A DNA stretch of 64,000 nt. It comes from Gemmobacter aquatilis (GTDB lineage: Bacteria; Pseudomonadota; Alphaproteobacteria; Rhodobacterales; Rhodobacteraceae). The translations under genes and the position numbers were made by a program. Of the stretch, positions 1 to 64,000 are shown piece after piece. The stretch's first letter is position 1; every line of letters begins with the position of its first letter. The notes beneath the pieces were generated by a model. It was not told where the DNA came from. It did no database searches and saw only the letters and a program-made list of their open reading frames with translations. The stretch is taken from positions 248,001 to 312,000 of the forward strand of contig NZ_FOCE01000003.1 of NCBI RefSeq assembly GCF_900110025.1, given 5' to 3'.

Positions 1-200
1 GCGCTCCCCGGCTTTCACGGATTGTGCAAGGGCTGTAACATCCATGGCAGTGCTCCGGCAGGCAAAACGGATTATGCCGCCCAGACCGGCAGGGAATGGC
101 CGAAAGAAGGCTGGCGGGGCTGTAATGCCCGCTTGTCACATTATATTCCAGCCCAAGATGCAGATTGCGTTGCGAAAGCAACCGGAAAGGGCCTTGCGCC

Positions 201-929
201 ATGAAAATGAACAGCAGACTTGCGGCGGCACTGGTCGGGTTTGGCCTGTCGGCGGCCCCGGTCACGGCAGCGGCGGAAGAGGCGCGTTTCGATTTCGTGC
301 TGGCGGGCCTGACCGCAGGCACGCTCAGCTGGTCGGGATCGGGCGCACCGGGCGGCAGCTACAGCGTGACCGGGCGACTGAAAACCTCGGGCATGGCGGC
401 CTTGCTCAAGAAGGTCAGCTATGACGCCACGGCCAGCGGCATCATCAGCGTCGATGGCCGCTATCAGCCCGCCAGCTATAGCGAGGATGCCGATACCGGG
501 CGCCGTCAGTCGCAATCGCAGATCAGCTATGCTAACGGCGTGCCCACCGTCACCCGCAGCCAGCCAGAGCGCAAGGCCCGCCCTTATGACATCTCGCCCG
601 CCGATCAGGGGGGCAAGGTCGATCCGCTGACCGCGATGTTCGCCACGCTGCGCGACGTGGCGCCGGGGGAAGAATGCAACCGCAGCCTGCAGATCTTCGA
701 TGGCCGCCGCGCCAGTCAGGTGACCACCGGCACCCCGCAGGCGCAGGGCAACAAGGTGACCTGCACCGGCGAATACCGCCGCATCGCCGGCTTCTCGGCC
801 GATGACATGGCCGAAAAGACCCGCTTCCCCTTCACGCTGACCTATGCCCCCGGCCCCGATGGCAAGATGCGGGTGGTCGAGGTGGCGATGGATTCGCTCT
901 ATGGCAAGGCCCGGCTGGTGCGCCAGTAA
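201..929 (+). CDS. DUF3108 domain periplasmic protein
   Basis: The 242-residue protein begins with a cleavable Sec signal peptide: a Lys/Arg start, a hydrophobic stretch at about residues 6-20, and an Ala-rich cleavage region near residue 24. The rest is soluble, and its motifs DPLTAMFATLRD and LQIFDGRR, plus the late line of basic and small residues, match the DUF3108 family, whose biochemical role is unknown. Two cysteines near residues 158 and 187 could form a disulfide. The ATG at 201 is chosen because it gives a proper signal peptide; an upstream in-frame GTG/ATG would add a charged leader. The gene stands alone ahead of hrpB on the same strand. Confidence 0.8.
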   Translation: MKMNSRLAAALVGFGLSAAPVTAAAEEARFDFVLAGLTAGTLSWSGSGAPGGSYSVTGRLKTSGMAALLKKVSYDATASGIISVDGRYQPASYSEDADTGRRQSQSQISYANGVPTVTRSQPERKARPYDISPADQGGKVDPLTAMFATLRDVAPGEECNRSLQIFDGRRASQVTTGTPQAQGNKVTCTGEYRRIAGFSADDMAEKTRFPFTLTYAPGPDGKMRVVEVAMDSLYGKARLVRQ

Positions 930-993
930 CCCCGGCGCGAAAGCCTTGCACCGCGCGGCGTGATCTGGTCATTCCGGCATCACGCCTGCGAGG

Positions 994-3474
994 ATGCCGA
1001 TGCCACCCCATAGCCCCCTGCCGCCCCCTGCCGCCTTGCCGATCGACGAGGCCCTGCCCGACCTGCGCGCCGCACTGCAAGCGCGCGGCATGGCGGTGCT
1101 GCAGGCGCCCCCCGGCGCGGGCAAGACCACCCGCGTGCCGCTGGCGTTGCTGGATTGGGGGATGGTGCAGGGCCGCATCCTAATGCTGGAACCGCGCCGC
1201 CTTGCCGCCCGCGCCAGCGCCGAACGCATGGCCGCCACCTTGGGCGAGGAACCGGGGCAGACCGTCGGCTACCGCATCCGCGGCGAATCCAAGGTCAGCC
1301 GCGCCACGAAGATCGAAGTGGTCACCGAAGGCATCCTGACCCGGATGCTGCAATCCGACCCGTCGCTGGACGGCATCGGCGCGCTGATCTTCGACGAATT
1401 TCACGAACGCAGCCTGAATGCCGATCTGGGCCTTGCCCTGACGCTGGAGATTCGCGCCGCGCTCCGCGACGACCTGCTGCTGATCGTGATGTCCGCCACG
1501 CTGGACGCCGCCCCGGTGGCCGCCCTGATGGGCGATGCGCCGCTGGTCACCAGCGCGGGCCGCGCCTTCCCGGTGGAAACCCGCTGGCTGCCCCGCCCGC
1601 TGGACGCCCGCGCCAGGCTGGATGGCGCCACCGCCGCACTTGTGCAGCAGGCGGTGGAAGACTGCCCCGACGGCGGCGTGCTGGTCTTTCTGCCCGGCGA
1701 GGGCGAGATTCGCCGGGTCGAATCCCTGCTCCGCAACCGCCTGCCCGCCGAGTGCGACCTGCGCCCGCTGTTCGGCGCGATGGAATTTGCCGCCCAGCGT
1801 GCCGCCCTTGCCCCCGCCCCCGCAGGCCGCCGCAATATCGTGCTGGCCACCTCCATCGCAGAAACCTCGCTGACGCTGCCCGATATCCGCGTGGTGGTGG
1901 ATGCCGGGCGCGCCCGCCGCGCGCGGTTCGATGCGCCCTCGGGCATGGCGCGGCTGATCACCGAACGGGTGACCAAGGCCGAGGCCGAACAGCGCCGGGG
2001 CCGCGCGGGCCGGGTGGCCCCCGGCATCTGCTATCGCCTGTGGTCGAAGGGCGAGGAGGGCGGCCTTGCCCCCTTCCCCCCGGCCGAGATCGAGGCGGCA
2101 GACCTGACCGCCCTCGCCCTTGAACTCGCGCTGTGGGGCTCGACCGACCTGCCCTTCCTGACCCCGCCGCATCCCGGCGTGCTGGGCGAAGCGCAGGCGC
2201 TGCTGACGCAGTTGCAGGCGCTGGACAAGGGCCGCATCACCGACCATGGCCGCGCGCTGGCTGCCCTGCCGCTGCACCCGCGTCTGGGCCATATGCTGCT
2301 GCGCGCTGGCGGCGGGGCCGAGGCGGCCACGCTGGCCGCCCTGCTGGCCGAACGCGACCCGCTGCGCAGCGCCCCCGCCGATCTGGCGCTGCGCATGGCC
2401 GCGATCCGCGATCCGGCCCGCGTGGCGCGCGACACGATCCACGAACCGCACCGCCCCACCATCGAACGCATCCGCGCCGAGGCCCGGCGGCTGGAACGCG
2501 CGGTGCCCGCCAAACCGCTGGGCCTCAGCCTCGCGCAACTGGCCGCGCTGGCCTATCCCGACCGCGTGGGCCTGCGCCGCAAGGGCGACGCGCCGCGCTG
2601 GGTGCTGTCGGGCGGCAAAGGGGCGGCGATGGCGGCAGGACAGCCGCTGTCGGGCGCCCGCCTGCTGGTGGCCACCGATCTGGACGGCGATCTGCGCGAA
2701 GCCGACATCCGGCAGGCGATCCCGATCACCGAGGCCGAGCTGCGCGCGGTTCATGGCGACCGCATCGCATGGCGCGATGTCTGCGACTGGTCGAAACGCG
2801 AAGGCCGGGTGATCGCGCGGCGGCAGGAATGTTTCGGCGCACTGGTGCTGGATGATCGCCACTGGACCGACGCCCCGCCCGAGGCGCGCGCTATGGCCGC
2901 CCGGGAGGGGCTGCGCCAGATCGGCCTGGTCTGGACGCCCGCCGCCCGCCGCCTGAAGGCCCGCGTCGATCTGTGCCGCCGCGACGGCGCCGATCTGCCT
3001 GACCTTTCGGATGAGGCCCTGCTGGCCGGTGACGCGCTGCTGCCCTATCTGTCGGGCCTGAAAACCGAAGCCGACCTGCGCAATCTGGACCTGCTGGAAC
3101 CCCTGCGTGCCCATCTGGGATGGGAGGCGCTGCAACTGCTGGACCGGCTGACTCCCGCCCATTTTGAAACCCCTTTGGGCCGCCGCGCCCCCATCGACTA
3201 TGACGGCGAGGCCCCGGGGATCGAGGTGCGCCTGCAGGAAATGTTCGGGGTGACCATCCACCCCACTGTCGGCCCCAAACGCCTGCCACTGCGCATCACC
3301 CTGCTGTCGCCGGGCGGAAAACCCGTGCAGGTCACCTCGGATCTGCCGGGATTCTGGACCAATTCCTATGCCGATGTGCGCCGCGACATGCGCGGGCGCT
3401 ATCCGCGCCACCCCTGGCCCGATGACCCGCGTGAGGCCGACCCCACCACCCGCACCAAACCGCGCGGCACCTGA
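994..3474 (+). CDS. hrpB: ATP-dependent helicase HrpB
   Basis: This 826-residue protein is a DEAH/DExH superfamily 2 RNA-helicase-like ATPase of the HrpB family. Walker A APPGAGKTT lies at residues 38-46, the DEFH box at 134-137 and SATL at 167-170. The helicase C motif QRRGRAGRVAPG is near residue 333, and the HrpB-specific C-terminal domain fills the second half. Its length is usual for the family. The cellular role of HrpB is poorly defined in most bacteria. A GCGAGG stretch just ahead of the ATG at 994 can serve as ribosome binding site. Confidence 0.93.
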   Translation: MPMPPHSPLPPPAALPIDEALPDLRAALQARGMAVLQAPPGAGKTTRVPLALLDWGMVQGRILMLEPRRLAARASAERMAATLGEEPGQTVGYRIRGESKVSRATKIEVVTEGILTRMLQSDPSLDGIGALIFDEFHERSLNADLGLALTLEIRAALRDDLLLIVMSATLDAAPVAALMGDAPLVTSAGRAFPVETRWLPRPLDARARLDGATAALVQQAVEDCPDGGVLVFLPGEGEIRRVESLLRNRLPAECDLRPLFGAMEFAAQRAALAPAPAGRRNIVLATSIAETSLTLPDIRVVVDAGRARRARFDAPSGMARLITERVTKAEAEQRRGRAGRVAPGICYRLWSKGEEGGLAPFPPAEIEAADLTALALELALWGSTDLPFLTPPHPGVLGEAQALLTQLQALDKGRITDHGRALAALPLHPRLGHMLLRAGGGAEAATLAALLAERDPLRSAPADLALRMAAIRDPARVARDTIHEPHRPTIERIRAEARRLERAVPAKPLGLSLAQLAALAYPDRVGLRRKGDAPRWVLSGGKGAAMAAGQPLSGARLLVATDLDGDLREADIRQAIPITEAELRAVHGDRIAWRDVCDWSKREGRVIARRQECFGALVLDDRHWTDAPPEARAMAAREGLRQIGLVWTPAARRLKARVDLCRRDGADLPDLSDEALLAGDALLPYLSGLKTEADLRNLDLLEPLRAHLGWEALQLLDRLTPAHFETPLGRRAPIDYDGEAPGIEVRLQEMFGVTIHPTVGPKRLPLRITLLSPGGKPVQVTSDLPGFWTNSYADVRRDMRGRYPRHPWPDDPREADPTTRTKPRGT

Positions 3475-3564
3475 AACAGGCCGAAACAGGACTTGATCCC
3501 CCCCGCCCTTCCACCCCACCCGCTTTTGCTGTATCGCCAGATCCAAACCGTTTTGGAGATTGCG

Positions 3565-4719
3565 ATGCCGATCGAAGCGCGCGGGCGTTGGGCCGTGGCG
3601 GCCATGTTCCTGATCAACGGCTTCCTGATGGGGGCCTGGGCGCCGCAGATCCCGCTGCTGCTGCCCCGCCATGACATCGGCGAGGCGGTGCTGGGCCTGC
3701 TGATCCTTGGCCTTGGCGCGGGCGCTGTCACCGCGATGCTGTTCGCGGGCCGCCTGATCGCCCGCTTTGGCTCGCGCCGGGTGCTGCAAGCCTTCGCGCT
3801 GCTGTCGCTGCCCACCCTGCCGCTGATCGTGCTGGCCCCCACCCTCTGGACCCTCGCCCCCGCGATGATGCTGTTCGGCGCCATGCTGGGCTGCATGGAT
3901 GTGGCGATGAATGCCAATGCGGTGACGGTCGAACGCGCCCTGGGCCGCGCCATCATGTCCTCGTCGCATGGGTTCTGGAGCCTGGGGGGCTTTCTCGGCG
4001 GCAGCCTCGGCGGGGCGTTGATCGCGCTTCTGGGCGCCCCGGGGCAGGCGCTGGCCGCCACCGGGGCCAGCGCCCTGCTGTTTGCGCTGGCCGCACCGCA
4101 TCTGCTGGCCGATCCGCCCAGCCCGCCGCAGGCCACCCCGCACAGCCCCCGCCTGCTGCCGCGCGATCCGGTGATCTGGGGGCTGGGGCTGCTGGCGCTG
4201 CTCTGCATGTTGCCCGAAGGTGCGGTGATGGACTGGTCGGCGCTCTATCTGCTGAAGGAACATGGCATCGGCGTTGCCAGCGCTGGCCTTGGCTTTGCCT
4301 TTTTTGCCGGGGCCATGGCGATCATGCGCTTTGTCGGCGATGCGCTGCGCAACCGCTTTGGCGCAGTGGCCACCCTGCGGCTTTCGACCCTGATCGCGGC
4401 GGTGGGGCTGCTGGGCGCGGCCCTTGCCCCCACCGCGCCGCTGGTTCTGGTCGCCTTCGCGCTGGCGGGCTTTGGCCTCGCCAATACCGTGCCGATCCTG
4501 TTCTCCGCCGCTGGCAACCACCCCGGCCTCAGCACGGGCGCCGCTTTGTCCACCGTCACGATGATCGGCTACTCCGGCATCCTCGTTGCCCCCTCTGCCA
4601 TCGGCTTCGTGGCCGAACACATGGGCTTTCGCCTGACCTATGCCGCACTGGCCGTGCTGCTGCTGGCGGTCAGCGCCTTGGCCCGCATCGCCCGCAATGC
4701 CGATCGGCCGCACGCTTGA
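3565..4719 (+). CDS. MFS transporter (YbjJ-like)
   Basis: The 384-residue product is an inner-membrane protein with about 12 hydrophobic helices. The loop with Arg-rich FAGRLIARFGSRR between helices 2 and 3 is typical of the major facilitator superfamily. HGFWSLGGFLGGSLGG in the first half resembles the YbjJ/FucP-like branch. The substrate cannot be told from sequence. I start at the ATG at 3565, which has GGAG eight bases upstream and puts the first helix near the N-terminus; the longer in-frame reading adds a proline-rich tail of no known role. Confidence 0.85.
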   Translation: MPIEARGRWAVAAMFLINGFLMGAWAPQIPLLLPRHDIGEAVLGLLILGLGAGAVTAMLFAGRLIARFGSRRVLQAFALLSLPTLPLIVLAPTLWTLAPAMMLFGAMLGCMDVAMNANAVTVERALGRAIMSSSHGFWSLGGFLGGSLGGALIALLGAPGQALAATGASALLFALAAPHLLADPPSPPQATPHSPRLLPRDPVIWGLGLLALLCMLPEGAVMDWSALYLLKEHGIGVASAGLGFAFFAGAMAIMRFVGDALRNRFGAVATLRLSTLIAAVGLLGAALAPTAPLVLVAFALAGFGLANTVPILFSAAGNHPGLSTGAALSTVTMIGYSGILVAPSAIGFVAEHMGFRLTYAALAVLLLAVSALARIARNADRPHA

Positions 4720-4803
4720 CCCAAATCATGGCGCGCCGCCCCCTCCCCTGCAACACTATCCGCAGGGAAAGCCGCCGACAGGCGCGCTGGGGAAGGAACA
4801 GCC

Positions 4804-6627
4804 ATGACACTTTTCACACATGAATTCATCCGCTCTGCCGGTCCGGCGGCCCGCCTTGCAGGCCCCGCCGCAGGCACCGACTTCTTTGGCGAGGCGCTGG
4901 CCGTCACCGCCCTGGCCGGGGGGGGCTTCGCCATTGCCTGGGCTCATCGGCCCGAGGGCGGCGCGCAGGGCATCTGGATGCGGGTCTTCGGCGAAGACGG
5001 TACGCCCGAAGGCGCCGCCCGCCAGATCAGCCGCGCGCTGACCGATCCGGGCGGCACGCCGCTGGACCAGAACGCCCCGCATATCACCCCGGCCGAAGAC
5101 GGCTTCCTCGTCAGCTGGACCTCGGTCGAGTATAATTCCGGCTACAACACCGGGCGCAATGTAATGGCCCGGCTGTTCGACGCCGATGGCGGTGCGCAAA
5201 CCCCCACCTTCGTGGCCGCGCTTGAAACCAACGCGCAGGGCGATGTCATCACCAGCAGTTGGGAATATGCCCCCGCCTCCACCACCCTGTCCGACGGGCG
5301 CATCGTGCTGGCCTTCGCCGATGACGGCGATATCGGGCTGAGGATCCTCAGCACCACCGGCACCCACCTCACCCCGATCTGGCGCGCCAATGCCGTGGCC
5401 GAGGGGCAGCAGGCCGCCCCCGATGTCGCCGCCCTCGGCAATGGCGGCTTTGTCGTGGTCTGGGAGGATTCAAGCAGCAGCGACGGCAGCGATTACGGCG
5501 TCTTCGCGCAACTCTTCGATGCCGATGGCGCACGCGTCGGCACGCAATTCGTGGTCAGCAGCGAAACCTTCGCCAGCCAGTATGCCCCGCAGGTCGCCCG
5601 CCTCGCCGATGGCGCCTTTGTCGTGACATGGACCGAAAACTACGATCCCGCGATCGAAACCAACCGCAATTTCATCAATGCCCGCATCTTCGACGCCGAC
5701 GGCACCCCGCGCGGCGACGCCTTTGAAATCCGCCCCGAGGGGGGCCCGTGGTTCGGGCAGGATGGCGCCGAAATCGTCGCATTGCCGGATGGCGGTTTCC
5801 TCGCACTCTATACGCTCGATACCGCCAAGCCCGGCAATATCTATGGCGATCAGGATGTGCTGATCCGCCGCTTCGATGCGCGCGGCCACGCGCTGGGGCC
5901 GGAATTTCGCGTCAATCCCGGCGATGGCAGCGTGAATGATGGTGACCAGTATCAACTGCATGGCACCGCGCTGGATGATGGCCGCGTGGCACTGGTCTGG
6001 ACCAACGCCGCCACCGCGCAGGTGCTGACCCGGCTGATCGACCTGTCAGAGGTGAACGGCACCGGCACGTCAGGCGATGACTTCATCACCCTGCGCGGCA
6101 ACGGCCACGCCCGCACCCTTGGCGCCGGGCAGGATGCGCTCGTGGGCTCGGGCGGCAATGACATCGTCTTCGCCGGCGGCGGTGCCGACAGCATCGCCGG
6201 TCAGAACGGCGCCGACCAGATCAGCGGCGAGGATGGCGCCGACCGGCTCGAGGGCGGCACAGGCCGCGATCGTCTGACAGGGGGCAGTGGCAATGACCGC
6301 CTCAGCGGCGATGCGGGTGCCGATACGCTCAGCGGCGATGGCGGCGCGGATGTGTTCCTGTTCACCGCCGCCACCGACAGCGGCACCGGCGCTGCCCGCG
6401 ACCTGATCACCGATTTCAACAGCGGCACCGACCGGATCGACCTCAGGGCGCTCGACCTGACCTTCATCGAAACGGCCAGCTTCAGCGGCCAGGCAGGCGA
6501 ACTCCGCTTTGCCCGCGTCGGGGGCGACGGCCTGCTGCAAGCCGATCTCGATGGCAACGGCACCGCCGATTTCATCCTGCGCCTTGCCCATGTCACCAGC
6601 CTGAACGCGGATGACCTGCTGCTCTGA
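4804..6627 (+). CDS. Secreted RTX calcium-binding protein
   Basis: The 607-residue protein has no N-terminal signal peptide and ends in an RTX block, as expected for a type I secretion substrate. From about residue 421 there are roughly eight glycine/aspartate nonapeptides (units such as GSGGNDIVF and GGSGNDRLS) that fold as a calcium-binding beta-roll. A serralysin-like C-terminal secretion region follows (DLITDFNSGTDRIDLRALD, then an acidic and leucine tail). The first 420 residues carry several degenerate beta repeats of the type GGFVVVWEDSSS...GVFAQLFDADG, suggesting a beta-propeller or adhesin-like module without an obvious enzyme motif. AAGGAACAGCC precedes the ATG. No type I secretion ABC, membrane-fusion or TolC genes lie in the window. 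Confidence 0.85.
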   Translation: MTLFTHEFIRSAGPAARLAGPAAGTDFFGEALAVTALAGGGFAIAWAHRPEGGAQGIWMRVFGEDGTPEGAARQISRALTDPGGTPLDQNAPHITPAEDGFLVSWTSVEYNSGYNTGRNVMARLFDADGGAQTPTFVAALETNAQGDVITSSWEYAPASTTLSDGRIVLAFADDGDIGLRILSTTGTHLTPIWRANAVAEGQQAAPDVAALGNGGFVVVWEDSSSSDGSDYGVFAQLFDADGARVGTQFVVSSETFASQYAPQVARLADGAFVVTWTENYDPAIETNRNFINARIFDADGTPRGDAFEIRPEGGPWFGQDGAEIVALPDGGFLALYTLDTAKPGNIYGDQDVLIRRFDARGHALGPEFRVNPGDGSVNDGDQYQLHGTALDDGRVALVWTNAATAQVLTRLIDLSEVNGTGTSGDDFITLRGNGHARTLGAGQDALVGSGGNDIVFAGGGADSIAGQNGADQISGEDGADRLEGGTGRDRLTGGSGNDRLSGDAGADTLSGDGGADVFLFTAATDSGTGAARDLITDFNSGTDRIDLRALDLTFIETASFSGQAGELRFARVGGDGLLQADLDGNGTADFILRLAHVTSLNADDLLL

Positions 6628-6697
6628 CCCCTCATTTTCTGTTTGAAAATATCCTCGGGGGGTGAGGCCGCAGGCCGAGGGGGGCAGACAGCCCCCC
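6628..6697 (-). repeat. Dispersed stem-loop/GATATTT intergenic element, copy 1
   Basis: Read on the minus strand, a GGGGGGC-TGTCT-GCCCCCC hairpin is followed by ACCCCCCGAGGATATTTTC and an AGAAAATGAGG tail. The same plan (hairpin with 5-base loop, ACCCCCG, GAGTATTT-like core, CAGnnTGAA) recurs at 7676 and 17517. It fills the gap between the convergent RTX and argF genes. Confidence 0.6.
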
Positions 6698-6706
6698 TTC
6701 TTCCTT
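6679..6706 (+). terminator. Rho-independent terminator after RTX gene
   Basis: GGGGGGC (6679-6685), loop AGACA, GCCCCCC (6691-6697), then the T-rich TTCTTCCTT. It lies 50 bases after the RTX stop and can act for that strand; the hairpin is shared with the dispersed element described here. Confidence 0.55.
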
Positions 6707-6725
6707 CACCGTCGCCAAATCCCGG

Positions 6726-7652
6726 TCACAACCCCAGACACCAGCGCATCACCGCCTTCTGCGCATGCAGCCGGTTTTCCGCCTCGTCGAACACCACCGA
6801 ATTCGGCCCGTCCATCACCGCGCTGGTCACCTCGTCATTCCGGTGCGCCGGCAGGCAATGCATGAACAGCGCGTCGGGCTTGGCCTGCGCCATCAGCGCC
6901 TCGTTCACCTGATAGGCGCGCAACTGGTTGTGGCGGCGCTCTTTCGCGCTTTCCGGGTCGTGCATCGACACCCAGGTATCGGTCACCACCAGATCGGCGC
7001 CCGCCATAGCCTTGGCCGGATCCCGCTCCACCTGCACGCTCACCCCTTTCGACCGGGCAAAGCCCAGCCAGTCCGCCTCGGGGTCCAGCGTCTGGGGGCC
7101 GGTAAAGGTGAAATCGAAGCCGAACTGCCCTGCCGCATGCAGAAAGCTGGCGCAGACATTGTTGCCATCGCCACACCACACCACCTTCTTGCCTGCGATC
7201 GGGCCGCGATGTTCCTCATAGGTCATCACATCGGCCATGATCTGGCAGGGATGGGTGCGGTTGGTCAGCCCGTTGATCACCGGCACCGTGGCATATTCCG
7301 CCATTTCCTGCAGCGTCGCTTCCTCAAAGGTGCGGATCATGATCAGATCGACATAGCGGCTCAGCACCCGGGCAGTATCGGCAATCGTCTCGCCATGGCC
7401 CAACTGCATTTCCTTGCCCGACAGCACCATGGTCTCGCCGCCCATCTGGCGCACGCCCACATCGAAAGACACGCGGGTCCGGGTGGAGGGTTTTTCGAAG
7501 ATCAGCGCCACCATGCGGCCCTTCAGCGGCTGGTCATCATCCGGCGTGCCCTTGGGGCGGCCATTGCGCGCGGCTTTCATCGCATGGGCGGAATTGATCA
7601 TCCGCCGCAGATCTTCGGCCGAGGTGGTATGAATATCAAGGAAATGCGTCAT
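6726..7652 (-). CDS. argF: Ornithine carbamoyltransferase
   Basis: This enzyme joins carbamoyl phosphate and ornithine to make citrulline in arginine synthesis. The 308-residue protein has the carbamoyl-phosphate site STRTR at residues 56-60, HPCQIMAD in the middle, the ornithine-loop DTWVSM motif and the catalytic HCLPAHR near residues 265-271. Its length is normal. It lies downstream of argD on the same strand, 255 bases away, the gap being largely a dispersed repeat; co-transcription is likely but the hairpin in the gap could lower argF expression. Confidence 0.96.
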
Positions 7653-7675
7653 CGTGTGGTCTTTCTGGCGGATCG

Positions 7676-7736
7676 CCGGGGGCTGCCTGCCCCCGGACCC
7701 CCGGGAGTATTTTTACCAGGATGAAGGGAGAAGGGC
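7676..7736 (+). repeat. Dispersed stem-loop/GAGTATTT intergenic element, copy 2
   Basis: A perfect hairpin CCGGGGGC-TGCCT-GCCCCCGG (7676-7696) is followed by ACCCCCGGGAGTATTTTTAC and CAGGATGAAGGGAGAAGGGC. The order matches the copy at 17517. It sits between argD and argF. Confidence 0.65.
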
Positions 7737-7907
7737 AGAAAGCCCGTCCCTTCGCGTCACGGTCCGGCGCAGGCTCGTCGCCAGGCCCGCACGGCGCGTT
7801 CGTTCGAAGGATCGGGGTCCGCCAGACCCGGATCAACCGCCCGCGCCTCCGGCGCAGCACCGGGCCAAGGCGGTCCGGGCCGGATCAGAGACGCAAGGCA
7901 GGCGGTT

Positions 7908-9089
7908 TCAAGCGGCATCCTGCTCCACCCGGCTGGCAGCAGCGTCCAGCCGCTTCAGCGCCTCGGAAATATCGGCGTCGGGGATGTTCAGCGCGGGCAG
8001 CAGGCGCAGGCAGTTGTCGGCGGCGGCGACGGTCAGCAGATGTTCGGCATAGCCCGCCTTCACCACATCCAGATTGGGCGCCTTGCATTTCAGCCCCAGC
8101 ATCAGTCCCTGCCCCCGCACACCCTCGAACACCGCGGGATGGGCGGCGACAAGCCCCTCCAGCCCCTGCCGGAACAGGCCCGCCTTGCGGTTCACCTCGG
8201 CCAGAAACGCATCGTCCGACACGATCCGCGTGACCGCAGCCCCCACCGCACAGCCCAGCGGGTTGCCGCCATAGGTGGAGCCATGCGTGCCCACGACCAT
8301 GCCCGAGGCCGCGTCTTCGGTGGCCAGCACCGCGCCCAGCGGGAAGCCGCCGCCGATGCCCTTGGCCACCATCATGATATCCGGGGTCACCCCCGCCCAT
8401 TCATGCGCGAACAGCTTGCCGGTGCGCCCCATGCCGCATTGCACCTCGTCGAAGATCAGCAGCGCGCCATGCGCGTCGCACAGATCGCGCAGCCCCTTCA
8501 GGCAGGCATCGGGCAGCGTGCGGATGCCGCCCTCGCCCTGAATCGGCTCGATCATCACGGCGGCGGTCTTGTCGCTGATCGCGGCGCGCAGCGCGTCATG
8601 GTCGCCGAACGGCAGTTGCCGGAAGCCCGGCATCAGCGGGCCAAAGCCCTTGACCATCTTTTCCGACCCGGCCGCCGCAATCGCGCCGGTGGAGCGGCCA
8701 TGGAACGCCCCCTCGAAGGTCAGGATCTCGATCCGCTCCGGCTGGCCTTTGTCATACCAGTATTTGCGGGCCATCTTGATCGCCAGTTCCGCCGCCTCGG
8801 TGCCTGAATTGGTGAAGAACACGGTATCGGCGAAGGTCTTGTCCACCAGCAGCTCGGCCAGCGCCTCCTGCTCCGGGATGCGGTAGAGGTTCGACACATG
8901 CCACAGCTTTGCCGCCTGATCGCTGATCGCCTGCACCAGCGCCGGATGGGCATGGCCCAGCGCGTTCACCGCGATACCGGCGCCCAGATCAAGGTATCGG
9001 CTGCCATCCTCGGCGGTCAGCCAGCTTCCCTCACCCTTGGTGAAAGCCAGCGGCGCGCGGTTATAGGTCGGCAGAACAGCGGTGATCAT
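7908..9089 (-). CDS. argD: Acetylornithine aminotransferase
   Basis: A PLP-dependent class III aminotransferase that converts N-acetylglutamate semialdehyde to N-acetylornithine; family members often also act as succinyldiaminopimelate aminotransferase. The 393-residue chain shows [17 protein letters not shown] at about 93-109, EPIQGEGG at 181-188, the PLP-phosphate and cofactor motif [13 protein letters not shown] at 213-225, and the Schiff-base lysine K243 in [10 protein letters not shown]. The ATG at 9089 ([10 protein letters not shown]) is chosen because that is the conserved ArgD N-terminus. First gene of the argD-argF unit. Confidence 0.95.
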
Positions 9090-9272
9090 GGGAATATCCT
9101 TGCGGAAGCGAAGCCATAGGGGTGCCAAAGGCACAGCGGCATGTCAACGGGGGAGGATCGGAGAGACCGGGCGAAAGCGCCCGAACAGATCGCGCAGGAC
9201 AGCACGCGCTCAGGCGCGGGTGCGTCGGCGTCGGGGCAGCTGGAAAAGGCGGCTCTGGGCGATCATGCGGAT

Positions 9273-9301
9273 CGCATAGCGCGCGCCCGGGCGGCTGTAA
9301 A
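9273..9301 (-). promoter_or_regulatory. Candidate sigma-70 promoter for argD
   Basis: On the minus strand TTTACA (9301-9296) is separated by exactly 17 bases from TATGCG (9278-9273). It points at argD, whose start is about 185 bases downstream. The -10 box is imperfect and the leader would be long. Confidence 0.35.
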
Positions 9302-9412
9302 CGATTTTCTGCCGACATGGCTCCGGCAGGTCACGCCAGCCTCCGCGCAAGCAGGCTTTCAGCCCGCTCTGGCCCCTGCAGGCCCCCCCCAAGCGCATTT
9401 TCCAAAGAAGCA

Positions 9413-9460
9413 AGGGGAAGGCACAGCTCTGCACCTTCTTCTTTGCCCAAATACCCTCTC
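9413..9460 (-). repeat. Dispersed GGTATTTGGGC repeat, copy A
   Basis: Positions 9434-9455 form a 22-base sequence (minus strand GGTATTTGGG followed by CAAAGAAGAAGG) that is identical at 19343-19364. Flanks are partly alike (GCAAGGGGAAGGC here, GCAAGGGAAAGACGC there). It lies downstream of the 79-residue protein gene. Confidence 0.6.
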
Positions 9461-9601
9461 GCCGAAGGCGCCCTGCCGCGCCGCCAGACCGAAGCCTCGG
9501 CCAGCGCGCAACTGCCGCCCCTGCGGCAGCGGGCGAGCGGGGGCTCGATGCCCCCCGAGCCCGCCCCCGTTTCCGGGTGCAGCCCCGATTCTGCCAGCCC
9601 C

Positions 9602-9841
9602 TCACCCCTTGGGGCGTTCCAGCCGATAGCTGCCTTCCGGCAGATCCAGCGCCGCCGCCAGATCGCGCAGCTGTGTCATGGACAGGGTGATGACCATCGG
9701 CTCTTCGGTGATCGGATGCAGCTGTTCCAGCGTGATGCAATCGTCAAAGGCGTTGATGGTGATGTCTTCCTGCAGCCCCTCATGCCCCTCGTCGATGAGG
9801 GTGATCACGGTGGCGTCGAAGTCGTGCTCGATGGTAAACAT
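9602..9841 (-). CDS. Small conserved acidic protein
   Basis: A 79-residue acidic protein beginning MFTIEHDFDATVITLIDEG. It contains alternating hydrophobic and acidic residues compatible with a small beta sheet followed by a helix (MTQLRDLAAALDLPEG). I recognise no named domain; short proteins of this type are common in Rhodobacteraceae. Codon use matches its neighbours and the frame is clean, which favours a real gene. It runs divergently from the M48 lipoprotein gene, with 141 bases between the starts. Function unknown. Confidence 0.65.
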   Translation of the reverse strand: MFTIEHDFDATVITLIDEGHEGLQEDITINAFDDCITLEQLHPITEEPMVITLSMTQLRDLAAALDLPEGSYRLERPKG

Positions 9842-9982
9842 GCGCTCAGGTTAGGCCCGGCGCCGCCCGCGTGCAATCGCAAAGGCGCCCCCGCCATGAA
9901 TTGCGCGTGAGCGGGCCACCCGCCCCTTTCCGCCGCCCGCGGATTTGCTAGGGTAGGGAAAAAGCAGAATGGAGCAGGCAGC

Positions 9983-10717
9983 ATGGCATGGATGAAACCG
10001 GCCCTTTGGGGGGTGCTGGCGCTTGCCCTTGCGGGCTGCGTGCAGCCTGTCGCCGCCCCGATTGCGCAACCGCCCGTCTTTCCCGTGGCCGCCAGCGCGC
10101 CGCTGTCCCCCGCGCAGGCGGCCGAAAACTTCATCACCGTGGTTGACCGGGTCGAACCCGTCGCCGAACGCCTGTGCCGCGAACGCACCCGGGGCATGGC
10201 CGATTGCAATTTCGAGATCGTCATCGACCGCCGCTTCGAGATGCCGCCCAACGCCTTTCAGACGCTGGACGAACAGGGCCGCCCGGTGGTCGGCTTCACC
10301 CTCGCGCTGATCGCCGATGCCCGCAATGCCGACGAGATCGCCTTCGTTCTGGGGCACGAAGCCTCGCATCACATCCTTGGCCATATCGCCCGCCAGCAGA
10401 ACACCGCCGTCACCGGCGCGGTGCTGGGCGGCGTGCTGGGGCAGATCACCGGCGCCGACGGGGCCGCGCTGGAACATTGGCAGCGCATCGGTGCCAGCGT
10501 CGGCGCCCGCCGCTATTCCAAGGCGTTCGAGCTGGAGGCCGACGCGCTGGGCGCCGAAATCGCCTTTGATGCCGGCTATGATCCGGTGCTGGGCGCCGGG
10601 TTCTTCTCGCGCCTGCCCGATCCGGGCGACGAATTCCTCGGCAGCCACCCGCCCAATGCGCAGCGTCAGGCGCAGGTCGCCGCTGTGGTCGCCCGGCTGC
10701 GCGCCGCCGGTTCTTGA
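9983..10717 (+). CDS. M48-family metallopeptidase lipoprotein
   Basis: The 244-residue protein starts with a lipoprotein signal: hydrophobic LALALAGC, with Cys19 the likely lipidated residue. It therefore probably sits in a membrane facing the periplasm. The zinc-protease motif HEASH is at residues 125-129 (GHEASHHILGH), and the third-ligand region ELEAD is at 183-187, as in M48/BepA/LoiP-like peptidases of outer-membrane quality control. The C-terminal GSHPPNAQRQAQV matches the substrate-groove S-HP-hxxR motif of that family. Substrates are unknown. It is monocistronic here. Confidence 0.88.
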   Translation: MAWMKPALWGVLALALAGCVQPVAAPIAQPPVFPVAASAPLSPAQAAENFITVVDRVEPVAERLCRERTRGMADCNFEIVIDRRFEMPPNAFQTLDEQGRPVVGFTLALIADARNADEIAFVLGHEASHHILGHIARQQNTAVTGAVLGGVLGQITGADGAALEHWQRIGASVGARRYSKAFELEADALGAEIAFDAGYDPVLGAGFFSRLPDPGDEFLGSHPPNAQRQAQVAAVVARLRAAGS

Positions 10718-10781
10718 TCTGCGTCAAGGCGTCGCGCCCCGCCCTGTCGCATCCTTGCCAGACAGGAGAAGGAGATCGCAG

Positions 10782-11036
10782 ATGATCGGGTATGTCGAAG
10801 CTCCGAAAGCGTGGTGGCTCACGCATGGCATGGCGCGGGTGGCGGGGGTCAGCCTGCCGCGCGCCGTCACCGAAGGTTGGCTCAAGCGCAGCGAGCTGGC
10901 GCGGCTGGTCAGCCGCTGTCAGGGCTGCGCCTGCGCCGAGACCTGCATCGATTGGGTGGCCCATGCGTGCAAGGATCAGGCGCTGCCGGAGTTCTGCCCC
11001 AACAAGCACGAGATCGAGGCGCTGGCCCATCCGTAG
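10782..11036 (+). CDS. DUF6455 family cysteine-rich protein
   Basis: An 84-residue protein with five cysteines clustered at the end, CQGCACAETC...C...C, the hallmark of DUF6455 proteins common in Rhodobacterales. The cysteines may bind a metal, but this is inference. A strong ribosome binding site (CAGGAGAAGGAG) precedes the ATG at 10782, which fixes the start. It lies 64 bases after the M48 lipoprotein gene and may share its transcript. Confidence 0.75.
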   Translation: MIGYVEAPKAWWLTHGMARVAGVSLPRAVTEGWLKRSELARLVSRCQGCACAETCIDWVAHACKDQALPEFCPNKHEIEALAHP

Positions 11037-11092
11037 GGCGCTGGCGCCCGCCGCCCCGCCGCTTTACCCTGCCCGCGAACAGCGAGGTCAGG

Positions 11093-11452
11093 ATGCGGCA
11101 GATCGAGAATGTGGTCAGCGACCGGGGGTCGAAATATGCGGTCTCCGGCGGGCCTGTGCAGGGCCGGGCGGGATGCGAGGCGTTCCTCGCCACGCTGAAG
11201 CGCACGAAGAAATACGCCAAGGCCACGCATAATTCCTGGGCCTGCCTGCTGTCCGAGGGCGGGCCGGTCAAGAATGACGATGGCGAAAGCGGCGCAGGTG
11301 CGGTGATCCTGCGGATGCTGGAACGTGCCGAGTTGCGCGACACCATCGTCGTCGTGACGCGCTGGTATGGCGGCGTGCATCTGGGCGGCGACCGCTTTGC
11401 CCATGTCGTCACCTGTGTCCGCGCCTTTCTGGAGGCCGAGCGCACCGATTGA
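11093..11452 (+). CDS. IMPACT/YigZ family protein, short form
   Basis: A 119-residue protein containing the Impact N-terminal fold: CEAFLATLKRTKKYAKATHNSWACLL, then the signature DDGESGAGAVILRMLE and VTRWYGGVHLGG. Bacterial YigZ proteins are usually about 200 residues with a second (DUF1949) domain; that domain is absent here. Eukaryotic IMPACT relatives act in translation control, but bacterial function is not settled. AGGTCAGG precedes the start. It follows the DUF6455 gene by 56 bases. Confidence 0.82.
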   Translation: MRQIENVVSDRGSKYAVSGGPVQGRAGCEAFLATLKRTKKYAKATHNSWACLLSEGGPVKNDDGESGAGAVILRMLERAELRDTIVVVTRWYGGVHLGGDRFAHVVTCVRAFLEAERTD

Positions 11453-11541
11453 CCCGATCTCCACCCCGGGTATGAGGCCGCCGCGATGGACAGCCCGCCC
11501 CCCGCCTGCCATATCCGCGCCGATACGGGCAGGAGGATGCG

Positions 11542-11901
11542 ATGCTGAAACTGGGGGCGGAACTGCGCAGGCTGGGCAATACCGCGCGCTGGTCATGGCA
11601 GGGCTGGCGTGCCGCCTGGGCCAGCGAGAAATCGCTGCGCCAATGGGTCGGCGTCAACCTGGCCTCGGCCACACTGGCCTTCCTGCTGCCGCTCGCCCCC
11701 GGCGAACGTGCCCTGATCCTGGCGCTTGGCCTGCTGATCCTGGTGGCCGAGCTGTTCAACACCGCGATCGAGGAAGCCATCGACTATATCTCGACCGATC
11801 AAGACCCCCGCGCGGGCCGCGCCAAGGATTGCGGCAGCGCCGCCGTGGCGCTGACCGCGATTGCAGGCGGTGTCGCCTGGCTGGTGATCCTGCTGGGCTA
11901 G
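11542..11901 (+). CDS. dgkA: Diacylglycerol kinase DgkA
   Basis: A 119-residue integral membrane kinase that phosphorylates diacylglycerol to phosphatidic acid, recycling lipid left by periplasmic glucan or lipopolysaccharide modification. Three transmembrane helices are visible, at about residues 42-60, 63-80 and 97-117. The active-site signature is ELFNTAIEEAIDYIS with RAGRAKDCGSAAV, matching the E. coli enzyme. GGAGGATGCG overlaps the start as ribosome binding site. It converges with the next gene, leaving four bases between stops. Confidence 0.93.
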   Translation: MLKLGAELRRLGNTARWSWQGWRAAWASEKSLRQWVGVNLASATLAFLLPLAPGERALILALGLLILVAELFNTAIEEAIDYISTDQDPRAGRAKDCGSAAVALTAIAGGVAWLVILLG

Positions 11902-11905
11902 GCCC

Positions 11906-12280
11906 TTACGCCCGCCGCCACAGGTTCAGCCCGAAACACAACACCCCGGCCAGAATCGCCAGTTCCGCCACCGGGAACACCGGGCCGATCACCTCGCCCG
12001 CAACGGTCCCGCTCATCATCAGGGCCAGCGCCGCCAGCAAGACCAGCGCGCCCGCCTGATGCAGCCAGAAATGCGCCCGCGCCAGCCCGGCTTCCGCCAG
12101 CCCCGGAATCACCCGGTAGCACAGGCCGAACACCGCCATCAGCGTGAAGCCCAGCAGGTTGATATGCGCATGAACCGGCGCCAACGTATGATCGCCCGAG
12201 GCGCCCATATGGCTGCCCAGCCCGATCCCGATCACAAGATACAAGGTACCGATCAACAGGAAATTCCGTGAAATTGCCAT
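11906..12280 (-). CDS. Small four-helix membrane protein, oxidase-subunit-I-like
   Basis: A 124-residue membrane protein with four hydrophobic segments at about 7-24, 38-58, 69-90 and 97-118. Between the first two are histidines in HMGASGDHTLAPVHAHINLLG, an arrangement reminiscent of a fragment of heme-copper oxidase subunit I (and of NnrS-like families) in which histidines bind heme or metal. The full oxidase fold is absent, so it is not itself an oxidase. The ATG at 12280 is chosen to put the first helix at the N-terminus. Function unknown. Confidence 0.65.
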   Translation of the reverse strand: MAISRNFLLIGTLYLVIGIGLGSHMGASGDHTLAPVHAHINLLGFTLMAVFGLCYRVIPGLAEAGLARAHFWLHQAGALVLLAALALMMSGTVAGEVIGPVFPVAELAILAGVLCFGLNLWRRA

Positions 12281-12360
12281 GATGCTTTCCCTGAATGGAA
12301 CGCGCGTTGCTGCGCGCGCCAAAAGCATATCACGGATTCGTGTTTTGCCAGCCCCCGCGA

Positions 12361-13758
12361 TCAGGTGCCGATCACCCGGCCCCACAGATCATATTCCCCG
12401 GCCTCTTCCACCTCGACCGTCACCAGATCGCCGGGCTGCAAGTCCTCGAACCCCTCGTCGATGAACAGGTTGCCGTCGATTTCCGGCGCGTCGGCCTTGG
12501 TGCGGCAGGTGGCGCCTTCGGCATCCACCTCGTCCACCAGCACCTGCATCACCTGCCCCACCTTCGCCGCCAGCTTGGCCTCGGAAATGGCCTGCGCCTT
12601 TTCCATGAAGCGGTCCCAGCGTTCCTGCTTCACCTCGGCAGGCACATGGTCCGGCAAGTCATTCGACCGCGCCCCCGCGACGTTTTCGTACTGGAAGCAG
12701 CCGACGCGATCCAGTTGCGCCTCGTCCAGCCAGTCCAGCAGGGTCTGGAACTCCGCCTCCGTCTCGCCGGGATACCCCACGATGAAGGTGGAACGCAGCG
12801 TGATGTCCGGGCAATCGCGCCGCCATGCCGCGATTTCATCCAGCGTCTTTGCCGCCGCCGCAGGCCGCGCCATGCGGCGCAACACCTCGGGGTGGGCGTG
12901 CTGGAACGGAATGTCGAGATAAGGCAGCACCAGCCCTTCGGCCATCAGCGGGATCAGGTCGCGCACATGCGGGTAGGGGTAGACATAGTGCAACCGCACC
13001 CAAAGCTCGTCCTTGGCGCCCAGCCGCCCCAGCTCGCGCGCGAGGTCAGTGATATGCGCCCGCACCTCGCCGCCCTTCCAGGGGCTCAGATCATGCTTGC
13101 GGTCCACGCCATAGGCGCTGGTATCCTGCGAAATCACCAGCAACTCGCGCACGCCCGCATCCACCAGCTTTTCCGCCTCGCGCAGCACGGCATGGGCCGG
13201 ACGGCTGACCAGTTTGCCGCGCATGTCGGGGATGATGCAGAACTTGCACTTGTGGTTGCAGCCTTCCGAAATCTTCAGATAGCTGTAATGGCGCGGCGTC
13301 AGGCTGACCCCGCTGGTCGGCAGCAGATCGATGAACGGATCGGGCGATGGCGGCACCACCTTGTGCACCGCATCCAGCACCGCCTCGTATTGATGCGGGC
13401 CGGTCACCGCCAGCACCTTGGGATGCGCGCCGGTGATATAATCCGGCTCGGCGCCCAGACAGCCGGTGACCAGCACCTTGCCGTTTTCGCGCAGCGCCTC
13501 GCCAATCGCCTCAAGGCTTTCGGCCTTTGCACTGTCCAGAAAGCCGCAGGTGTTCACGATCACCGCATCGGCGCCCTTGTAATCGGGGCTGATCGCATAG
13601 CCTTCGGCGCGCAGCCGGGTCAGGATGCGCTCGCTGTCCACCAGCGCCTTTGGGCAGCCGAGCGAGACCATGCCGATGGTCGGTTGTCCGGCGCGCCGCT
13701 CGTCAGGGACAAGCGCGCGGGCGAGGTCGGGGCGAAGGCTGGGCGGGTTTTGCGACAT
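12361..13758 (-). CDS. rimO: Ribosomal protein S12 methylthiotransferase RimO
   Basis: A radical-SAM enzyme that methylthiolates an aspartate of ribosomal protein S12. The 465-residue chain has the N-terminal MTTase [4Fe-4S] cysteines C35, C71 and C100, the radical-SAM motif CNHKCKFC (C167, C171, C174) and a C-terminal TRAM domain ending in [17 protein letters not shown]. The [12 protein letters not shown] opening is diagnostic of RimO rather than MiaB. The ATG at 13758 is used because the conserved N-terminus follows it closely. It diverges from the AsmA gene. Confidence 0.96.
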
Positions 13759-13951
13759 GCGCCCCATATAGCCGCAGCGGCGACTGGCGCAAAGGGGCCT
13801 AACGGCAGCATCTGGCGCCAAATCCGCCCCCGATCCGCTGCGCGACCCTTTGCCGAGGCGTCGGCAAACGGTTGTTGCCCGCGCGCAGGCAGTCTACGAT
13901 TCGCCAACCCTGCGGCCCCTCCCTGCGGCCCTCTCGGCGGAAGAGACCAAG

Positions 13952-15793
13952 ATGCGCTGGCTGACAAAGTTCATGGCAACGGTTCTGGTGGCCCTGCTGC
14001 TGCTGGGCGGCATGGTGCTGCTGATGCCCAAGGATGGCGTGGGGCGGCTGGCCGCCGAACGCTTTGCCGTCGCCACCGGCCGCCCGATCCAGATCGACGG
14101 CGGCTTCACCGCCCGGCTCTGGCCGCTGGTCGGCGTGCGCACCGGCCCGGTGCGCATCGCCGCTGCGGCGGGCGGCGATGCCCCCGATCTGCTGCGCGCC
14201 TCGGCCATGGACATCGGTCTGGATTTCGCGGCGATGATGAGCGGCAAGCTCCAGATCACCGCGATCCGCCTGCACGATGCCGAACTGGTGGTGGAACGCG
14301 ACACGGCGGGCCACCTCAACTGGGCCTCGCCCGGCACCGCCCCCGCCGATCCGGCGGCGGAAGACGCCTTCAGCATTGGCGCCGTGGTGATCCGCGACGG
14401 CACCCTGCGCCTGATCGACCGGATCAGCGGCACCGACCTGCGGCTGGACGCGCTGCAACTGGATGCCGAACTGCCCGCCTTTCACGGGCTGATGCTGGCC
14501 AATGCCAGCGCCAGCCTGAACGGGCAAACCCTGCGCGCCGACATCGCGCTGTCCGATGCGGCGGCCACCCTGCAAGGCGCCCCCGCCGATCTGGACCTGA
14601 CGCTGCAAACCGGCGCCGCAGCCCTGCATTTTTCCGGCACCGCCGGGCTGGCGCCGCTGCAGGCCGAAGGCGCGCTGGTGGCCGATTTCACCGATACCGC
14701 CGCCCTCGCCGCGCTGGCGGGCCTGCCGCCGCCCACGCTGCCCAAGGGCCTTGGCGCGGAAAGCCTCACCCTCGAAGCGCAGATGCGCCTGCAGCCCGAC
14801 CGCGAACTGGCCCTGTCCGATGCCGTTCTGGCCGCCGATGGCCAGCAGATCACCGGCGCGCTGCGCTGGCGCCCGGCGGGCGAGCGCCCCCGGCTGGATG
14901 CCAATCTCGACCTTGGCGCCTTCACCCTGCCCGGCACCACCGCCCCCAGCGGCAACGCCCCCGCGCAGGGCTGGCCCACCGCCGCCCTGGATGTGACCGC
15001 GCTGGACCTGTTCGATGCCAGTGTGGACCTCACCGCCCAAAGCCTCGCCTTCGGCAGCGCCGCCCTTGGTCCCACCCACGCCAACCTGACGCTGGACCGC
15101 GCCCGCGCCGTGCTGACGCTGCAGGATGCCGATGCCTATGGCGGCACGGCGGCAGGCAGTTTCGTGGTGAACGGGCGCAAGGGCCTGTCGGTCGGCGGCG
15201 ACCTGCGCTTCAAGGGCCTGACGCTGGAAGCGCTGTTCGCCGATGTCGCGGGCTTTGACCGGCTGACCGGGCGCGGCGATGTGCGGCTGAAATTCCTCGG
15301 CATCGGCAACAGCATCGACGCGATCATGCACAGCCTGTCGGGCGACGGCGAAATCCGCATGGGCAAGGGCGAGATGCTGGGCCTCGATCTGCCCGGCATG
15401 TTGCGCGCCATGGACCCCGGCTATGTCGGCCCGGGCCGCAAGACCGCGTTTGACAGCCTGTCCTTCAGCTTCACCCTCAACAAGGGCGTGGCCGAAATCG
15501 GCGATCTCGCCATTGCCTCGCCGCAGTTTTCCACCGATGGCGCGGGCACGCTGGATATCGGCGGCCAAAGCGTCACCTACCGCCTGTTGCCCCGCCTGCC
15601 CGCCAGCCCCGACGGCACACCGGGGATCGAGGTGCCGGTGCTGATCTCCGGCCCGTGGTCCGATCTGAACGTGCGGCTGGATCTGGAATGGCTGGGCCAG
15701 CAGCGCCAGCAGGCCGAACGCGAACGCGCCGAAGACCTCGCCCGCCAGCGCCTGCAGGAACTGTCCGGCGCCACGCCTGTCCCTGGCGACTAG
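13952..15793 (+). CDS. AsmA family protein
   Basis: The 613-residue protein has one N-terminal membrane helix at about 8-27, then a long region rich in beta strands and pseudo-repeats facing the periplasm. The C-terminal part (GRGDVRLKFLGIGNSIDAIMHSLSGDGEI and the following GLDLPGMLRAM) matches the AsmA-2 domain. AsmA-like proteins are thought to act in lipid transfer or outer-membrane assembly. The ATG at 13952, preceded by GAAGAGACCAAG, gives the short cytoplasmic tail expected; an earlier start would add 34 residues. Confidence 0.88.
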   Translation: MRWLTKFMATVLVALLLLGGMVLLMPKDGVGRLAAERFAVATGRPIQIDGGFTARLWPLVGVRTGPVRIAAAAGGDAPDLLRASAMDIGLDFAAMMSGKLQITAIRLHDAELVVERDTAGHLNWASPGTAPADPAAEDAFSIGAVVIRDGTLRLIDRISGTDLRLDALQLDAELPAFHGLMLANASASLNGQTLRADIALSDAAATLQGAPADLDLTLQTGAAALHFSGTAGLAPLQAEGALVADFTDTAALAALAGLPPPTLPKGLGAESLTLEAQMRLQPDRELALSDAVLAADGQQITGALRWRPAGERPRLDANLDLGAFTLPGTTAPSGNAPAQGWPTAALDVTALDLFDASVDLTAQSLAFGSAALGPTHANLTLDRARAVLTLQDADAYGGTAAGSFVVNGRKGLSVGGDLRFKGLTLEALFADVAGFDRLTGRGDVRLKFLGIGNSIDAIMHSLSGDGEIRMGKGEMLGLDLPGMLRAMDPGYVGPGRKTAFDSLSFSFTLNKGVAEIGDLAIASPQFSTDGAGTLDIGGQSVTYRLLPRLPASPDGTPGIEVPVLISGPWSDLNVRLDLEWLGQQRQQAERERAEDLARQRLQELSGATPVPGD

Positions 15794-15891
15794 CTTCGGC
15801 CCACCCGAAGCCATGGCTCGGGATTTCCTGCTTTTTCCAAAGCCCACCCCGTGATCCCCTGCCCCCGGGGAGGCTTGGCAAAGGGGCGCAC

Positions 15892-17496
15892 ATGGACGGC
15901 GGATTTCTGGACGGCGGGGTTTTCGACTATATCATCATCGGCGCAGGCTCGGCGGGCTGCGTGCTGGCCAACCGGCTGTCGGCCAACCCTGTGCATCGCG
16001 TCTGCCTGATCGAGGCGGGCGGCCCGGCCCGCGCGCTGAAGGTCAAGGTGCCCGCAGGTATCCTCGCCCTCTATGGCGATCCGACCTATGACTGGGCCTT
16101 CCTCGGCACGCCGCAAGCCGGGTTGAACAACCGCCGCATCCCGGTGAACCGGGGCAAGGGCTTGGGCGGCTCGTCGATCCTCAATTCCATGGTCTATATC
16201 CGCGGCGCCGCCCGCGACTATGACGATTGGGCGGCCCTCGGGAATACCGGCTGGGGCTGGGCCGATGTGCTGCCGGTGTTCAAGGCGCTGGAACGCAACC
16301 GCGCCGGGCAAGACCCGGCCTTCCACGGCTTTGACGGCGCATTGCAGGTGGAACGCCCGCAAGACCCCTCGCCCACCTCGCAGCGCTTCATCCGCGCCGC
16401 ACAGGAAATCGGCCTGCGCGAAAGCGCCGATTTCAACGGTGCGACGCAAGAGGGCGTGGGCATCTACAACGTGACGCAAGACCGCGCGACGCGCTTTTCC
16501 TCGGCCCGCGCCTTCCTGGAACCCGCGCTGTCCCGTCCCAACCTGACCGTGCTGACCGGCGCCGAAGTGGCCCGCCTGACGCTGGACGCCCGCCGCGTCA
16601 CCGGCGTTTCCTTGCGCGACGGCCGCACCCTGACCTGCCGGGGCGAGGTGGTGCTGTCGGCGGGCGCCATCGGCTCGCCGCAGATCCTGCTCGCCTCGGG
16701 CATCGGCCCCGGCGCCGCCCTGCAGGCGGCAGGCATCGACGTGGCCCATGATCTGCCCGGCGTCGGCCAGAACCTGCGCGACCATATCGACGGCATGATC
16801 ACCGTGCGCTCAGGCAGCACCGAAACGCTGGGCCTGTCGCTGCCCAACCTGCCCGCGATCCTCGCCGCCCCCCTGCGCTATTTCGGCGCCCGCAAGGGAA
16901 TGCTGACCACCAATTACGTCGAGGCCGGGGGCTTTGCCCGCACCCCGCTGGCCGGTGCCGAACCCGATGTGCAGTTCCACTTCGTGCCCGGCTATCGCAG
17001 CCACCGCGGGCGGCTGGTCGAATATGGCCATGGCTATGCCATCCATACCTGCGTGCTGCGCCCCCGGTCGGTCGGCGAATTGCGCCTTGCCCGCAGCGGC
17101 GGCCAGCTTGCGCTGGAAATCGACCACCGCTTCTTCTCTGACGACCATGACCAGCGCACGCTGATCGAAGGCATCAAGCTCGCCCGCCGCATCTTCGCCG
17201 CCCCCGCCTTCGCCCCGATCCGCGGCGCCGAAATGCTGCCCGGCCCGCAGGTGCAAAGCGATGCCGACATCCTCGCCTATCTGCGGGCCGAGGCGCTGAC
17301 CGTCTATCACCCGGTCGGCACCTGCAAGATGGGGGTGGATGCCAAGGCCGTGGTCGATCCGCAGGGGCTGCGCGTGCAGGGCATCGCCGGGCTGCGCGTC
17401 GCCGATGCCTCGGTCATGCCGACGCTGATCGCGGGCAACACCAACGCGCCCTCGATGATGATCGGCGAGAAATGCGCGCGGGCGATGCTGGCCTGA
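15892..17496 (+). CDS. GMC family FAD oxidoreductase
   Basis: A 534-residue flavoprotein of the glucose-methanol-choline family, close to choline/alcohol dehydrogenases. It has the N-terminal dinucleotide motif DYIIIGAGSAGCVLANRL at about 12-29 and GGSSILNSMVYIRG near 97. The catalytic histidine is about residue 473 in YHPVGTCKMG, and NTNAPSMMIGEK near the end carries the second catalytic position. The alcohol substrate cannot be assigned. An earlier in-frame start would overlap the AsmA gene and add a low-complexity tail, so I use the ATG at 15892. Confidence 0.88.
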   Translation: MDGGFLDGGVFDYIIIGAGSAGCVLANRLSANPVHRVCLIEAGGPARALKVKVPAGILALYGDPTYDWAFLGTPQAGLNNRRIPVNRGKGLGGSSILNSMVYIRGAARDYDDWAALGNTGWGWADVLPVFKALERNRAGQDPAFHGFDGALQVERPQDPSPTSQRFIRAAQEIGLRESADFNGATQEGVGIYNVTQDRATRFSSARAFLEPALSRPNLTVLTGAEVARLTLDARRVTGVSLRDGRTLTCRGEVVLSAGAIGSPQILLASGIGPGAALQAAGIDVAHDLPGVGQNLRDHIDGMITVRSGSTETLGLSLPNLPAILAAPLRYFGARKGMLTTNYVEAGGFARTPLAGAEPDVQFHFVPGYRSHRGRLVEYGHGYAIHTCVLRPRSVGELRLARSGGQLALEIDHRFFSDDHDQRTLIEGIKLARRIFAAPAFAPIRGAEMLPGPQVQSDADILAYLRAEALTVYHPVGTCKMGVDAKAVVDPQGLRVQGIAGLRVADASVMPTLIAGNTNAPSMMIGEKCARAMLA

Positions 17497-17516
17497 CCAG
17501 AGCGAGGCGGTAACCG

Positions 17517-17570
17517 CTGGGGGCTTTGCGCCCCCAGACCCCCGCAGAGTATTTGGATCAGGGTGAAATA
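17517..17570 (+). repeat. Dispersed stem-loop/GAGTATTT element, copy 3
   Basis: Perfect hairpin CTGGGGGC-TTTGC-GCCCCCAG (17517-17537) followed by ACCCCCGCAGAGTATTTGGA and TCAGGGTGAAATA. It matches copy 2 in design and in the ACCCCCG...GAGTATTT...CAGG-TGAA core. It lies between the convergent GMC and ribD genes, and the ribD stop codon (17558-17560) falls inside it, so the last RibD residues are coded by the repeat. It may terminate both genes. Confidence 0.65.
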
Positions 17571-18676
17571 TGCCAGAGGCTGAGCGTGTCCGGCCCGATG
17601 GCACTGGTGGACCCCAGGGTCAGGCGCGGCGCCTCGGCCAGGGCGGCAAGGCCCAGCGCGCCCAGCGCGGCGCGGCCTTCGGCGCCGATCAGGCGACCTG
17701 CGGTGAATTGGGCAAGATCATCCACCAGCCCGGCACGGATCAGCGCGGCGGCCAGATCGGCGCCGCCTTCGCAGAAGATACGGGTCAGCCCTTCGGCGGC
17801 CAGCAGGCGCAGCGCGGCGTCCAGATCGGCATGGCCCTGCGCTTCGGGCACCGCAATCAGCCGGGCGCCCGTGGCCTGCCAGCCCGCCCGCGCGGCCATC
17901 GGTGCTGCGTCGGTATGGATCAGCCAGACCGGCACCTGCCGTGCCGTGCGGCCCAGACGGCTGTCGGGACCAAGGCGCAAATGGCTGTCGATCACGATGC
18001 GGATCGGTTGATGCCGGGCGCCAAGATCGCGCACCGTCAGATCCGGGTCATCCGCCAGCGCGGTGCCCGATCCGACCATCACCGCATCATGCGCCATCCG
18101 CATCGCATGAACCGCGCGGCGCGACTGCGCGCCGGTGATCCAGCGGCTTTCACCGCTGGCCGTGGCGATCCGCCCATCCAGCGTGGTGGCCAGCTTCAGC
18201 GTGACGAAGGGCAACCCCCGCTCCACCCGCTTCAGAAACCCGGCATTCAGCGCGCGCGCCTCGGCCCCCAGCACGCCTTCGGTGACCGCAATCCCTGCCG
18301 CGCGCAGCAGCGCATGGCCCTTGCCTGCGACCCTCGGATCGGGGTCGGTCAGCGCGGTGACCACCCGCGCCACCCCGGCGCCGATCAGCGCCTCGGCACA
18401 GGGCGGGGTATGGCCGTGATGGGCGCAAGGCTCCAGCGTGACATAGGCGGTCGCGCCGCGCGCCGCCGCCCCCGCCTGATCCAGCGCCCGGCGTTCGGCG
18501 TGGGGGCGGCCACCCGGTTGGGTCCAGCCGCGCCCCACTATGCGATCCCCCCCGGTCTGTGCCGGGGTGGAACCGCGTGTGACGATGACGCAACCCACCG
18601 CCGGGTTGGGCCATGTATTCCCCAAGCCCCGCGCCGCCAGCGCAAGGGCCACCCGCATATGGGCCGCGTCGCTCAC
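17558..18676 (-). CDS. ribD: Bifunctional riboflavin deaminase/reductase RibD
   Basis: Catalyses two riboflavin steps: deamination of the pyrimidine and reduction of the ribosyl chain. The 372-residue protein has the zinc deaminase motif HAE at 59-61 with [11 protein letters not shown] at 83-93 (C84, C93). The reductase domain follows from about 145 ([15 protein letters not shown], and [10 protein letters not shown] near the end). It begins with GTG at 18676 in a GTGA overlap with the nrdR stop, so it is translationally coupled to nrdR; an ATG six codons later would trim the conserved N-terminus. Its 3' end lies within a dispersed repeat. Confidence 0.94.
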
Positions 18677-19143
18677 TCTTCTGGGCTGCCCGCCATCGGG
18701 CGCAGCTCGCTCACGAACTTGTCGAAATCGTCCGCCGCCTGGAAGTTCTTGTAAACGCTGGCAAACCGCACATAGGCCACCGTGTCGATCCGCGCCAGGC
18801 TTTCCATCACGATCTCGCCAATGGTGCGCGACGGGATGTCGGTCTCGCCCAGGCTTTCCAGCCGCCGCACGATGCCGGAAATCATCTGGTCGATGCGTTC
18901 GGGGTCGATCGGGCGTTTCTGCATGGCGATGCGGATCGAGCGCTCCAGCTTGTCGCGATCAAAATCCTCGCGCTTGCCCGAGGATTTGATGACGACGAGA
19001 TCGCGCAACTGCACCCGTTCATAGGTGGTAAAGCGGCCGCCACAGGCCGGGCAGAACCGCCGCCGCCGGATCGACACATGATCCTCGGCCGGGCGGCTGT
19101 CCTTCACCTGAGTGTCGATATTGCCGCAGAATGGGCAGCGCAT
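18673..19143 (-). CDS. nrdR: Transcriptional repressor NrdR
   Basis: A 156-residue zinc and nucleotide-sensing repressor of ribonucleotide reductase genes. The zinc ribbon is formed by C3, C6, C31 and C34 (CPFCG...CPACG). [17 protein letters not shown] is the family signature, and an ATP-cone domain follows at about 49-139. It overlaps ribD by four bases, the nrdR-ribD order being common in alphaproteobacteria. No clear NrdR box was identified inside the window. Confidence 0.96.
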
Positions 19144-19322
19144 CCGCCGTCCCCCTTTTTCCTGACTGTCCTGCCTCGCATCCGGGGTTCGCTGCCCCAG
19201 TTATCCACAGACCCTAGCAAGAATGCGCAGGTTTCGGCCAGCGTCAATTTTTCCCTACCGCATCTAGCGGCGCAACTGTGGCGACAAGGACTCAGGCTTG
19301 CGCCGAAAGTCGGGGGTCGGGG

Positions 19323-19372
19323 CAAGGGAAAGACGCCCTGCCCCTTCTTCTTTGCCCAAATACCCAAATCCG
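19323..19372 (-). repeat. Dispersed GGTATTTGGGC repeat, copy B
   Basis: The 22 bases at 19343-19364 are identical to 9434-9455. It sits in the 253-base gap between nrdR and the end of phnM1, downstream of phnM1. A core GTATTT and a GAAG-rich side also link it to the stem-loop family at 7676 and 17517. Confidence 0.6.
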
Positions 19373-19396
19373 CCCGCGCCAGCAGCGCCCCCCGCG

Positions 19397-20533
19397 TCAG
19401 CGCCGCCCGGCCACCCACAGCGCGCGCACCGCCCCCGCCTGCCCGATCCGCGCCACGCGGATCACATCGGCCCGCGCGCCGACCGCCAGCCGCCCGCGAT
19501 CCGCAAGCCCGGTCGCCGCCGCCGGCGCCGCCGTCACCGTGGCCACGCCGCGCGCCAGATCGCCCCACAGGTCGCCCAACATCAGCGCCGCCGACAAGAG
19601 CGACGAGGGCACATAATCCGACGACAGGATGTCCAGCACCCCCGCCTCGGCCAGCGCCTGCGCCGCCACATTGCCGGAATGCGATCCGCCGCGGATCAGG
19701 TTCGGCGCCCCCATCATCACCGCGATGCCGTGATCATGGCAGGCGCGCGCGGCCTCTTCGGTGGTGGGAAATTCGGCAAAGCCCACCCCATGCCCGGCCG
19801 ACACCGCCACCTGCGGCGCGGTCGTGTCGTCATGGCTGGCCAGCACCGCGCCGTAACGCCGCGCCTCGGCCACCGCCGTCGCCTCATGCAGCGCGCCCAG
19901 CCGGTCGCGCAGCGCGCGCTGCCCTGCGACATGGCCCTGAAACTCCGCCTCGCTGTAGCCATGCTTGCCGCAGACATAATCGCGCAGCTTGCTGACATCG
20001 CGGAACTGCCGCTCGCCCGGCGTGTGGTCCATCAGGCTGACGATCCCCACCCGGTCGGCGGGGCCAAACTTGGCCATCTCCTCGACCAGCGTTTCCGAAC
20101 AGATCTCGGCGCGCAGATGCAGGAAATGGCTGATCCGCAGCACGCCCTGCGCCCGCAGGTCCAGGATCTCATCCGCCAGCGCCCTTGCATATTCGCCGTA
20201 ATTGCCCTTCTTCTTCGACACGACCGATCCCACCCGCAGCGCATCGAACACTGTGGTGATCCCCACGCTGGCCAGTTCGGCATCATGGGCGATGATCGCC
20301 GCCGCATGGGGCCAGCTCACCTTGGGGCGCGGCTCGATATGGCGCTCCAGATTATCCGTATGCAGCTCGATCAGCCCCGGCATCACCAGATCGCCCGCGC
20401 AATCCATCGCGCCCGCAGGCAGCGCAGCCCCCTGAAAGATTTCGGCAATCCGCCCGTCGCGCAGCACAAGGCCGCCGGTCAGAACTTCGCCCGGCAGAAC
20501 CAGCGTGGCATTGGCAAGAATGGTCTCGGTCAT
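19397..20533 (-). CDS. phnM: PhnM1, ribosyl-phosphonate triphosphate diphosphatase
   Basis: An amidohydrolase-superfamily enzyme that removes pyrophosphate from alpha-D-ribose 1-methylphosphonate 5-triphosphate, giving the substrate of C-P lyase PhnJ. The 378-residue chain carries the metal motif in GLIELHTDNLERHIEPRP near residue 57, SHDDTT in the middle and RGGSHSGN with SSDYVPSSL towards the end. These are all PhnM features. The ATG at 20533 is chosen for its match to the family's N-terminus. It diverges from the DUF1045 gene and lies outside the main phn operon. A second, more divergent PhnM is at 28873. Confidence 0.92.
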   Translation of the reverse strand: MTETILANATLVLPGEVLTGGLVLRDGRIAEIFQGAALPAGAMDCAGDLVMPGLIELHTDNLERHIEPRPKVSWPHAAAIIAHDAELASVGITTVFDALRVGSVVSKKKGNYGEYARALADEILDLRAQGVLRISHFLHLRAEICSETLVEEMAKFGPADRVGIVSLMDHTPGERQFRDVSKLRDYVCGKHGYSEAEFQGHVAGQRALRDRLGALHEATAVAEARRYGAVLASHDDTTAPQVAVSAGHGVGFAEFPTTEEAARACHDHGIAVMMGAPNLIRGGSHSGNVAAQALAEAGVLDILSSDYVPSSLLSAALMLGDLWGDLARGVATVTAAPAAATGLADRGRLAVGARADVIRVARIGQAGAVRALWVAGRR

Positions 20534-20624
20534 GGTGTTATCTCGCATCAGGCTTGCAGCAAGCGGCAGGGAGTGGCAGCCAGATGTCACGTCCGTGTGA
20601 CACAGCCCCGCTAAACCGCCCGCC

Positions 20625-21314
20625 ATGGAACAGATGAAACGCTTCGCAGTGTATTACGCGCCGGACCCCGGCGCCTTCGCAGATCGGTCGGCAAGCTGGC
20701 TCGGCTGGGATGCCGCCACCGGCATGCCCTGCCCGCAGCCCACCCCGCCGGGCCTGCCCCGCCCGCTGGCCGATCTGACCGCCGAGCCGCGCAAATACGG
20801 CTTTCACGGCACGATCAAACCGCCCTTCCGCCTTGCCCCCGGCACCTCGCCCGACCGGCTGGCGGCGGCGGTCGAGGCGCTGGCCGCCCGTCTTGCCCCC
20901 GTCACCCTGCCCGGCCTTGCGCTGACCCGGCTGGGCCGCTTTCTGGCACTCTGCCCCACCGGCGACACCGCGCCGCTGGAACATCTCGCTGCCGAGGTGG
21001 TGCGCCGCCTTGATACCCATCGCGCGGCCCTGACCGAGGCCGAAATCGCCCGCCGCCGCCCCGAGCGCCTGACCCCGCGCCAGCGCGCCCTGCTCGACAG
21101 CTACGGCTACCCCTTCGTGATGGAGGAATTCCGCTTCCACCTCACCCTCACCGGCCCGCTGGACCCGTGGGAGATTGCACCGACCGAGGCCGCCATCGCC
21201 GCGCATTTCGCCGCCACGATCCCGCAGCCCTTCCAGATCAAAACCCTCTGCCTGTTCGGCGAGGCGCAGGACGGCACGTTCCATCTGTTGCACCGCTACG
21301 CCCTCACCGGCTGA
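20625..21314 (+). CDS. DUF1045 2H-phosphoesterase, phosphonate-associated
   Basis: A 229-residue protein of the DUF1045 family found in C-P lyase gene clusters. It has two H-x-T/S type motifs: HGT at 61-63 (YGFHGTIKPPF) and HLT at 172-174 (FRFHLTLTGPL). These are the signature of 2H phosphoesterases, which open cyclic phosphodiesters. No PhnP is present in this window, so it is a candidate for hydrolysing 5-phosphoribosyl 1,2-cyclic phosphate (inference). Its 3' end overlaps the convergent phnN end by 19 bases. The ATG at 20634 is an alternative start. Confidence 0.85.
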   Translation: MEQMKRFAVYYAPDPGAFADRSASWLGWDAATGMPCPQPTPPGLPRPLADLTAEPRKYGFHGTIKPPFRLAPGTSPDRLAAAVEALAARLAPVTLPGLALTRLGRFLALCPTGDTAPLEHLAAEVVRRLDTHRAALTEAEIARRRPERLTPRQRALLDSYGYPFVMEEFRFHLTLTGPLDPWEIAPTEAAIAAHFAATIPQPFQIKTLCLFGEAQDGTFHLLHRYALTG

Positions 21315-21829
21315 AACACCGCCAGAAACCGCGCCACGCCATCGGCCAGCGCGCCGCCATTGTCCACCTCATGCACCACGAAGCCTTGGGGCAAAGGGGC
21401 GGCCCGCGCCAGCCGCGCTGCCACATCGGCGGCCGTCTCGCGCCCGCGCGCCGCCAGCCGCGCCGCCAGCACCTGCGCCGGGGCCGTCACCAGAATCACC
21501 TCCAGCCCCGGCATCCCCCGCGCCGCTTCCAGCGCGCGGCGCGATCCGTTGAAGATCACGTCGCGCCCCGCGGCCAGCGGCGCCAGCGCCTGCGCCGGAA
21601 TGCCATAGTCCAGCCCATGCGCCTGCCAATGCAGCGCAAACTCTCCCGCCGCCCGCCGCGCCGCGAATTGCGCCGCACTGACCCCCTCGAAATCCTCGCC
21701 CCCCGCCGCCTCGGGGCGCGAGATCACCCGGCGCACCACGCACAGCCCCGGTTGCGCCGCCTGCGCCGCCGCGATCAGCGTATCCTTGCCGGCGCCCGAA
21801 GGCCCGACCACAGCGAACAACCGGCTCAT
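21296..21829 (-). CDS. phnN: Ribose 1,5-bisphosphokinase PhnN
   Basis: Phosphorylates ribose 1,5-bisphosphate to PRPP, the last step of the C-P lyase salvage route. The 177-residue protein has a guanylate-kinase-like fold with P-loop GPSGAGKDT at 9-17 and RRVISRP / GGEDFEGVS as in PhnN. Its ATG at 21829 overlaps the phnL stop (ATGA), so it is the coupled last gene of the phnG-to-phnN operon. Confidence 0.93.
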   Translation of the reverse strand: MSRLFAVVGPSGAGKDTLIAAAQAAQPGLCVVRRVISRPEAAGGEDFEGVSAAQFAARRAAGEFALHWQAHGLDYGIPAQALAPLAAGRDVIFNGSRRALEAARGMPGLEVILVTAPAQVLAARLAARGRETAADVAARLARAAPLPQGFVVHEVDNGGALADGVARFLAVFQPVRA

Positions 21830-22518
21830 GCCGCCACCGGGTCAGACTTTGGGGTAAAGGCCCGCACATCCACCAGCCGGTCACAGACCCGTTCGCGCGC
21901 AGCCTCGTCGTGAAAGATCCCCAGAATCGCCGCGCCACCCGCCTTGGCTTCCTCGATCAGCCCCAGCACCACCTCGCGGTTCGCCGCATCCAGGCTCGCC
22001 GTCGGCTCGTCCAGCAACAGCACCGGGTACCGATGCGCAAAGCCGCGCGCGATGTTCACCCGTTGCTGCTCGCCACCCGAAAACGTGGTGGGCGACAGCG
22101 CCCACAGCCGTTCCGGGATGTTCAGCCGCGCCAGCAGCGCCGCCGCCCGCGCCTCGGCCTCGTCCCGCGCCACGCCCAGCACCAGCAGCGGTTCCGCCAC
22201 CACCTGCAACGTCGGCACCCGCGGCACCACGCGCAGGAACTGGCTCACATAGCCCAGCACCTCGCGGCGCAGCGCGATGATCTCGCGCGGGGCGGCCCGC
22301 GCCACATCCACGCCGCCCACCAGAATCGCCCCGCCATTGGCCAGATAATTGCCGTAGACCATCCGCATCAGCGTGCTCTTGCCCGCCCCGCTCTGCCCCA
22401 CCAGCCCCACACATTCGCCGCGCGCCACCGACAGCGCGCCCCCCGCCATCACCGGGATCACAGCCCCCCCCTGATTGTGCAGGGTAAACGCTTTCGACAG
22501 GTCGGAAATCTCGATCAT
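21826..22518 (-). CDS. phnL: C-P lyase accessory ABC ATPase PhnL
   Basis: ABC-type ATPase of the C-P lyase machinery; not a transporter but a partner of the PhnGHIJK core. In 230 residues it shows Walker A GQSGAGKST (41-49), signature FSGGEQQR, Walker B VLLLDEPTA and the PhnL-type YVSQFLRVVPRV Q-loop. Its ATG at 22518 forms an ATGA overlap with the corA stop, which argues for this start rather than the in-frame ATGs at 22524 and 22533. It is followed by coupled phnN. Confidence 0.93.
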   Translation of the reverse strand: MIEISDLSKAFTLHNQGGAVIPVMAGGALSVARGECVGLVGQSGAGKSTLMRMVYGNYLANGGAILVGGVDVARAAPREIIALRREVLGYVSQFLRVVPRVPTLQVVAEPLLVLGVARDEAEARAAALLARLNIPERLWALSPTTFSGGEQQRVNIARGFAHRYPVLLLDEPTASLDAANREVVLGLIEEAKAGGAAILGIFHDEAARERVCDRLVDVRAFTPKSDPVAA

Positions 22519-23474
22519 AACCATCGCTTCCATTTGAAGAACAGATAGGTGCCCACCGCCGAGGCCAGCATCAGCCCCAGCGCCATAGGATAGCCAAAAC
22601 GCCAGTCCAGCTCCGGCATATTCGCAAAGTTCATCCCATAGGCCGAGGCGATCACCGTCGGCGGCAGGAAGATCACGGCGACGACCGACACGATCTTCAC
22701 CGTCTTGTTCTGCACCAGATTGACCATGCCCAAGGTCACGTCCGAGGCCATGGCGACCCGGCTGGTCAGAAAATCGCCATGCACCTCCAGCGCCTGAATG
22801 TCGCGCATCAACCCCTTGACGATGGGGCGCAGCAGCTTGCCCTCCGCCCCGTCATCCAGCGACTGGCCGAAATAGCTGATCGCCCGCTCCATCGTCAGCA
22901 GCGACAGCCGCACCCGGCTCACCAGATCGCTTTCCCGCGCCACCTCGCGCAGCGCCTGTTGCAGCGCATTGTCGGTCGTCTCCGCCCCCTCGCTGAACAC
23001 CCGGCCCATCACCGTATCCAAAGCGCGGCCCGATCCTTCCAGCAGATCGGCCAGCCGCCCGATGATCTCCTCGATCAGCGACAGGAACAGCCGCCGCGGG
23101 TCGCCGCAGCCCGGCCCCACCTTGTCGGCCCGCACCGGATAGGTCTCGAACGGGCGCGGCGCATGGTGGCGCACCGTCACCAGCCGCTCGGGCCGCAGGA
23201 TGAAACAGACCGGGCCAGAAATCGGCGTCTTGGTCTCGCTCAGCCCCGGCAGCACCACCGTCAGGTAATCGGCGCCATTTTCCCGGTACAGACGGTTGGA
23301 AACCTCGATCTCCTCCATATCCGCCAGCGTCGGCACCTCCACCCCCATGGCCTGCGCCGCCTCCACCTGCCCCGGCATCGGCCGATACAGATCGACCCAG
23401 ACCGCCGGGGACAGATCCACCCCATTGGGCAATTGCTTCAGCTTCGGGCCGTCGGGGACATAGGCAAACAGCAT
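22515..23474 (-). CDS. corA: CorA-family divalent cation channel
   Basis: A 319-residue magnesium/cobalt channel of the CorA family. It has a large cytoplasmic N-terminal domain with a long coiled helix, then two C-terminal membrane helices with the diagnostic GMN at residues 280-282 (YGMNFANMPEL) and a basic tail. It starts one base after the phnK stop and overlaps the phnL start by four bases, so it is translated with the C-P lyase genes. The C-P lyase path handles Mg-bound nucleoside triphosphates and pyrophosphate, which could explain the linkage, but that is inference. Confidence 0.93.
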   Translation of the reverse strand: MLFAYVPDGPKLKQLPNGVDLSPAVWVDLYRPMPGQVEAAQAMGVEVPTLADMEEIEVSNRLYRENGADYLTVVLPGLSETKTPISGPVCFILRPERLVTVRHHAPRPFETYPVRADKVGPGCGDPRRLFLSLIEEIIGRLADLLEGSGRALDTVMGRVFSEGAETTDNALQQALREVARESDLVSRVRLSLLTMERAISYFGQSLDDGAEGKLLRPIVKGLMRDIQALEVHGDFLTSRVAMASDVTLGMVNLVQNKTVKIVSVVAVIFLPPTVIASAYGMNFANMPELDWRFGYPMALGLMLASAVGTYLFFKWKRWL

Positions 23475-23475
23475 T

Positions 23476-24288
23476 TCATACCTGCAGGACAGAGGACACC
23501 AGCAGTTGCGTATATCCATGCTGCGGGTCGTCCAAGACCTGATCTGTCAGACCCTGCTCCACCACCCGCCCCGATTTCATCACCATCAGCCGGTCGGCCA
23601 GCAACCGCACCACCGCAAGGTCATGCGTCACGATGATCACCGAAAGCCCCATCTCGCGCACCAGCCCGCGCAACAGATCCAGCAACCGCGCCTGCACGCT
23701 GACATCCAGCCCCCCTGTGGGCTCGTCCATGAACACCAGCCGCGGCCCGGTCACCAGATTGCGCGCGATCTGCAAGCGTTGCTGCATCCCGCCGGAAAAG
23801 GCGGAAGGCCGGTCGTCGATCCGGTCCGCCGCGATCTCCACCCGCTGCAACCAGTCCAGCGCCGCGCCACGGATCGCACCATAATTCCGCGCCCCCACCG
23901 CCATCAGCCGCTCGCCGACATTGCCGCCCGCGCTGACCCCCATGCGCAGCCCATCCCGCGCGTGCTGATGCACAAAGGCCCAATCGGTGCGCGCCAGCCG
24001 CCGCCGCTCCGGCTCGGCCATCGCCACGGTGTCGCGCATCCCCTGATCGGTGCGAAACATCACCCGCCCCGCATCCGGCCGCAAATGCCCCGCAAGACAC
24101 GACAGCAGCGTCGATTTCCCCGACCCACTCTCGCCCACGATCCCCAACACCTCGCCCGGCCAAAGATCAAAGGATACATCCGCACAGCCGATGCGCGCGC
24201 CATAACGCTTGCCCAAACCCTGCACCTGCAAAAGCGCGCCCTCTTGCCCCTTCACCCTGGCACAAATACTCACTTCCCCGGCCCCCAT
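23476..24288 (-). CDS. phnK: C-P lyase ABC ATPase PhnK
   Basis: ABC-type ATPase that docks on the C-P lyase core next to PhnJ. The 270-residue protein has Walker A GESGSGKST (52-60), FVHQHARDGLRMGVSAGGN and NIG-like segments typical of PhnK, signature FSGGMQQRL, and MDEPTGGLD. The start is the ATG at 24288 in a TGATG junction with phnJ; a GTG one codon earlier is also in frame. About 20 residues at the N-terminus (to GALLQVQ) exceed the E. coli protein and are coded by a stretch resembling the dispersed GAGTATTT repeat; GTG at 24255 could be the ancestral start. Confidence 0.93.
   Translation of the reverse strand: MGAGEVSICARVKGQEGALLQVQGLGKRYGARIGCADVSFDLWPGEVLGIVGESGSGKSTLLSCLAGHLRPDAGRVMFRTDQGMRDTVAMAEPERRRLARTDWAFVHQHARDGLRMGVSAGGNVGERLMAVGARNYGAIRGAALDWLQRVEIAADRIDDRPSAFSGGMQQRLQIARNLVTGPRLVFMDEPTGGLDVSVQARLLDLLRGLVREMGLSVIIVTHDLAVVRLLADRLMVMKSGRVVEQGLTDQVLDDPQHGYTQLLVSSVLQV
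24245..24278 (-). repeat. GAGTATTT repeat-like segment inside phnK 5' end
   Basis: The minus strand reads GAGTATTTGTGCCAGGGTGA then AGGGGCAAGAGGGC. It closely matches positions 7705-7736 (GAGTATTTTTACCAGGATGA, AGGGAGAAGGGC) of the intergenic element. Here it is coding. The similarity was found by eye, so chance cannot be fully excluded. Confidence 0.5.
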
Positions 24289-25163
24289 CACAGACCCCCC
24301 TCTGTCAAGGGCGCCAACCGCCCGCGCTGCCCCGCCGCATGCCGCGACGCGCAGAAATCGGTGTCCGAACAGACAAACATCCGCCCGCCCGCATCATCCA
24401 CGATCACCTCATCCAGATAGCTGTCGCCCGCGCCGCACAGATCGCAATCGTGATCGGCCTTGCTGGCAACAAACGGATGATCCTCGAAATCCAGACTGAC
24501 CACGTCGCAGAACGGCGGCAGCGCATAGATCCGCTGCTCGCGCCCCGCCCCGAACAACTGGATCGCCGCACAGCCCGCCAGCTTCGGATTGTCGAATTTC
24601 GGGATCGGCGACGGGTCCATCACATAGCGTCCCTCCACCTTCACCGGATAGGCGTAAGAGGTGGCAATCGCGCCATGCCGCGCGATGTCCTCATACAGTT
24701 TCACATGCATCAGCCCGTATTCTTCCAACTCATGCATCTTGCGCGTCTCGCTCTCGCGCGGCTCCAGAAAGCGCAACGGCTCCGGGATCGGCACCTGATA
24801 GACCAGAATCTGCCCCGCGCGCAGCGGCACTTCCGGGATGCGGTGGCGCGTCTGGATCAGCGTCGCCTCGGCGGTGGCCCCCGTCACCGCCACCCCCGCC
24901 ACCCGCTGAAAGAACGCCCGGATCGACACCGCGTTGGTCGTGTCATCAGCGCCCTGATCAATCACCTTCAGTTGGTCCTCCGGCACCAGACAGGCCGCCG
25001 TCACCTGCACGCCGCCCGTGCCCCAGCCATAAGGCATCGGCATCTCGCGGCTGGCAAACGGCACCTGATAGCCGGGCACCGCAATCCCCTTCAGGATCGC
25101 CCGACGGATCATCCGCTTGGTCTGTTCGTCCAGATAGGCGAAATTGTAAGCCTGATCGCTCAT
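24288..25163 (-). CDS. phnJ: C-P lyase core radical enzyme PhnJ
   Basis: PhnJ cleaves the carbon-phosphorus bond of ribosyl alkylphosphonate, using a [4Fe-4S] cluster, SAM and glycyl/thiyl radicals. In this 291-residue protein C240, C243, C265 and C271 correspond to the E. coli cluster cysteines and the catalytic thiyl cysteine (CDLCGAG...CSDTDFC). G31 in VPGYQVPF fits the radical glycine. The ATG at 25163 overlaps the stop of the upstream DUF559 gene (ATGA), where phnI would normally be coupled. Confidence 0.96.
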   Translation of the reverse strand: MSDQAYNFAYLDEQTKRMIRRAILKGIAVPGYQVPFASREMPMPYGWGTGGVQVTAACLVPEDQLKVIDQGADDTTNAVSIRAFFQRVAGVAVTGATAEATLIQTRHRIPEVPLRAGQILVYQVPIPEPLRFLEPRESETRKMHELEEYGLMHVKLYEDIARHGAIATSYAYPVKVEGRYVMDPSPIPKFDNPKLAGCAAIQLFGAGREQRIYALPPFCDVVSLDFEDHPFVASKADHDCDLCGAGDSYLDEVIVDDAGGRMFVCSDTDFCASRHAAGQRGRLAPLTEGGL

Positions 25164-25498
25164 CGCCGCAGTTCCTCTGCAATCATCTGCATCACACCGG
25201 GCAGATTGCCCCGCACATCGGAGTTCCAGACCCGCAACACGCGAAACCCCTGCCCCGCCAACCAGCAATCCCGCTGCGCATCGCACAGGCCGCCATGCTG
25301 CCCACCATCGACCTCAAGGATCAGCCGATGGGCCGCACAATAGAAATCGGCGATATAGGGGCCGACCGGCACCTGCCTGCGGAACTTGGCGCCACACAGC
25401 CGCCGGTCGCGCAGCGCGAACCACAGCACCCGTTCGGCCTCCGTCATCTGCTGCCGCAACTCGCGCGCATAGGATTTCTGCCACTCCCGCTGCCGCAC
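25160..25498 (-). CDS. DUF559 PD-(D/E)XK nuclease-like protein
   Basis: A DUF559 domain related to Vsr-type endonucleases: RELRQQMTEAERVLWFALRDRR, then FRRQVPVGPYIADFYC and the catalytic-type LILEVDGGQH, ending in GFRVLRVWNSDV. The acidic residues of the PD-(D/E)XK site are intact. I propose the GTG at 25498 (112 residues, AGGGGG upstream); ATG at 25447 is the other option. The frame stays open far upstream through the tandem repeats, but that stretch is repeat translation (TPALSPEGRG) and not DUF559. It lies inside the phn operon and overlaps phnJ by four bases. Role unknown. Confidence 0.8.
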   Translation of the reverse strand: MRQREWQKSYARELRQQMTEAERVLWFALRDRRLCGAKFRRQVPVGPYIADFYCAAHRLILEVDGGQHGGLCDAQRDCWLAGQGFRVLRVWNSDVRGNLPGVMQMIAEELRR

Positions 25499-25501
25499 CG
25501 C

Positions 25502-25545
25502 CCGCCCCCTCACCCTGGCCCTCTCCCCCGAGGGGAGAGGGAAGC
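25502..25545. repeat. Single palindromic element ahead of DUF559 gene
   Basis: CCTCACCCTGGCCCTCTCCC followed by CCGAGGGGAGAGGGAAG: the same CCCTCTCCCC-GGGGAGAGGG palindrome as in the 102-bp repeats and at 31140. This class of dispersed palindrome often translates as PALSPEGRG. Confidence 0.65.
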
Positions 25546-25586
25546 GCCAGCGGTCAGGCTGCACCCGACATGGTAAGCGGCAGGTT

Positions 25587-25862
25587 AACGCGCCCCGCGA
25601 ATCCCCCAGCACGCCAGAACTCCCTCTCCCCCCGGGGGAGAGGGCGGGGGTGAGGGGACGACATACGCCCAAATCACCATCGCCCCCCAACGCGCCCCGC
25701 AAATCCCCCAGCGCGCCAGAACTCCCTCTCCCCTCGGGGGAGAGGGCGGGGGGGCGGGGACGACATACGCCCAAATCACCATCGCCCCCCAACGCGCCCC
25801 GCAAATCCCCCAGCGCGCCGGAACTCCCTCTCCCCTCGGGGGAGAGGGCGGGGGTGAGGGGA
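25587..25862. repeat. 102-bp tandem repeat array in phnI-phnJ gap
   Basis: Three direct copies start at 25587, 25689 and 25791 with an exact 102-base period; the third is cut off at about 72 bases. Copies one and two differ at only a few positions. Each contains a palindrome CTCCCTCTCC / GGGGGAGAGGG with GCGGGGGTGAGGGG, then a unique GACGACATACGCCCAAATC spacer. Because 102 is divisible by three, the minus-strand frame stays open through all copies (34-residue period). It separates phnI from DUF559-phnJ. Confidence 0.9.
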
Positions 25863-25875
25863 ACCCGCCCCCCAC

Positions 25876-26958
25876 TCATTCCGCCGCCTCCGCCTGCCCC
25901 AGCGCCTCGGCACGCAGTCGCCGCACCAGCTCCAGTTCGGCCTGAAAATCCACGTAATGCGGCAGCTTGATATGCTCCAGAAACCCGGTCGCCTGAATGT
26001 TGTCGCAGTGATACAGCACGAATTCCGCATCCTGCGCCGGGGCGCCGGTGAAATCCTCACCCAGCTCCTCCCAGCGCAGCGCCCGGTCCACCAACGACAT
26101 CGCAATCGCCTTGCGCTCGCTCTGCCCCAGCACCAACCCATAGCCGCGGGTGAACTGCGCCGGTTCGGTTTTCGACCCCTTGAACTGGTTCACCGTCTCG
26201 CATTCCGTCAGCTCGATCTCGCCGATCTCCACCGCGAAGCCCAACTCGGGGATCTCCATCTCCACCGCCACGGCGCCGATGCGCAATTCGCCGACAAAGG
26301 CATGGGTGCGCCCGTAGCCGCGCTGGGTGCTGTAGGCCATCGACAGCACGAAGCCCTCATCCCCCCGCGCCAGCGCCTGCAGGCGCAAGGGCCGCCCGGC
26401 GGGCATCTCCAACGGCTCGCGCGTCAGGTCGGGCGGCACGGCGGCGCCCTGCGGCTCCTGCTCGATCAGCCCGTCGCGGTCCAGCATCGCCATCACATGC
26501 GGCACCGGCCCGCCGCTCGCCAAAGCCATCGGCGCCACCGGCACCTCGCCCTCTGCCGCCAGTTTGAAATCCAGCAGGCGATGCGTGTAATCGAAGGTCG
26601 GCCCCAGCACCTGCCCACCCGGCAGATCCTTGAACGTGGCCGACACCCGCCGCACCACCGCCATCTGCCCCGTCTCCACCGGCACCGATCCGCCAAAGCG
26701 CGGCAGCGTCGTGCGATAGGCGCGGATCAGGAACACCGCCTCGATCAGATCGCCGCGCGCCTGCTTGATCGCCAGCGCCGCCAGATCGGGGTCATACAGC
26801 GAGCCTTCCGCCATCACCCGGTTCACCGCCAGCCGCAACTGCTCGCGGATCTGCGCCACCGAAAGCTCGGCCACGCCGGGGTCGCCCCGCCGTTCTTCGG
26901 CCAGAAACGCATGGGCATTGCCGATCGCCCGCTCGCCGCCCTTTACCGCCACATACAT
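25876..26958 (-). CDS. phnI: C-P lyase core subunit PhnI
   Basis: PhnI, with PhnG, PhnH and PhnL, replaces adenine of ATP by the phosphonate to make ribosyl-phosphonate triphosphate, and forms the PhnG2H2I2J2 core. This 360-residue protein has the family opening MYVAVKGGERAI, the middle segment FDYTHRLLDFKLAAEG, and the C-terminal YHCDNIQATGFLEHIKLPHYVDFQAEL. Its ATG at 26958 overlaps the phnH stop by one base (TGATG). Downstream, the tandem repeat array separates it from phnJ, an unusual break in the operon. Confidence 0.95.
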   Translation of the reverse strand: MYVAVKGGERAIGNAHAFLAEERRGDPGVAELSVAQIREQLRLAVNRVMAEGSLYDPDLAALAIKQARGDLIEAVFLIRAYRTTLPRFGGSVPVETGQMAVVRRVSATFKDLPGGQVLGPTFDYTHRLLDFKLAAEGEVPVAPMALASGGPVPHVMAMLDRDGLIEQEPQGAAVPPDLTREPLEMPAGRPLRLQALARGDEGFVLSMAYSTQRGYGRTHAFVGELRIGAVAVEMEIPELGFAVEIGEIELTECETVNQFKGSKTEPAQFTRGYGLVLGQSERKAIAMSLVDRALRWEELGEDFTGAPAQDAEFVLYHCDNIQATGFLEHIKLPHYVDFQAELELVRRLRAEALGQAEAAE

Positions 26959-27527
26959 CAGACAGCCTCCACACGGGTGGACCGGGGCAACCCGGCCAGC
27001 CGGTCGCCACAGGTGAAAAAGCAATCAAGGCCCAGCGGAAACAGCGCCCGGTTGGCCTGAAACGCCGCCACCTCGGGCAGCGACAGCGCCGCCTCATCCG
27101 CGATCCCCGGCCCGCGCAGCCGCACCCCCGCCGGTTCCAGCACCGGCAGTTCCACGATCAGCGTCGCTGCCCGGTCCGGGTAATCCGCCGTGCCGATGGC
27201 AAAGCGCCCGACCGGCTGCAACGCCGCCCAGTCGCCCAGCGCGAACACCGCGTCCGCCGCCCCCACCAGCGGCGCCCCGCAGTGGAACACCACCCAGTCG
27301 CGCACCGCCGGGCAATCCCATTCCCCCGCCAGATGCACCGGAGTCGTGGCGTCGGCCAGCACCAGCAGCAACACCCCCGCCGCCACCGACAGTGGCGCAG
27401 GCGGAGCCGCTCCCGCCACGGTTTCAATCTGCCCCGGCCGCGCCAGCGCCTCCAGCGCCGCGCGGAACCCCTGCGCCGCCTGCACCGGCGCGTCGGCAAA
27501 GCCGCCCGTCAAAGCCTCGGCCCTCAT
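26958..27527 (-). CDS. phnH: C-P lyase core subunit PhnH
   Basis: A 189-residue PhnH, a component of the C-P lyase core with a PLP-transferase-like fold but no cofactor. Recognisable parts are GGFADAPVQAAQGFRAALEALARPG at the start, and FPLGLDCFFTCGDRLAGLPRSTRVE at the end, which is strongly conserved. The ATG at 27527 forms an ATGA overlap with the phnG stop, so phnG, phnH and phnI are translationally coupled. Confidence 0.94.
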   Translation of the reverse strand: MRAEALTGGFADAPVQAAQGFRAALEALARPGQIETVAGAAPPAPLSVAAGVLLLVLADATTPVHLAGEWDCPAVRDWVVFHCGAPLVGAADAVFALGDWAALQPVGRFAIGTADYPDRAATLIVELPVLEPAGVRLRGPGIADEAALSLPEVAAFQANRALFPLGLDCFFTCGDRLAGLPRSTRVEAV

Positions 27528-27985
27528 TGGTCCTCTCCCCGTACCATGGTGAAGAATTCAACCTTGGTCGCCGCGGCCTTCGCCGCCCGCAACCCGCGCC
27601 GCGCCGCCTCCTCCGCCGCCAAAGGCGCCAGAACCCCGGCGCGCACCTCTGCCGCCGCCCCGGTCTGCATCAGCGCATCCACCACGGCAGCGCGCAGCGC
27701 ATGGCCCTTGTCGCGCCCCTGCACATGGGCATGACCCACCGCCCCGCAGCCCAGCCGCAGCACACAGCGCGTCACCGTCATCTCGCTCAGATTGAACGCC
27801 GCCCCGGTGCCACCGACGCGGCCCCGCACCATCACCGCGCCAATCTCTGGCGGGCGCAGCACCTCATGCGCGGGCAGATCTGGCAGCAGCGCCGCCAACC
27901 GCGCCCCCGGCGCCCGCGCCAAAAGCCCCATCCATCCCTGCCGTTCTGCCGTCTGACCTGTGGCCGTCTCGCCTGTGATAGACAT
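27524..27985 (-). CDS. phnG: C-P lyase core subunit PhnG
   Basis: First gene of the C-P lyase operon. The 153-residue PhnG shows WMGLLARAPGARLAALL, the phnG-type FNLSEMTVTRCVLRL and GHAHVQGRDKGHALRAAVVDALMQ, and a C-terminal VEFFTMVRGED. It forms the core with PhnH, PhnI and PhnJ. It is transcribed away from phnF through a shared control region holding a good -35/-10 pair and a large inverted repeat. Confidence 0.94.
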   Translation of the reverse strand: MSITGETATGQTAERQGWMGLLARAPGARLAALLPDLPAHEVLRPPEIGAVMVRGRVGGTGAAFNLSEMTVTRCVLRLGCGAVGHAHVQGRDKGHALRAAVVDALMQTGAAAEVRAGVLAPLAAEEAARRGLRAAKAAATKVEFFTMVRGEDQ

Positions 27986-27992
27986 CTTGCGA

Positions 27993-28024
27993 ATTTGTCC
28001 AGATTACTATACAACTAGACAAAT
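27993..28024. promoter_or_regulatory. Putative PhnF operator
   Basis: A 32-base inverted repeat: ATTTGTCCAG (27993-28002) and CTAGACAAAT (28015-28024), arms matching at 9 of 10 positions around a 12-base A/T-rich centre. It covers the -10 region and probable start point of the phnG promoter and lies 64 bases before phnF. This layout fits repression of both units by the GntR-family PhnF. Confidence 0.65.
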
Positions 28025-28051
28025 CATAGCGACACCTCGCCGCCATCGCAA
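28023..28051 (-). promoter_or_regulatory. Promoter of phnG operon
   Basis: On the minus strand TTGCGA (28051-28046), a 17-base spacer and TATGAT (28028-28023). It is 38 bases from the phnG ATG, and the inverted repeat overlaps its -10 box and start point. Confidence 0.6.
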
Positions 28052-28087
28052 ACGCCTTTGCGTGAATTTTCCATGACAGGAGCCTCC

Positions 28088-28798
28088 ATGGCCCGCAGCC
28101 CGATCTGGCGCGCCATCGCCACCACGCTCACCGACGAAATCGCCCGCCAGCATTACGCCCCCGGCACCCGCCTGCCGACCGAGGCGGACCTGGCCGCCCG
28201 CTTCGGCGTCAACCGCCACACCATCCGCCACGCATTGGCCGCCCTGACCGAACAGGGGCTGATCCACACGCGGCGCGGCTCCGGTGCCTTTGTCGCAGCC
28301 AACCCCGCCGATTACCCGCTGGGCCGCCGCACCCGGTTTCACCAGAACCTCGCCGCCTCGGGCCGCAGCCCCGCCCGCCAGATCACCCGCCACGAAACCC
28401 GCCCCTGCGACGCCGCCGAGGCCGAGGCGCTGCAGCTTGCCCCCGGCGATCCGGTGCATGTGGTCGAAGGCATCTCCTCCGCCGATGGCACGCCGCTCGC
28501 CGCCTTCCGCTCGCTGTTCCCCGCCGCCCGCCTGCCCGGCCTGCTGACCCAGCTTGCCACCACACCGTCGATCACCGCCGCCCTCGCCGCCGAGGGCATC
28601 GCCGATTACACCCGCGCCTCCACCCGGCTTACCGCCAAGGCCGCCTCCCCCACCCTCGCCCTGTCGCTGCGGCTGGCCGAGGGCGCGCCGATCCTGCGCG
28701 CCACCTCGGTCAATATCGACGCCCGCGGCACCCCGGTCGAATTCGGCACCACCTGGTTCGCCGGGGATCGCGTCACCCTCACCGTGACACCAGAATAA
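28088..28798 (+). CDS. phnF: GntR/HutC-type regulator PhnF
   Basis: A 236-residue repressor with an N-terminal GntR winged helix-turn-helix at about 1-70 (LPTEADLAARFGVNRHTIRHALAALTEQGLI) and a UTRA ligand domain from about 90 (GDPVHVVEGISSADGTPLAAFRSLFP). Its place beside phnG and phnM2 identifies it as PhnF. ACAGGAGCCTCC places a strong ribosome binding site before the ATG at 28088; two earlier in-frame ATGs lack one. It probably binds the inverted repeat at 27993 and controls both directions. Confidence 0.92.
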   Translation: MARSPIWRAIATTLTDEIARQHYAPGTRLPTEADLAARFGVNRHTIRHALAALTEQGLIHTRRGSGAFVAANPADYPLGRRTRFHQNLAASGRSPARQITRHETRPCDAAEAEALQLAPGDPVHVVEGISSADGTPLAAFRSLFPAARLPGLLTQLATTPSITAALAAEGIADYTRASTRLTAKAASPTLALSLRLAEGAPILRATSVNIDARGTPVEFGTTWFAGDRVTLTVTPE

Positions 28799-28872
28799 AA
28801 CACCGCCGTTACACGCCCGTTGCCTTCACCGCTTAACGTCGGGGCAAATCACCCTGAACGATAGGCCGCCCC

Positions 28873-30075
28873 GTGTCGCTCCCGCCCCTTCTGCCCCCGC
28901 TGCGCCTGACCGGCGCCCTGGTCCTGCGCGATGGCGAGATGCAGGCGCGCTCTGTCGCGCTGGCCGACGGGCGCATCACCCGCGGCCCGCTGCCCGAGGT
29001 CGATCTGTCCGGCTACCTGATCCTGCCCGGCATCATCGACCTGCATGGCGACGGCTTCGAACGCCAGATCGCGCCGCGCCCCTCTGCCCCCTTCCCGCTG
29101 AACAGCGCCCTCGCCGCGACGGATCGCGAGGCCGCCGCCCATGGGGTGACCACCGCCTATCTGGCCCAGGGCTGGAGCTGGGAAGGCGGCCACCGCAGCC
29201 CCGACGCCGCCGAGGCGCTGATGGTGGCGCTGGCCGCCTACCGCCCCCGCGCGCTCACCGATCTGCGCCTGCAACTGCGCGCCGAAACCCATCTGGTCGA
29301 GGCCGAAACCCGCCTGATCGCGGCGGTCGAAACCCATCGCATCGGCTATGTCGTCTTCAACGACCACCTCGAAGAAGGCTACCGGATGAGCCGCGCCGCC
29401 CCCGCCGATTTCGCGCTCTGGGCCCGCAAGCTCTGCACCACCCCGCAAGAGCTGCTGAACCGGATCGAGGCCGCCCGTGCCCGCACCCGCGCCGTGCCCC
29501 GGCATCTGTGCCGTCTGGCCGAGGCTTTCGATGCGCGCGGTGTCAGCTATGGCAGCCATGACGACCCGAATGGCGAAACGCGCGAGTTCTATACGATGAT
29601 CGGCGCCCGCATCGCCGAATTTCCGCTGGGCCGCGCGGCGGCGGCAGCGGCCCATGCGATGATGAACCCGGTGGTGATGGGCGCGCCCAATGTGGTGCGC
29701 GGCGGCAGCCAGTCCGGCAATATCGCCGCCACCACCCTGATCGAACAGGGGCTCTGCGATGCGCTGGTGTCGGATTACCACATCCCCGCCCTGCCGATGG
29801 CCGCCTTCGCGCTGGTCGATCGCGGCTTGCGCGATCTGCCGCAGGCCTGGGCGATGATCTCCACCGCGCCCGCCGAGATCCTGCGCCTGACGGATCGCGG
29901 CCGCATCGCCCCCGGCCTGCGCGCCGATCTGGCCGTGGTCAACGCCGAAACCCGGGTGATCGAGGCCACGATCTGCGGCGGCCGCCTCAGCTACCTCGCC
30001 GGCGCCGCCGCCCGCCGCTTCCTCGCCCAACCCGAAACCCACCGCCCCGGCGCACTGCGCCTGGCGGCAGAATAG
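28873..30075 (+). CDS. PhnM2, divergent PhnM-type amidohydrolase
   Basis: A 400-residue second PhnM-like protein. It keeps HGD in IIDLHGDGFERQIAPRP, SHDDPNGETREFY, GAPNVVRGGSQSGN and SDYHIPALP. However, the usual HTDNLEKH is changed to HGDGFERQ, so its substrate may differ from PhnM1. It begins with GTG; no better in-frame ATG is near. It follows phnF by 74 bases and is likely co-transcribed with it, which suggests PhnF controls it. Confidence 0.88.
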   Translation: MSLPPLLPPLRLTGALVLRDGEMQARSVALADGRITRGPLPEVDLSGYLILPGIIDLHGDGFERQIAPRPSAPFPLNSALAATDREAAAHGVTTAYLAQGWSWEGGHRSPDAAEALMVALAAYRPRALTDLRLQLRAETHLVEAETRLIAAVETHRIGYVVFNDHLEEGYRMSRAAPADFALWARKLCTTPQELLNRIEAARARTRAVPRHLCRLAEAFDARGVSYGSHDDPNGETREFYTMIGARIAEFPLGRAAAAAAHAMMNPVVMGAPNVVRGGSQSGNIAATTLIEQGLCDALVSDYHIPALPMAAFALVDRGLRDLPQAWAMISTAPAEILRLTDRGRIAPGLRADLAVVNAETRVIEATICGGRLSYLAGAAARRFLAQPETHRPGALRLAAE

Positions 30076-30174
30076 CACGCCCCCTCCCCTGAAGGCGGAA
30101 GGATAGCGCTGCACTGGCCCCTCACGAACCACGACGATCCAACCGCCAAAACCACACCACCCGACCGGGCACCT

Positions 30175-30328
30175 CCCTCCCCCTTCAGGGGGGAGGGCTG
30201 GGGTGGGGGTGGACCCGGCGCAAGGGGCAAGCCTCCCCCTCATATCACCACCATCCATCCCCCCAAAACCACCCGACCGAACCGGGCGCCCCCTCCCCCT
30301 TCAGGGGGGAGGGTTGGGGTGGGGGTGA
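30175..30328. repeat. Pair of CCCTCCCCC/GGGGGGAGGG palindromes
   Basis: An identical 23-base palindromic core (CCCTCCCCCTTC then AGGGGGGAGGG) occurs at 30175-30197 and 30291-30313. Each is followed by YTGGGGTGGGGGTG and preceded by related CCAAAACCAC...CCGACCGGGC sequence, so a unit of about 116 bases has been duplicated. Confidence 0.75.
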
Positions 30329-30388
30329 CCCCGGCAGGGCCACCGCCCGCCCCCTTAACCCCGCGCCCGGCCCAAACCACGCCCGACA

Positions 30389-30410
30389 GGGGGTGCACAG
30401 GGGGTGTACG
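30389..30410. repeat. Two adjacent GGGGGTGYACN 11-mers
   Basis: GGGGGTGCACA (30389-30399) is directly followed by GGGGGTGTACG (30400-30410), an 11-base period close to one helical turn. Related pairs lie at 45011-45032 and 63562-63585. Confidence 0.6.
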
Positions 30411-30476
30411 CCCCGCGCACGCAAGTCACCCGGAAATTTCCCTACAATCCCAACGCATTAACCAGAAAAACCCGAC

Positions 30477-31094
30477 TCACCCGCCGTGTTTCTCCAGAAA
30501 CGCCTCCGCCGGCAGCGCGCGAAAATCCTCCAGCGCGCCGCGCAGCCGTGCGTGGTCCCAGTCCCACCAGGCCAGCGCCAGCAACCGCTCCACCACCGGC
30601 GCCGCAAAGCGCGCGCGGATCGGCACCGCCGGCACCCCGGCCACGATCATGAACGGCGCCACATCCTTGGTCACCACCGCGCCCGAGGCCGCAATCGCCC
30701 CCGCGCCCATCGTCACCTCGGGCTTCACAATCACCCCATGCCCCAGCCAGCAATCCGGCCCCAGCACGGTTTTCCGGCTGGCACGATGGGCGAAAAACGC
30801 CGCATCATCCTCGGCGTCATCCCAGTAATAACTTGATCTGTAAAGGAAATGATGCTGCGCCGCCGCCTGCATCGGATGATCGGTCGGCCCGATCCGCACC
30901 ATCGCCGCGAGGTTGGCAAAGGCCCCCACCTCGGTATTGGCAATATCCGCCAGCCGGTCGCAATAGGCATAATCCCCGAAGCGGGAGTTCAGCACCCGGC
31001 TGCCCTCCCCCACTTCGCACCAGGCGCCGAAGTGGCTGTTGACGATGATGCAGCCCGGCTGGATCACCGGCTCTGTCGCGGAAAGTCTGGGCAT
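30477..31094 (-). CDS. Phosphonate-type hexapeptide acyltransferase
   Basis: A 205-residue left-handed beta-helix transferase of the family named after phosphonate operons. Hexapeptide repeats run through about 18-60 (IVNSHFGAWCEVGEGSRVLNS) and 120-155 (WLGHGVIVKPEVTMGAGAIAASGAVVTKD). HHFLYRSSYYWDDAEDDAAFF in between matches this subgroup. It probably acetylates a phosphonate or a pathway intermediate, but the substrate is not known. AGGAGG before the ATG at 31094 fixes the start. It is the last gene after phnE2, with a palindromic repeat in between. Confidence 0.87.
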   Translation of the reverse strand: MPRLSATEPVIQPGCIIVNSHFGAWCEVGEGSRVLNSRFGDYAYCDRLADIANTEVGAFANLAAMVRIGPTDHPMQAAAQHHFLYRSSYYWDDAEDDAAFFAHRASRKTVLGPDCWLGHGVIVKPEVTMGAGAIAASGAVVTKDVAPFMIVAGVPAVPIRARFAAPVVERLLALAWWDWDHARLRGALEDFRALPAEAFLEKHGG

Positions 31095-31138
31095 CTGAGC
31101 CTCCTGTCCCCTGCGGGACGCTTGAAATCGCGCCAAAA

Positions 31139-31178
31139 GCCCTCTCCCCTCGGGGGAGAGGGTTGGGTGAGGGGGCCA
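31139..31178. repeat. CCCTCTCCCC palindrome between phnE2 and transferase
   Basis: CCCTCTCCCC-TC-GGGGGAGAGGG followed by TTGGGTGAGGGGG. It is the same palindrome family as the 25587 array. It begins where phnE2 ends, so the hairpin may stabilise or end the phnC-D-E-E message. Confidence 0.65.
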
Positions 31179-32492
31179 TCACCCCCCGGTGATCAGCTTG
31201 CGCCGCAGCCAGCCCGACACACTATCCATCGCCATGACCATCAGCACGATCAACAGCATGTAGTAGGCGACCTCTTCCCAATCCTTCTGGGTCTGGATCG
31301 CCTGCGTCAGCAGCAACCCGATGCCGCCGCCCACAATCGCCCCGATCACCGTGGCGCTGCGCGTGTTGCTTTCCAGATAATACAGCACCTGGCTCAACAG
31401 CACCGGCGTCACCTGCGGGATCACCCCGAACCGCGCCCGCTGCACCCCGTTGGCGCCGGTGGAGCGGATGCCCTCCACCTGCTTTTCGTCAATGTTTTCC
31501 AGCGCTTCCGAGAAGGTTTTGCCAAAGCTGCCCGAATCCGTGATCAGGATCGCCAGCGCCCCGGTCATCGGCCCCGGCCCGAAGGCCCGGCTCAGGATGA
31601 TCGTCCAGATCAGCCCGTCCACCCCGCGCAGAAAGTCGAACAGCCGCCGGAAGGCAAAGCGCAGCGCCCGCACTGGCATGATGTTCGACGCCGCCATGAA
31701 GGCCATCGGCAAGGCCAGCAGGGCCGCCCCGAACGTGCCCAGAAACGCCATCAGCACCGTCTCGAAGATCGCCCAGACCACATCGCCATGCCGCCACATC
31801 TTGTTGGTCCAGACATCGCGCACCATAGCCATGGCGTTGGGCAGCGCCGGGTCCACCCGCTCGCCCCACAGCGCCAGCGCCAGAAGATCGCCCGGCGCCC
31901 GGCCCGAAAACGGGCTGTCCAGCGTGAAGAAGAACAGCTCCCACCCCGGCGCATAGCGGAAGGTTTCCACCTTGGACCGCGTATAGGCAAAGCGCCCCGC
32001 CTCGGTCGTCACCGACACCCGCGTGTCCGAGGCGTTGATCCAGTCGGGCCGCGGCTCCGGCGCGGTCAGCACCAACTTGCCACCTTCGGGTCGGATCGCA
32101 ATCGTGCCATAGCCCGGCACAACATACTGTGCGCCATCGGCGTCATACTGCACCATATGCCCATCGCCGAGGTCGATCCGCGTTGTCGCCCCGTCCACAC
32201 TCACCCAGGCAGGCAGCCGCCCTGCGGGGTAAAGCCCCTTCGCCTCGCCCTCGATCGCCACGCTCAACGCGCCGGAACGGTTGTCGCGCGTGACATGGGT
32301 CTTGTGGCTGACGAAATCCGACAGCAGCACCACCGCATGATCCAGCCGCGCCCGCGCAGCCAACCCGGCCACGTCGAAGGCTATGAAAACATAGGACAAA
32401 TACATCAGGATCAGCACCGGAACCCCAAGCGCCATCAGCCGCCTGCGCTGAAACCGCGCCACCATGTCCATCGACAGCGATGCGTCAACCAT
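31179..32492 (-). CDS. phnE: Phosphonate ABC permease PhnE, second copy
   Basis: A 437-residue inner-membrane permease of the PhnE type. One helix lies at about 18-36, followed by a large non-membrane insertion (about 40-190) that is mostly periplasmic-looking. The binding-protein-dependent permease core comes after it (TVLMAFLGTFGAALLALPMAF, GVDGLIWTIILSRAFGPGPMTGALAI and the EAA-like EALENIDEKQVEGIRSTGANGVQRARFG). The ordinary PhnE1 lies three bases upstream. The pair probably forms a heterodimer with PhnC and PhnD. Confidence 0.92.
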   Translation of the reverse strand: MVDASLSMDMVARFQRRRLMALGVPVLILMYLSYVFIAFDVAGLAARARLDHAVVLLSDFVSHKTHVTRDNRSGALSVAIEGEAKGLYPAGRLPAWVSVDGATTRIDLGDGHMVQYDADGAQYVVPGYGTIAIRPEGGKLVLTAPEPRPDWINASDTRVSVTTEAGRFAYTRSKVETFRYAPGWELFFFTLDSPFSGRAPGDLLALALWGERVDPALPNAMAMVRDVWTNKMWRHGDVVWAIFETVLMAFLGTFGAALLALPMAFMAASNIMPVRALRFAFRRLFDFLRGVDGLIWTIILSRAFGPGPMTGALAILITDSGSFGKTFSEALENIDEKQVEGIRSTGANGVQRARFGVIPQVTPVLLSQVLYYLESNTRSATVIGAIVGGGIGLLLTQAIQTQKDWEEVAYYMLLIVLMVMAMDSVSGWLRRKLITGG

Positions 32493-32495
32493 GGC

Positions 32496-33374
32496 TCAAA
32501 CCCTCCCCTTCACCAGCCGCGCGCGGACATGATCCGACAGCCGGTCAATCGCCACGATGGTCAGGAACAGCAGCAGGAAGATCGCCACGACCTGATCGTA
32601 CTTCCCGCCACCCCATTGCATCGCCAGCTTCAGGTCATAACCAATCCCGCCCGACCCCACGAACCCCAGAATGGCCGAGGCCCGCACGTTGATTTCAAAC
32701 CGCAACAGCGCATAGCTGACCCAGTTGGGCGCGACCTGCGGCAGCACACCCAGCACCATCCGCTGCCCCCAGCCCGCCCCGACCGAGGTCAGCCCCTCGA
32801 CCGGCTTCAGATCGGCGTTTTCGGCCACTTCCGAGAACAATTTTCCAAGTGCACCAACGGTATGCAGGGCAATGGCGATCACCGCCGGGATCGGCCCGCC
32901 CCCCAGAATGAAGATCAGCACCAGCGCCACCACGATCTCTGGCACCGCGCGCAGCGCGTCCATCAGGCGGCGGAACAGCGGGGTCAGCCGGGGCCAGCGC
33001 GCCAGCCCGCGCGTCGCCAGCAGCGCCAGCATCATCGCCCCCAGCCCCCCCAGAAGCGTGGACAGTGCCGCGATGTTCAGCGTCTCGATCAGCGAGGGCA
33101 GAAACTGCCAGAACAGCCCCGGAATATTGGCGCGGTTGCGCCAGGCCTCGGCCAGCACCTCGGACGGAAAATCGCCCAGCCGGTGCAACCCGTCCCAGAA
33201 CCCGCCCGCATTGCGCCCGTCGGCAAGCTGGAACCCCGCCGCCATCATCGCCACGAAAACGGCCAGCAGAATGCCGCCATACATCCGCTTGCGCCGCACC
33301 ATGGCCAGATAGCTTTCGCCCGGCCCGTTGCCCCGCTTCGGCCCGGGCTCCGGCCCGAATGCCACATCCACCAT
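32496..33374 (-). CDS. phnE: Phosphonate ABC permease PhnE, first copy
   Basis: A 292-residue permease with about six membrane helices. The EAA loop is SEVAENADLKPVEGLTSVGAGWGQRMVLGVLPQVAPNW, typical of PhnE. I use the ATG at 33374, since the only earlier start is a TTG five codons up. It follows phnD after an intrinsic terminator, so it should be expressed less than phnD. It is followed three bases later by the second phnE. Confidence 0.92.
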   Translation of the reverse strand: MVDVAFGPEPGPKRGNGPGESYLAMVRRKRMYGGILLAVFVAMMAAGFQLADGRNAGGFWDGLHRLGDFPSEVLAEAWRNRANIPGLFWQFLPSLIETLNIAALSTLLGGLGAMMLALLATRGLARWPRLTPLFRRLMDALRAVPEIVVALVLIFILGGGPIPAVIAIALHTVGALGKLFSEVAENADLKPVEGLTSVGAGWGQRMVLGVLPQVAPNWVSYALLRFEINVRASAILGFVGSGGIGYDLKLAMQWGGGKYDQVVAIFLLLFLTIVAIDRLSDHVRARLVKGRV

Positions 33375-33387
33375 ATCGCCGCCCCGC

Positions 33388-33422
33388 AAAAAAATTGCCG
33401 GGCCCCCCGAAAGGAGCCCGGC
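33388..33422 (-). terminator. Intrinsic terminator/attenuator between phnD and phnE1
   Basis: On the minus strand GCCGGGCTCC, loop TTTCGG, GGGGCCCGGC: ten pairs with one G-U (33422-33397). The bases AA and then seven T follow. Located 15 bases after the phnD stop, it should lower transcription into the permease genes relative to the binding protein. Confidence 0.85.
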
Positions 33423-33437
33423 GACACGTCATTGCAA

Positions 33438-34331
33438 TCAGTTGCCCTGAAGCTTGCGGGCTTCCACGACGCCAAGGAAGGCATCATGGGTCACCGGGAT
33501 GAAGTCCTTGGCCTCACCCGCCGCCACACCATAGGCGCATTCCTTGTCGGTTTCGTGCAGGTCGGCGGTCAGCGCCGTCACCTTGTCCTTCACGTCCTGC
33601 GGCAGAGCCTTGCGCACCACCATCGGGCCTTCCGGGATCATCTTGGACCGCCAGATCTCCACCAGGTCGTTCATATCCACCAGACCGGCATCGGCGGCCT
33701 TGCGGAAGGCGCCCGAATTGTAGCCGTCCTCCCAGGCGCCCAGACCATCGGCCCAGCTCACACCCGCCGCGAAATCGCCATTGGCGACGCCGACGATGGT
33801 CTGTTCATGCCCGCCCGAGAATTTCACCTCCGAGAAATAGCTCTCCAGCGGACCATAGGTTGCGATCAGCTCGGCACCCGGCACCAGATAGCCCGAGGTG
33901 GAGTTCGGCTCGCCAAAGGCGAACACCTTGCCCTTGGCGTCTTCGATCTTGGTGATGCCGCTGTCCTTGCGGGCGAAACCGATCGAGTAATAGCCGGTCG
34001 AGCCATCCATGTTCTGCTTGGTCAGCACCGCTTCCACGGCTTCCGGATCGGTCAGATAGATCTTGGCATAGGCCGAGGCACCCAGCCAGGCCATGTCCAG
34101 CGTGCCGCCCAGCAGGCCCTGGATCACGCCATCATAATCGGCGGGGGTGAACACCTTCACCGGCACGCCCAGCGCACCTTCAATCGCCGCACGGTAGCAT
34201 TCGTTCGAGGTCATGCGGTCCTGCGCATTCTCGCCGCCAAGGATGCCGATATTGAAGCCGGTGATGCCTTCCGCCGAGGCTGCGCCGGTCAGCGCAGTGG
34301 TGGTGGCCAGGGCCAGGATGAGCGTTTTCAT
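33438..34331 (-). CDS. phnD: Phosphonate-binding protein PhnD
   Basis: Periplasmic solute-binding protein for phosphonates. The 297-residue precursor has a signal peptide ending at about residue 20 (ALTGAASA-EG). FNIGILGGENAQDRMTSNECYRAAIEGALGVPVKVFTPADYDGVIQGLLGG and the SGYLVPGAELI / GVANGDFAAGVSWADG segments are PhnD hallmarks. A small hairpin at 34352-34366 lies between the phnC stop and this start. It is followed by a strong terminator, consistent with excess binding protein. Confidence 0.95.
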   Translation of the reverse strand: MKTLILALATTTALTGAASAEGITGFNIGILGGENAQDRMTSNECYRAAIEGALGVPVKVFTPADYDGVIQGLLGGTLDMAWLGASAYAKIYLTDPEAVEAVLTKQNMDGSTGYYSIGFARKDSGITKIEDAKGKVFAFGEPNSTSGYLVPGAELIATYGPLESYFSEVKFSGGHEQTIVGVANGDFAAGVSWADGLGAWEDGYNSGAFRKAADAGLVDMNDLVEIWRSKMIPEGPMVVRKALPQDVKDKVTALTADLHETDKECAYGVAAGEAKDFIPVTHDAFLGVVEARKLQGN

Positions 34332-34375
34332 GGTCGTCTCCGGTTGGATTGGCCCCGCCATGGGGCGCTGTAAAC

Positions 34376-35185
<810 letters not shown>

Positions 35186-35403
35186 GGACGCCCCCTTCTT
35201 CTCAGCCGGGGTGCTAAGCGGCGAAGGTGACAAGGCCTGCGCAGTTCAGTGAATGTTTGGTAACTGCCCCCGAATTTCCGCGCACTGCGACGGAAGGCGG
35301 GGCCTCTCCCCCGCCTTCCCGGGATTGCTGCGGCTCGAATTCTGGCCACAGAGAGGTCGCGGCGGCAGTTTCGCGCGAACGACCATGGCGCCGCCCCGGC
35401 CGC

Positions 35404-36372
35404 TCAGCCGCGCAGCACGCAGCGGAAGCCGATATGCGTGGTTGCCGTGTCGATTGCCTCGGGCTGGCGCGCCGCCGGGCGGTAGCGCTGGCAATAGCTC
35501 GGCGCGCAGAGATGCGAGCCCCCCTTCAGCACCTTGCGCGGTACACGGGCCGGATCGCCGGGGTCTATGCTGGCCTCGCGGTCGGGCGAACGCGCATCCG
35601 GCGGCGCACAGCAGGATTTCGCAGCCCGCATGTCAAGCCGTTCCGCGTACCAGTCTTCCGTCCATTCCCAGACATTGCCGATCATGTCGTAAAGCCCGTA
35701 GCCGTTCGGCGGAAAGGCCCCGACCGGAGAGGTGTGCACATAGCCATCCTCGGCCAGATTCTCGGTCGGGAACCGGCCTTGCCAGGTATTGGCCATGTGT
35801 CGGCCATTCGGCGTCAGATCCTCGCCCCAAGCGAAGTCGGCCCCGTCGAGACCACCGCGCGCCGCGAATTCCCACTCTGCCTCGGTCGGCAACGCCTTGC
35901 CGGCCCAGGTCGCGTAGGCCAGGGCGTCGGCATAGGCCACCTGCACCACAGGGTGATCGCCAAGCCCGTCGATCGAGGAGCCCGGACCATAGGGATGCCG
36001 CCAGTTCGCACCGACGACATAGCGCCACCATGGCAACGGCGTTCCAAGGGGAACCGGCGCGCGCGGCGCCTCGAAGACCGCCGAACCGGGCTTGAGGTAT
36101 TCCGGCAATGCGCCGGGGTAATCCTCGGCGCGGGGGGCGATCTCGGCCTGTGTCACATGGCCTGTGGCAGTGACGAACTGCGCGAACTGCGCGTTTGTCA
36201 CAGGTGTTACGTCAATCGTGAAGGCGTCCACCCGAACCATACGGGCGGGCGCCTCCTCGGGATAGTGGCGGTCTGATCCCATGCGGAAGAGCCCGCCAGA
36301 AAGATGAATCATCCCCGTCGGCGCGACCGTTCGACGCGCCGGGGAAGACCCAAGGCCGATGCCGGGCTGCAT
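35404..36372 (-). CDS. Formylglycine-generating enzyme
   Basis: Oxidises the active-site cysteine of type I sulfatases to formylglycine. The 322-residue protein has the FGE-sulfatase fold: GGLFRMGSDRHYPEEAPARMVRVDAF at 26-51, LPTEAEWEFAARGG at 161-174 and GNVWEWTEDWY at 232-242. The redox cysteine pair is C289 and C294 in GGSHLCAPSYCQRYRPAAR, and GFRC closes the fold. Both catalytic cysteines of the aerobic enzyme are present, unlike many non-catalytic SUMF1-like proteins. GGGAGGCGGAAG before the ATG at 36372 favours this start. It lies 21 bases after the sulfatase stop, its probable substrate. Confidence 0.93.
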   Translation of the reverse strand: MQPGIGLGSSPARRTVAPTGMIHLSGGLFRMGSDRHYPEEAPARMVRVDAFTIDVTPVTNAQFAQFVTATGHVTQAEIAPRAEDYPGALPEYLKPGSAVFEAPRAPVPLGTPLPWWRYVVGANWRHPYGPGSSIDGLGDHPVVQVAYADALAYATWAGKALPTEAEWEFAARGGLDGADFAWGEDLTPNGRHMANTWQGRFPTENLAEDGYVHTSPVGAFPPNGYGLYDMIGNVWEWTEDWYAERLDMRAAKSCCAPPDARSPDREASIDPGDPARVPRKVLKGGSHLCAPSYCQRYRPAARQPEAIDTATTHIGFRCVLRG

Positions 36373-36393
36373 GTCTTCCGCCTCCCCCACGTT

Positions 36394-37878
36394 TCAGTCA
36401 GCCTGCCCGATATAGATCTGCTGAGGTTCCGCCGCATTCGGCGGCGCACCAAAGGTCAGCTTGATCGCCTCCGGGATCAGCAGCGGCGGCGCCATCTCGC
36501 CCGCGATCCGTGTGACTTCGGCTTTCAGCCGCTCGACCACCTCGGGCATCTGTTCGGCCAGGTTGGTCGTCTCGTTCGGATCGGTGGCAAGGTTGAAGAG
36601 TTCAACCCTCGGAGGAAGCGAGGCGTTCCAGACCAGCTTCATATCGCCATCGCGGATCGTGCCGTTGCCAGGATCGACGTTGTAGATCATGCTGGTGCGG
36701 GGCGTCTGCCCGCCCTGGCTGATCGTCGCCCACATGTCGATCCCGTCGAGCGGCTTGCTCTGCGCGAGCGAGGCACCTGCGGCACTGGCCAGCGTCGGAA
36801 GCATATCGACGACATGCATCATGCCCGTCACTTCGCTCGCCTGGATCCTGCCCGGCCAGTTCATCAGCGCGGCAACGCGCGTGCCCCCTTCATAGGTCGT
36901 GCCCTTGCCATCGCGGAAAGGCCCGTTATCCGCCGGCAACTGCCCCACGACGGCCGATTCCCCGGCGAAAGTGGCCGATTTTACGCCGCCATTGTCGCTT
37001 TGGAAGACGATCAGGGTGTTCTCGCGCATCCCCTTCGCCTCGAGCGTGGCGACGAGCCGTCCGATCTCGTCATCCATGACAGAGATCATCGCGGAATAGG
37101 TTCTGCGCTGCTCGTCCTCGATATGGGAATACCGCGCCAGATATTCTTCGGGCGCCTGGAACGGCGTGTGGGGCGCGGTGAACGCGAGGTAGAGAAACAG
37201 CGGATGGTCGCCCTCATGCGCCTCGATCACGCGCGTGGCTTCCTGGCCGAAGAGAGTGTTGTCGAACCCTTCCTCGTCAATCAGCTCCTCGTTGCGATAC
37301 CAGTCCTTGATCCCGTGCGAGGCATGTTCGTAATGGTCGATCTCTCCCACCAGCGCGCCGTAGAAACTGTCGAACCCGCGCGCGCGGGGCCAGTATTTCG
37401 TATCTCCATGGCCCAGGTGCCACTTGCCCACCATCGCGGTGCGGTATCCTGCATCCTTCATGGCCTGCGGCAGAATGTATTCGTCGGTCGAAAGCCCGTA
37501 AGAGCCGCCCGAGGGGATGACGCCCAGTTGCAGGCCATAGCGCAGCGGATAGCGGCCCGTCATCAGCGCGGCGCGGGTGGGCGTGCACATGGGTTGGGCG
37601 TAGAACTGCGCAAGCCGCGCGCCCTCGGCCGCGAGCCGGTCGATATTGGGCGTCAGGATATCGGACCCGTGATAGCCGACATCCTTCCAACCCTGATCAT
37701 CGGAAATGATGTAGACGATATTTGGCGGCGTCTCGCCTGCGGCGACGGCGCGCTGCGCGAACCCGAGCACCGTGGCGGCGGTAATTGCGACGCCGCCGGC
37801 CATGAACCCGCGCCGGCTGACGGCATGGCCTGGGGCGGACTGGGCTGGGGCGGCTGACGGGGTAGGCATGTGATCCAT
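36394..37878 (-). CDS. Tat-exported arylsulfatase
   Basis: A 494-residue type I sulfatase. The N-terminus has a twin-arginine signal (SRRGFM at 21-26, then a hydrophobic stretch to about 46), so it is exported folded to the periplasm. The sulfatase motif C-T-P-T-R is at 98-102, the site converted to formylglycine. Metal ligands D60/D61 are in IISDDQGW, and GKWHLGH and SDNGG follow. It removes sulfate esters from an unknown substrate. AGGAG lies ten bases before the ATG. It is followed by its maturase and preceded by a Crp-type regulator on the same strand. Confidence 0.94.
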   Translation of the reverse strand: MDHMPTPSAAPAQSAPGHAVSRRGFMAGGVAITAATVLGFAQRAVAAGETPPNIVYIISDDQGWKDVGYHGSDILTPNIDRLAAEGARLAQFYAQPMCTPTRAALMTGRYPLRYGLQLGVIPSGGSYGLSTDEYILPQAMKDAGYRTAMVGKWHLGHGDTKYWPRARGFDSFYGALVGEIDHYEHASHGIKDWYRNEELIDEEGFDNTLFGQEATRVIEAHEGDHPLFLYLAFTAPHTPFQAPEEYLARYSHIEDEQRRTYSAMISVMDDEIGRLVATLEAKGMRENTLIVFQSDNGGVKSATFAGESAVVGQLPADNGPFRDGKGTTYEGGTRVAALMNWPGRIQASEVTGMMHVVDMLPTLASAAGASLAQSKPLDGIDMWATISQGGQTPRTSMIYNVDPGNGTIRDGDMKLVWNASLPPRVELFNLATDPNETTNLAEQMPEVVERLKAEVTRIAGEMAPPLLIPEAIKLTFGAPPNAAEPQQIYIGQAD

Positions 37879-37945
37879 GACGAGGTAACTCCTGTTTGTC
37901 TTTATGATGCGCGCCGCAGGTCTCTGGCGGCCAAGGCGCTGTTAT

Positions 37946-38662
37946 TCAGGTGAAACTGCGCAATCGCTGCGCCAGTACTGTGGGTTGCAGGATGGTGATG
38001 GCCCCATAGCCCGGCTCGATCAGGCCCTGCTGCTTCAGCGTGGAAAGCAGGCTGGCAAGGAAGGACCGTGACACGTTGCACAAATCGGCGAGTTCGGTCT
38101 GGCTGATGTCGATCGTAACCGGGGTATTCTCGAGCCCTCCGGCGATCGACGGCCCTCCCCAATGCGGCGTAAGCATCCGACAGAGCGCGGCAATGACCCG
38201 CGCCTCGGGATCGCGCAGGCAGAGGTCTTCACGCAGGCCAAGCGCACCCACCATATGAAAGAATGTCAGAAGCCCGACCCATCGCCACGCTTCGGGCTGC
38301 TTTGCGGCTATGGTCAGAAACGCCCGCCCGGGAAGGTGAATCATCTGGGTAGTGCGCGTGGTGCACAGCCCGATCGCCCGCGGCTCGCGGGCCAGAAGGC
38401 TGCCTTCTCCGGTCCAGAACCCGGTCGAGGCGAAAACGCCCGCGCGGGGCGCGATCACGCCTTGCGTCAGGATGACGTGCAAGCCCCCCTCCACCACCCC
38501 CCAAAGACCATCGCCGGCATCACCGGGACGGTAGATCCATTTGGCTTTCTCGAAAGTATAGAAGTTCGAGTTCTTCAGAACCTCGTCCTGAAACTCCACC
38601 GGCGTGGCGGCGAGCCATCCACACTGCCTCAAAAGGGCATATCCAAGCTTGCGATCCAACAT
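37946..38662 (-). CDS. Crp/Fnr family transcription regulator
   Basis: A 238-residue regulator: an N-terminal cyclic-nucleotide-binding-type beta barrel (KAKWIYRPGDAGDGLWGVVEGGLHVI, and FWTGEGSLLA), a dimer helix, and a C-terminal helix-turn-helix ISQTELADLCNVSRSFLASLLSTLKQQGLI. The N-terminal cysteine cluster of true FNR is absent. It is 67 bases upstream of the sulfatase on the same strand and probably controls that gene pair. The ATG at 38662 precedes the conserved fold; the longer frame is not conserved-looking. A perfect palindrome lies just upstream. Confidence 0.87.
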   Translation of the reverse strand: MLDRKLGYALLRQCGWLAATPVEFQDEVLKNSNFYTFEKAKWIYRPGDAGDGLWGVVEGGLHVILTQGVIAPRAGVFASTGFWTGEGSLLAREPRAIGLCTTRTTQMIHLPGRAFLTIAAKQPEAWRWVGLLTFFHMVGALGLREDLCLRDPEARVIAALCRMLTPHWGGPSIAGGLENTPVTIDISQTELADLCNVSRSFLASLLSTLKQQGLIEPGYGAITILQPTVLAQRLRSFT

Positions 38663-38698
38663 GCGCCATACCCTTCCGTGCCCCCAGATTATGCAAAG

Positions 38699-38710
38699 TG
38701 TTGCGCAACA
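38699..38710. promoter_or_regulatory. Perfect 12-bp palindrome TGTTGCGCAACA
   Basis: It lies 37 bases upstream of the Crp-family start codon, in the promoter position. A dyad of this kind suits a dimeric Crp/Fnr protein and may be an autoregulatory site; it is not the standard FNR or CRP consensus. Confidence 0.4.
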
Positions 38711-38889
38711 TTGTCCACCCGCGAACATTCATGGAAAATTCTGCCCAGCCAGATGCCGCTTCGCGGGATGCAGGCGCAGTGAACACATGATCTTCGGCCC
38801 GCCCCCGACCGGCAACGAACGCTGCGTGCTGGCGGACCGACGTGATGTGACTGCACCTGCCGTGGCTTGGTGCCGCGCCTTTGGCAGCT

Positions 38890-39318
38890 TCACCAATGAC
38901 CGGTATTCGGCATCGACACCCAGGGCTCTGCAGGCTCCAGCGCCGCGCCCTTCTGCAGCAACTCGATCGAGATATTGTCGGGGCTGCGCACAAAGGCCAT
39001 GCGTCCGTCGCGCGGCGGGCGGTTGATCACCACACCATTCGCCTGCAGATGCGCGCAGGTGGCGTGGATGTCGTCCACCTCATAGGCCAGATGCCCGAAA
39101 TGCCGGCTGTCGCTGGGCAGCCCGTCGTCACCATCCCAGTTCCAGGTCAGCTCCACCGGGCAGTCGGGCTGGCCGGGCGGCGCCATGAAGATCAGGCTGA
39201 ACCGCCCCGCCTCGCTGTCATGGCGCCGGATCTCCTCCAGCCCCAGCAGCCGGTAGAACGCCATCGAGGCTTCAAGGTCCAACACCCGGACCATCGTATG
39301 CAGATACCGCAAGCTCAT
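38890..39318 (-). CDS. VOC-family (glyoxalase-like) protein
   Basis: A 142-residue vicinal-oxygen-chelate protein close to lactoylglutathione lyase: LRYLHTMVRVLDLEASMAFYRLLGL at the start and FGHLAYEVDDIHATC and FVRSPDNISIELLQ later. Metal-type residues H7, E-rich strand positions, H88 and E120 are in place, so it may be a true glyoxalase I. That function is common but not certain. GGAGAAATGCG gives the ribosome binding site. It stands alone. Confidence 0.85.
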   Translation of the reverse strand: MSLRYLHTMVRVLDLEASMAFYRLLGLEEIRRHDSEAGRFSLIFMAPPGQPDCPVELTWNWDGDDGLPSDSRHFGHLAYEVDDIHATCAHLQANGVVINRPPRDGRMAFVRSPDNISIELLQKGAALEPAEPWVSMPNTGHW

Positions 39319-39374
39319 CGCATTTCTCCTTCTTGCCCGATCAGGATAGGCGAGGGCCGCGGAAATGCCAAAGC

Positions 39375-40775
39375 TCAGAACAGCGATTTGATGCCGATCA
39401 TCACGCCAATCTGGCGCGTGTCAAAAGCCGATACGTTGGAATCGCTCTGGCTCGCCCGCAGCGTCACCGTCGGCGCGAACCCCGCCCAGGACATCTTGTC
39501 CAGCCCCAGCGTCACCTCGCCGAACAGCGTGACATCGCGGCGCCCGCCCTCGGGGTGATCGAACAGAACCATGTAGTTGGGATAGCGGGTATAGCTGGCC
39601 CCCAGACTGCCGCCCAGCGAGAATGATCCCACGGGCTGCCCCAGCGTGTACTGCATCCGAAGCTGCCCGCCGAAGCGGCGCTGATTGGCGATCTCGCTGT
39701 GCACGCCGTACGCCACGGCACTGGCCCCGATCCGGTCACCGCTGGCCAGCCGATGACTGGCCGCAAAATTCAGGCTCGGCATCTGCCGGGCCTGCCGCGC
39801 GCCGGTCAGATCCTGTTCCATGTCCCAGCCGACGCCCAGCGTGATCTCGCCCGTCCTGCCCAGCGGGCGGCGGCGCGTCGCATCCAGCCGCAGGCTGCGT
39901 GCGGCATCATCACCCTCTTCATTCAGCCCGAAACTCAAGCCAAGCTCCAGCGTGCCCTGCATGCCTTCGGGCCGCATCAGATGCGTCACGCCCAGATCCA
40001 GGCTGGTCGTCGCCAGATCGGAGGCGGTCAACGAGACCGCCTGTTCCTTCGCCTCAGCGCTCAGCGCCACGCGCTTCAGATAAAGCCGCGACGTCAGTCG
40101 GGTTTCCGACGTGGCACTTTGCGCAATGCGATAGCCCAGATCGCCGGTCATCGTGCCGATGACACCCGAAAGCGCCTGCGCATCGCCGTCCAGCGTGCCG
40201 ATGTAATCGACGCCCTCGACGATGTTGAAGGCGCTGTCCGCCCCGCCATTCACATTGCTGGACGGGCTGAGCGAAAAGCGCAGCGCGCTGCTCCACGGGC
40301 TCAGCGCGCGCAGGTTGTTCAGTGCCGCGCGGCCCTGCGCACGGGCGGTCGCGTCATCCGTCGCATCGGTCGCCTGACGCAGCCAGTAGCGCAATGCCAG
40401 CCCCCGCGCCTCGCGCGCCGCCACATTGGCCGCCACCAGCGCGGCGCTGCGGCGTTGCAGATCGCTTTGCGCGCCCCCATAGGCCCGCCGCGCCGCCTGC
40501 CGCGCTTCGGGCAGCTTGCCCTCGGCAAGGGCGATCAGCGCCAGCAGATGCTGCGCCAGCGGGTCGGAGGCATCGCGCGCCACAAGGTTCTGCGCAATCA
40601 ACCGTGCGGTTGCCAGATCCCCGGCCTGCCAGGCCGCCACCGCCGCCTCGCGGGCCTGCTGTGGCGCCACCGGCACCATGGCCTCGGCCGCCGCACGGCA
40701 TGCGGGCAAGGCAACGGCCAGCATCACAAGCACCGCGCTCAGCCGCCGCCGCAAAGGGCCATGCCCGGCCGCCAT
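39375..40775 (-). CDS. Slam-like outer-membrane lipoprotein assembly modifier
   Basis: A 466-residue outer-membrane protein. After a signal peptide (to about residue 30) comes a helical TPR-like region (AREAAVAAWQAGDLATARLIAQNLVARDASDPLAQHLLALIALAEG). From about residue 180 a barrel of amphipathic strands begins with the Slam-type SLSPSSNVNGG. The chain ends in Phe (MIGIKSLF), the usual signal for BamA insertion. This architecture is that of surface lipoprotein assembly modifiers (DUF560), which move lipoproteins to the cell surface. Its upstream neighbour, ten bases away, encodes a lipoprotein that may be the client. Confidence 0.75.
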   Translation of the reverse strand: MAAGHGPLRRRLSAVLVMLAVALPACRAAAEAMVPVAPQQAREAAVAAWQAGDLATARLIAQNLVARDASDPLAQHLLALIALAEGKLPEARQAARRAYGGAQSDLQRRSAALVAANVAAREARGLALRYWLRQATDATDDATARAQGRAALNNLRALSPWSSALRFSLSPSSNVNGGADSAFNIVEGVDYIGTLDGDAQALSGVIGTMTGDLGYRIAQSATSETRLTSRLYLKRVALSAEAKEQAVSLTASDLATTSLDLGVTHLMRPEGMQGTLELGLSFGLNEEGDDAARSLRLDATRRRPLGRTGEITLGVGWDMEQDLTGARQARQMPSLNFAASHRLASGDRIGASAVAYGVHSEIANQRRFGGQLRMQYTLGQPVGSFSLGGSLGASYTRYPNYMVLFDHPEGGRRDVTLFGEVTLGLDKMSWAGFAPTVTLRASQSDSNVSAFDTRQIGVMIGIKSLF

Positions 40776-40785
40776 GGCGCGCGCC

Positions 40786-41724
40786 TTAGTTCGGTTCCAC
40801 ACCGTCGCAGATCTTGGCATCGCCCGGCATCCCGCATTGGGTCAGCACAAAGACGCCATGCTCTTCCTCTTGTTGGGTCTCATCCAGAAACTCGTCCAGA
40901 TGCACCAAGCCTGCCACCGCGCCCGAATCTGTGCCACCGAACACGCCGCCATAGGTGCCGGTGATGCCATTGGCGTCTTCGTTGGCTTCGTCTTCCGACA
41001 CCGTGCCGCTGAACGAGCCCTGATCGGTGATCGCGGCGGGCACCAAGATCACATCCTCCAGCGACACCGCATGATCGACCAGCACGCGGTTATAGATCAC
41101 CCCATTGACCAGATTGTCCGAGAAGTTGGCGTTCAGGAAAATATCGCCCGACACCCGGCTTGGCTGGTGAGGTTTCACCGCGTCATCGGTGCCCCCGGGC
41201 ACCGGCATCACGTCAGGATCACCCGGCGCGTTGATGTTCTGCACCGCTGCATAGCTGCCCGCATAGCTCACCTGCCCGGCGCCCGGCCCGGTGCCGATGG
41301 TTGGCCGGTCGAACTTGCCGTCGCGTTCAAAACTGCCGCCGCCGAAATAATGGTCGAACTGCCCGCCATCCGCAGCCGTCACCGCCCGGACAGACCCGTC
41401 CTTGCTTTGCGCCGCCAGCGCCACGAACATGCGGTCCAGCGGGTCTTCCTGCATCTTGAAGGCCTTGTAGCCCGGCACATCCAGCTTCTTGTAGCGGTCA
41501 TAGGTCGCAAGCACCGGCGTCGCATCCACACCGGAAATCGCCAGTTGCAGCACGTTGTTTTCGGCATCATAGGCCGCCGCGCTGACATTCACCGCCAGCG
41601 TTGCCGGCACCTCTACCGTGTCGGGAACCCCGTCGCCATCGCTGTCGCCATCATCCTCGACCCAGGGATTGCCACCGCAAGCCGAAACCAGCAGCGCCGC
41701 TGCCAGAGCCATTCTGAAATCCAT
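40786..41724 (-). CDS. Putative surface lipoprotein, Slam client
   Basis: A 312-residue lipoprotein: signal MDFRMALAAALLVSACGG with lipobox VSAC (Cys16). A calcium-type acidic linker DDGDSDGDGVPDTVEVP follows. The rest is beta-rich. The last third (GSFSGTVSEDE...GITGTYGGVFGGTDSGAVAGLVHLDE) resembles the C-terminal barrel of transferrin-binding-protein-B-like lipoproteins (GxYGGxFGG...GAVAG). Two cysteines near the end may pair. The adjacent downstream gene is a Slam-like barrel, which supports surface exposure. Ligand unknown. The ATG at 41724 is set by the lipoprotein signal. Confidence 0.72.
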   Translation of the reverse strand: MDFRMALAAALLVSACGGNPWVEDDGDSDGDGVPDTVEVPATLAVNVSAAAYDAENNVLQLAISGVDATPVLATYDRYKKLDVPGYKAFKMQEDPLDRMFVALAAQSKDGSVRAVTAADGGQFDHYFGGGSFERDGKFDRPTIGTGPGAGQVSYAGSYAAVQNINAPGDPDVMPVPGGTDDAVKPHQPSRVSGDIFLNANFSDNLVNGVIYNRVLVDHAVSLEDVILVPAAITDQGSFSGTVSEDEANEDANGITGTYGGVFGGTDSGAVAGLVHLDEFLDETQQEEEHGVFVLTQCGMPGDAKICDGVEPN

Positions 41725-41905
41725 GGAACTGCCCGTATGTTCGTTTTTGTTGCGGCAAGTGTCCGCTCTCGGCGCCTGCAAGTCAATCGCACCGCAGTTA
41801 TTTCCCCGCCCCGTGGCGCCCCCGCCGCGGCCCTCACCATATCGCCTAGGCAGCGATGCCCCCCGCAAGATATAGTCCGCGCGACTCACGGAAAAGGACC
41901 GCCCG

Positions 41906-42832
41906 ATGCCCATCACGCCCGACCAGCGCGCCGAGATCGACGCCCTGCGCGCCACGCCCCGCGCCACGCTGCGCGCCGTATCCGAGGGGATGGAGGCGCA
42001 TCTTTATCGCGCGCATGAGGTGCTGGATCACGGTTTCATCCGGGTGATCGACTATATGGGCGACGATGCCGCCATCGTGCAGGCGGCCCGCGTCAGCTAT
42101 GGCGCCGGCACCAAACACGTGCAGAATGACGAAGGCCTGATCCGCTACCTGATGCGCCACTGGCACTCGACCCCGTTCGAGATGTGCGAGATCAAGCTGC
42201 ATGTGAAGCTGCCGATCTTTGTGGCCCGCCAGTGGATCCGGCACCGCACCGCCAATGTGAACGAATACTCCGCCCGCTATTCGATCATGGACCGCGAGTT
42301 CTATATCCCCGCGCCGGAACAGCTTGCCGCGCAAAGCACCGTCAACAACCAGGGCCGGGGCGCCGTGCTGGAGGGCGCCGAGGCCGCACGCGTGCTGGAG
42401 ATCCTGAAATCCGACGCCAGCCGCAGCTATGACCATTACGAGGCGATGCTCAGCCAGGATGGCCAGCAGGGCCTTGCCCGCGAACTGGCGCGGATGAACC
42501 TGCCCGCCAATATCTATACCCAGTGGTATTGGAAGGTGGATCTGCACAACCTGTTCCACTTCCTGCGCCTGCGCGCCGATCCCCATGCCCAATACGAAAT
42601 CCGCGTCTATGCCGAGGCGATCGCCAAGGTCGTCGCCGACTGGCTGCCCATCGCCTTTGGCGCCTTTGAGGATTACCGGATGGGCGGCGTTACCCTGTCG
42701 CGCAAGGCGATCGACGTGCTGAAACGTCGGCTGGCGGGCGAGGTGGTGACGCAGGAACACTCTGGCATGAGCAAGGGCGAGTGGCGGGAGTTCGAGGGGA
42801 TCTGGGCAGAGAGCGGCGCTGCCAAGCCCTGA
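41906..42832 (+). CDS. thyX: Flavin-dependent thymidylate synthase
   Basis: Makes dTMP from dUMP with FAD and methylene-tetrahydrofolate. The 308-residue protein has the ThyX signature [11 protein letters not shown] at 112-122, [14 protein letters not shown] at 85-98 and the C-terminal [19 protein letters not shown]. It is longer than the classical 220-residue ThyX, as is usual in alphaproteobacteria. GAAAAGGACCGCCCG precedes the ATG. It diverges from the lipoprotein gene. Confidence 0.96.
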
Positions 42833-43270
42833 CGCGATGGGTGATTGTCCTTGCGATCCATATGGTTGCGCAATCTTCTTGGCCTGTTGGCCTGCCCGTC
42901 ACATTTCCGCTGGCGCAGCCAGTCTCACGGGCCAGATGATGGAATGGCTGCGCTGCATGACGGGCGGGCGGCCCAGCCTCTTGCTATGCAGCCCTTCAAT
43001 AGCAGACGCGCGGTTCAAGCTGCGCTTCGGCTGAGCGTTGGCTGTGCGGGCCAGACGTTGGCGGATCACAAGACGGACGAGGGCCAGATTGATCGGCCTT
43101 GCGCCAAACAGCCTGAAACCCTGTTGATCCGCATCGCTGCCGCCGTGCCGATACTCCCCGGACGATCCGTCACAGCCTGATGGCAGGGTCAGCGCCCTGT
43201 CCGCCGCAACAGATTGCCCCCTGTCCCCAGACAAAGCCGAATGGCACGCCCCCCACAAAACCCAACCCTT
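42833..43270. other. 438-base gap after thyX, possible gene remnant
   Basis: Open frames exist on both strands but none has a ribosome binding site, a recognisable domain or the usual codon bias. Base composition is lower in GC than the surroundings. It could be a decayed gene or insertion remnant; I see nothing certain. Confidence 0.45.
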
Positions 43271-44182
43271 TCAGATCGTTGAACTGTCCAAAGGTGGTGA
43301 GATCCAGCCTTCAGCCACCCGTACGGCAGCGCCGCGGATGCGTATGGCGGCAATCCCGTCAGCCGTGTAATCGACACTGAGCGTCAGGTCCGACGGGCGC
43401 CCCATCTCGACTCCCTGGCGCAGGTGAAAGCTCTGCGTCCCCACCCGCAACACCCGCGCGGCCCGCAGTTGCGCCGCCAGAATCGCACTGGCCGAACCCG
43501 TTGCCGGATCCTCGGGGATGCCTGCCGTCGGCGAAAACATACGCGCCCGAAAATCACAATCCTGCCCGGCGGTATAGAGATACGCGCTATCCACTCCGGC
43601 GCGATCCATCAATTCCGACCAGAAAGGCTCGATCGGACGGGCCCGGGCCAGCGCATCAAGATCCGCAACCGGGATATATAGAAAGCCTGGGCCACCCTGC
43701 CATATCCCGGGGCGATGGGTGGAAAAATTCAAATCTTTTTCGTCCAGATCAATAGCTTGCGCCAAAATATCCGGGGCAGTGGTGCCGGGTGATGCCTTCG
43801 GCAGCACCGGCGCGGTGAATTCGGCCTCGATCACATCGCCCTGACGGGTCACCGTCACGGGAACAAGGCCCGCCTCTTCCTCCAGCACCAGTTTGGTGCT
43901 GAAATCACCGGAAGGCCATGCCTCGCTGGCCAGAAGAATGGCGCAGCCGATGGTCGGGTGACCGGCGAAGGGAATTTCGGCCGTCGGAAAAAAGATACGC
44001 ACCCGCGCGCTATGGGCAGGATTGACCGGAGGTTGCACGAAAATCGTTTCCGAAAGGTTGAATTCCCGCGCCATCCTCTGCATCTGCCGCGCCGAGAGTA
44101 CCTCTGCCCCCAGAACAACGGCCAGCGGATTGCCCGCATAGGGCCGACGGGTGAAGACATCAAGGATATGGTAGCGGAGCAT
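43271..44182 (-). CDS. PhzF-family isomerase
   Basis: A 303-residue protein of the PhzF/DAP-epimerase-like fold. The opening LRYHILDVFTRRPYAGNPLAVV is typical, the catalytic glutamate is E45 in FNLSET, and PFAGHPTIGCA and MFSPTAGIPEDPATGSA mark the two halves. Most such proteins have unknown substrates, and no phenazine genes are nearby. It lies three bases downstream of rlmJ on the same strand, so they share a message. Confidence 0.9.
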   Translation of the reverse strand: MLRYHILDVFTRRPYAGNPLAVVLGAEVLSARQMQRMAREFNLSETIFVQPPVNPAHSARVRIFFPTAEIPFAGHPTIGCAILLASEAWPSGDFSTKLVLEEEAGLVPVTVTRQGDVIEAEFTAPVLPKASPGTTAPDILAQAIDLDEKDLNFSTHRPGIWQGGPGFLYIPVADLDALARARPIEPFWSELMDRAGVDSAYLYTAGQDCDFRARMFSPTAGIPEDPATGSASAILAAQLRAARVLRVGTQSFHLRQGVEMGRPSDLTLSVDYTADGIAAIRIRGAAVRVAEGWISPPLDSSTI

Positions 44183-44185
44183 CTG

Positions 44186-44962
44186 TTACAACCCCTTGAA
44201 AATCTGCGTGATTTCCGCGACAGCCTCGACCGTTCCCCAAGGCGGGTTGATGATGAACAGGCCAGAGCCGATCATGCGGTGACCCTCGCGCACCGGGGGG
44301 AATCGTACTTCGTGGCGCAGCGCGTCGGGGTGATTTTTTTCCAGAATGTCCAGCATTTCCAGATGCGCGCCAGAGGTCAGAATCGGATACCAAAGCACGA
44401 TGATTCCCACGTTCCACTTGCGCGAAACTGCGGCCAAGTGTTTGGGAATAGTGACATAATCCTCTTTCACCTCATAGGACGGATCGACCAGCATCATCCC
44501 CCGTCGCGGGGTGGGCGGGGTCAGGGTGAGGGCGGTTTGAAACCCGTCTTTCTTGTACAGTTTCGGATCCCAGTCCGCCAAGGCCAGATACAAGGCATGG
44601 TGTTCCTGCGGGTGCAGTTCTGCCAGATGTAGTGTATCTTGCGGGCGTAGCGTTAGCGCGGCCAGCAAGGGTGAGCCGGGATAGGCGTTCGGTCCATGCA
44701 GCGCCCGCACCTGAGCCAGACGGTGGCGGTAGGGGTGTCCCGGACTAAGCTTATGTTCCAGAAGGGAAATCCCGCTACTCGCCTCGCCGGTTTTCAGCGC
44801 TTCGGCGCTGCCGAGGTCATAAAGCCCCCGCCCGGCATGGGTTTCGATATAGGTGAGCGGTTTGTCTTTTTGCACAAGATAATCAAGCACATGGCACAGA
44901 AACGCATGTTTCTGCACATCGGCGAGATTTCCGGCGTGATAGATGTGTTGATAGGACAGCAT
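44186..44962 (-). CDS. rlmJ: 23S rRNA (adenine2030-N6)-methyltransferase RlmJ
   Basis: The 258-residue protein opens with MLSYQHIYHAGNLADVQKH and has the SAM-binding TYIETHAGRGLYDLG at about 37-51 and the C-terminal GSGLFIINPPWG, all features of RlmJ. The catalytic motif IV reads DPSY (LVDPSYEVKEDY) where the family has DPPY; the substituted proline is confirmed by the codon TCC. ATG 44962 is set by the conserved N-terminus. Its product modifies 23S rRNA A2030. phzF-like gene follows. Confidence 0.92.
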   Translation of the reverse strand: MLSYQHIYHAGNLADVQKHAFLCHVLDYLVQKDKPLTYIETHAGRGLYDLGSAEALKTGEASSGISLLEHKLSPGHPYRHRLAQVRALHGPNAYPGSPLLAALTLRPQDTLHLAELHPQEHHALYLALADWDPKLYKKDGFQTALTLTPPTPRRGMMLVDPSYEVKEDYVTIPKHLAAVSRKWNVGIIVLWYPILTSGAHLEMLDILEKNHPDALRHEVRFPPVREGHRMIGSGLFIINPPWGTVEAVAEITQIFKGL

Positions 44963-45010
44963 CCCCCAGCCGTACCCGCTTCGCGCCCCCCTCGCAATGG
45001 GGGTGACCGG

Positions 45011-45032
45011 CGTACACCCCCGGTACACCCCC
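45011..45032. repeat. Two adjacent GGGGGTGTACN 11-mers
   Basis: CGTACACCCCC (45011-45021) directly followed by GGTACACCCCC (45022-45032), an exact 11-base tandem. GGGGGTG at 44999-45005 forms an inverted partner with CACCCCC at 45015-45021. It lies between the divergent rlmJ and BrnA-like genes. Confidence 0.6.
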
Positions 45033-45111
45033 TGTGCCGCATCCGTCCTGCACGATTCGGGCACCTTTGCTTAACCTTTTCGCGCCAGACTGGCCGGGAA
45101 AGGAGCCTGCC

Positions 45112-45576
45112 ATGCCCGATCCTGCCAAACAGACCCCGCGCCAGCGCGCCCATCGGTTTTACATGATGGAGGCGATGCGCCGCCTCGAATGGGATTTGCA
45201 CCATGCCATCGACAGCAGCGGGCGCATCCCCGAAACGTGGCACGAGATCGCCACCGCCCCACCCCACCCGAAACGCGAACGGGTGACACTGCGGCTGAAC
45301 CCCGAAGTGCTGAAATTCTTCCGCTCCATGGGCAGCGACTATGGGCCGCGCATCAATGCGGTGCTGGAAAGCTTCATGCACGCGCGGCTGGCGGGCGTGC
45401 TGCGCGGTGCCGAAACGGCCGAGACCTATCGCCCGGCTGGCGCACGTCCGGACTGGGGCGAGATGGAAGAGCAGGATATGCCCCGCAGCCCCCGGCCAAG
45501 CCCCGGCGAACGGATCGCCGCCCTGCGCCGCGCCATGGCTGCCCGGCAGGCAACCCTGCCAGACGCCCTGCCATGA
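45112..45576 (+). CDS. BrnA-like DUF4415 protein
   Basis: A 154-residue protein with a central ribbon-helix-helix-like stretch RERVTLRLNPEVLKFFRSMGSDYGPRINAVLESFMHARLAGVL at about 55-98, matching the BrnA antitoxin/DUF4415 fold. The N-terminal third and the proline/arginine-rich C-terminus are extra. BrnA normally pairs with the BrnT toxin, but no BrnT-like gene lies next to it. It may be an orphan transcription regulator. GGGAAAGGAGCC before the ATG at 45112 supports the start. Confidence 0.75.
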   Translation: MPDPAKQTPRQRAHRFYMMEAMRRLEWDLHHAIDSSGRIPETWHEIATAPPHPKRERVTLRLNPEVLKFFRSMGSDYGPRINAVLESFMHARLAGVLRGAETAETYRPAGARPDWGEMEEQDMPRSPRPSPGERIAALRRAMAARQATLPDALP

Positions 45577-45589
45577 GCAGATCGCCGGA

Positions 45590-46027
45590 TCAGACCGGCT
45601 CGCCATACCCGACAGTGCTGCGGAATTCGAGAAACCGCTCGTACATGATGCGATATTCGGTCGGGATGTCGCGGATCGACAGCAGGCCGATGCAGCGCCC
45701 CCCTTCCATCACCGGCATATGGCGGAAATGGCCCTCGGTCATATGCGCGAGGGCTTCGTTCAACCCGTCTTCGGCCTGCACGGTTTTCGGATCGGGCGAC
45801 ATGATCTGTTCCACCCGCGTCGTGTCGGAATGGCGATCCTGGCCGATGCATTTGCGGATGATGTCGCGCTCAGACACGACACCGGCGAGGCGCGTGCCCT
45901 CCAGCACGACCAGCGCACCGATGTTGAACTGGTCCAGCACATGCGCGACCTGCCGCACGGTGGAGCCGAGCGGAATTGCCGGCAAGGGGCGGTGGGCGAT
46001 CACGTCGCGGACAGAACGGATATGCAT
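45590..46027 (-). CDS. Two-CBS-domain protein
   Basis: A 145-residue protein made only of paired CBS domains: LGSTVRQVAHVLDQFNIGALVVLEGTRLAGVVSERDI at about 20-56 and KTVQAEDGLNEALAHMTEGHFRHMPVMEGGRCIGLLSIRDI at 82-122. CBS pairs bind adenosyl nucleotides and act as energy or ion sensors. The partner is not evident. TGGAGGAAGCC precedes the ATG. It converges with the BrnA-like gene. Confidence 0.88.
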   Translation of the reverse strand: MHIRSVRDVIAHRPLPAIPLGSTVRQVAHVLDQFNIGALVVLEGTRLAGVVSERDIIRKCIGQDRHSDTTRVEQIMSPDPKTVQAEDGLNEALAHMTEGHFRHMPVMEGGRCIGLLSIRDIPTEYRIMYERFLEFRSTVGYGEPV

Positions 46028-46269
46028 GGCTTCCTCCAATAGCTGGCAACAGCTTAGGCGCGCCCGATCCCTGAGGCAATTGGCGGCAGTGGCGGCCAGC
46101 CTACTGCGGGAAGTGGCGCACAGGCTTACGGCACGGCTGGCCACGGGGGCATCGCCGGGCGACAGGGCGGCAGCGGCGCTAATCGCCCGATCACCATTCG
46201 ATCCCCCCGCCCCCCGCAAAGTGACGGTGGGGGCTTGGCGCGCGGGCGATGCCACCTTAGGTTCTGCCC

Positions 46270-46710
46270 ATGTTCGATACCTTGCTCCGCCGCCTTCTGT
46301 CGCCCGGCTCCGCGCCGCTGCCCGCCCCCGAGGCGCATCTGGCGCTTGGCGCGCTGCTTGTGCGCGTGGCCCGCGCCGACGGGATCTATGCCCCCGCCGA
46401 ACAGGCACGGATCGACCGGGTTCTGGCGCGGCTTTATGCGCAATCCCCCTTTGCGGCGGCACAGATGCGCGCCGAAGCCGAGCAGTTGGAGACCGAGGCG
46501 CCGGACACCGTGCGCTTTACCCGCGCGCTGAAGGCGGCTGTGCCGCTGGAAGAGCGCGCGGCGCTGGTGCAGGGACTGTGGTCGGTGGCTCTGGCCGATG
46601 GCGGGCGGGCGGACGAGGAGGATCAGTTGTTGCGCCTGATCGCCAATCTGCTGGGCCTGACCGACCGCGAATCGGCCGAGGCACGGCAAAGGGCAGAACG
46701 CGAGGCATGA
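46270..46710 (+). CDS. TerB-family protein
   Basis: A 146-residue mostly helical TerB-like protein (tellurite-resistance/DUF fold). The segments LALGALLVRVARADGIYAPAEQARIDRVLARLY (about 21-53) and LVQGLWSVALADGGRADEEDQLLRLIANLLGL each carry the DG..x..E/D metal-type turn seen in TerB. Despite the family name, tellurite resistance is not implied. It overlaps the next gene by four bases (ATGA), so the two products are probably linked in function. Confidence 0.85.
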   Translation: MFDTLLRRLLSPGSAPLPAPEAHLALGALLVRVARADGIYAPAEQARIDRVLARLYAQSPFAAAQMRAEAEQLETEAPDTVRFTRALKAAVPLEERAALVQGLWSVALADGGRADEEDQLLRLIANLLGLTDRESAEARQRAEREA

Positions 46711-47474
46711 TCGCCGCCCTGGGCATGTATGACAGGCCGGAGCTGCGGTCGGATACCGATCGGTTCTGGACGCTGATCCGTGATGGGCTGCGCGCCGAAG
46801 GCATCGCCGCCCCCGAAGCGCTGACCCGCGACGAACGCGCCTATCTGCCCGGCTGGCTGTCACCGGATCTGCTGCTGGCACAGACCTGCGGCCTGCCGCT
46901 GCGCAGCGTGCTGCGCGACCGGGTGACGCTGGTCGGCACGCCGGATTACGGGCTGGAGGGCTGCCCCCCCGGCCATTACCGCAGCCTGCTGATCGCCCGC
47001 CATGACGACCCGCGACAGGGCGAGGCTGCCTTCGCGCACACCCGATTCGCCGTCAACGATGCGCTGTCGCAATCGGGCTGGGCCGCGGCGCTGCAGCATA
47101 TGGAAGGGCTTGGGCTGCCGCTGACCCCGGCGCTGGAAACCGGCGGCCATGTCGCCTCGGCCCGGGCGGTGGCCGAGGGGCGGGCGGATTGGGCAGCGCT
47201 GGATGCGATGACCTGGCGGCTGATCTGCGCGCATGATCCGGCTCTGGCCGCTGCGCTGCGGGTGTTCGGCGCGACACGGCCCACGCCCGGCCTGCCGCTG
47301 ATCACCGCACAGGGCCGCGACCCGGACCCGCTGCGCCGGGCAGTCAGCGCGGCGATGGACGCGCTGGACCCAGCGTCGCGTGCGCGGCTGGGATTGCGCG
47401 GGCTGGTGGTGATTCCGCTGGCCAGCTATCACGCCCTGCCGGTACCGCCCCCGCCCGTCTTGCGCATCGACTGA
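46707..47474 (+). CDS. PhnD-like binding-fold protein without signal peptide
   Basis: A 255-residue protein resembling the phosphate/phosphonate binding-protein fold of PhnD: ALGMYDRPELRSDTDRFWTLI at the start, YRSLLIARHDD near 90, and FAVNDALSQSGWAAALQHMEGLG with GHVASARAVAEGRADWAALD. No signal peptide or lipobox is present, so it is probably cytoplasmic and not a normal importer subunit. The ATG at 46707 overlaps the TerB gene stop. No permease or ATPase of the phosphonate type is beside it. Function unknown. Confidence 0.8.
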   Translation: MIAALGMYDRPELRSDTDRFWTLIRDGLRAEGIAAPEALTRDERAYLPGWLSPDLLLAQTCGLPLRSVLRDRVTLVGTPDYGLEGCPPGHYRSLLIARHDDPRQGEAAFAHTRFAVNDALSQSGWAAALQHMEGLGLPLTPALETGGHVASARAVAEGRADWAALDAMTWRLICAHDPALAAALRVFGATRPTPGLPLITAQGRDPDPLRRAVSAAMDALDPASRARLGLRGLVVIPLASYHALPVPPPPVLRID

Positions 47475-47612
47475 CCAGTTTGCGCAAGGTCAGTGCCCGA
47501 ATTGCAGGCAGGGGCGATTGTTTCGGCACAAATGGCGTTGCAATGCGCCAGAATTTCCGCCCTACTTTGCCGCCAGAGGGAGCCCTTCCGGGCCAGCGAC
47601 AAGCGAGAAAAC

Positions 47613-48413
47613 GTGACCGCCCAGACATCTGCCACCGCCCCGGCCAAAGACGTGCCGGTGATCGAGATCCGCGACCTGCACAAGAGCTATGGCCCGCTTG
47701 AGGTGCTGAAAGGCGTCGATCTTGTCGCGCCTCGCGGCAACGTGATTTCGCTGATCGGGTCCTCCGGTTCGGGAAAATCCACGCTGCTGCGCTGTTGCAA
47801 CCTGCTGGAGGACAGCCAGCAAGGCGACATCCTGTTCGAGGGTGAGGCCGTGCACTGGAAAGGCAGCGGTCTGCACCGCCATCCCGCCGACAAGGCACAG
47901 GTGCTGCGCATCCGCACCAATCTGTCGATGGTGTTCCAGCAGTTCAACCTGTGGTCGCACATGACCATCCTGCAGAACGTGATGGAGGCCCCATTGACCG
48001 TTCTGAAACGTGACCCTGCCGAAGTGGAGGCCAAGGCGCGCGAATATCTGGCCAAAGTGGGCATTGTCGAGAAATGCGACGCCTGGCCCGCGCAGCTTTC
48101 GGGGGGGCAGCAGCAACGCGCCGCCATCGCCCGCGCCCTGTGCATGGAGCCGCGCGCGCTGCTGTTCGATGAACCCACCTCGGCGCTGGACCCGGAGCTG
48201 GAGCAGGAGGTGGTCAAGGTGATCAAGGCGCTGGCCGACGAGGGGCGCACCATGATCATCGTGACCCATGACATGAAGCTGGCCGCCGATGTGTCGGACC
48301 ACACGATCTTTCTGCACAAGGGCCTGATCGAGGAGGAAGGCCCCCCCGATCAACTGTTCGGCAACCCGCAATCGGAGCGTCTGCGCGGGTTCCTTTCCGC
48401 CACCATGGGCTGA
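47613..48413 (+). CDS. Polar amino-acid ABC transporter ATPase
   Basis: A 266-residue HisP/ArtP-like ATPase: Walker A GSSGSGKST at about 50-58, MVFQQFNLWSHMTILQNVMEAP, signature LSGGQQQR, Walker B LLFDEPTSALDPEL. It energises the import complex formed with the next three genes. I start at GTG 47613, the conserved-looking VTAQTSA opening; an earlier start adds a cysteine-containing leader of no known role. The gene begins a four-gene operon. Confidence 0.93.
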   Translation: MTAQTSATAPAKDVPVIEIRDLHKSYGPLEVLKGVDLVAPRGNVISLIGSSGSGKSTLLRCCNLLEDSQQGDILFEGEAVHWKGSGLHRHPADKAQVLRIRTNLSMVFQQFNLWSHMTILQNVMEAPLTVLKRDPAEVEAKAREYLAKVGIVEKCDAWPAQLSGGQQQRAAIARALCMEPRALLFDEPTSALDPELEQEVVKVIKALADEGRTMIIVTHDMKLAADVSDHTIFLHKGLIEEEGPPDQLFGNPQSERLRGFLSATMG

Positions 48414-48444
48414 GCCAAAAACGAACGACCAACAGGAGAAAACA

Positions 48445-49167
48445 ATGAAAAAACTGCTTCTTGCCACCGCTCTCGTCGCCCTGTCGGGCGGCATCGCCGC
48501 CGCGCAGACCGTCCGTCTGGGCACCGAGGGCGCCTATCCTCCCTTCAACTTCATCGACGATGCCGGCAATGTCGCGGGCTTCGAGCGCGAGTTGGGCGAC
48601 GAGCTGTGCAAACGCGCCGGGCTGACCTGCGAATGGGTGACCAACGACTGGGACAGCATCATTCCGAACCTGCAATCGGGCAACTATGACGTGATCATCG
48701 CCGGGATGAGCATCACCGACGAGCGCGAGAAGGTTGTCGATTTCTCGGAAAACTATGTGCCGCCGGCGGATAGCGCCTATGTCGGGCTGAGCGCCGATGC
48801 CGATGTGAAGACCGGCGTCGTTTCGGCGCAGGTCGGCACGATTCAGGCGGGCTATGTGGCGGAATCGGGGGCCACGCTGCTGGAATTCCCGACGCCGGAT
48901 GAAACCGTGGCCGCCGTGCGCAATGGCGAGGCTGTGGCCGTGTTCGCCGACAAGGACTTCCTTGCCCCCTATGTGGCGGAATCGAATGGCGAGCTGAGCT
49001 TCGTCGGCCCCGACATCCCGCTGGGCGGCGGTGTGGGTCTGGCCTTCCGCGAAAGCGATGACGAGCTGCGCGAGAAGTTCAACGCCGCGATCAAGGCGAT
49101 GAAAGCCGAAGGCGTGCTGAACCCGCTGATCGAAAAGCACTTCGGCGCTGCGGCCAAGAAGTTCTGA
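48445..49167 (+). CDS. Amino-acid ABC transporter binding protein
   Basis: A 240-residue periplasmic solute-binding protein with a signal peptide (MKKLLLATALVALSGGIAAAQT). VRLGTEGAYPPFNFIDDAGNVAGFERELGDELCKRAGLTCEW is the family-3 SBP signature, and WDSIIPNLQSGNYDVIIAGMSITDEREKVVDFSE follows. It resembles lysine/arginine/ornithine or histidine binders; specificity is not certain. A terminator hairpin follows, ahead of the permeases. AACAGGAGAAAACA precedes the ATG. Confidence 0.93.
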   Translation: MKKLLLATALVALSGGIAAAQTVRLGTEGAYPPFNFIDDAGNVAGFERELGDELCKRAGLTCEWVTNDWDSIIPNLQSGNYDVIIAGMSITDEREKVVDFSENYVPPADSAYVGLSADADVKTGVVSAQVGTIQAGYVAESGATLLEFPTPDETVAAVRNGEAVAVFADKDFLAPYVAESNGELSFVGPDIPLGGGVGLAFRESDDELREKFNAAIKAMKAEGVLNPLIEKHFGAAAKKF

Positions 49168-49181
49168 TCCAATCTGCCTCC

Positions 49182-49214
49182 GCCCCTGCCGCAGATATTG
49201 TGGCAGGGGCTTTT
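49182..49214 (+). terminator. Hairpin terminator/attenuator between binding protein and permease
   Basis: GCCCCTGCC (49182-49190), 11-base loop, GGCAGGGGC (49202-49210), then TTTT. Nine perfect pairs, 15 bases after the binding-protein stop; it should reduce transcription of the permeases. Confidence 0.8.
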
Positions 49215-49230
49215 GCGTCCGGATGACCCC

Positions 49231-50112
49231 ATGTTCAGCTCCTGCGCCGACCCAAAGACCCTTGAGGGCCTATCTTGGCTGCTATGCTACCTGACCTCAG
49301 GCAAGCACATTGATTTCTATTGGTCTTTCCTCACAGTGCTGACCCTGCTGGTGGTCACTGCCCCCGCCGCGATGGCCTTCGGCTTTGCCGGCGCCATGGC
49401 CGCGCGCAGCCAGTTTCTGCCGCTGCGGCTGCTGGGCAAGGTTTATACCGCGATGGTGCGCGGCGTGCCGGACATCGTGTTCTTCCTGTTCTTCGTCATC
49501 GCGCTGGATCAGGGGATCGAGTGGATGAAGCATCAGGTTGTCTGCCCCGACTGGTCGGAGCCGATCCGGCAAGGGCTGGAATTCAGGGTCTGCCCCGAGG
49601 CCAAGGTGCCATCGGGCAGTTCGGCGCAGATCTGGCACCAGATCTATGGCTTCACGCTGGCGGTGTTCACCTTTGCCATCGTGTTCGGCGCCTTTGCCGC
49701 CAATGTGCTGTATGGTGCGATGGGCGCAGTGCCGCGCGCGCAACTGGAAACGGCCGAGGCCTATGGCATGTCGCACCGGCAGGTGTTCCGCCGCATCCTT
49801 GTGCCGCAGATGTGGACCTATGCCCTGCCCGGCCTGTCGAACCTGTGGATGATCCTGATCAAGGCCACGCCGCTGCTGTTCCTGCTGGGGGTGAAGGATA
49901 TTGTCTATTGGGCGCGCGAATTGGGCAGCGCCAAGACGCAGGCCTATGCCTTTCCGCACCCGGACTGGCGGCTGTGGTATTTCCTCGGGCTGCTGGTGGT
50001 TTACCTGTGCATGACCCGCGTTTCCGAATTGATCCTCGCCCGGCTGACCGCCCGGTTGAGCCACGGCCAGGCCACCGCTGGCGGCGAAGCGATGCGGAGG
50101 GCTGCGCAATGA
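49231..50112 (+). CDS. Amino-acid ABC permease, HisQ-type
   Basis: A 293-residue inner-membrane permease of the HisM/HisQ family with helices at about 26-48 and 60-80. A larger extracytoplasmic stretch with two cysteines (VVCPDWSEP...FRVCPEAK) lies in the middle. The EAA loop ETAEAYGMSHRQVFRRILVPQMWTYALPG follows. ATG 49231 is chosen over a TTG 33 bases earlier, inside the hairpin region. Overlaps the next permease by four bases (ATGA). Confidence 0.92.
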   Translation: MFSSCADPKTLEGLSWLLCYLTSGKHIDFYWSFLTVLTLLVVTAPAAMAFGFAGAMAARSQFLPLRLLGKVYTAMVRGVPDIVFFLFFVIALDQGIEWMKHQVVCPDWSEPIRQGLEFRVCPEAKVPSGSSAQIWHQIYGFTLAVFTFAIVFGAFAANVLYGAMGAVPRAQLETAEAYGMSHRQVFRRILVPQMWTYALPGLSNLWMILIKATPLLFLLGVKDIVYWARELGSAKTQAYAFPHPDWRLWYFLGLLVVYLCMTRVSELILARLTARLSHGQATAGGEAMRRAAQ

Positions 50113-50936
50113 CCTGCATGGAAACCATCGGGCAATATGCCTTCCGCAGCCTTGGCTATGGCGAAAAGCTGCTGCCGCGCACCGATTTCACCCTGTGCCA
50201 GCAATTCACCCTGATCGGATCGGGGCTGATCTGGAACCTGTATTTCGGCGCGCTGGCGCTGCTGTTCGGGTTCTTTTTGTCGAACGCGCTGGCCATGGCC
50301 AAGGCCTCGGGCAACCCCTGGCTGCGCAAACCGGCGGAATGGTTCATCTTCGTGTTCCGCGGCTCGCCGTTGTTCATCCAGTTCTTTCTGGCCTATTCGG
50401 CGCTGGTGATGTTGCCGCGTGGCGGGATCGACCTGTTCGGCCTGCATATCGCCACCACCTGGTTGACCTCGGCCTGGGCCGGGGCGTTGATCGTGCTGTT
50501 CCTGAACACCGCCGCCTATGCCGCCGAAATCTTCTATGGCGCGCTGATGTCGGTGCCGAAGGGCGATCTGGAGGCGGCGGAGGCTTACGGGATTCACGGA
50601 TGGTCGAAGTTCCGGCGCATCCAGTGGCCGACCATGCTACGGCTGGCCTGGCCCGCCTATACCAACGAGGCGATCTTCCTGTTCCATGCCACGACGCTGG
50701 TGTTCTTTTCGGGCTTCCCGGCCTTTCAGCAAAGGGGCGACGCGCTGTATTACGCGAACTACTTTGCCGACAAGACCTTCAACCCCTTCGTGCCCTATCC
50801 GATCGTCGCCTTCTATTTCATCCTGCTGACCTTCTCGCTCATCGGGCTGTTCGGATTCGTGAACCGCAGGCTGAATCGGCACCTGCCGAGCAACACGCGC
50901 AGCAAAATTCGCTTGCGTCCGCAGTTGATCCGGTAG
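50109..50936 (+). CDS. Amino-acid ABC permease, HisM-type
   Basis: A 275-residue permease. EAA loop EAAEAYGIHGWSKFRRIQWPTMLRLAWPAYTNEAIF and helices at about 35-58, 80-105 and 120-145 match the family. Coupled to the previous permease by an ATGA overlap. The two permeases form the membrane pair for the ATPase and binding protein. The C-terminal tail is rich in arginine. The glutamine-synthetase-like gene follows after about 200 bases. Confidence 0.92.
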   Translation: MTCMETIGQYAFRSLGYGEKLLPRTDFTLCQQFTLIGSGLIWNLYFGALALLFGFFLSNALAMAKASGNPWLRKPAEWFIFVFRGSPLFIQFFLAYSALVMLPRGGIDLFGLHIATTWLTSAWAGALIVLFLNTAAYAAEIFYGALMSVPKGDLEAAEAYGIHGWSKFRRIQWPTMLRLAWPAYTNEAIFLFHATTLVFFSGFPAFQQRGDALYYANYFADKTFNPFVPYPIVAFYFILLTFSLIGLFGFVNRRLNRHLPSNTRSKIRLRPQLIR

Positions 50937-51137
50937 TAGCCTATATTTGATCAAATTCCCCGGGCCGTCGCCCGGACCGCGCAAGACTGCGGCATCCCCT
51001 GCCCCGATGGGCAGGTGCGGGTGGTGAAGATCAAGACAAGGGAGAAGGGACCAAGGGCATGGTCCTCACCCCCCGCCGTTCGGGCATCTGGCCCGGCTGG
51101 GCGTGGTGTGACCCGTGCCCCGGTTCTGACAACAACG

Positions 51138-52478
51138 ATGACGATGAAGGACTGGCTGAGAAAACACCCCGAGGTGCGCACGATCCGCGTGGCGGCGGCA
51201 GACCTCAACGGGCAGGCGCGCGGCAAGCGCATCCCGGCCCGCTTTGCCGAAAATGTGGTGAAAAGCGGCACGCGCTTTCCCTTTTCGGTGCTGAACCTTG
51301 ACATCTGGGGCGAGGATATCGACGACAGCCCGCTGGTGTTCGAACAGGGCGACGCCGATGGCGTGCTGAAGCCCACCGAACGCGGCTTCATGCCGATGCC
51401 CTGGCTGGAGGCGCCGACGGCGCTGCTGCCGATCTGGATGTTCCGCGAAAACGGCACGCCTTACGAGGGCGACCCGCGCCATGCGCTGCGCGCCGTGGTT
51501 GATCGCTACAAGGCGCGGGGCCTGACCCCGGTCTGCGCGGTGGAGCTGGAGTTCTTTCTGATCGACGATTCGGGCAAGACCATGCAGGTGCCCGCCTCGC
51601 CCCGGTCTGGCAAGCGGCGCAAGGCGGCGGAAACGCTGTCGATCCGGGCGCTGGATGCGTTCGATACATTCTTCACCGATCTTTATGACGCCTGCGAGGC
51701 GATGGACATCCCGGCCGACACCTCCACCTCGGAAACCGGGTTGGGGCAGTTCGAGGTGAACCTGATGCACAGCGACGACGCGTTGCGCGCCGCCGATGAT
51801 GCCTGGTTGTTCAAGATGCTGGTGAAGGGTCTGGCGCGGCGCCATGGCTTTGCTGCCAGTTTCATGGCGAAACCCTACCCGGAATATTCCGGCTCGGGTC
51901 TGCATACGCATTTTTCGGTGCTGGACGAGAAGGGCGACAACATCTTTGACAGCGGCGGGCCGAAAGGCTCGGCGGCGCTGCGCCATGCGGTGGCGGGCTG
52001 CCTGAACGCGATGCACGACAGCACGCTGATCTTCGCGCCGCACCAGAACAGCTATGAACGGCTGGTGCCGGACAAGCACGCGCCCACGGCCATTGCCTGG
52101 GGTTACGAGAACCGCACGGCGGCGATCCGCATTCCGGCGGGCAACCCGGCGGCGCGGCGGATCGAACATCGCGTGGCGGGGGGCGACGTGAACCCCTATC
52201 TGATGCTGGCCGCAATTCTGGGCGCCGCGCTGACCGGGATCGAGGACGCGCAGGAACCGCCGGCGCCGATCACCGGCAATGCCTATGCGATGGACCTGCC
52301 GCAGATCCCGCCGAACTGGGAAGCCGCGATTGACGCGTTTGAACATAGCGACGTGCTGTATCGCTTCCTGCCGAAAGAGCTGATCCGCAATCTGGTGCTG
52401 ACCAAGCGGCAGGAGCTGCATTACATCGCGGAACTGTCGCCGGAAGAGCGGGTCGAGCTGTATCTTGACACCGTGTGA
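51138..52478 (+). CDS. Glutamine synthetase-like gamma-glutamylation enzyme 1
   Basis: A 446-residue protein of the glutamine synthetase family, closer to PuuA-type gamma-glutamyl-amine ligases than to GlnA. It has the beta-grasp start TIRVAAADLNGQARGKRIPA, catalytic VELEFFL and LGQFEVNLMHSDD, SGLHTHFSVLD, and RIPAGNPAARRIEHRVAGGDVNPYLMLA. It probably joins glutamate to an amine, with ATP. ATG 51138 or 51144 could both be the start; no strong binding site is visible. The upstream transporter may import the amine. Confidence 0.87.
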   Translation: MTMKDWLRKHPEVRTIRVAAADLNGQARGKRIPARFAENVVKSGTRFPFSVLNLDIWGEDIDDSPLVFEQGDADGVLKPTERGFMPMPWLEAPTALLPIWMFRENGTPYEGDPRHALRAVVDRYKARGLTPVCAVELEFFLIDDSGKTMQVPASPRSGKRRKAAETLSIRALDAFDTFFTDLYDACEAMDIPADTSTSETGLGQFEVNLMHSDDALRAADDAWLFKMLVKGLARRHGFAASFMAKPYPEYSGSGLHTHFSVLDEKGDNIFDSGGPKGSAALRHAVAGCLNAMHDSTLIFAPHQNSYERLVPDKHAPTAIAWGYENRTAAIRIPAGNPAARRIEHRVAGGDVNPYLMLAAILGAALTGIEDAQEPPAPITGNAYAMDLPQIPPNWEAAIDAFEHSDVLYRFLPKELIRNLVLTKRQELHYIAELSPEERVELYLDTV

Positions 52479-52549
52479 CCCCGCGCTGCCCCCTTGCGAT
52501 GCGGGGGGGCGGCATCCTACATCTGACCTGCATAAATATCGGACCTCCC

Positions 52550-53236
52550 ATGCTGATCGGCATCCTGCAAACCGGCCAAGCGCCTGACATTCTGGCGGAG
52601 CAATCGGGCGATTACCCCGACATGTTTCAACGTCTGCTGGCCGATCAGGGGCTGGAGTTCCGCACCTACCGCGTGCTGGACATGGAGTTTCCGGCGGATG
52701 TGGCGGAATGTGATGGCTGGCTGATCACCGGCTCGCGCTTTGGCGCCTATGAGGATCATCCGTTCATCAAGCCGCTGGAGGCGTTCATCCGCGCCGCCTA
52801 TGACGCGCAGGTGCCGATGGTCGGCATCTGTTTCGGCCACCAGATCATCGCGCAGGCTTTGGGCGGCAAGGTGGAGAAGTTTCCGGGCGGCTGGTCGGTC
52901 GGCCCCACCGAATATGATTTCGGCGGCGAGCGGTTGCGGCTGAACGCCTGGCATCAGGATCAGGTGGTGGAAAAACCGGCCATGGCCGAGGTCGCTGCCT
53001 GCAGCGATTTCTGCCAGAATGCGGCGCTGGTTTACGGCGACCGCGCCTTTACCGTGCAGGCCCATCCCGAGTTCAAGGATGACTTCGTGGACGGGCTGAT
53101 GAAGACGCGCGGCAAAGGGGTGGTGCCCGACGCGCTGATGGCCGAGGCGGGCGCCCGTCTGGGCAGCGAAATTCACGATCAGACCATTGCAGAGCGCATT
53201 GCCGCTTTCTTCAAGGCCCCGCGCGGGGCAAACTGA
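52550..53236 (+). CDS. Class I glutamine amidotransferase-like protein
   Basis: A 228-residue single-domain amidotransferase. The catalytic triad is C94 (GICFGHQIIAQALGG), H172 and E174 (VQAHPEF). It may hydrolyse a gamma-glutamyl bond, or supply ammonia to a partner, as in the GuaA-like GATase branch; whether it works as PuuD is inference. It lies between two glutamine-synthetase-like genes and starts 71 bases after the first. Confidence 0.88.
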   Translation: MLIGILQTGQAPDILAEQSGDYPDMFQRLLADQGLEFRTYRVLDMEFPADVAECDGWLITGSRFGAYEDHPFIKPLEAFIRAAYDAQVPMVGICFGHQIIAQALGGKVEKFPGGWSVGPTEYDFGGERLRLNAWHQDQVVEKPAMAEVAACSDFCQNAALVYGDRAFTVQAHPEFKDDFVDGLMKTRGKGVVPDALMAEAGARLGSEIHDQTIAERIAAFFKAPRGAN

Positions 53237-53267
53237 GGCCAGCAGGCCAAAACCAAGAGTGTGACCC

Positions 53268-54623
53268 ATGTCCGATTGGACAAACAAGCTGCCCGAGGCA
53301 GCCCGGAATTATATTGCCAACCGTCGCGTCGATGAGGTGGAATGCGTGATCGGCGACATTGCCGGTGTGGCGCGGGGCAAGGCGATGCCTGCCGCGAAAT
53401 TCGCGCATCAGACCAATTACTTCCTGCCCAACTCGATCTTCCTGCAAACCATCACCGGCGAATGGGCCGACAGCCCCTTCGACAGTTTCACCGAACCCGA
53501 CATGATCCTGGAGCCGGATTTCACCACGGCCACAGCCGCGCCGTGGACGGCGGATGTGACCTTGCAGGTGATCCATGATGCGAAGGACCAGCAGGGCAAT
53601 CTGGTGCCCTATGCCCCGCGCAACGTGCTGCGCCGGGTGTTGCAGCTTTATGCCGAGCAGGGCTGGACGCCGGTCGTGGCGCCGGAAATGGAATTCTTCC
53701 TGACCGCCCGCAATATCGACCCGAACCAGCCGGTGATCCCGCCCATGGGCCGATCAGGCCGCCGCGCCGCCGGGAAACAGGCCTACAGCCTGTCGGCGGT
53801 CGATGAATATGGCAAGGTGATCGACGACATCTATGATTTCGCCGAAGCGCAGGGGCTGGAAATCGACGGCATCCTGCAGGAAGGCGGCGCCGGGCAGATC
53901 GAGCTTAATCTGGCGCATGGCGATCCGATCCGGCTGGCCGACGATGTGTTCTTCTTCAAGCGGCTGATCCGCGAGGCGGCGCTGCGGCATGATTGCTTTG
54001 CCACCTTCATGGCGAAACCGATTGCGGGCGAACCGGGTTCTGCCATGCACATCCATACGTCGGTGGTGGACAGCCGCACCGGCAAGAACATCTTCGCCGA
54101 CAAGAAGGGCGCGGAAACCGAGGCCTTCCTGCATTTCATCGCCGGGATGCAGAACCATCTGACCGGCGCGATTGCGCTGCTGGCGCCTTATGTCAACAGC
54201 TATCGCCGCTATGTCCCGGATTTCGCGGCGCCGATCAATCTGGAATGGGGGCGCGACAACCGCACCACCGGGCTGCGCGTGCCGATTTCCTCGCCCGCCG
54301 CGCGGCGGGTGGAAAACCGGCTGCCGGGGATGGATTGCAACCCCTATCTGGGCATCGCCGCCACGCTGGCCTGCGGCTATCTGGGCCTGATGGAGCAGAA
54401 GCAACCCCGGCCCGAGTTCAAATCCAACGCCTATATCGACAGCGACGACATCCCCACCAACATGGGCGATGCGCTGGACCTGCTGGAGGAGGACAAGGCG
54501 CTGTGCGCGGTGATGGGCGAGGATTTCATCAAGGTCTATGACTCGGTGAAACGGAACGAATACAAGGAGTTCCTGCAAGTCATCAGCCCGTGGGAACGCG
54601 AACACCTGCTGCTGAACGTCTGA
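53268..54623 (+). CDS. Glutamine synthetase-like gamma-glutamylation enzyme 2
   Basis: A 451-residue second PuuA-like ligase. Motifs: VECVIGDIAGVARGKAMPA, APEMEFFL, GAGQIELNLAHGDPI, GSAMHIHTSVVD and RVPISSPAARRVENRLPGMDCNPYLGIA. It is only moderately like the first copy, so the two may act on different amines or form a hetero-oligomer. The start ATG (53268) is directly preceded by GTGTGACCC; weak binding site. A FAD oxidase follows eight bases after its stop. Confidence 0.88.
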   Translation: MSDWTNKLPEAARNYIANRRVDEVECVIGDIAGVARGKAMPAAKFAHQTNYFLPNSIFLQTITGEWADSPFDSFTEPDMILEPDFTTATAAPWTADVTLQVIHDAKDQQGNLVPYAPRNVLRRVLQLYAEQGWTPVVAPEMEFFLTARNIDPNQPVIPPMGRSGRRAAGKQAYSLSAVDEYGKVIDDIYDFAEAQGLEIDGILQEGGAGQIELNLAHGDPIRLADDVFFFKRLIREAALRHDCFATFMAKPIAGEPGSAMHIHTSVVDSRTGKNIFADKKGAETEAFLHFIAGMQNHLTGAIALLAPYVNSYRRYVPDFAAPINLEWGRDNRTTGLRVPISSPAARRVENRLPGMDCNPYLGIAATLACGYLGLMEQKQPRPEFKSNAYIDSDDIPTNMGDALDLLEEDKALCAVMGEDFIKVYDSVKRNEYKEFLQVISPWEREHLLLNV

Positions 54624-54630
54624 GGCGCGC

Positions 54631-55932
54631 ATGAACCTGCTGTTTGCCAATGACCGGGCGGGGGAATACCCCGCCAGCTACTATGCGGCCACCCGCAGCG
54701 ATCTTGCCCCCTTCCCCGCGCTGGCGGGCGCGGTGCGGGCGGATGTGTGCATCGTGGGCGGCGGCTATACCGGCCTGTCTGCCGCGCTGCATCTGGCGCA
54801 GGCCGGGCGGCGCGTCGTGCTGCTGGAGGCGCATCGCGTGGGCTTTGGCGCCTCGGGGCGCAATGGCGGGCAGGTCGGGTCTGGCCAGCGGCTGGATCAG
54901 GTGGAGATGGAGAAGATCGCCGGGCGCGACAATGCCCATCGCTATTGGGCGCTGGCGGAAGAGGCCAAGGCGCTGGTGCGCGGGCTGATTGCCGATCATG
55001 CCATGCCGGTGACATGGCATCCCGGCGTGGCCCATGCCTGCTGGCATGACCGCGAGGTGCGCGACACCCATGCCTATGCCGAAAAGCTGCGCCGCGATTA
55101 TGGTTATGACCAGCTGGAGCCGCTGGACCGCGCAGGCATCCGCGCGCTGATCGGGTCTGATGCCTACAAGGGCGGCGAGATCGACTGGGGTGCCGGCCAT
55201 GTGCATCCGTTGAACTTCGCGCTGGGGCTGGCGCAGGCGGCCGCGCGGGCGGGTGTGGTGATCCATGAGGCCAGCGTGGTGGAACGGATCGCGCCGGGGG
55301 CAAAGCCCGTGGTGCATTGCGCGCAGGGCCATGTGGTGGCGGATCAGGTGATCCTGGCCTGCAACGGCTATCTGGGCGGGCTGGAACCGGCGGTGGCGGC
55401 CAAGGTGATGCCGATCAACAATTTCATCGTGGCCACCGAACCGCTGGGCGAGCGTGCGGCAGAGGTTCTGGCCAAGCCGGTGGCGGTGGCCGATACGAAA
55501 TTCGTGGTGAATTACTGGCGGCTGTCGGAGGATAACCGGCTGCTGTTCGGCGGGGGCGAAAGCTATGGCTGGCGCTTCCCCGACATTGTGAAGACTGTGC
55601 GCAAGCCGATGCTGGAGGTCTATCCGCAGTTGCGCGATGTGCGGATTGATTATGCCTGGGGCGGCACGCTGGCGATCACGATGAACCGGCTGCCCTGCTT
55701 TACCCGCGTGGCGCCCAATGTGCTGTCGGCCTCGGGCTATTCCGGCCATGGGGTGGCGATGGCGACGCTGGCGGGCAAGCTAATGGCCGAGGCGCTGCGC
55801 GGGCAAGCGGAGCGGTTCGATCTGATGGCCGCCCTGCCCCAGCCGCGGTTCCCCGGCGGGGTGGCGCTGCGCTGGCCGCTGCTGGTGCTGGCGATGACGT
55901 GGTTTTCGCTGCGCGACCGGCTGGGGGTGTGA
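54631..55932 (+). CDS. FAD-dependent oxidase, PuuB-like
   Basis: A 433-residue DAO-family flavoenzyme. The Rossmann motif DVCIVGGGYTGLSAALHLAQAG is at about 32-53, SGRNGGQVGSGQRLDQVEME follows, and the C-terminal GYSGHGVAMATLAGKLMAEAL matches gamma-glutamylputrescine oxidase PuuB. It should oxidise a gamma-glutamyl-amine made by the ligases just upstream, giving an aldehyde and hydrogen peroxide. Seven bases separate it from the second ligase. A PuuC aldehyde dehydrogenase is not in the window. Confidence 0.88.
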   Translation: MNLLFANDRAGEYPASYYAATRSDLAPFPALAGAVRADVCIVGGGYTGLSAALHLAQAGRRVVLLEAHRVGFGASGRNGGQVGSGQRLDQVEMEKIAGRDNAHRYWALAEEAKALVRGLIADHAMPVTWHPGVAHACWHDREVRDTHAYAEKLRRDYGYDQLEPLDRAGIRALIGSDAYKGGEIDWGAGHVHPLNFALGLAQAAARAGVVIHEASVVERIAPGAKPVVHCAQGHVVADQVILACNGYLGGLEPAVAAKVMPINNFIVATEPLGERAAEVLAKPVAVADTKFVVNYWRLSEDNRLLFGGGESYGWRFPDIVKTVRKPMLEVYPQLRDVRIDYAWGGTLAITMNRLPCFTRVAPNVLSASGYSGHGVAMATLAGKLMAEALRGQAERFDLMAALPQPRFPGGVALRWPLLVLAMTWFSLRDRLGV

Positions 55933-56037
55933 TCGGCGAAAAGCCCCGGCGCGACGCAATGTCATCAACTTGTTGCTGGAAAAGCGGGCAGCGGCAGCTT
56001 ACAGCTTTCCTGAACCTTGTTTTCAGGAAATCCGCAG

Positions 56038-57240
56038 ATGGCCGCCGACGGACCGATCACGCCCCCGAATGTCTATGACGCCGAACCGATCCCCGAAGCC
56101 GCACGGGCCGAGATCGACCGGCTGCTCGCCTCGGGCGACCTGTTCCGCTACACCGCCCCCGAAGGCGCCCCGGTTGCCCTGCTGGAAGCGGAGTTTGCCG
56201 AACTGCTGGGCGCGCGCTATGCGCTGGCCGTCAGCTCCTGTTCTGCCGCGCTGTTCCTGACGCTGAAGGCGCTGGATCTGCCGCGCGGGGCGAAGGTGCT
56301 GATTCCGGCCTTTACCTTTGCTGCCGTGCCTTCGGCGGTGGTTCATGCCGATTGCGAGCCGGTTCTGGTGGAGGTCGGGGCGAATTACCGGGTGGATATG
56401 GCGGATTTCGCCGCCAAACTGCCGGGCGCCGCGGCCGTGCTCATCAGCCATATGCGCGGCCACACCTCGGATATGGATGCGATCATGGCGCTGGCTGATG
56501 CGGCGGGCCTGCCGGTGGTCGAGGATGCGGCGCATAGCCTTGGCACCAAATGGCACGGGCGCAATATCGGCACGATCGGCAAGGTGGGCTGTTTCAGCTT
56601 CCAGTCCTACAAGATGATCAATGCGGGCGAAGGCGGTATCCTGATCACCGACGACCCGGAACTGGCGGCCCGCGCCGTCATCATGTCGGGCGCCTATGAG
56701 CATAACTGGAAGAAGCATCCGGGCCTGCAGAACAGCTATATGTACTGGCAGAACCGCCTGCCGCTTTACAACATGCGGATGCAGAACCTGTCGGCGGCAG
56801 TGATCCGCCCGCAACTGCCGGAGCTGGCGCGGCGCGTGGATCAGGGGCGGTTCAACCACGATCATGTTGCTGCGGCGCTGAACCAAAGCCCGTGGCTGGA
56901 TGTGCCAGCCCCCTTGGCGCCCGAAGAGCGCGCGCCGGATTCGATCCAGTTCAATCTGGTGGGTTTTGAAACCGACGCCGAGGCCCGCGCCTTTCAGGCC
57001 GAAGCCAAGCTGCGCGGCGTGTCGGTGCAGGTCTTCGGGTTGAGCGAGGACAATGCGCGCGCCTTCTGGAACTGGCAGTTTCTGGGCGAGGCGCCCGACT
57101 TGCCGCAGACCCGGGCGATGCTGATGCGCGCCTGCGACGTGCGCCTGCCGACACGGCTGACGCAGCCCGAGCTGGATTTCATCGCTGACGCGCTGGTTTC
57201 GGCGGCGGCGGCGGTGAAGGGTCACAGCACCCGCAACTGA
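56038..57240 (+). CDS. DegT/DnrJ/EryC1-family aminotransferase
   Basis: A 400-residue PLP enzyme of the sugar-aminotransferase fold: VSSCSAALFLTLKALD at 66-80, cofactor-binding VVEDAAHSLGTKW at 160-172 (D163), and the PLP lysine K192 in SFQSYKMINAGEGG. Such enzymes usually aminate nucleotide or cell-surface sugars, but no sugar genes lie nearby; a role in the adjoining amine pathway is possible. Its ATG (56038) has CAGGAAATCC upstream. The 3' end overlaps the convergent LysR gene by 19 bases. Confidence 0.88.
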   Translation: MAADGPITPPNVYDAEPIPEAARAEIDRLLASGDLFRYTAPEGAPVALLEAEFAELLGARYALAVSSCSAALFLTLKALDLPRGAKVLIPAFTFAAVPSAVVHADCEPVLVEVGANYRVDMADFAAKLPGAAAVLISHMRGHTSDMDAIMALADAAGLPVVEDAAHSLGTKWHGRNIGTIGKVGCFSFQSYKMINAGEGGILITDDPELAARAVIMSGAYEHNWKKHPGLQNSYMYWQNRLPLYNMRMQNLSAAVIRPQLPELARRVDQGRFNHDHVAAALNQSPWLDVPAPLAPEERAPDSIQFNLVGFETDAEARAFQAEAKLRGVSVQVFGLSEDNARAFWNWQFLGEAPDLPQTRAMLMRACDVRLPTRLTQPELDFIADALVSAAAAVKGHSTRN

Positions 57241-58184
57241 CCCTGCAACCATGGCCAGCGGGCGCAGGCCGGGCCGACCACCTGCGCCTGCAACAAGCCG
57301 CGCAACCGCGCGGCGATCTGTTCGGGCATGGATTGCAGCGCCCCCGCCCGCGCGCTGAGGGTGATCGAGCGTTCCAGCGTGCCGAAGGGCAAGGGCGCCA
57401 CGGCAACAGCCGTGCGGAAGCGCGCGGCGTGGTGCAAAGCCAGCGGCGGCAGGATCGTCCACCCCTGCCCGCCCGCGACCATGGCGAGGATGGCGTGATA
57501 GCTGTCGAGTTCAAACCGGGTGGACAGCGCCAGATTCTGCCCGGCCAGATGCGCGGCGATCTGGCGCCCCATGTGGTGACGGGCGGAATAGCGGATCAAC
57601 GGCAGGGCGCGCAAAGCCGCCTCGTCCGTCGGGCTGCCGGGGGGCAGGATGGCCAGAAACGGCTCGGCCAGCAGCGGATGGATTTCAAGCCCGGTTTCCG
57701 GGGGCTGCGCGGCGCCCAGATCTGCGGCCACCACCATATCCAGCGCCCGGCTTTCCAACTGATCGCGCAGCCGGTGGCTGGCCCCGGTTTCCAGCAGAAA
57801 GCGGCAGGTGCGCAGATCCTGGGCCAGCATTTCCAGAAGCGCGGGGGTCACATCGGCATCCAGATCCTCGATCACGCCCAGCCGCAACGTGGTCAGGCCC
57901 GACAGATCGGCCAGCGCCAGATCGGCCCGTGCTTCTTCGGCGGCGTGCAGGATGGTGCGGGCATGGCGCAGGAACATCGCCCCGGCGGGCGTGACGCGCA
58001 AAGGGCGGGTGGCACGATCCAGCAGCGCGGCCCCCAGCGCGGATTCCAGACCCGAAATCTGCTGGCTGACCGCCGAGACACTGGCCCGCAGTCGCCGCGC
58101 CGCAGCGGAAATCGAGCCTTCCTCGACCGTGGCGAGAAAAATCTCGATCCCCCAAAGCGTCACACGGCCCGCGGCCTCGGTCAT
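57222..58184 (-). CDS. LysR-family transcription regulator
   Basis: A 320-residue LysR regulator: N-terminal winged helix-turn-helix (LWGIEIFLATVEEGSISAAARRLRASVSAVSQQISGLESALGAALLDR) and a C-terminal substrate-binding-type domain. It runs convergently to the DegT aminotransferase and overlaps its end. Its target is not clear; LysR genes often control neighbours, here possibly the amine-metabolism genes. Confidence 0.92.
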   Translation of the reverse strand: MTEAAGRVTLWGIEIFLATVEEGSISAAARRLRASVSAVSQQISGLESALGAALLDRATRPLRVTPAGAMFLRHARTILHAAEEARADLALADLSGLTTLRLGVIEDLDADVTPALLEMLAQDLRTCRFLLETGASHRLRDQLESRALDMVVAADLGAAQPPETGLEIHPLLAEPFLAILPPGSPTDEAALRALPLIRYSARHHMGRQIAAHLAGQNLALSTRFELDSYHAILAMVAGGQGWTILPPLALHHAARFRTAVAVAPLPFGTLERSITLSARAGALQSMPEQIAARLRGLLQAQVVGPACARWPWLQGQLRVL

Positions 58185-58211
58185 CCTTCCGCCCTCGTGC
58201 CGCGTGTCAGA

Positions 58212-58769
58212 TCAGAGTTTTGACAGTTTGGATTGCAGATCGGCCAATTGCTTCTTGATCTGGTCCAACTCGCCTTGCGCCCCGGCGCTGCCCTCTTCCC
58301 GCTCCGGCCCGGTGCTGCCCCAAGTGGTGGGCAGACCACCCATCATGGTTTTCATGAAGGCTTCCTGCTGTTTGCGCATCGCCTCGAACCCCGGCATGGT
58401 CGCCATCGGGTTCGGGAAATTTGTCATGTTTTCCAGAAGCTTGGATTGCCCGTCGCGCAGCATTTCAAACGAGGCGGCCAGGAACTGCGGCACGACCGAA
58501 TGGATGCCGGTGGTGTAGCTGCGCACCAGATCGGTCAGCACATTGATCGGCAGGACGTTTTCGCCCTTGCTTTCATGTTCGGCCACGATCTGCAGCAGAT
58601 ATTGGCGGGTCAGATCATCGCCCGATTTCAGATCGACGATCTGCACCTCGCGCCCGGCGCGGATGAAGCCTGCGATGTCTTCCAGCGTCACATAGTCGCT
58701 CGTCTCGGTGTTGTAGAGACGGCGGCTTGCGTAACGTTTGATCAGCAGCGGCTTGTCGGCACTGGCCAT
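58212..58769 (-). CDS. phaR: PHB synthesis repressor PhaR
   Basis: A 185-residue polyhydroxyalkanoate repressor. The N-terminal PHB_acc_N domain reads LIKRYASRRLYNTETSDYVTLEDIAGFIRAG, followed by the accumulation-regulatory domain (RQYLLQIVAEHESKGENVLPINVLTDLVRSY), and a Met/Gln-rich C-terminal helix. It binds PHB and controls the phasin and phaC. GAGGAGGGCGCC before ATG 58769 fixes the start. It lies directly downstream of the phasin gene. Expected target sites lie at 59454 and 59482. Confidence 0.94.
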   Translation of the reverse strand: MASADKPLLIKRYASRRLYNTETSDYVTLEDIAGFIRAGREVQIVDLKSGDDLTRQYLLQIVAEHESKGENVLPINVLTDLVRSYTTGIHSVVPQFLAASFEMLRDGQSKLLENMTNFPNPMATMPGFEAMRKQQEAFMKTMMGGLPTTWGSTGPEREEGSAGAQGELDQIKKQLADLQSKLSKL

Positions 58770-58835
58770 GGCGGCGCCCTCCTCAGGTTCTTTGCGCTTG
58801 CAGAGAAGCTTAGGGCAGGCGCGTAACAAAAGGAA

Positions 58836-58869
58836 AGCAAAAAGAAAGGGCGGACCCGAAGGCCCGCCC
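58836..58869 (-). terminator. Intrinsic terminator after phasin gene
   Basis: Minus strand GGGCGGGCC-TTCG-GGTCCGCCC (one G-U pair, UUCG tetraloop; 58869-58848), then TTTCTTTTTG. It is 53 bases after the phasin stop and before phaR. Confidence 0.9.
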
Positions 58870-58921
58870 CAACGCTTCCGATCCCAGGGAGGAGGATAGG
58901 ATCAGCCGCGTTTCGTTCCGG

Positions 58922-59383
58922 TCACTTCGCAGCGGTCGCGGCGGTGGCAGCGGCTTTCTTGGCGACGCTGGTCACTTCGGCAGCGGCTTTCTTCACCACG
59001 GCCTGCGCTTCTTCCGAAGCGTCCTTGCCAGCGGCGAGCATCAGCTCGACGGTTTCCATCTGCACTTTTTTCGCGATTTCCGCGAAGGCGGCCATGTTTT
59101 CGGCAGCCATTTCAGCAGCAGCCGACGCGAAGTCGGTCAGCGACTTGGTGTATTCCGACGCATCGGTCTTGGCTTTGGCGGTTTCGCCCAGCTTGGCGAT
59201 GGTGTCTTTCGCCCATTTGGACGAGATTTCGGTCGATTTCTCGGCGGCTTCCAGAGCCACTTTCGAGAGCTTCTCGCCCATCGCGGCCTGGGTCTTGAAC
59301 GCGTTCTGGAACGCAGCAGCGTCAACCGGGAAAGCGGCCATCATGTCTTGCATTGCTTTGGCGAAGTCAGGGGTCTTGGTCAT
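58922..59383 (-). CDS. phaP: Phasin, PHB granule protein
   Basis: A 153-residue helical phasin that coats PHB granules. It is Ala/Lys/Glu-rich with long amphipathic helices (DFAKAMQDMMAAFPVDAAAFQNAFKTQAAMGEKLSKVALEAAEKSTEIS) and the Phasin_2-type pattern. The tail is Ala/Lys-rich. ATG 59383 has AGGAGCATATACC upstream. A promoter with PhaR-type sites precedes it and a strong terminator follows. phaC lies upstream on the same strand. Confidence 0.93.
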   Translation of the reverse strand: MTKTPDFAKAMQDMMAAFPVDAAAFQNAFKTQAAMGEKLSKVALEAAEKSTEISSKWAKDTIAKLGETAKAKTDASEYTKSLTDFASAAAEMAAENMAAFAEIAKKVQMETVELMLAAGKDASEEAQAVVKKAAAEVTSVAKKAAATAATAAK

Positions 59384-59443
59384 GGTATATGCTCCTAATG
59401 TCCAGGCTCTGGTGCGTTCATTCAGCCCGTTTCCTATGACCAT

Positions 59444-59472
59444 TATATAAATGCTGCAGTGCAGCAAATCAA
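59444..59472 (-). promoter_or_regulatory. Phasin promoter overlapping a PhaR site
   Basis: On the minus strand TTGATT (59472-59467), 17 bases, TATATA (59449-59444); a TATAAT two bases further (59447-59442) is an alternative. The PhaR-type site fills the spacer. Confidence 0.55.
59454..59464. promoter_or_regulatory. PhaR-type site 1, CTGC-N3-GCAG
   Basis: CTGCAGTGCAG lies inside the wider dyad TGCTGCAGTGCAGCA (59452-59466), between the phasin -35 and -10 boxes; CTGC-N3-GCAG is the PhaR recognition type reported for Rhodobacter/Paracoccus relatives. Confidence 0.7.
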
Positions 59473-59481
59473 GTGAAATTT

Positions 59482-59492
59482 CTGCGACGCAG
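59482..59492. promoter_or_regulatory. PhaR-type site 2, CTGC-N3-GCAG
   Basis: CTGCGACGCAG, 28 bases centre to centre from site 1 (nearly three helical turns), just upstream of the phasin -35 box. Confidence 0.65.
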
Positions 59493-59539
59493 CAAAACCT
59501 GAAGGCGATCCTGCTGCGCCGCGGAAAACCTGAGCCGAG

Positions 59540-61333
59540 TCAGGCGCTTGGCACAGCCGTGACATAAGTGCCGGGCGCGGGCGCCAGCACCGGGTTCGTC
59601 GAATCACCCGGAACGCGGGCCGGAACCTGCTTGCCAGAGCGCGCTTTCAGCCATTCGCCCCAGCGCGGCCACCAGCTTCCGTTGTGGAACGTGGCCCCGG
59701 CCAGCCAGTCGTCCGGCGTCGTCATCGGGGCGTCATTCGTGTAATGGCCGTATTTGTTCTTGCTGGGCGGATTGACGATCCCGGCGATATGGCCGCTTTC
59801 CGACAGGATGAAGGTCTTGTCCTTGGAGCCCATCTGCCGCACGCCGGTAAAGCTGCCCTTCCACGCCGCGATGTGGTCGGTTTCGCAGGCGATGGCGCAG
59901 ATCGGCAGCTTTACATCCGACAGGCTGACCTTGTGCCCCAGCACCGGAAAGCCGTCGCGCGCGAACTGGTCGGCCTGACACAAGCCGCGCAGATACTCCA
60001 CCGCCATACGCGCCGGAAGGTTGGTGCCGTCACCGTTCCAATAGAGCAGATCGAAGGCAGGCGGCGCCTCGCCCAGCATGTAGCTTTTGATCGCGGGCTG
60101 ATAGATCAGCTCGTTTGAGCGCAGGAAGCTGAAGGTGCGCGACATGAAGGTCTTGTCCAGCACCCCGTCCACCGCCACCTGCCGTTCGATCCCGTCCACG
60201 AAATCGTCGTTGAGGAACACCCCCACCTCGCCCTGATCGCTGAAATCGGTGAGCGTGGTGAAGAAGGTCGCGGATTTGACCGATTTGTCCCCCGCCTTTT
60301 CCAGATAGGCCAGCGTCAGGTTCAGCGTGGTGCCCGCGATGCAATAGCCGACCGCGTTGATCTGCTTTTCGCCGGTGATGCGGCGCACCTCGGCCATGGC
60401 CTGCATGTAGCCTTCGCGGACATAGTCATCCATTCCCACGTCGCGATAGCTGGCATCGGGGTTGACCCAGCTGACCACGAACAGGGTAAAGCCCTGATCG
60501 ACGATCCATTTGATCAGGCTGTTCTGCGGCTTCAGATCGAGGATGTAGAACTTGTTGATCCACGGCGGGAAGATCAGCAGCGGCGTCTGATGCACGGTGG
60601 GCGTGGTGGGGGTATACTGGATCAGCTCCAGCATCCGGTTGCGATAGACCACGGCGCCGGGCGTGGTGGCGATGTTGGTGCCGACGCGGAACGCCTCCTT
60701 GTCAGCCAGCGTCACCTGCAGATCGCCGTTATTGGCCTCGATATCGCGGACGAGGTTTTCCAGCCCCTTCACCAGACTTTCGCCATCGGTGGCCACCGCG
60801 CGTTCCAGCGCCTCGGGGTTGGTGCCCAGAAAATTGGTGGGTGAGAACATGTCGATGATCTGTTTCGAGAAGTACTCGACCCGCTTGCGGTCTGCCGCCT
60901 CCAGCCGCTCCAGCCCCGAGACGGCATTGCCCACCGCCTCGGCGTTGAACTGATATTGCTGCTTGAGATAGTTGAAGAACGGATGGGTGTCCCACAGCGG
61001 GTTGGCGAATCGCTTGTCGGCGGGGCCAGGGTCTGGCGGGGCCTTGAACTCGCCCTTGACGAGTGTCTGCTGGGCCTCGACATAGTGTTTCAGGCTCTTT
61101 CCCCAGTAGCCGATCTGGTGTTCCAGAATTTTAGAGGGGTTCTGCATCATTTCGGCCACATAAGCGGCTGCAGCCTTCAAATAGACATCCTGCGACGGCC
61201 CATTCAGCGCCGGATCGGCAGACTTGCGCTGTGTTAGCGCTGCGGTGAGGCGCTTCGACAACTCCTCGACCTTGGCCAGATTTGCGTTCAGTCGGTCCAG
61301 TCGCGCATCTGCATCCTTGGTCCCAGTTGTCAT
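59540..61333 (-). CDS. phaC: Class I PHB synthase PhaC
   Basis: A 597-residue polymerase that joins 3-hydroxybutyryl-CoA to PHB. The catalytic cysteine is C331 in the lipase-like box GYCIAGT (NAVGYCIAGTTLNL). The Asp and His partners fall in CETDHIAAW and SESGHIAG, and PPWINKFYILDL precedes the catalytic region, as in class I synthases. TAGGGGGGAAAC is the ribosome binding site for ATG 61333. It is divergent from phaZ and on the same strand as the phasin and phaR downstream. Confidence 0.96.
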   Translation of the reverse strand: MTTGTKDADARLDRLNANLAKVEELSKRLTAALTQRKSADPALNGPSQDVYLKAAAAYVAEMMQNPSKILEHQIGYWGKSLKHYVEAQQTLVKGEFKAPPDPGPADKRFANPLWDTHPFFNYLKQQYQFNAEAVGNAVSGLERLEAADRKRVEYFSKQIIDMFSPTNFLGTNPEALERAVATDGESLVKGLENLVRDIEANNGDLQVTLADKEAFRVGTNIATTPGAVVYRNRMLELIQYTPTTPTVHQTPLLIFPPWINKFYILDLKPQNSLIKWIVDQGFTLFVVSWVNPDASYRDVGMDDYVREGYMQAMAEVRRITGEKQINAVGYCIAGTTLNLTLAYLEKAGDKSVKSATFFTTLTDFSDQGEVGVFLNDDFVDGIERQVAVDGVLDKTFMSRTFSFLRSNELIYQPAIKSYMLGEAPPAFDLLYWNGDGTNLPARMAVEYLRGLCQADQFARDGFPVLGHKVSLSDVKLPICAIACETDHIAAWKGSFTGVRQMGSKDKTFILSESGHIAGIVNPPSKNKYGHYTNDAPMTTPDDWLAGATFHNGSWWPRWGEWLKARSGKQVPARVPGDSTNPVLAPAPGTYVTAVPSA

Positions 61334-61357
61334 ATTTATGTTTCCCCCCTACAGTTC

Positions 61358-61369
61358 TTGCAAGTGCAG
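61358..61369. promoter_or_regulatory. Degenerate PhaR-type half site between phaC and phaZ
   Basis: TTGC-AAGT-GCAG, one mismatch from CTGC-N4-GCAG, 25 bases ahead of the phaC start in the phaC-phaZ shared region. Weaker than the phasin sites. Confidence 0.35.
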
Positions 61370-61444
61370 CATTGCGTCTCCTCCTCCGGTGCCGGTCCGG
61401 GCTTGCGAGACAGAGTCACGGTGTCCGGCGGGCAAGGAGATGCT

Positions 61445-62782
61445 ATGAAGTATATGGCCACTTATGACCTGATGGAAACTGCCCGCAACACAAATGAGTG
61501 GTTGGGGGCGACCGCGCGGGCGCTGGCGTCCTACCCTGCCTTTTCGATGTCGATGAGCCCGCTGGTCAACCTGACCGCCGCCTGGGGCGAAGTGACGGAA
61601 CGCACGTTCGGCCGCATGGTTGCCAAGCCGGACTGGGGCATCCGCTCCATCGCCGGGGATGACGGGCAGGACCATCTGGTGGATGTGAAGCCGGTGGTCG
61701 AACGCCCGTTCGGCGATCTGATCCACTTCTCGGTGCGTCGCCGCGCGCCGATGAAGCGCAAGATCATGCTGGTCACCCCCATGTCGGGGCATTACGCCAC
61801 ATTGCTGCGCCCGACCGTGTCCAGCTTGCTGCCCGATGCCGATGTTTATGTGACAGACTGGCACAATGCCCGTGACATTCCGGTGTCGGCGGGCAAGTTC
61901 GATGTCGAGGATTACACGCTCTACCTCGTGGAGTTCATGCGCCATCTGGGGCCGGATACCCATGTGATCGCGGTGTGCCAGCCGGTGCCGCTGACACTGG
62001 CCGCCGCCGCCTATCTGGCTGCCGAAGATCCGGCCGCGCAGCCCCGGTCGCTGACGCTGATGGGCGGGCCGGTGGACCCGGACGCCGCCGCGACCGAGGT
62101 CACCGATTTCGGGCGCCGCGTCACCATGGGCCAGTTGGAACAATGGGCGATCCAGCGTGTCGGCTTCAAATACAAGGGTGCGGGGCGGCTGGTCTATCCA
62201 GGTCTGCTGCAACTGCAAAGCTTCATCTCGATGAATGGCGAACGCCATGCCAAGGCGTTCAACGATCAGATCATGCGCGTGGCGCGGGGCGAGGCGTCGG
62301 ATCACGACGCCCATAACCGCTTCTATGACGAATATCTGGCCGTGATGGACATGACCGCCGAATTCTACCTGTCCACCGTCGAGCGCATCTTCAAGAACCG
62401 CGAAATTGCGCGCAATGACTTTGTGGTGGCGGGCAAGAAGGTCGATTTCGGCGCCATCACCGATATTGCGGTGAAGATCGTCGAAGGCTCGAACGATGAT
62501 ATTTCGGCGCCGGGCCAGTGCCTTGCCGCGCTGAAGCTGCTGACCAACCTGCCTGACAGCAAGAAAGCCAGCCATCTGGAAGACGGCGCCGGCCATTATG
62601 GCATCTTTGCCGGCAAAAGCTGGCGCCTGAACATCCGCCCGCTGGTGCTGAACTTCATCGACGCGAACTCTGCCGCACCCGTTTCGGCAGCGCCCGCATC
62701 TGCCGCTCCCGCGCAACCGGCGCCTGCGGCGAAATCGCCAACGATCAAGCTGGCAACCAGCCAGGGCTCTGCCTCAGCGTAA
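61445..62782 (+). CDS. phaZ: Intracellular PHB depolymerase PhaZ
   Basis: A 445-residue intracellular depolymerase that hydrolyses PHB granules. The catalytic cysteine is C178 in VIAVCQPVPLTLAAAAYL, the position used by the Ralstonia PhaZ1 type. VTPMSGHYATLLRPT, DVYVTDWHNARDIP and HGIF-like LEDGAGHYGIFAG (catalytic His region) also match. A Pro/Ala tail ends the chain. AAGGAGATGCT before ATG 61445 fixes the start. Divergent from phaC. Confidence 0.93.
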   Translation: MKYMATYDLMETARNTNEWLGATARALASYPAFSMSMSPLVNLTAAWGEVTERTFGRMVAKPDWGIRSIAGDDGQDHLVDVKPVVERPFGDLIHFSVRRRAPMKRKIMLVTPMSGHYATLLRPTVSSLLPDADVYVTDWHNARDIPVSAGKFDVEDYTLYLVEFMRHLGPDTHVIAVCQPVPLTLAAAAYLAAEDPAAQPRSLTLMGGPVDPDAAATEVTDFGRRVTMGQLEQWAIQRVGFKYKGAGRLVYPGLLQLQSFISMNGERHAKAFNDQIMRVARGEASDHDAHNRFYDEYLAVMDMTAEFYLSTVERIFKNREIARNDFVVAGKKVDFGAITDIAVKIVEGSNDDISAPGQCLAALKLLTNLPDSKKASHLEDGAGHYGIFAGKSWRLNIRPLVLNFIDANSAAPVSAAPASAAPAQPAPAAKSPTIKLATSQGSASA

Positions 62783-63475
62783 CAGCATCGGGCCGCGCAG
62801 GAAGCGTTCCAGCGCGGCCGTCACCGCCTCGGGTTGTTCGACCGAGAGCAGGTGCCCTGCCCCCTCCAGCATCTGCAATTCGGCAAAGGGCATCAGACCG
62901 GCCACAAACTCGTGCCGCCTGCGGCTGACAAGGCTGTCTTGCGTGCCGCCCAGGATCAACGCGGGCACATTGGCGCGGCGCATGGTCTTTTGCTGATCCG
63001 GGCGGCGCTGCATCGCGCGTGACTGGCGCAGATAGACGCCCTCGCCCAGATGATCCGCCATATCGTGCAGCAGCGCCTGCACTTCGGCCCGGCGCGCGCC
63101 CATGTCGGCGGCGGGATAGTCTTCTGCCACCGCCTGAAACAGCCACCCGGCCCGTGCGGCCACCATGCGCGCCTCGCGCGCGGCGGCAACCTGCGGCGCC
63201 TCGGTCAGCGGATCGGTGGAGAGCAGCGCGATCCGTGTCACCCGGTCCATCACCCGGCGCAGGATGTCCAGCGCCACATCGCCGCCCAGCCCCTGCCCGA
63301 TCAGCGCAAACCGCGGCGGAAGCTGGGGCAGCAGGCGAAGCGACATCTCCTCAACCGTGGCGCCCGTCGGTTGCAGCAGCATGACCGGGCGGTGCTGCGA
63401 CAGATGCAGGATCTGGTGCAGGAACACCCGCGCATCGCACAGCAATCCGGGAATAAGAAGAACCGGCTCGGTCAT
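62774..63475 (-). CDS. Alpha/beta hydrolase fold protein, nucleophile-less
   Basis: A 233-residue alpha/beta hydrolase. In the nucleophile elbow, normally G-x-S-x-G, the sequence is GQGLGG (60-65), so the serine is a glycine (G62). The later acid (GGTQDSLV) and histidine (GAGHLLSVEQPEAV) are kept. It may lack hydrolase activity or use another residue. Convergent with phaZ, overlapping its stop by nine bases. Function unknown. Confidence 0.82.
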   Translation of the reverse strand: MTEPVLLIPGLLCDARVFLHQILHLSQHRPVMLLQPTGATVEEMSLRLLPQLPPRFALIGQGLGGDVALDILRRVMDRVTRIALLSTDPLTEAPQVAAAREARMVAARAGWLFQAVAEDYPAADMGARRAEVQALLHDMADHLGEGVYLRQSRAMQRRPDQQKTMRRANVPALILGGTQDSLVSRRRHEFVAGLMPFAELQMLEGAGHLLSVEQPEAVTAALERFLRGPMLLR

Positions 63476-63561
63476 GGCTGCCCCTTGTGCCCGGGCCGGT
63501 TGCTCCGGCCCGGTTTGTTACGGGCAGTCTATCCCGGCGCTGGAGGGCGGGCCAGAGCGCA

Positions 63562-63585
63562 GGGGGTGTGGCAGGGGGTGCAAAG
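63562..63585. repeat. Two adjacent GGGGGTG 12-mers
   Basis: GGGGGTGTGGCA (63562-63573) followed by GGGGGTGCAAAG (63574-63585), a 12-base tandem. Related to the 11-base pairs at 30389 and 45011. Confidence 0.45.
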
Positions 63586-63692
63586 GGGCGAATGTTTGAA
63601 ATTGAAGCGTGGTGTCGGGATTTACATCAAGATCGCCACACAACGGCTTGATCTTCAGTTAAGCCTGCACGGCCATAGCCGGGCAGATGTTG

Positions 63693-64000
63693 CTATTGTG
63701 CAAGCCCGATCAGCTCTGCCGTCGCATGGGTGATCAGGTCCAGACATGCGGGGGTAGAAAAGCGGTGGTCCGCCCCCTTGACCAGCGTCAGCCGCAGATC
63801 CGGGCTTTGCGCATGGTCCAGCAGCCGCAGCGCGACCGCGGGTGGCACATCCACATCCGCCGTGCCCTGCAACAGCCGCACCGGGAAGGGCAGCGGCAGC
63901 GGGTCGCGCAGCACGAGGTTCTGCCGCCCCTCCTCAATCAGCTTGCGGGTGATGATGTAGGGCTCGTCGGCGTATTCAGATGGCTGCTCCAACCGCCCCG
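63693..64000 (-). CDS. Alpha/beta hydrolase, 3' part only
   Basis: The C-terminal part of an alpha/beta hydrolase runs off the end of the window; the frame is open to the last base and an internal ATG (63992) is not the true start. Visible are YADEPYIITRKLIEEGRQNL, VRLLQGTADVDVPPAVAL with the catalytic acid, and KGADHRFSTP with the histidine. It resembles ABHD10-like thioesterase/carboxylesterases. Nucleophile not seen. Confidence 0.8.
   Translation of the reverse strand, partial: GRLEQPSEYADEPYIITRKLIEEGRQNLVLRDPLPLPFPVRLLQGTADVDVPPAVALRLLDHAQSPDLRLTLVKGADHRFSTPACLDLITHATAELIGLAQ

Follow-up and report, generated by a model that had tools for sequence, protein, structure and literature searches.

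A DUF559 nuclease gene between phnI and phnJ in Gemmobacter aquatilis adjoins members of a widespread hairpin family that it may spread

Several described systems resemble the locus reported here. The TM_ECO repeat, also named BoxC or PIT, is an intrastrand-triplex motif which has been tied to genome instability and near which, according to the authors in the available part of their paper, transposase or integrase remnants were never found (Holder et al. 2015, PMC4666352); the words "DUF", "endonuclease" and "ycjD" are all absent from its main text. In REPtrons, as described in the available parts of PMC3733652 and PMC3116915, the gene of a RAYT enzyme is flanked by palindromes (REPINs), and further palindromes and inverted pairs are abundant at other sites, an arrangement which recurs here. 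Insertion-sequence MITEs are short elements which carry the terminal inverted repeats of a gene-bearing one, and elements of this kind are described below. Homing leads to insertion at one allelic site, in contrast to the palindromes of our locus, copies of which lie at many genomic sites.

The DNA analysed is a stretch of 64,000 nucleotides from G. aquatilis (the window), in which the phosphonate-degradation genes phnI (25876..26961, minus strand; ORF list and Pfam match) and phnJ (24291..25163, minus strand; Pfam match) are separated by a repeat array and an open DUF559 frame of 239 aa (25160..25879, minus strand), as an earlier sequence-only reading had proposed and as TRF, the ORF list and Pfam bear out. 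The frame matches PF04480 at residues 134-237 with 123.7 bits against a curated cut-off of 20.6, which places it in DUF559, and it may start either at the ATG overlapping the phnI stop or at a start inside the frame, close to the first palindrome. That reading was also right that the minus-strand frame runs through the array, where the ORF has no break, and that the DUF559 stop overlaps the phnJ start; both ends of the ORF carry an ATGA overlap, the start with the phnI stop and the stop with the phnJ start. These overlaps are consistent with DUF559 having been adopted as a translational coupler for phnJ, but in the unfilled congener G512, phnI and phnJ are joined directly by the same ATGA overlap.

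The junction had been taken for a one-off, but 6 of the 19 PF04480 places in 120 genomes of the family sit between phnI and phnJ (one a fragment and two apparently degenerate). Nor is it shared by most relatives, the case which the earlier reading had named as contrary to it: only two of the eight genus genomes with a clear phnI-phnJ match are filled. One of these is the congener G519, with the same phnI-DUF559-phnJ order and a single inverted palindrome pair. In the six other congeners having phnI and phnJ, no DUF559 match was found at the junction. An apparent remnant of the end of DUF559 was read by eye at the phn junction of G515, and in G513 (locus L163) another open stretch, a HAD-like gene by eye, lies between phnI and phnJ at the DUF559 position. 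A tree of the phn-linked DUF559 genes divides them into two groups, and a single clade for them was not rejected (p-AU 0.311, four of six rows).

The tandem array (25587..25862; TRF) has 2.7 copies of 102 bp with 95% matches. It had been called exact, which is true of the period and not of the copies: the first two are identical at 97 of 102 bases, and the third, which is partial, matches copy 1 at 68 of 72. Each unit contains a palindrome with a tail, at 25621..25660 in unit 1 and 25825..25861 in unit 3 (both by reading, as fits to the TM_ECO consensus) and, with an altered tail, at 25723..25762 in unit 2 (by inverted-repeat search and reading). A fourth palindrome, absent from the earlier reading, lies at 25506..25542 (inverted repeats I1 and I2); it is inverted relative to the next three, with its tail toward DUF559. 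Units 1 and 3 match the BoxC/PIT/TM_ECO pattern CCCTCNCCC N3-6 GGGNGAGGG N3 GGGNGAGGG, from which the tail of unit 2 departs. The hairpin and tail, the inverted pairs and the intergenic position are the same as described in the available part of PMC4666352; the difference is that no mobility genes are reported nearby there, whereas DUF559 adjoins the palindromes here. Rfam matches to the palindrome had scores under the gathering threshold and were set aside.

Because G519 has a single inverted pair at the same place, the 102-bp array is probably a local amplification: a single element would first have occupied the phnI-phnJ junction, its outer half being amplified into the array at a later stage. 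For the window locus alone, a plain tandem duplication of an intergenic palindrome, to which DUF559 is irrelevant, would account for the array, and further tandem arrays of the palindrome are readable elsewhere in the genome (L012 and L017); it does not account for the linkage of DUF559 to hairpins at other loci, and we regard it as very improbable.

The palindrome core has 50 exact copies in the window's genome (G000), compared with none for a reversed control pattern, and the genome has one PF04480 match. Among the copies read, several form inverted pairs with outward tails and others occur singly or as short tandem arrays. Within the same gene cluster, a single palindrome with a tail lies between two genes at 31140..31177; it occurs in G000 and G519 but not in six congeners, making this a filled/unfilled site. 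A second stem type (CCCTCCCC) is represented at 30175..30327, between two cluster genes, by two tailed palindromes in the same orientation. The CCCTCCCC palindrome also occurs 29 times in G034, yet that genome gave no PF04480 match. Dispersed matches to the repeat stretch within the genus were found in G000 and G519, the two genomes with DUF559; the only other was one weak 33-base hit in G517, with none in the rest of the six other congeners.

The window's repeats are members of a widespread hairpin family which often adjoins a small nuclease gene. A strict pattern failed to detect palindromes with other stems, and hairpins were therefore scanned without a fixed motif. Hairpins with a pyrimidine 5' arm were found ≤ 400 bp from the DUF559 core at 72 of 80 loci from genome contigs and 76 of 80 from the phylum (nine duplicates and L124 excluded), compared with 2 and 0 of 80 for purine-armed control hairpins of the same composition. 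Among the 77 loci ≥ 4 kb long, there was a hairpin near DUF559 in 69, against a mean of 3.0 and a maximum of 9 for random spans > 1.5 kb away. One 80-locus set is the best 80 of 577 confirmed relatives, the query pattern came from an alignment of hairpin-bearing loci, and 60 regions were hand-picked from the best-scoring hits in genomes with several copies; the association therefore holds for strong DUF559 genes and not for all of PF04480. In the family, hairpins were found at 10 of the 19 PF04480 places in the 120 genomes, and the nine places without one (eight weak matches in frames of > 1000 aa and one fragment) count against DUF559 as the mobiliser. At L123, DUF559 is flanked by a differing, more AT-rich palindrome (CCCTCTTTG...AAAGAGGG).

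Hairpins were present on both sides of DUF559 (≤ 450 bp) at 98 of 168 loci, a set which retains one duplicate (L043 = L025), and the first 8 stem bases agreed between the flanking hairpins at 65 of these 98, compared with 15.5 expected from shuffling. Protein and stem similarity were weakly correlated (Mantel r 0.129), which counts against mobilisation by DUF559. DUF559 matches were found in 44 of 72,556 plasmid records and 3 of 50,697 phage records, and such hairpins were also near DUF559 in the three plasmid records in which they were read (S. meliloti, Deinococcus and N. gonorrhoeae). In S. meliloti pSymB (L338), where an ISRm16 transposase gene is nearby, a palindrome pair lies upstream of DUF559, and downstream there is an inverted copy which seems truncated. 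The linkage of DUF559 and palindromes in loci of many groups supports the earlier suggestion that DUF559 arrived with the repeats.

Palindromes and DUF559 also occurred together across genomes. Among 398 genomes of the phylum, at least 10 palindromes were found in 82 of the 110 with strong DUF559 and in 14 of the 288 others. Odds ratios lay between 25 and 68, in the same direction at each cut-off tried; all cut-offs were picked after the data had been seen, and the ratios ignore relatedness. In families with both states, where genomes with a weak match alone were scored as being without DUF559, the palindrome median was higher with DUF559 in 14 of 17, lower in 2 and tied in 1 (sign test: p = 0.004). 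The 28 of 110 DUF559 genomes which were not palindrome-rich count against a mobilising role. It should be noted that the profile search of an E. coli control genome gave no PF04480 match, although ycjD of K-12 scores 167 bits against this profile, and so "no DUF559" in the genome searches is not proof of absence.

Some genomes have DUF559 copies at two separate places, and the signs of mobility are clearest in the genus of G312 and G526. G312 has two copies which are 86% alike over 589 bp and carry the same ~100-bp terminal inverted repeats at their ends; end to end they measure 566 and 568 bp, barely beyond the DUF559 frame plus the inverted repeats. In G312 and G526, which belong to one genus, elements of 267-297 bp (8 with both ends read), too short for DUF559, have the same ~100-bp terminal inverted repeats. 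Inverted repeats common to gene-bearing and shorter copies, as in insertion-sequence MITEs, are thus seen in G312 and G526 and not in the window's own element; the elements differ from such MITEs in that their gene is a DUF559 nuclease and that a clear target-site duplication is not seen. No simple duplication was visible at the elements, the flanks of which are GC-rich and GGCGCC-like, and this argues against a mobiliser. Two further DUF559 copies, in G497, are 96.9% alike over 619 bp.

It is unlikely, in our judgement, that another enzyme mobilises the palindromes, with DUF559 having settled between them as a passenger or a domesticated nuclease. Of the 96 palindrome-rich genomes, the 14 in which no strong DUF559 match was found are in favour of this and count against DUF559; also in its favour is the presence in 12 of 34 genomes searched of Y1_Tnp (PF01797; RAYT/IS200), the transposase family for which we searched. 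Against it, the search for Y1_Tnp gave no match in the other 22 of the 34, including the window's genome, and the G312 copies hold little besides the DUF559 frame and inverted repeats. As in REPtrons, the window's genome has palindromes both beside the enzyme gene and dispersed; unlike in REPtrons, no Y1_Tnp match was found in G000 or G519, where the neighbour of the palindromes is DUF559, nor in G312 or G526.

In E. coli K-12, ycjD is separated by 167 bp from the published TM_ECO no. 9, and an apparent degenerate second TM_ECO copy was read by eye at the ycjD stop. The fabI-ycjD-sapF query was at least 80% covered in 3362 of 5426 E. coli genomes. At this place, either the eef operon or ycjD is described in the available part of PMC12817139, for that paper's own assemblies; in two E. 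coli loci without ycjD (L157 and L158) we saw efflux genes beside sapF, two of them annotated as broken in the O157:H7 record. Two other E. coli sites were rejected: alignment gave no clean empty site for hrpB-mrcB, which counts against mobilisation by DUF559, and none for alx-sstT.

The structure model of the window's DUF559 (pLDDT 91.3) matched 3hrl and, by its fold, the catalytic domain of the homing endonuclease I-Bth0305I (3r3p; E = 1.4e-4), with a weaker match to Vsr (1vsr; E = 0.059). Among 50 aligned rows, T23, E26, W30, F43, R44, R45, Q46, P48, G50, D55, E66, D68, H72 and R93 were invariant. The protein is thus predicted to have a nuclease fold of the Vsr/homing (PD-(D/E)XK-like) kind, with E26, D55, E66, D68 and H72 as its conserved acidic and histidine residues, which sets it apart from RAYT, a HuH-type tyrosine transposase. 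Values of dN/dS were 0.05-0.35 in six of seven DUF559 pairs (0.227 for the window against G519), and the seventh gave no value. PADLOC returned a weak DpdF match alone. We know of no nuclease of Vsr/homing-type fold which joins DNA unaided, and this counts against DUF559 as a mobiliser.

A Vsr-like repair or surveillance nuclease, acting on hairpin or triplex DNA and encoded beside its targets, for example for autoregulation, would agree with the fold, with the DNA damage response to which the Caulobacter DUF559 protein VsrA is connected in the available part of PMC12907096, and with the genome instability linked to the motif in that of PMC4666352. It would leave unexplained the stems matched on both sides of DUF559 and the other elements with the same ends, and the linkage to repeats seen here is itself a difference from Vsr; we think this explanation quite improbable.

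Association is not action. The DUF559 nuclease may spread hairpins around genomes, and by analogy with RAYTs, which are linked to REPINs, we infer that it mobilises the palindrome elements. Our favoured reading, held with some reserve, is that a very small mobile element, with tailed palindromes as its ends, has the window's DUF559 as its gene, which acts in trans on the numerous gene-less copies of such ends. The computed support consists of the association, the matching flanking stems, the co-occurrence, element copies at multiple places, filled and unfilled sites, and a nuclease fold with conserved residues. In such an element, the DUF559 protein would recognise the hairpins, perhaps as single strands exposed during replication, and would cut at or near them, after which host repair or replication would finish the copying. 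More tentatively, DUF559 nucleases could be the enzymes of an unrecognised minimal class of bacterial mobile element, moved by a nuclease of Vsr/homing type and not by any known class of transposase, the gene-less descendants of which would include E. coli BoxC/PIT and similar palindromes of other phyla.

The palindrome itself is already known as BoxC/PIT/TM_ECO. Its association with DUF559 was not found in the literature searched, outside which most subscription journals and bioRxiv preprints lie, and this is weak evidence of novelty. If mobilisation by DUF559 is true, a role would be assigned to a common domain of unknown function, represented in E. coli by ycjD, and an origin to a repeat family near which the available part of PMC4666352 reported no mobility genes; both the function of DUF559 and the source of the repeats are testable in laboratory E. 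coli.
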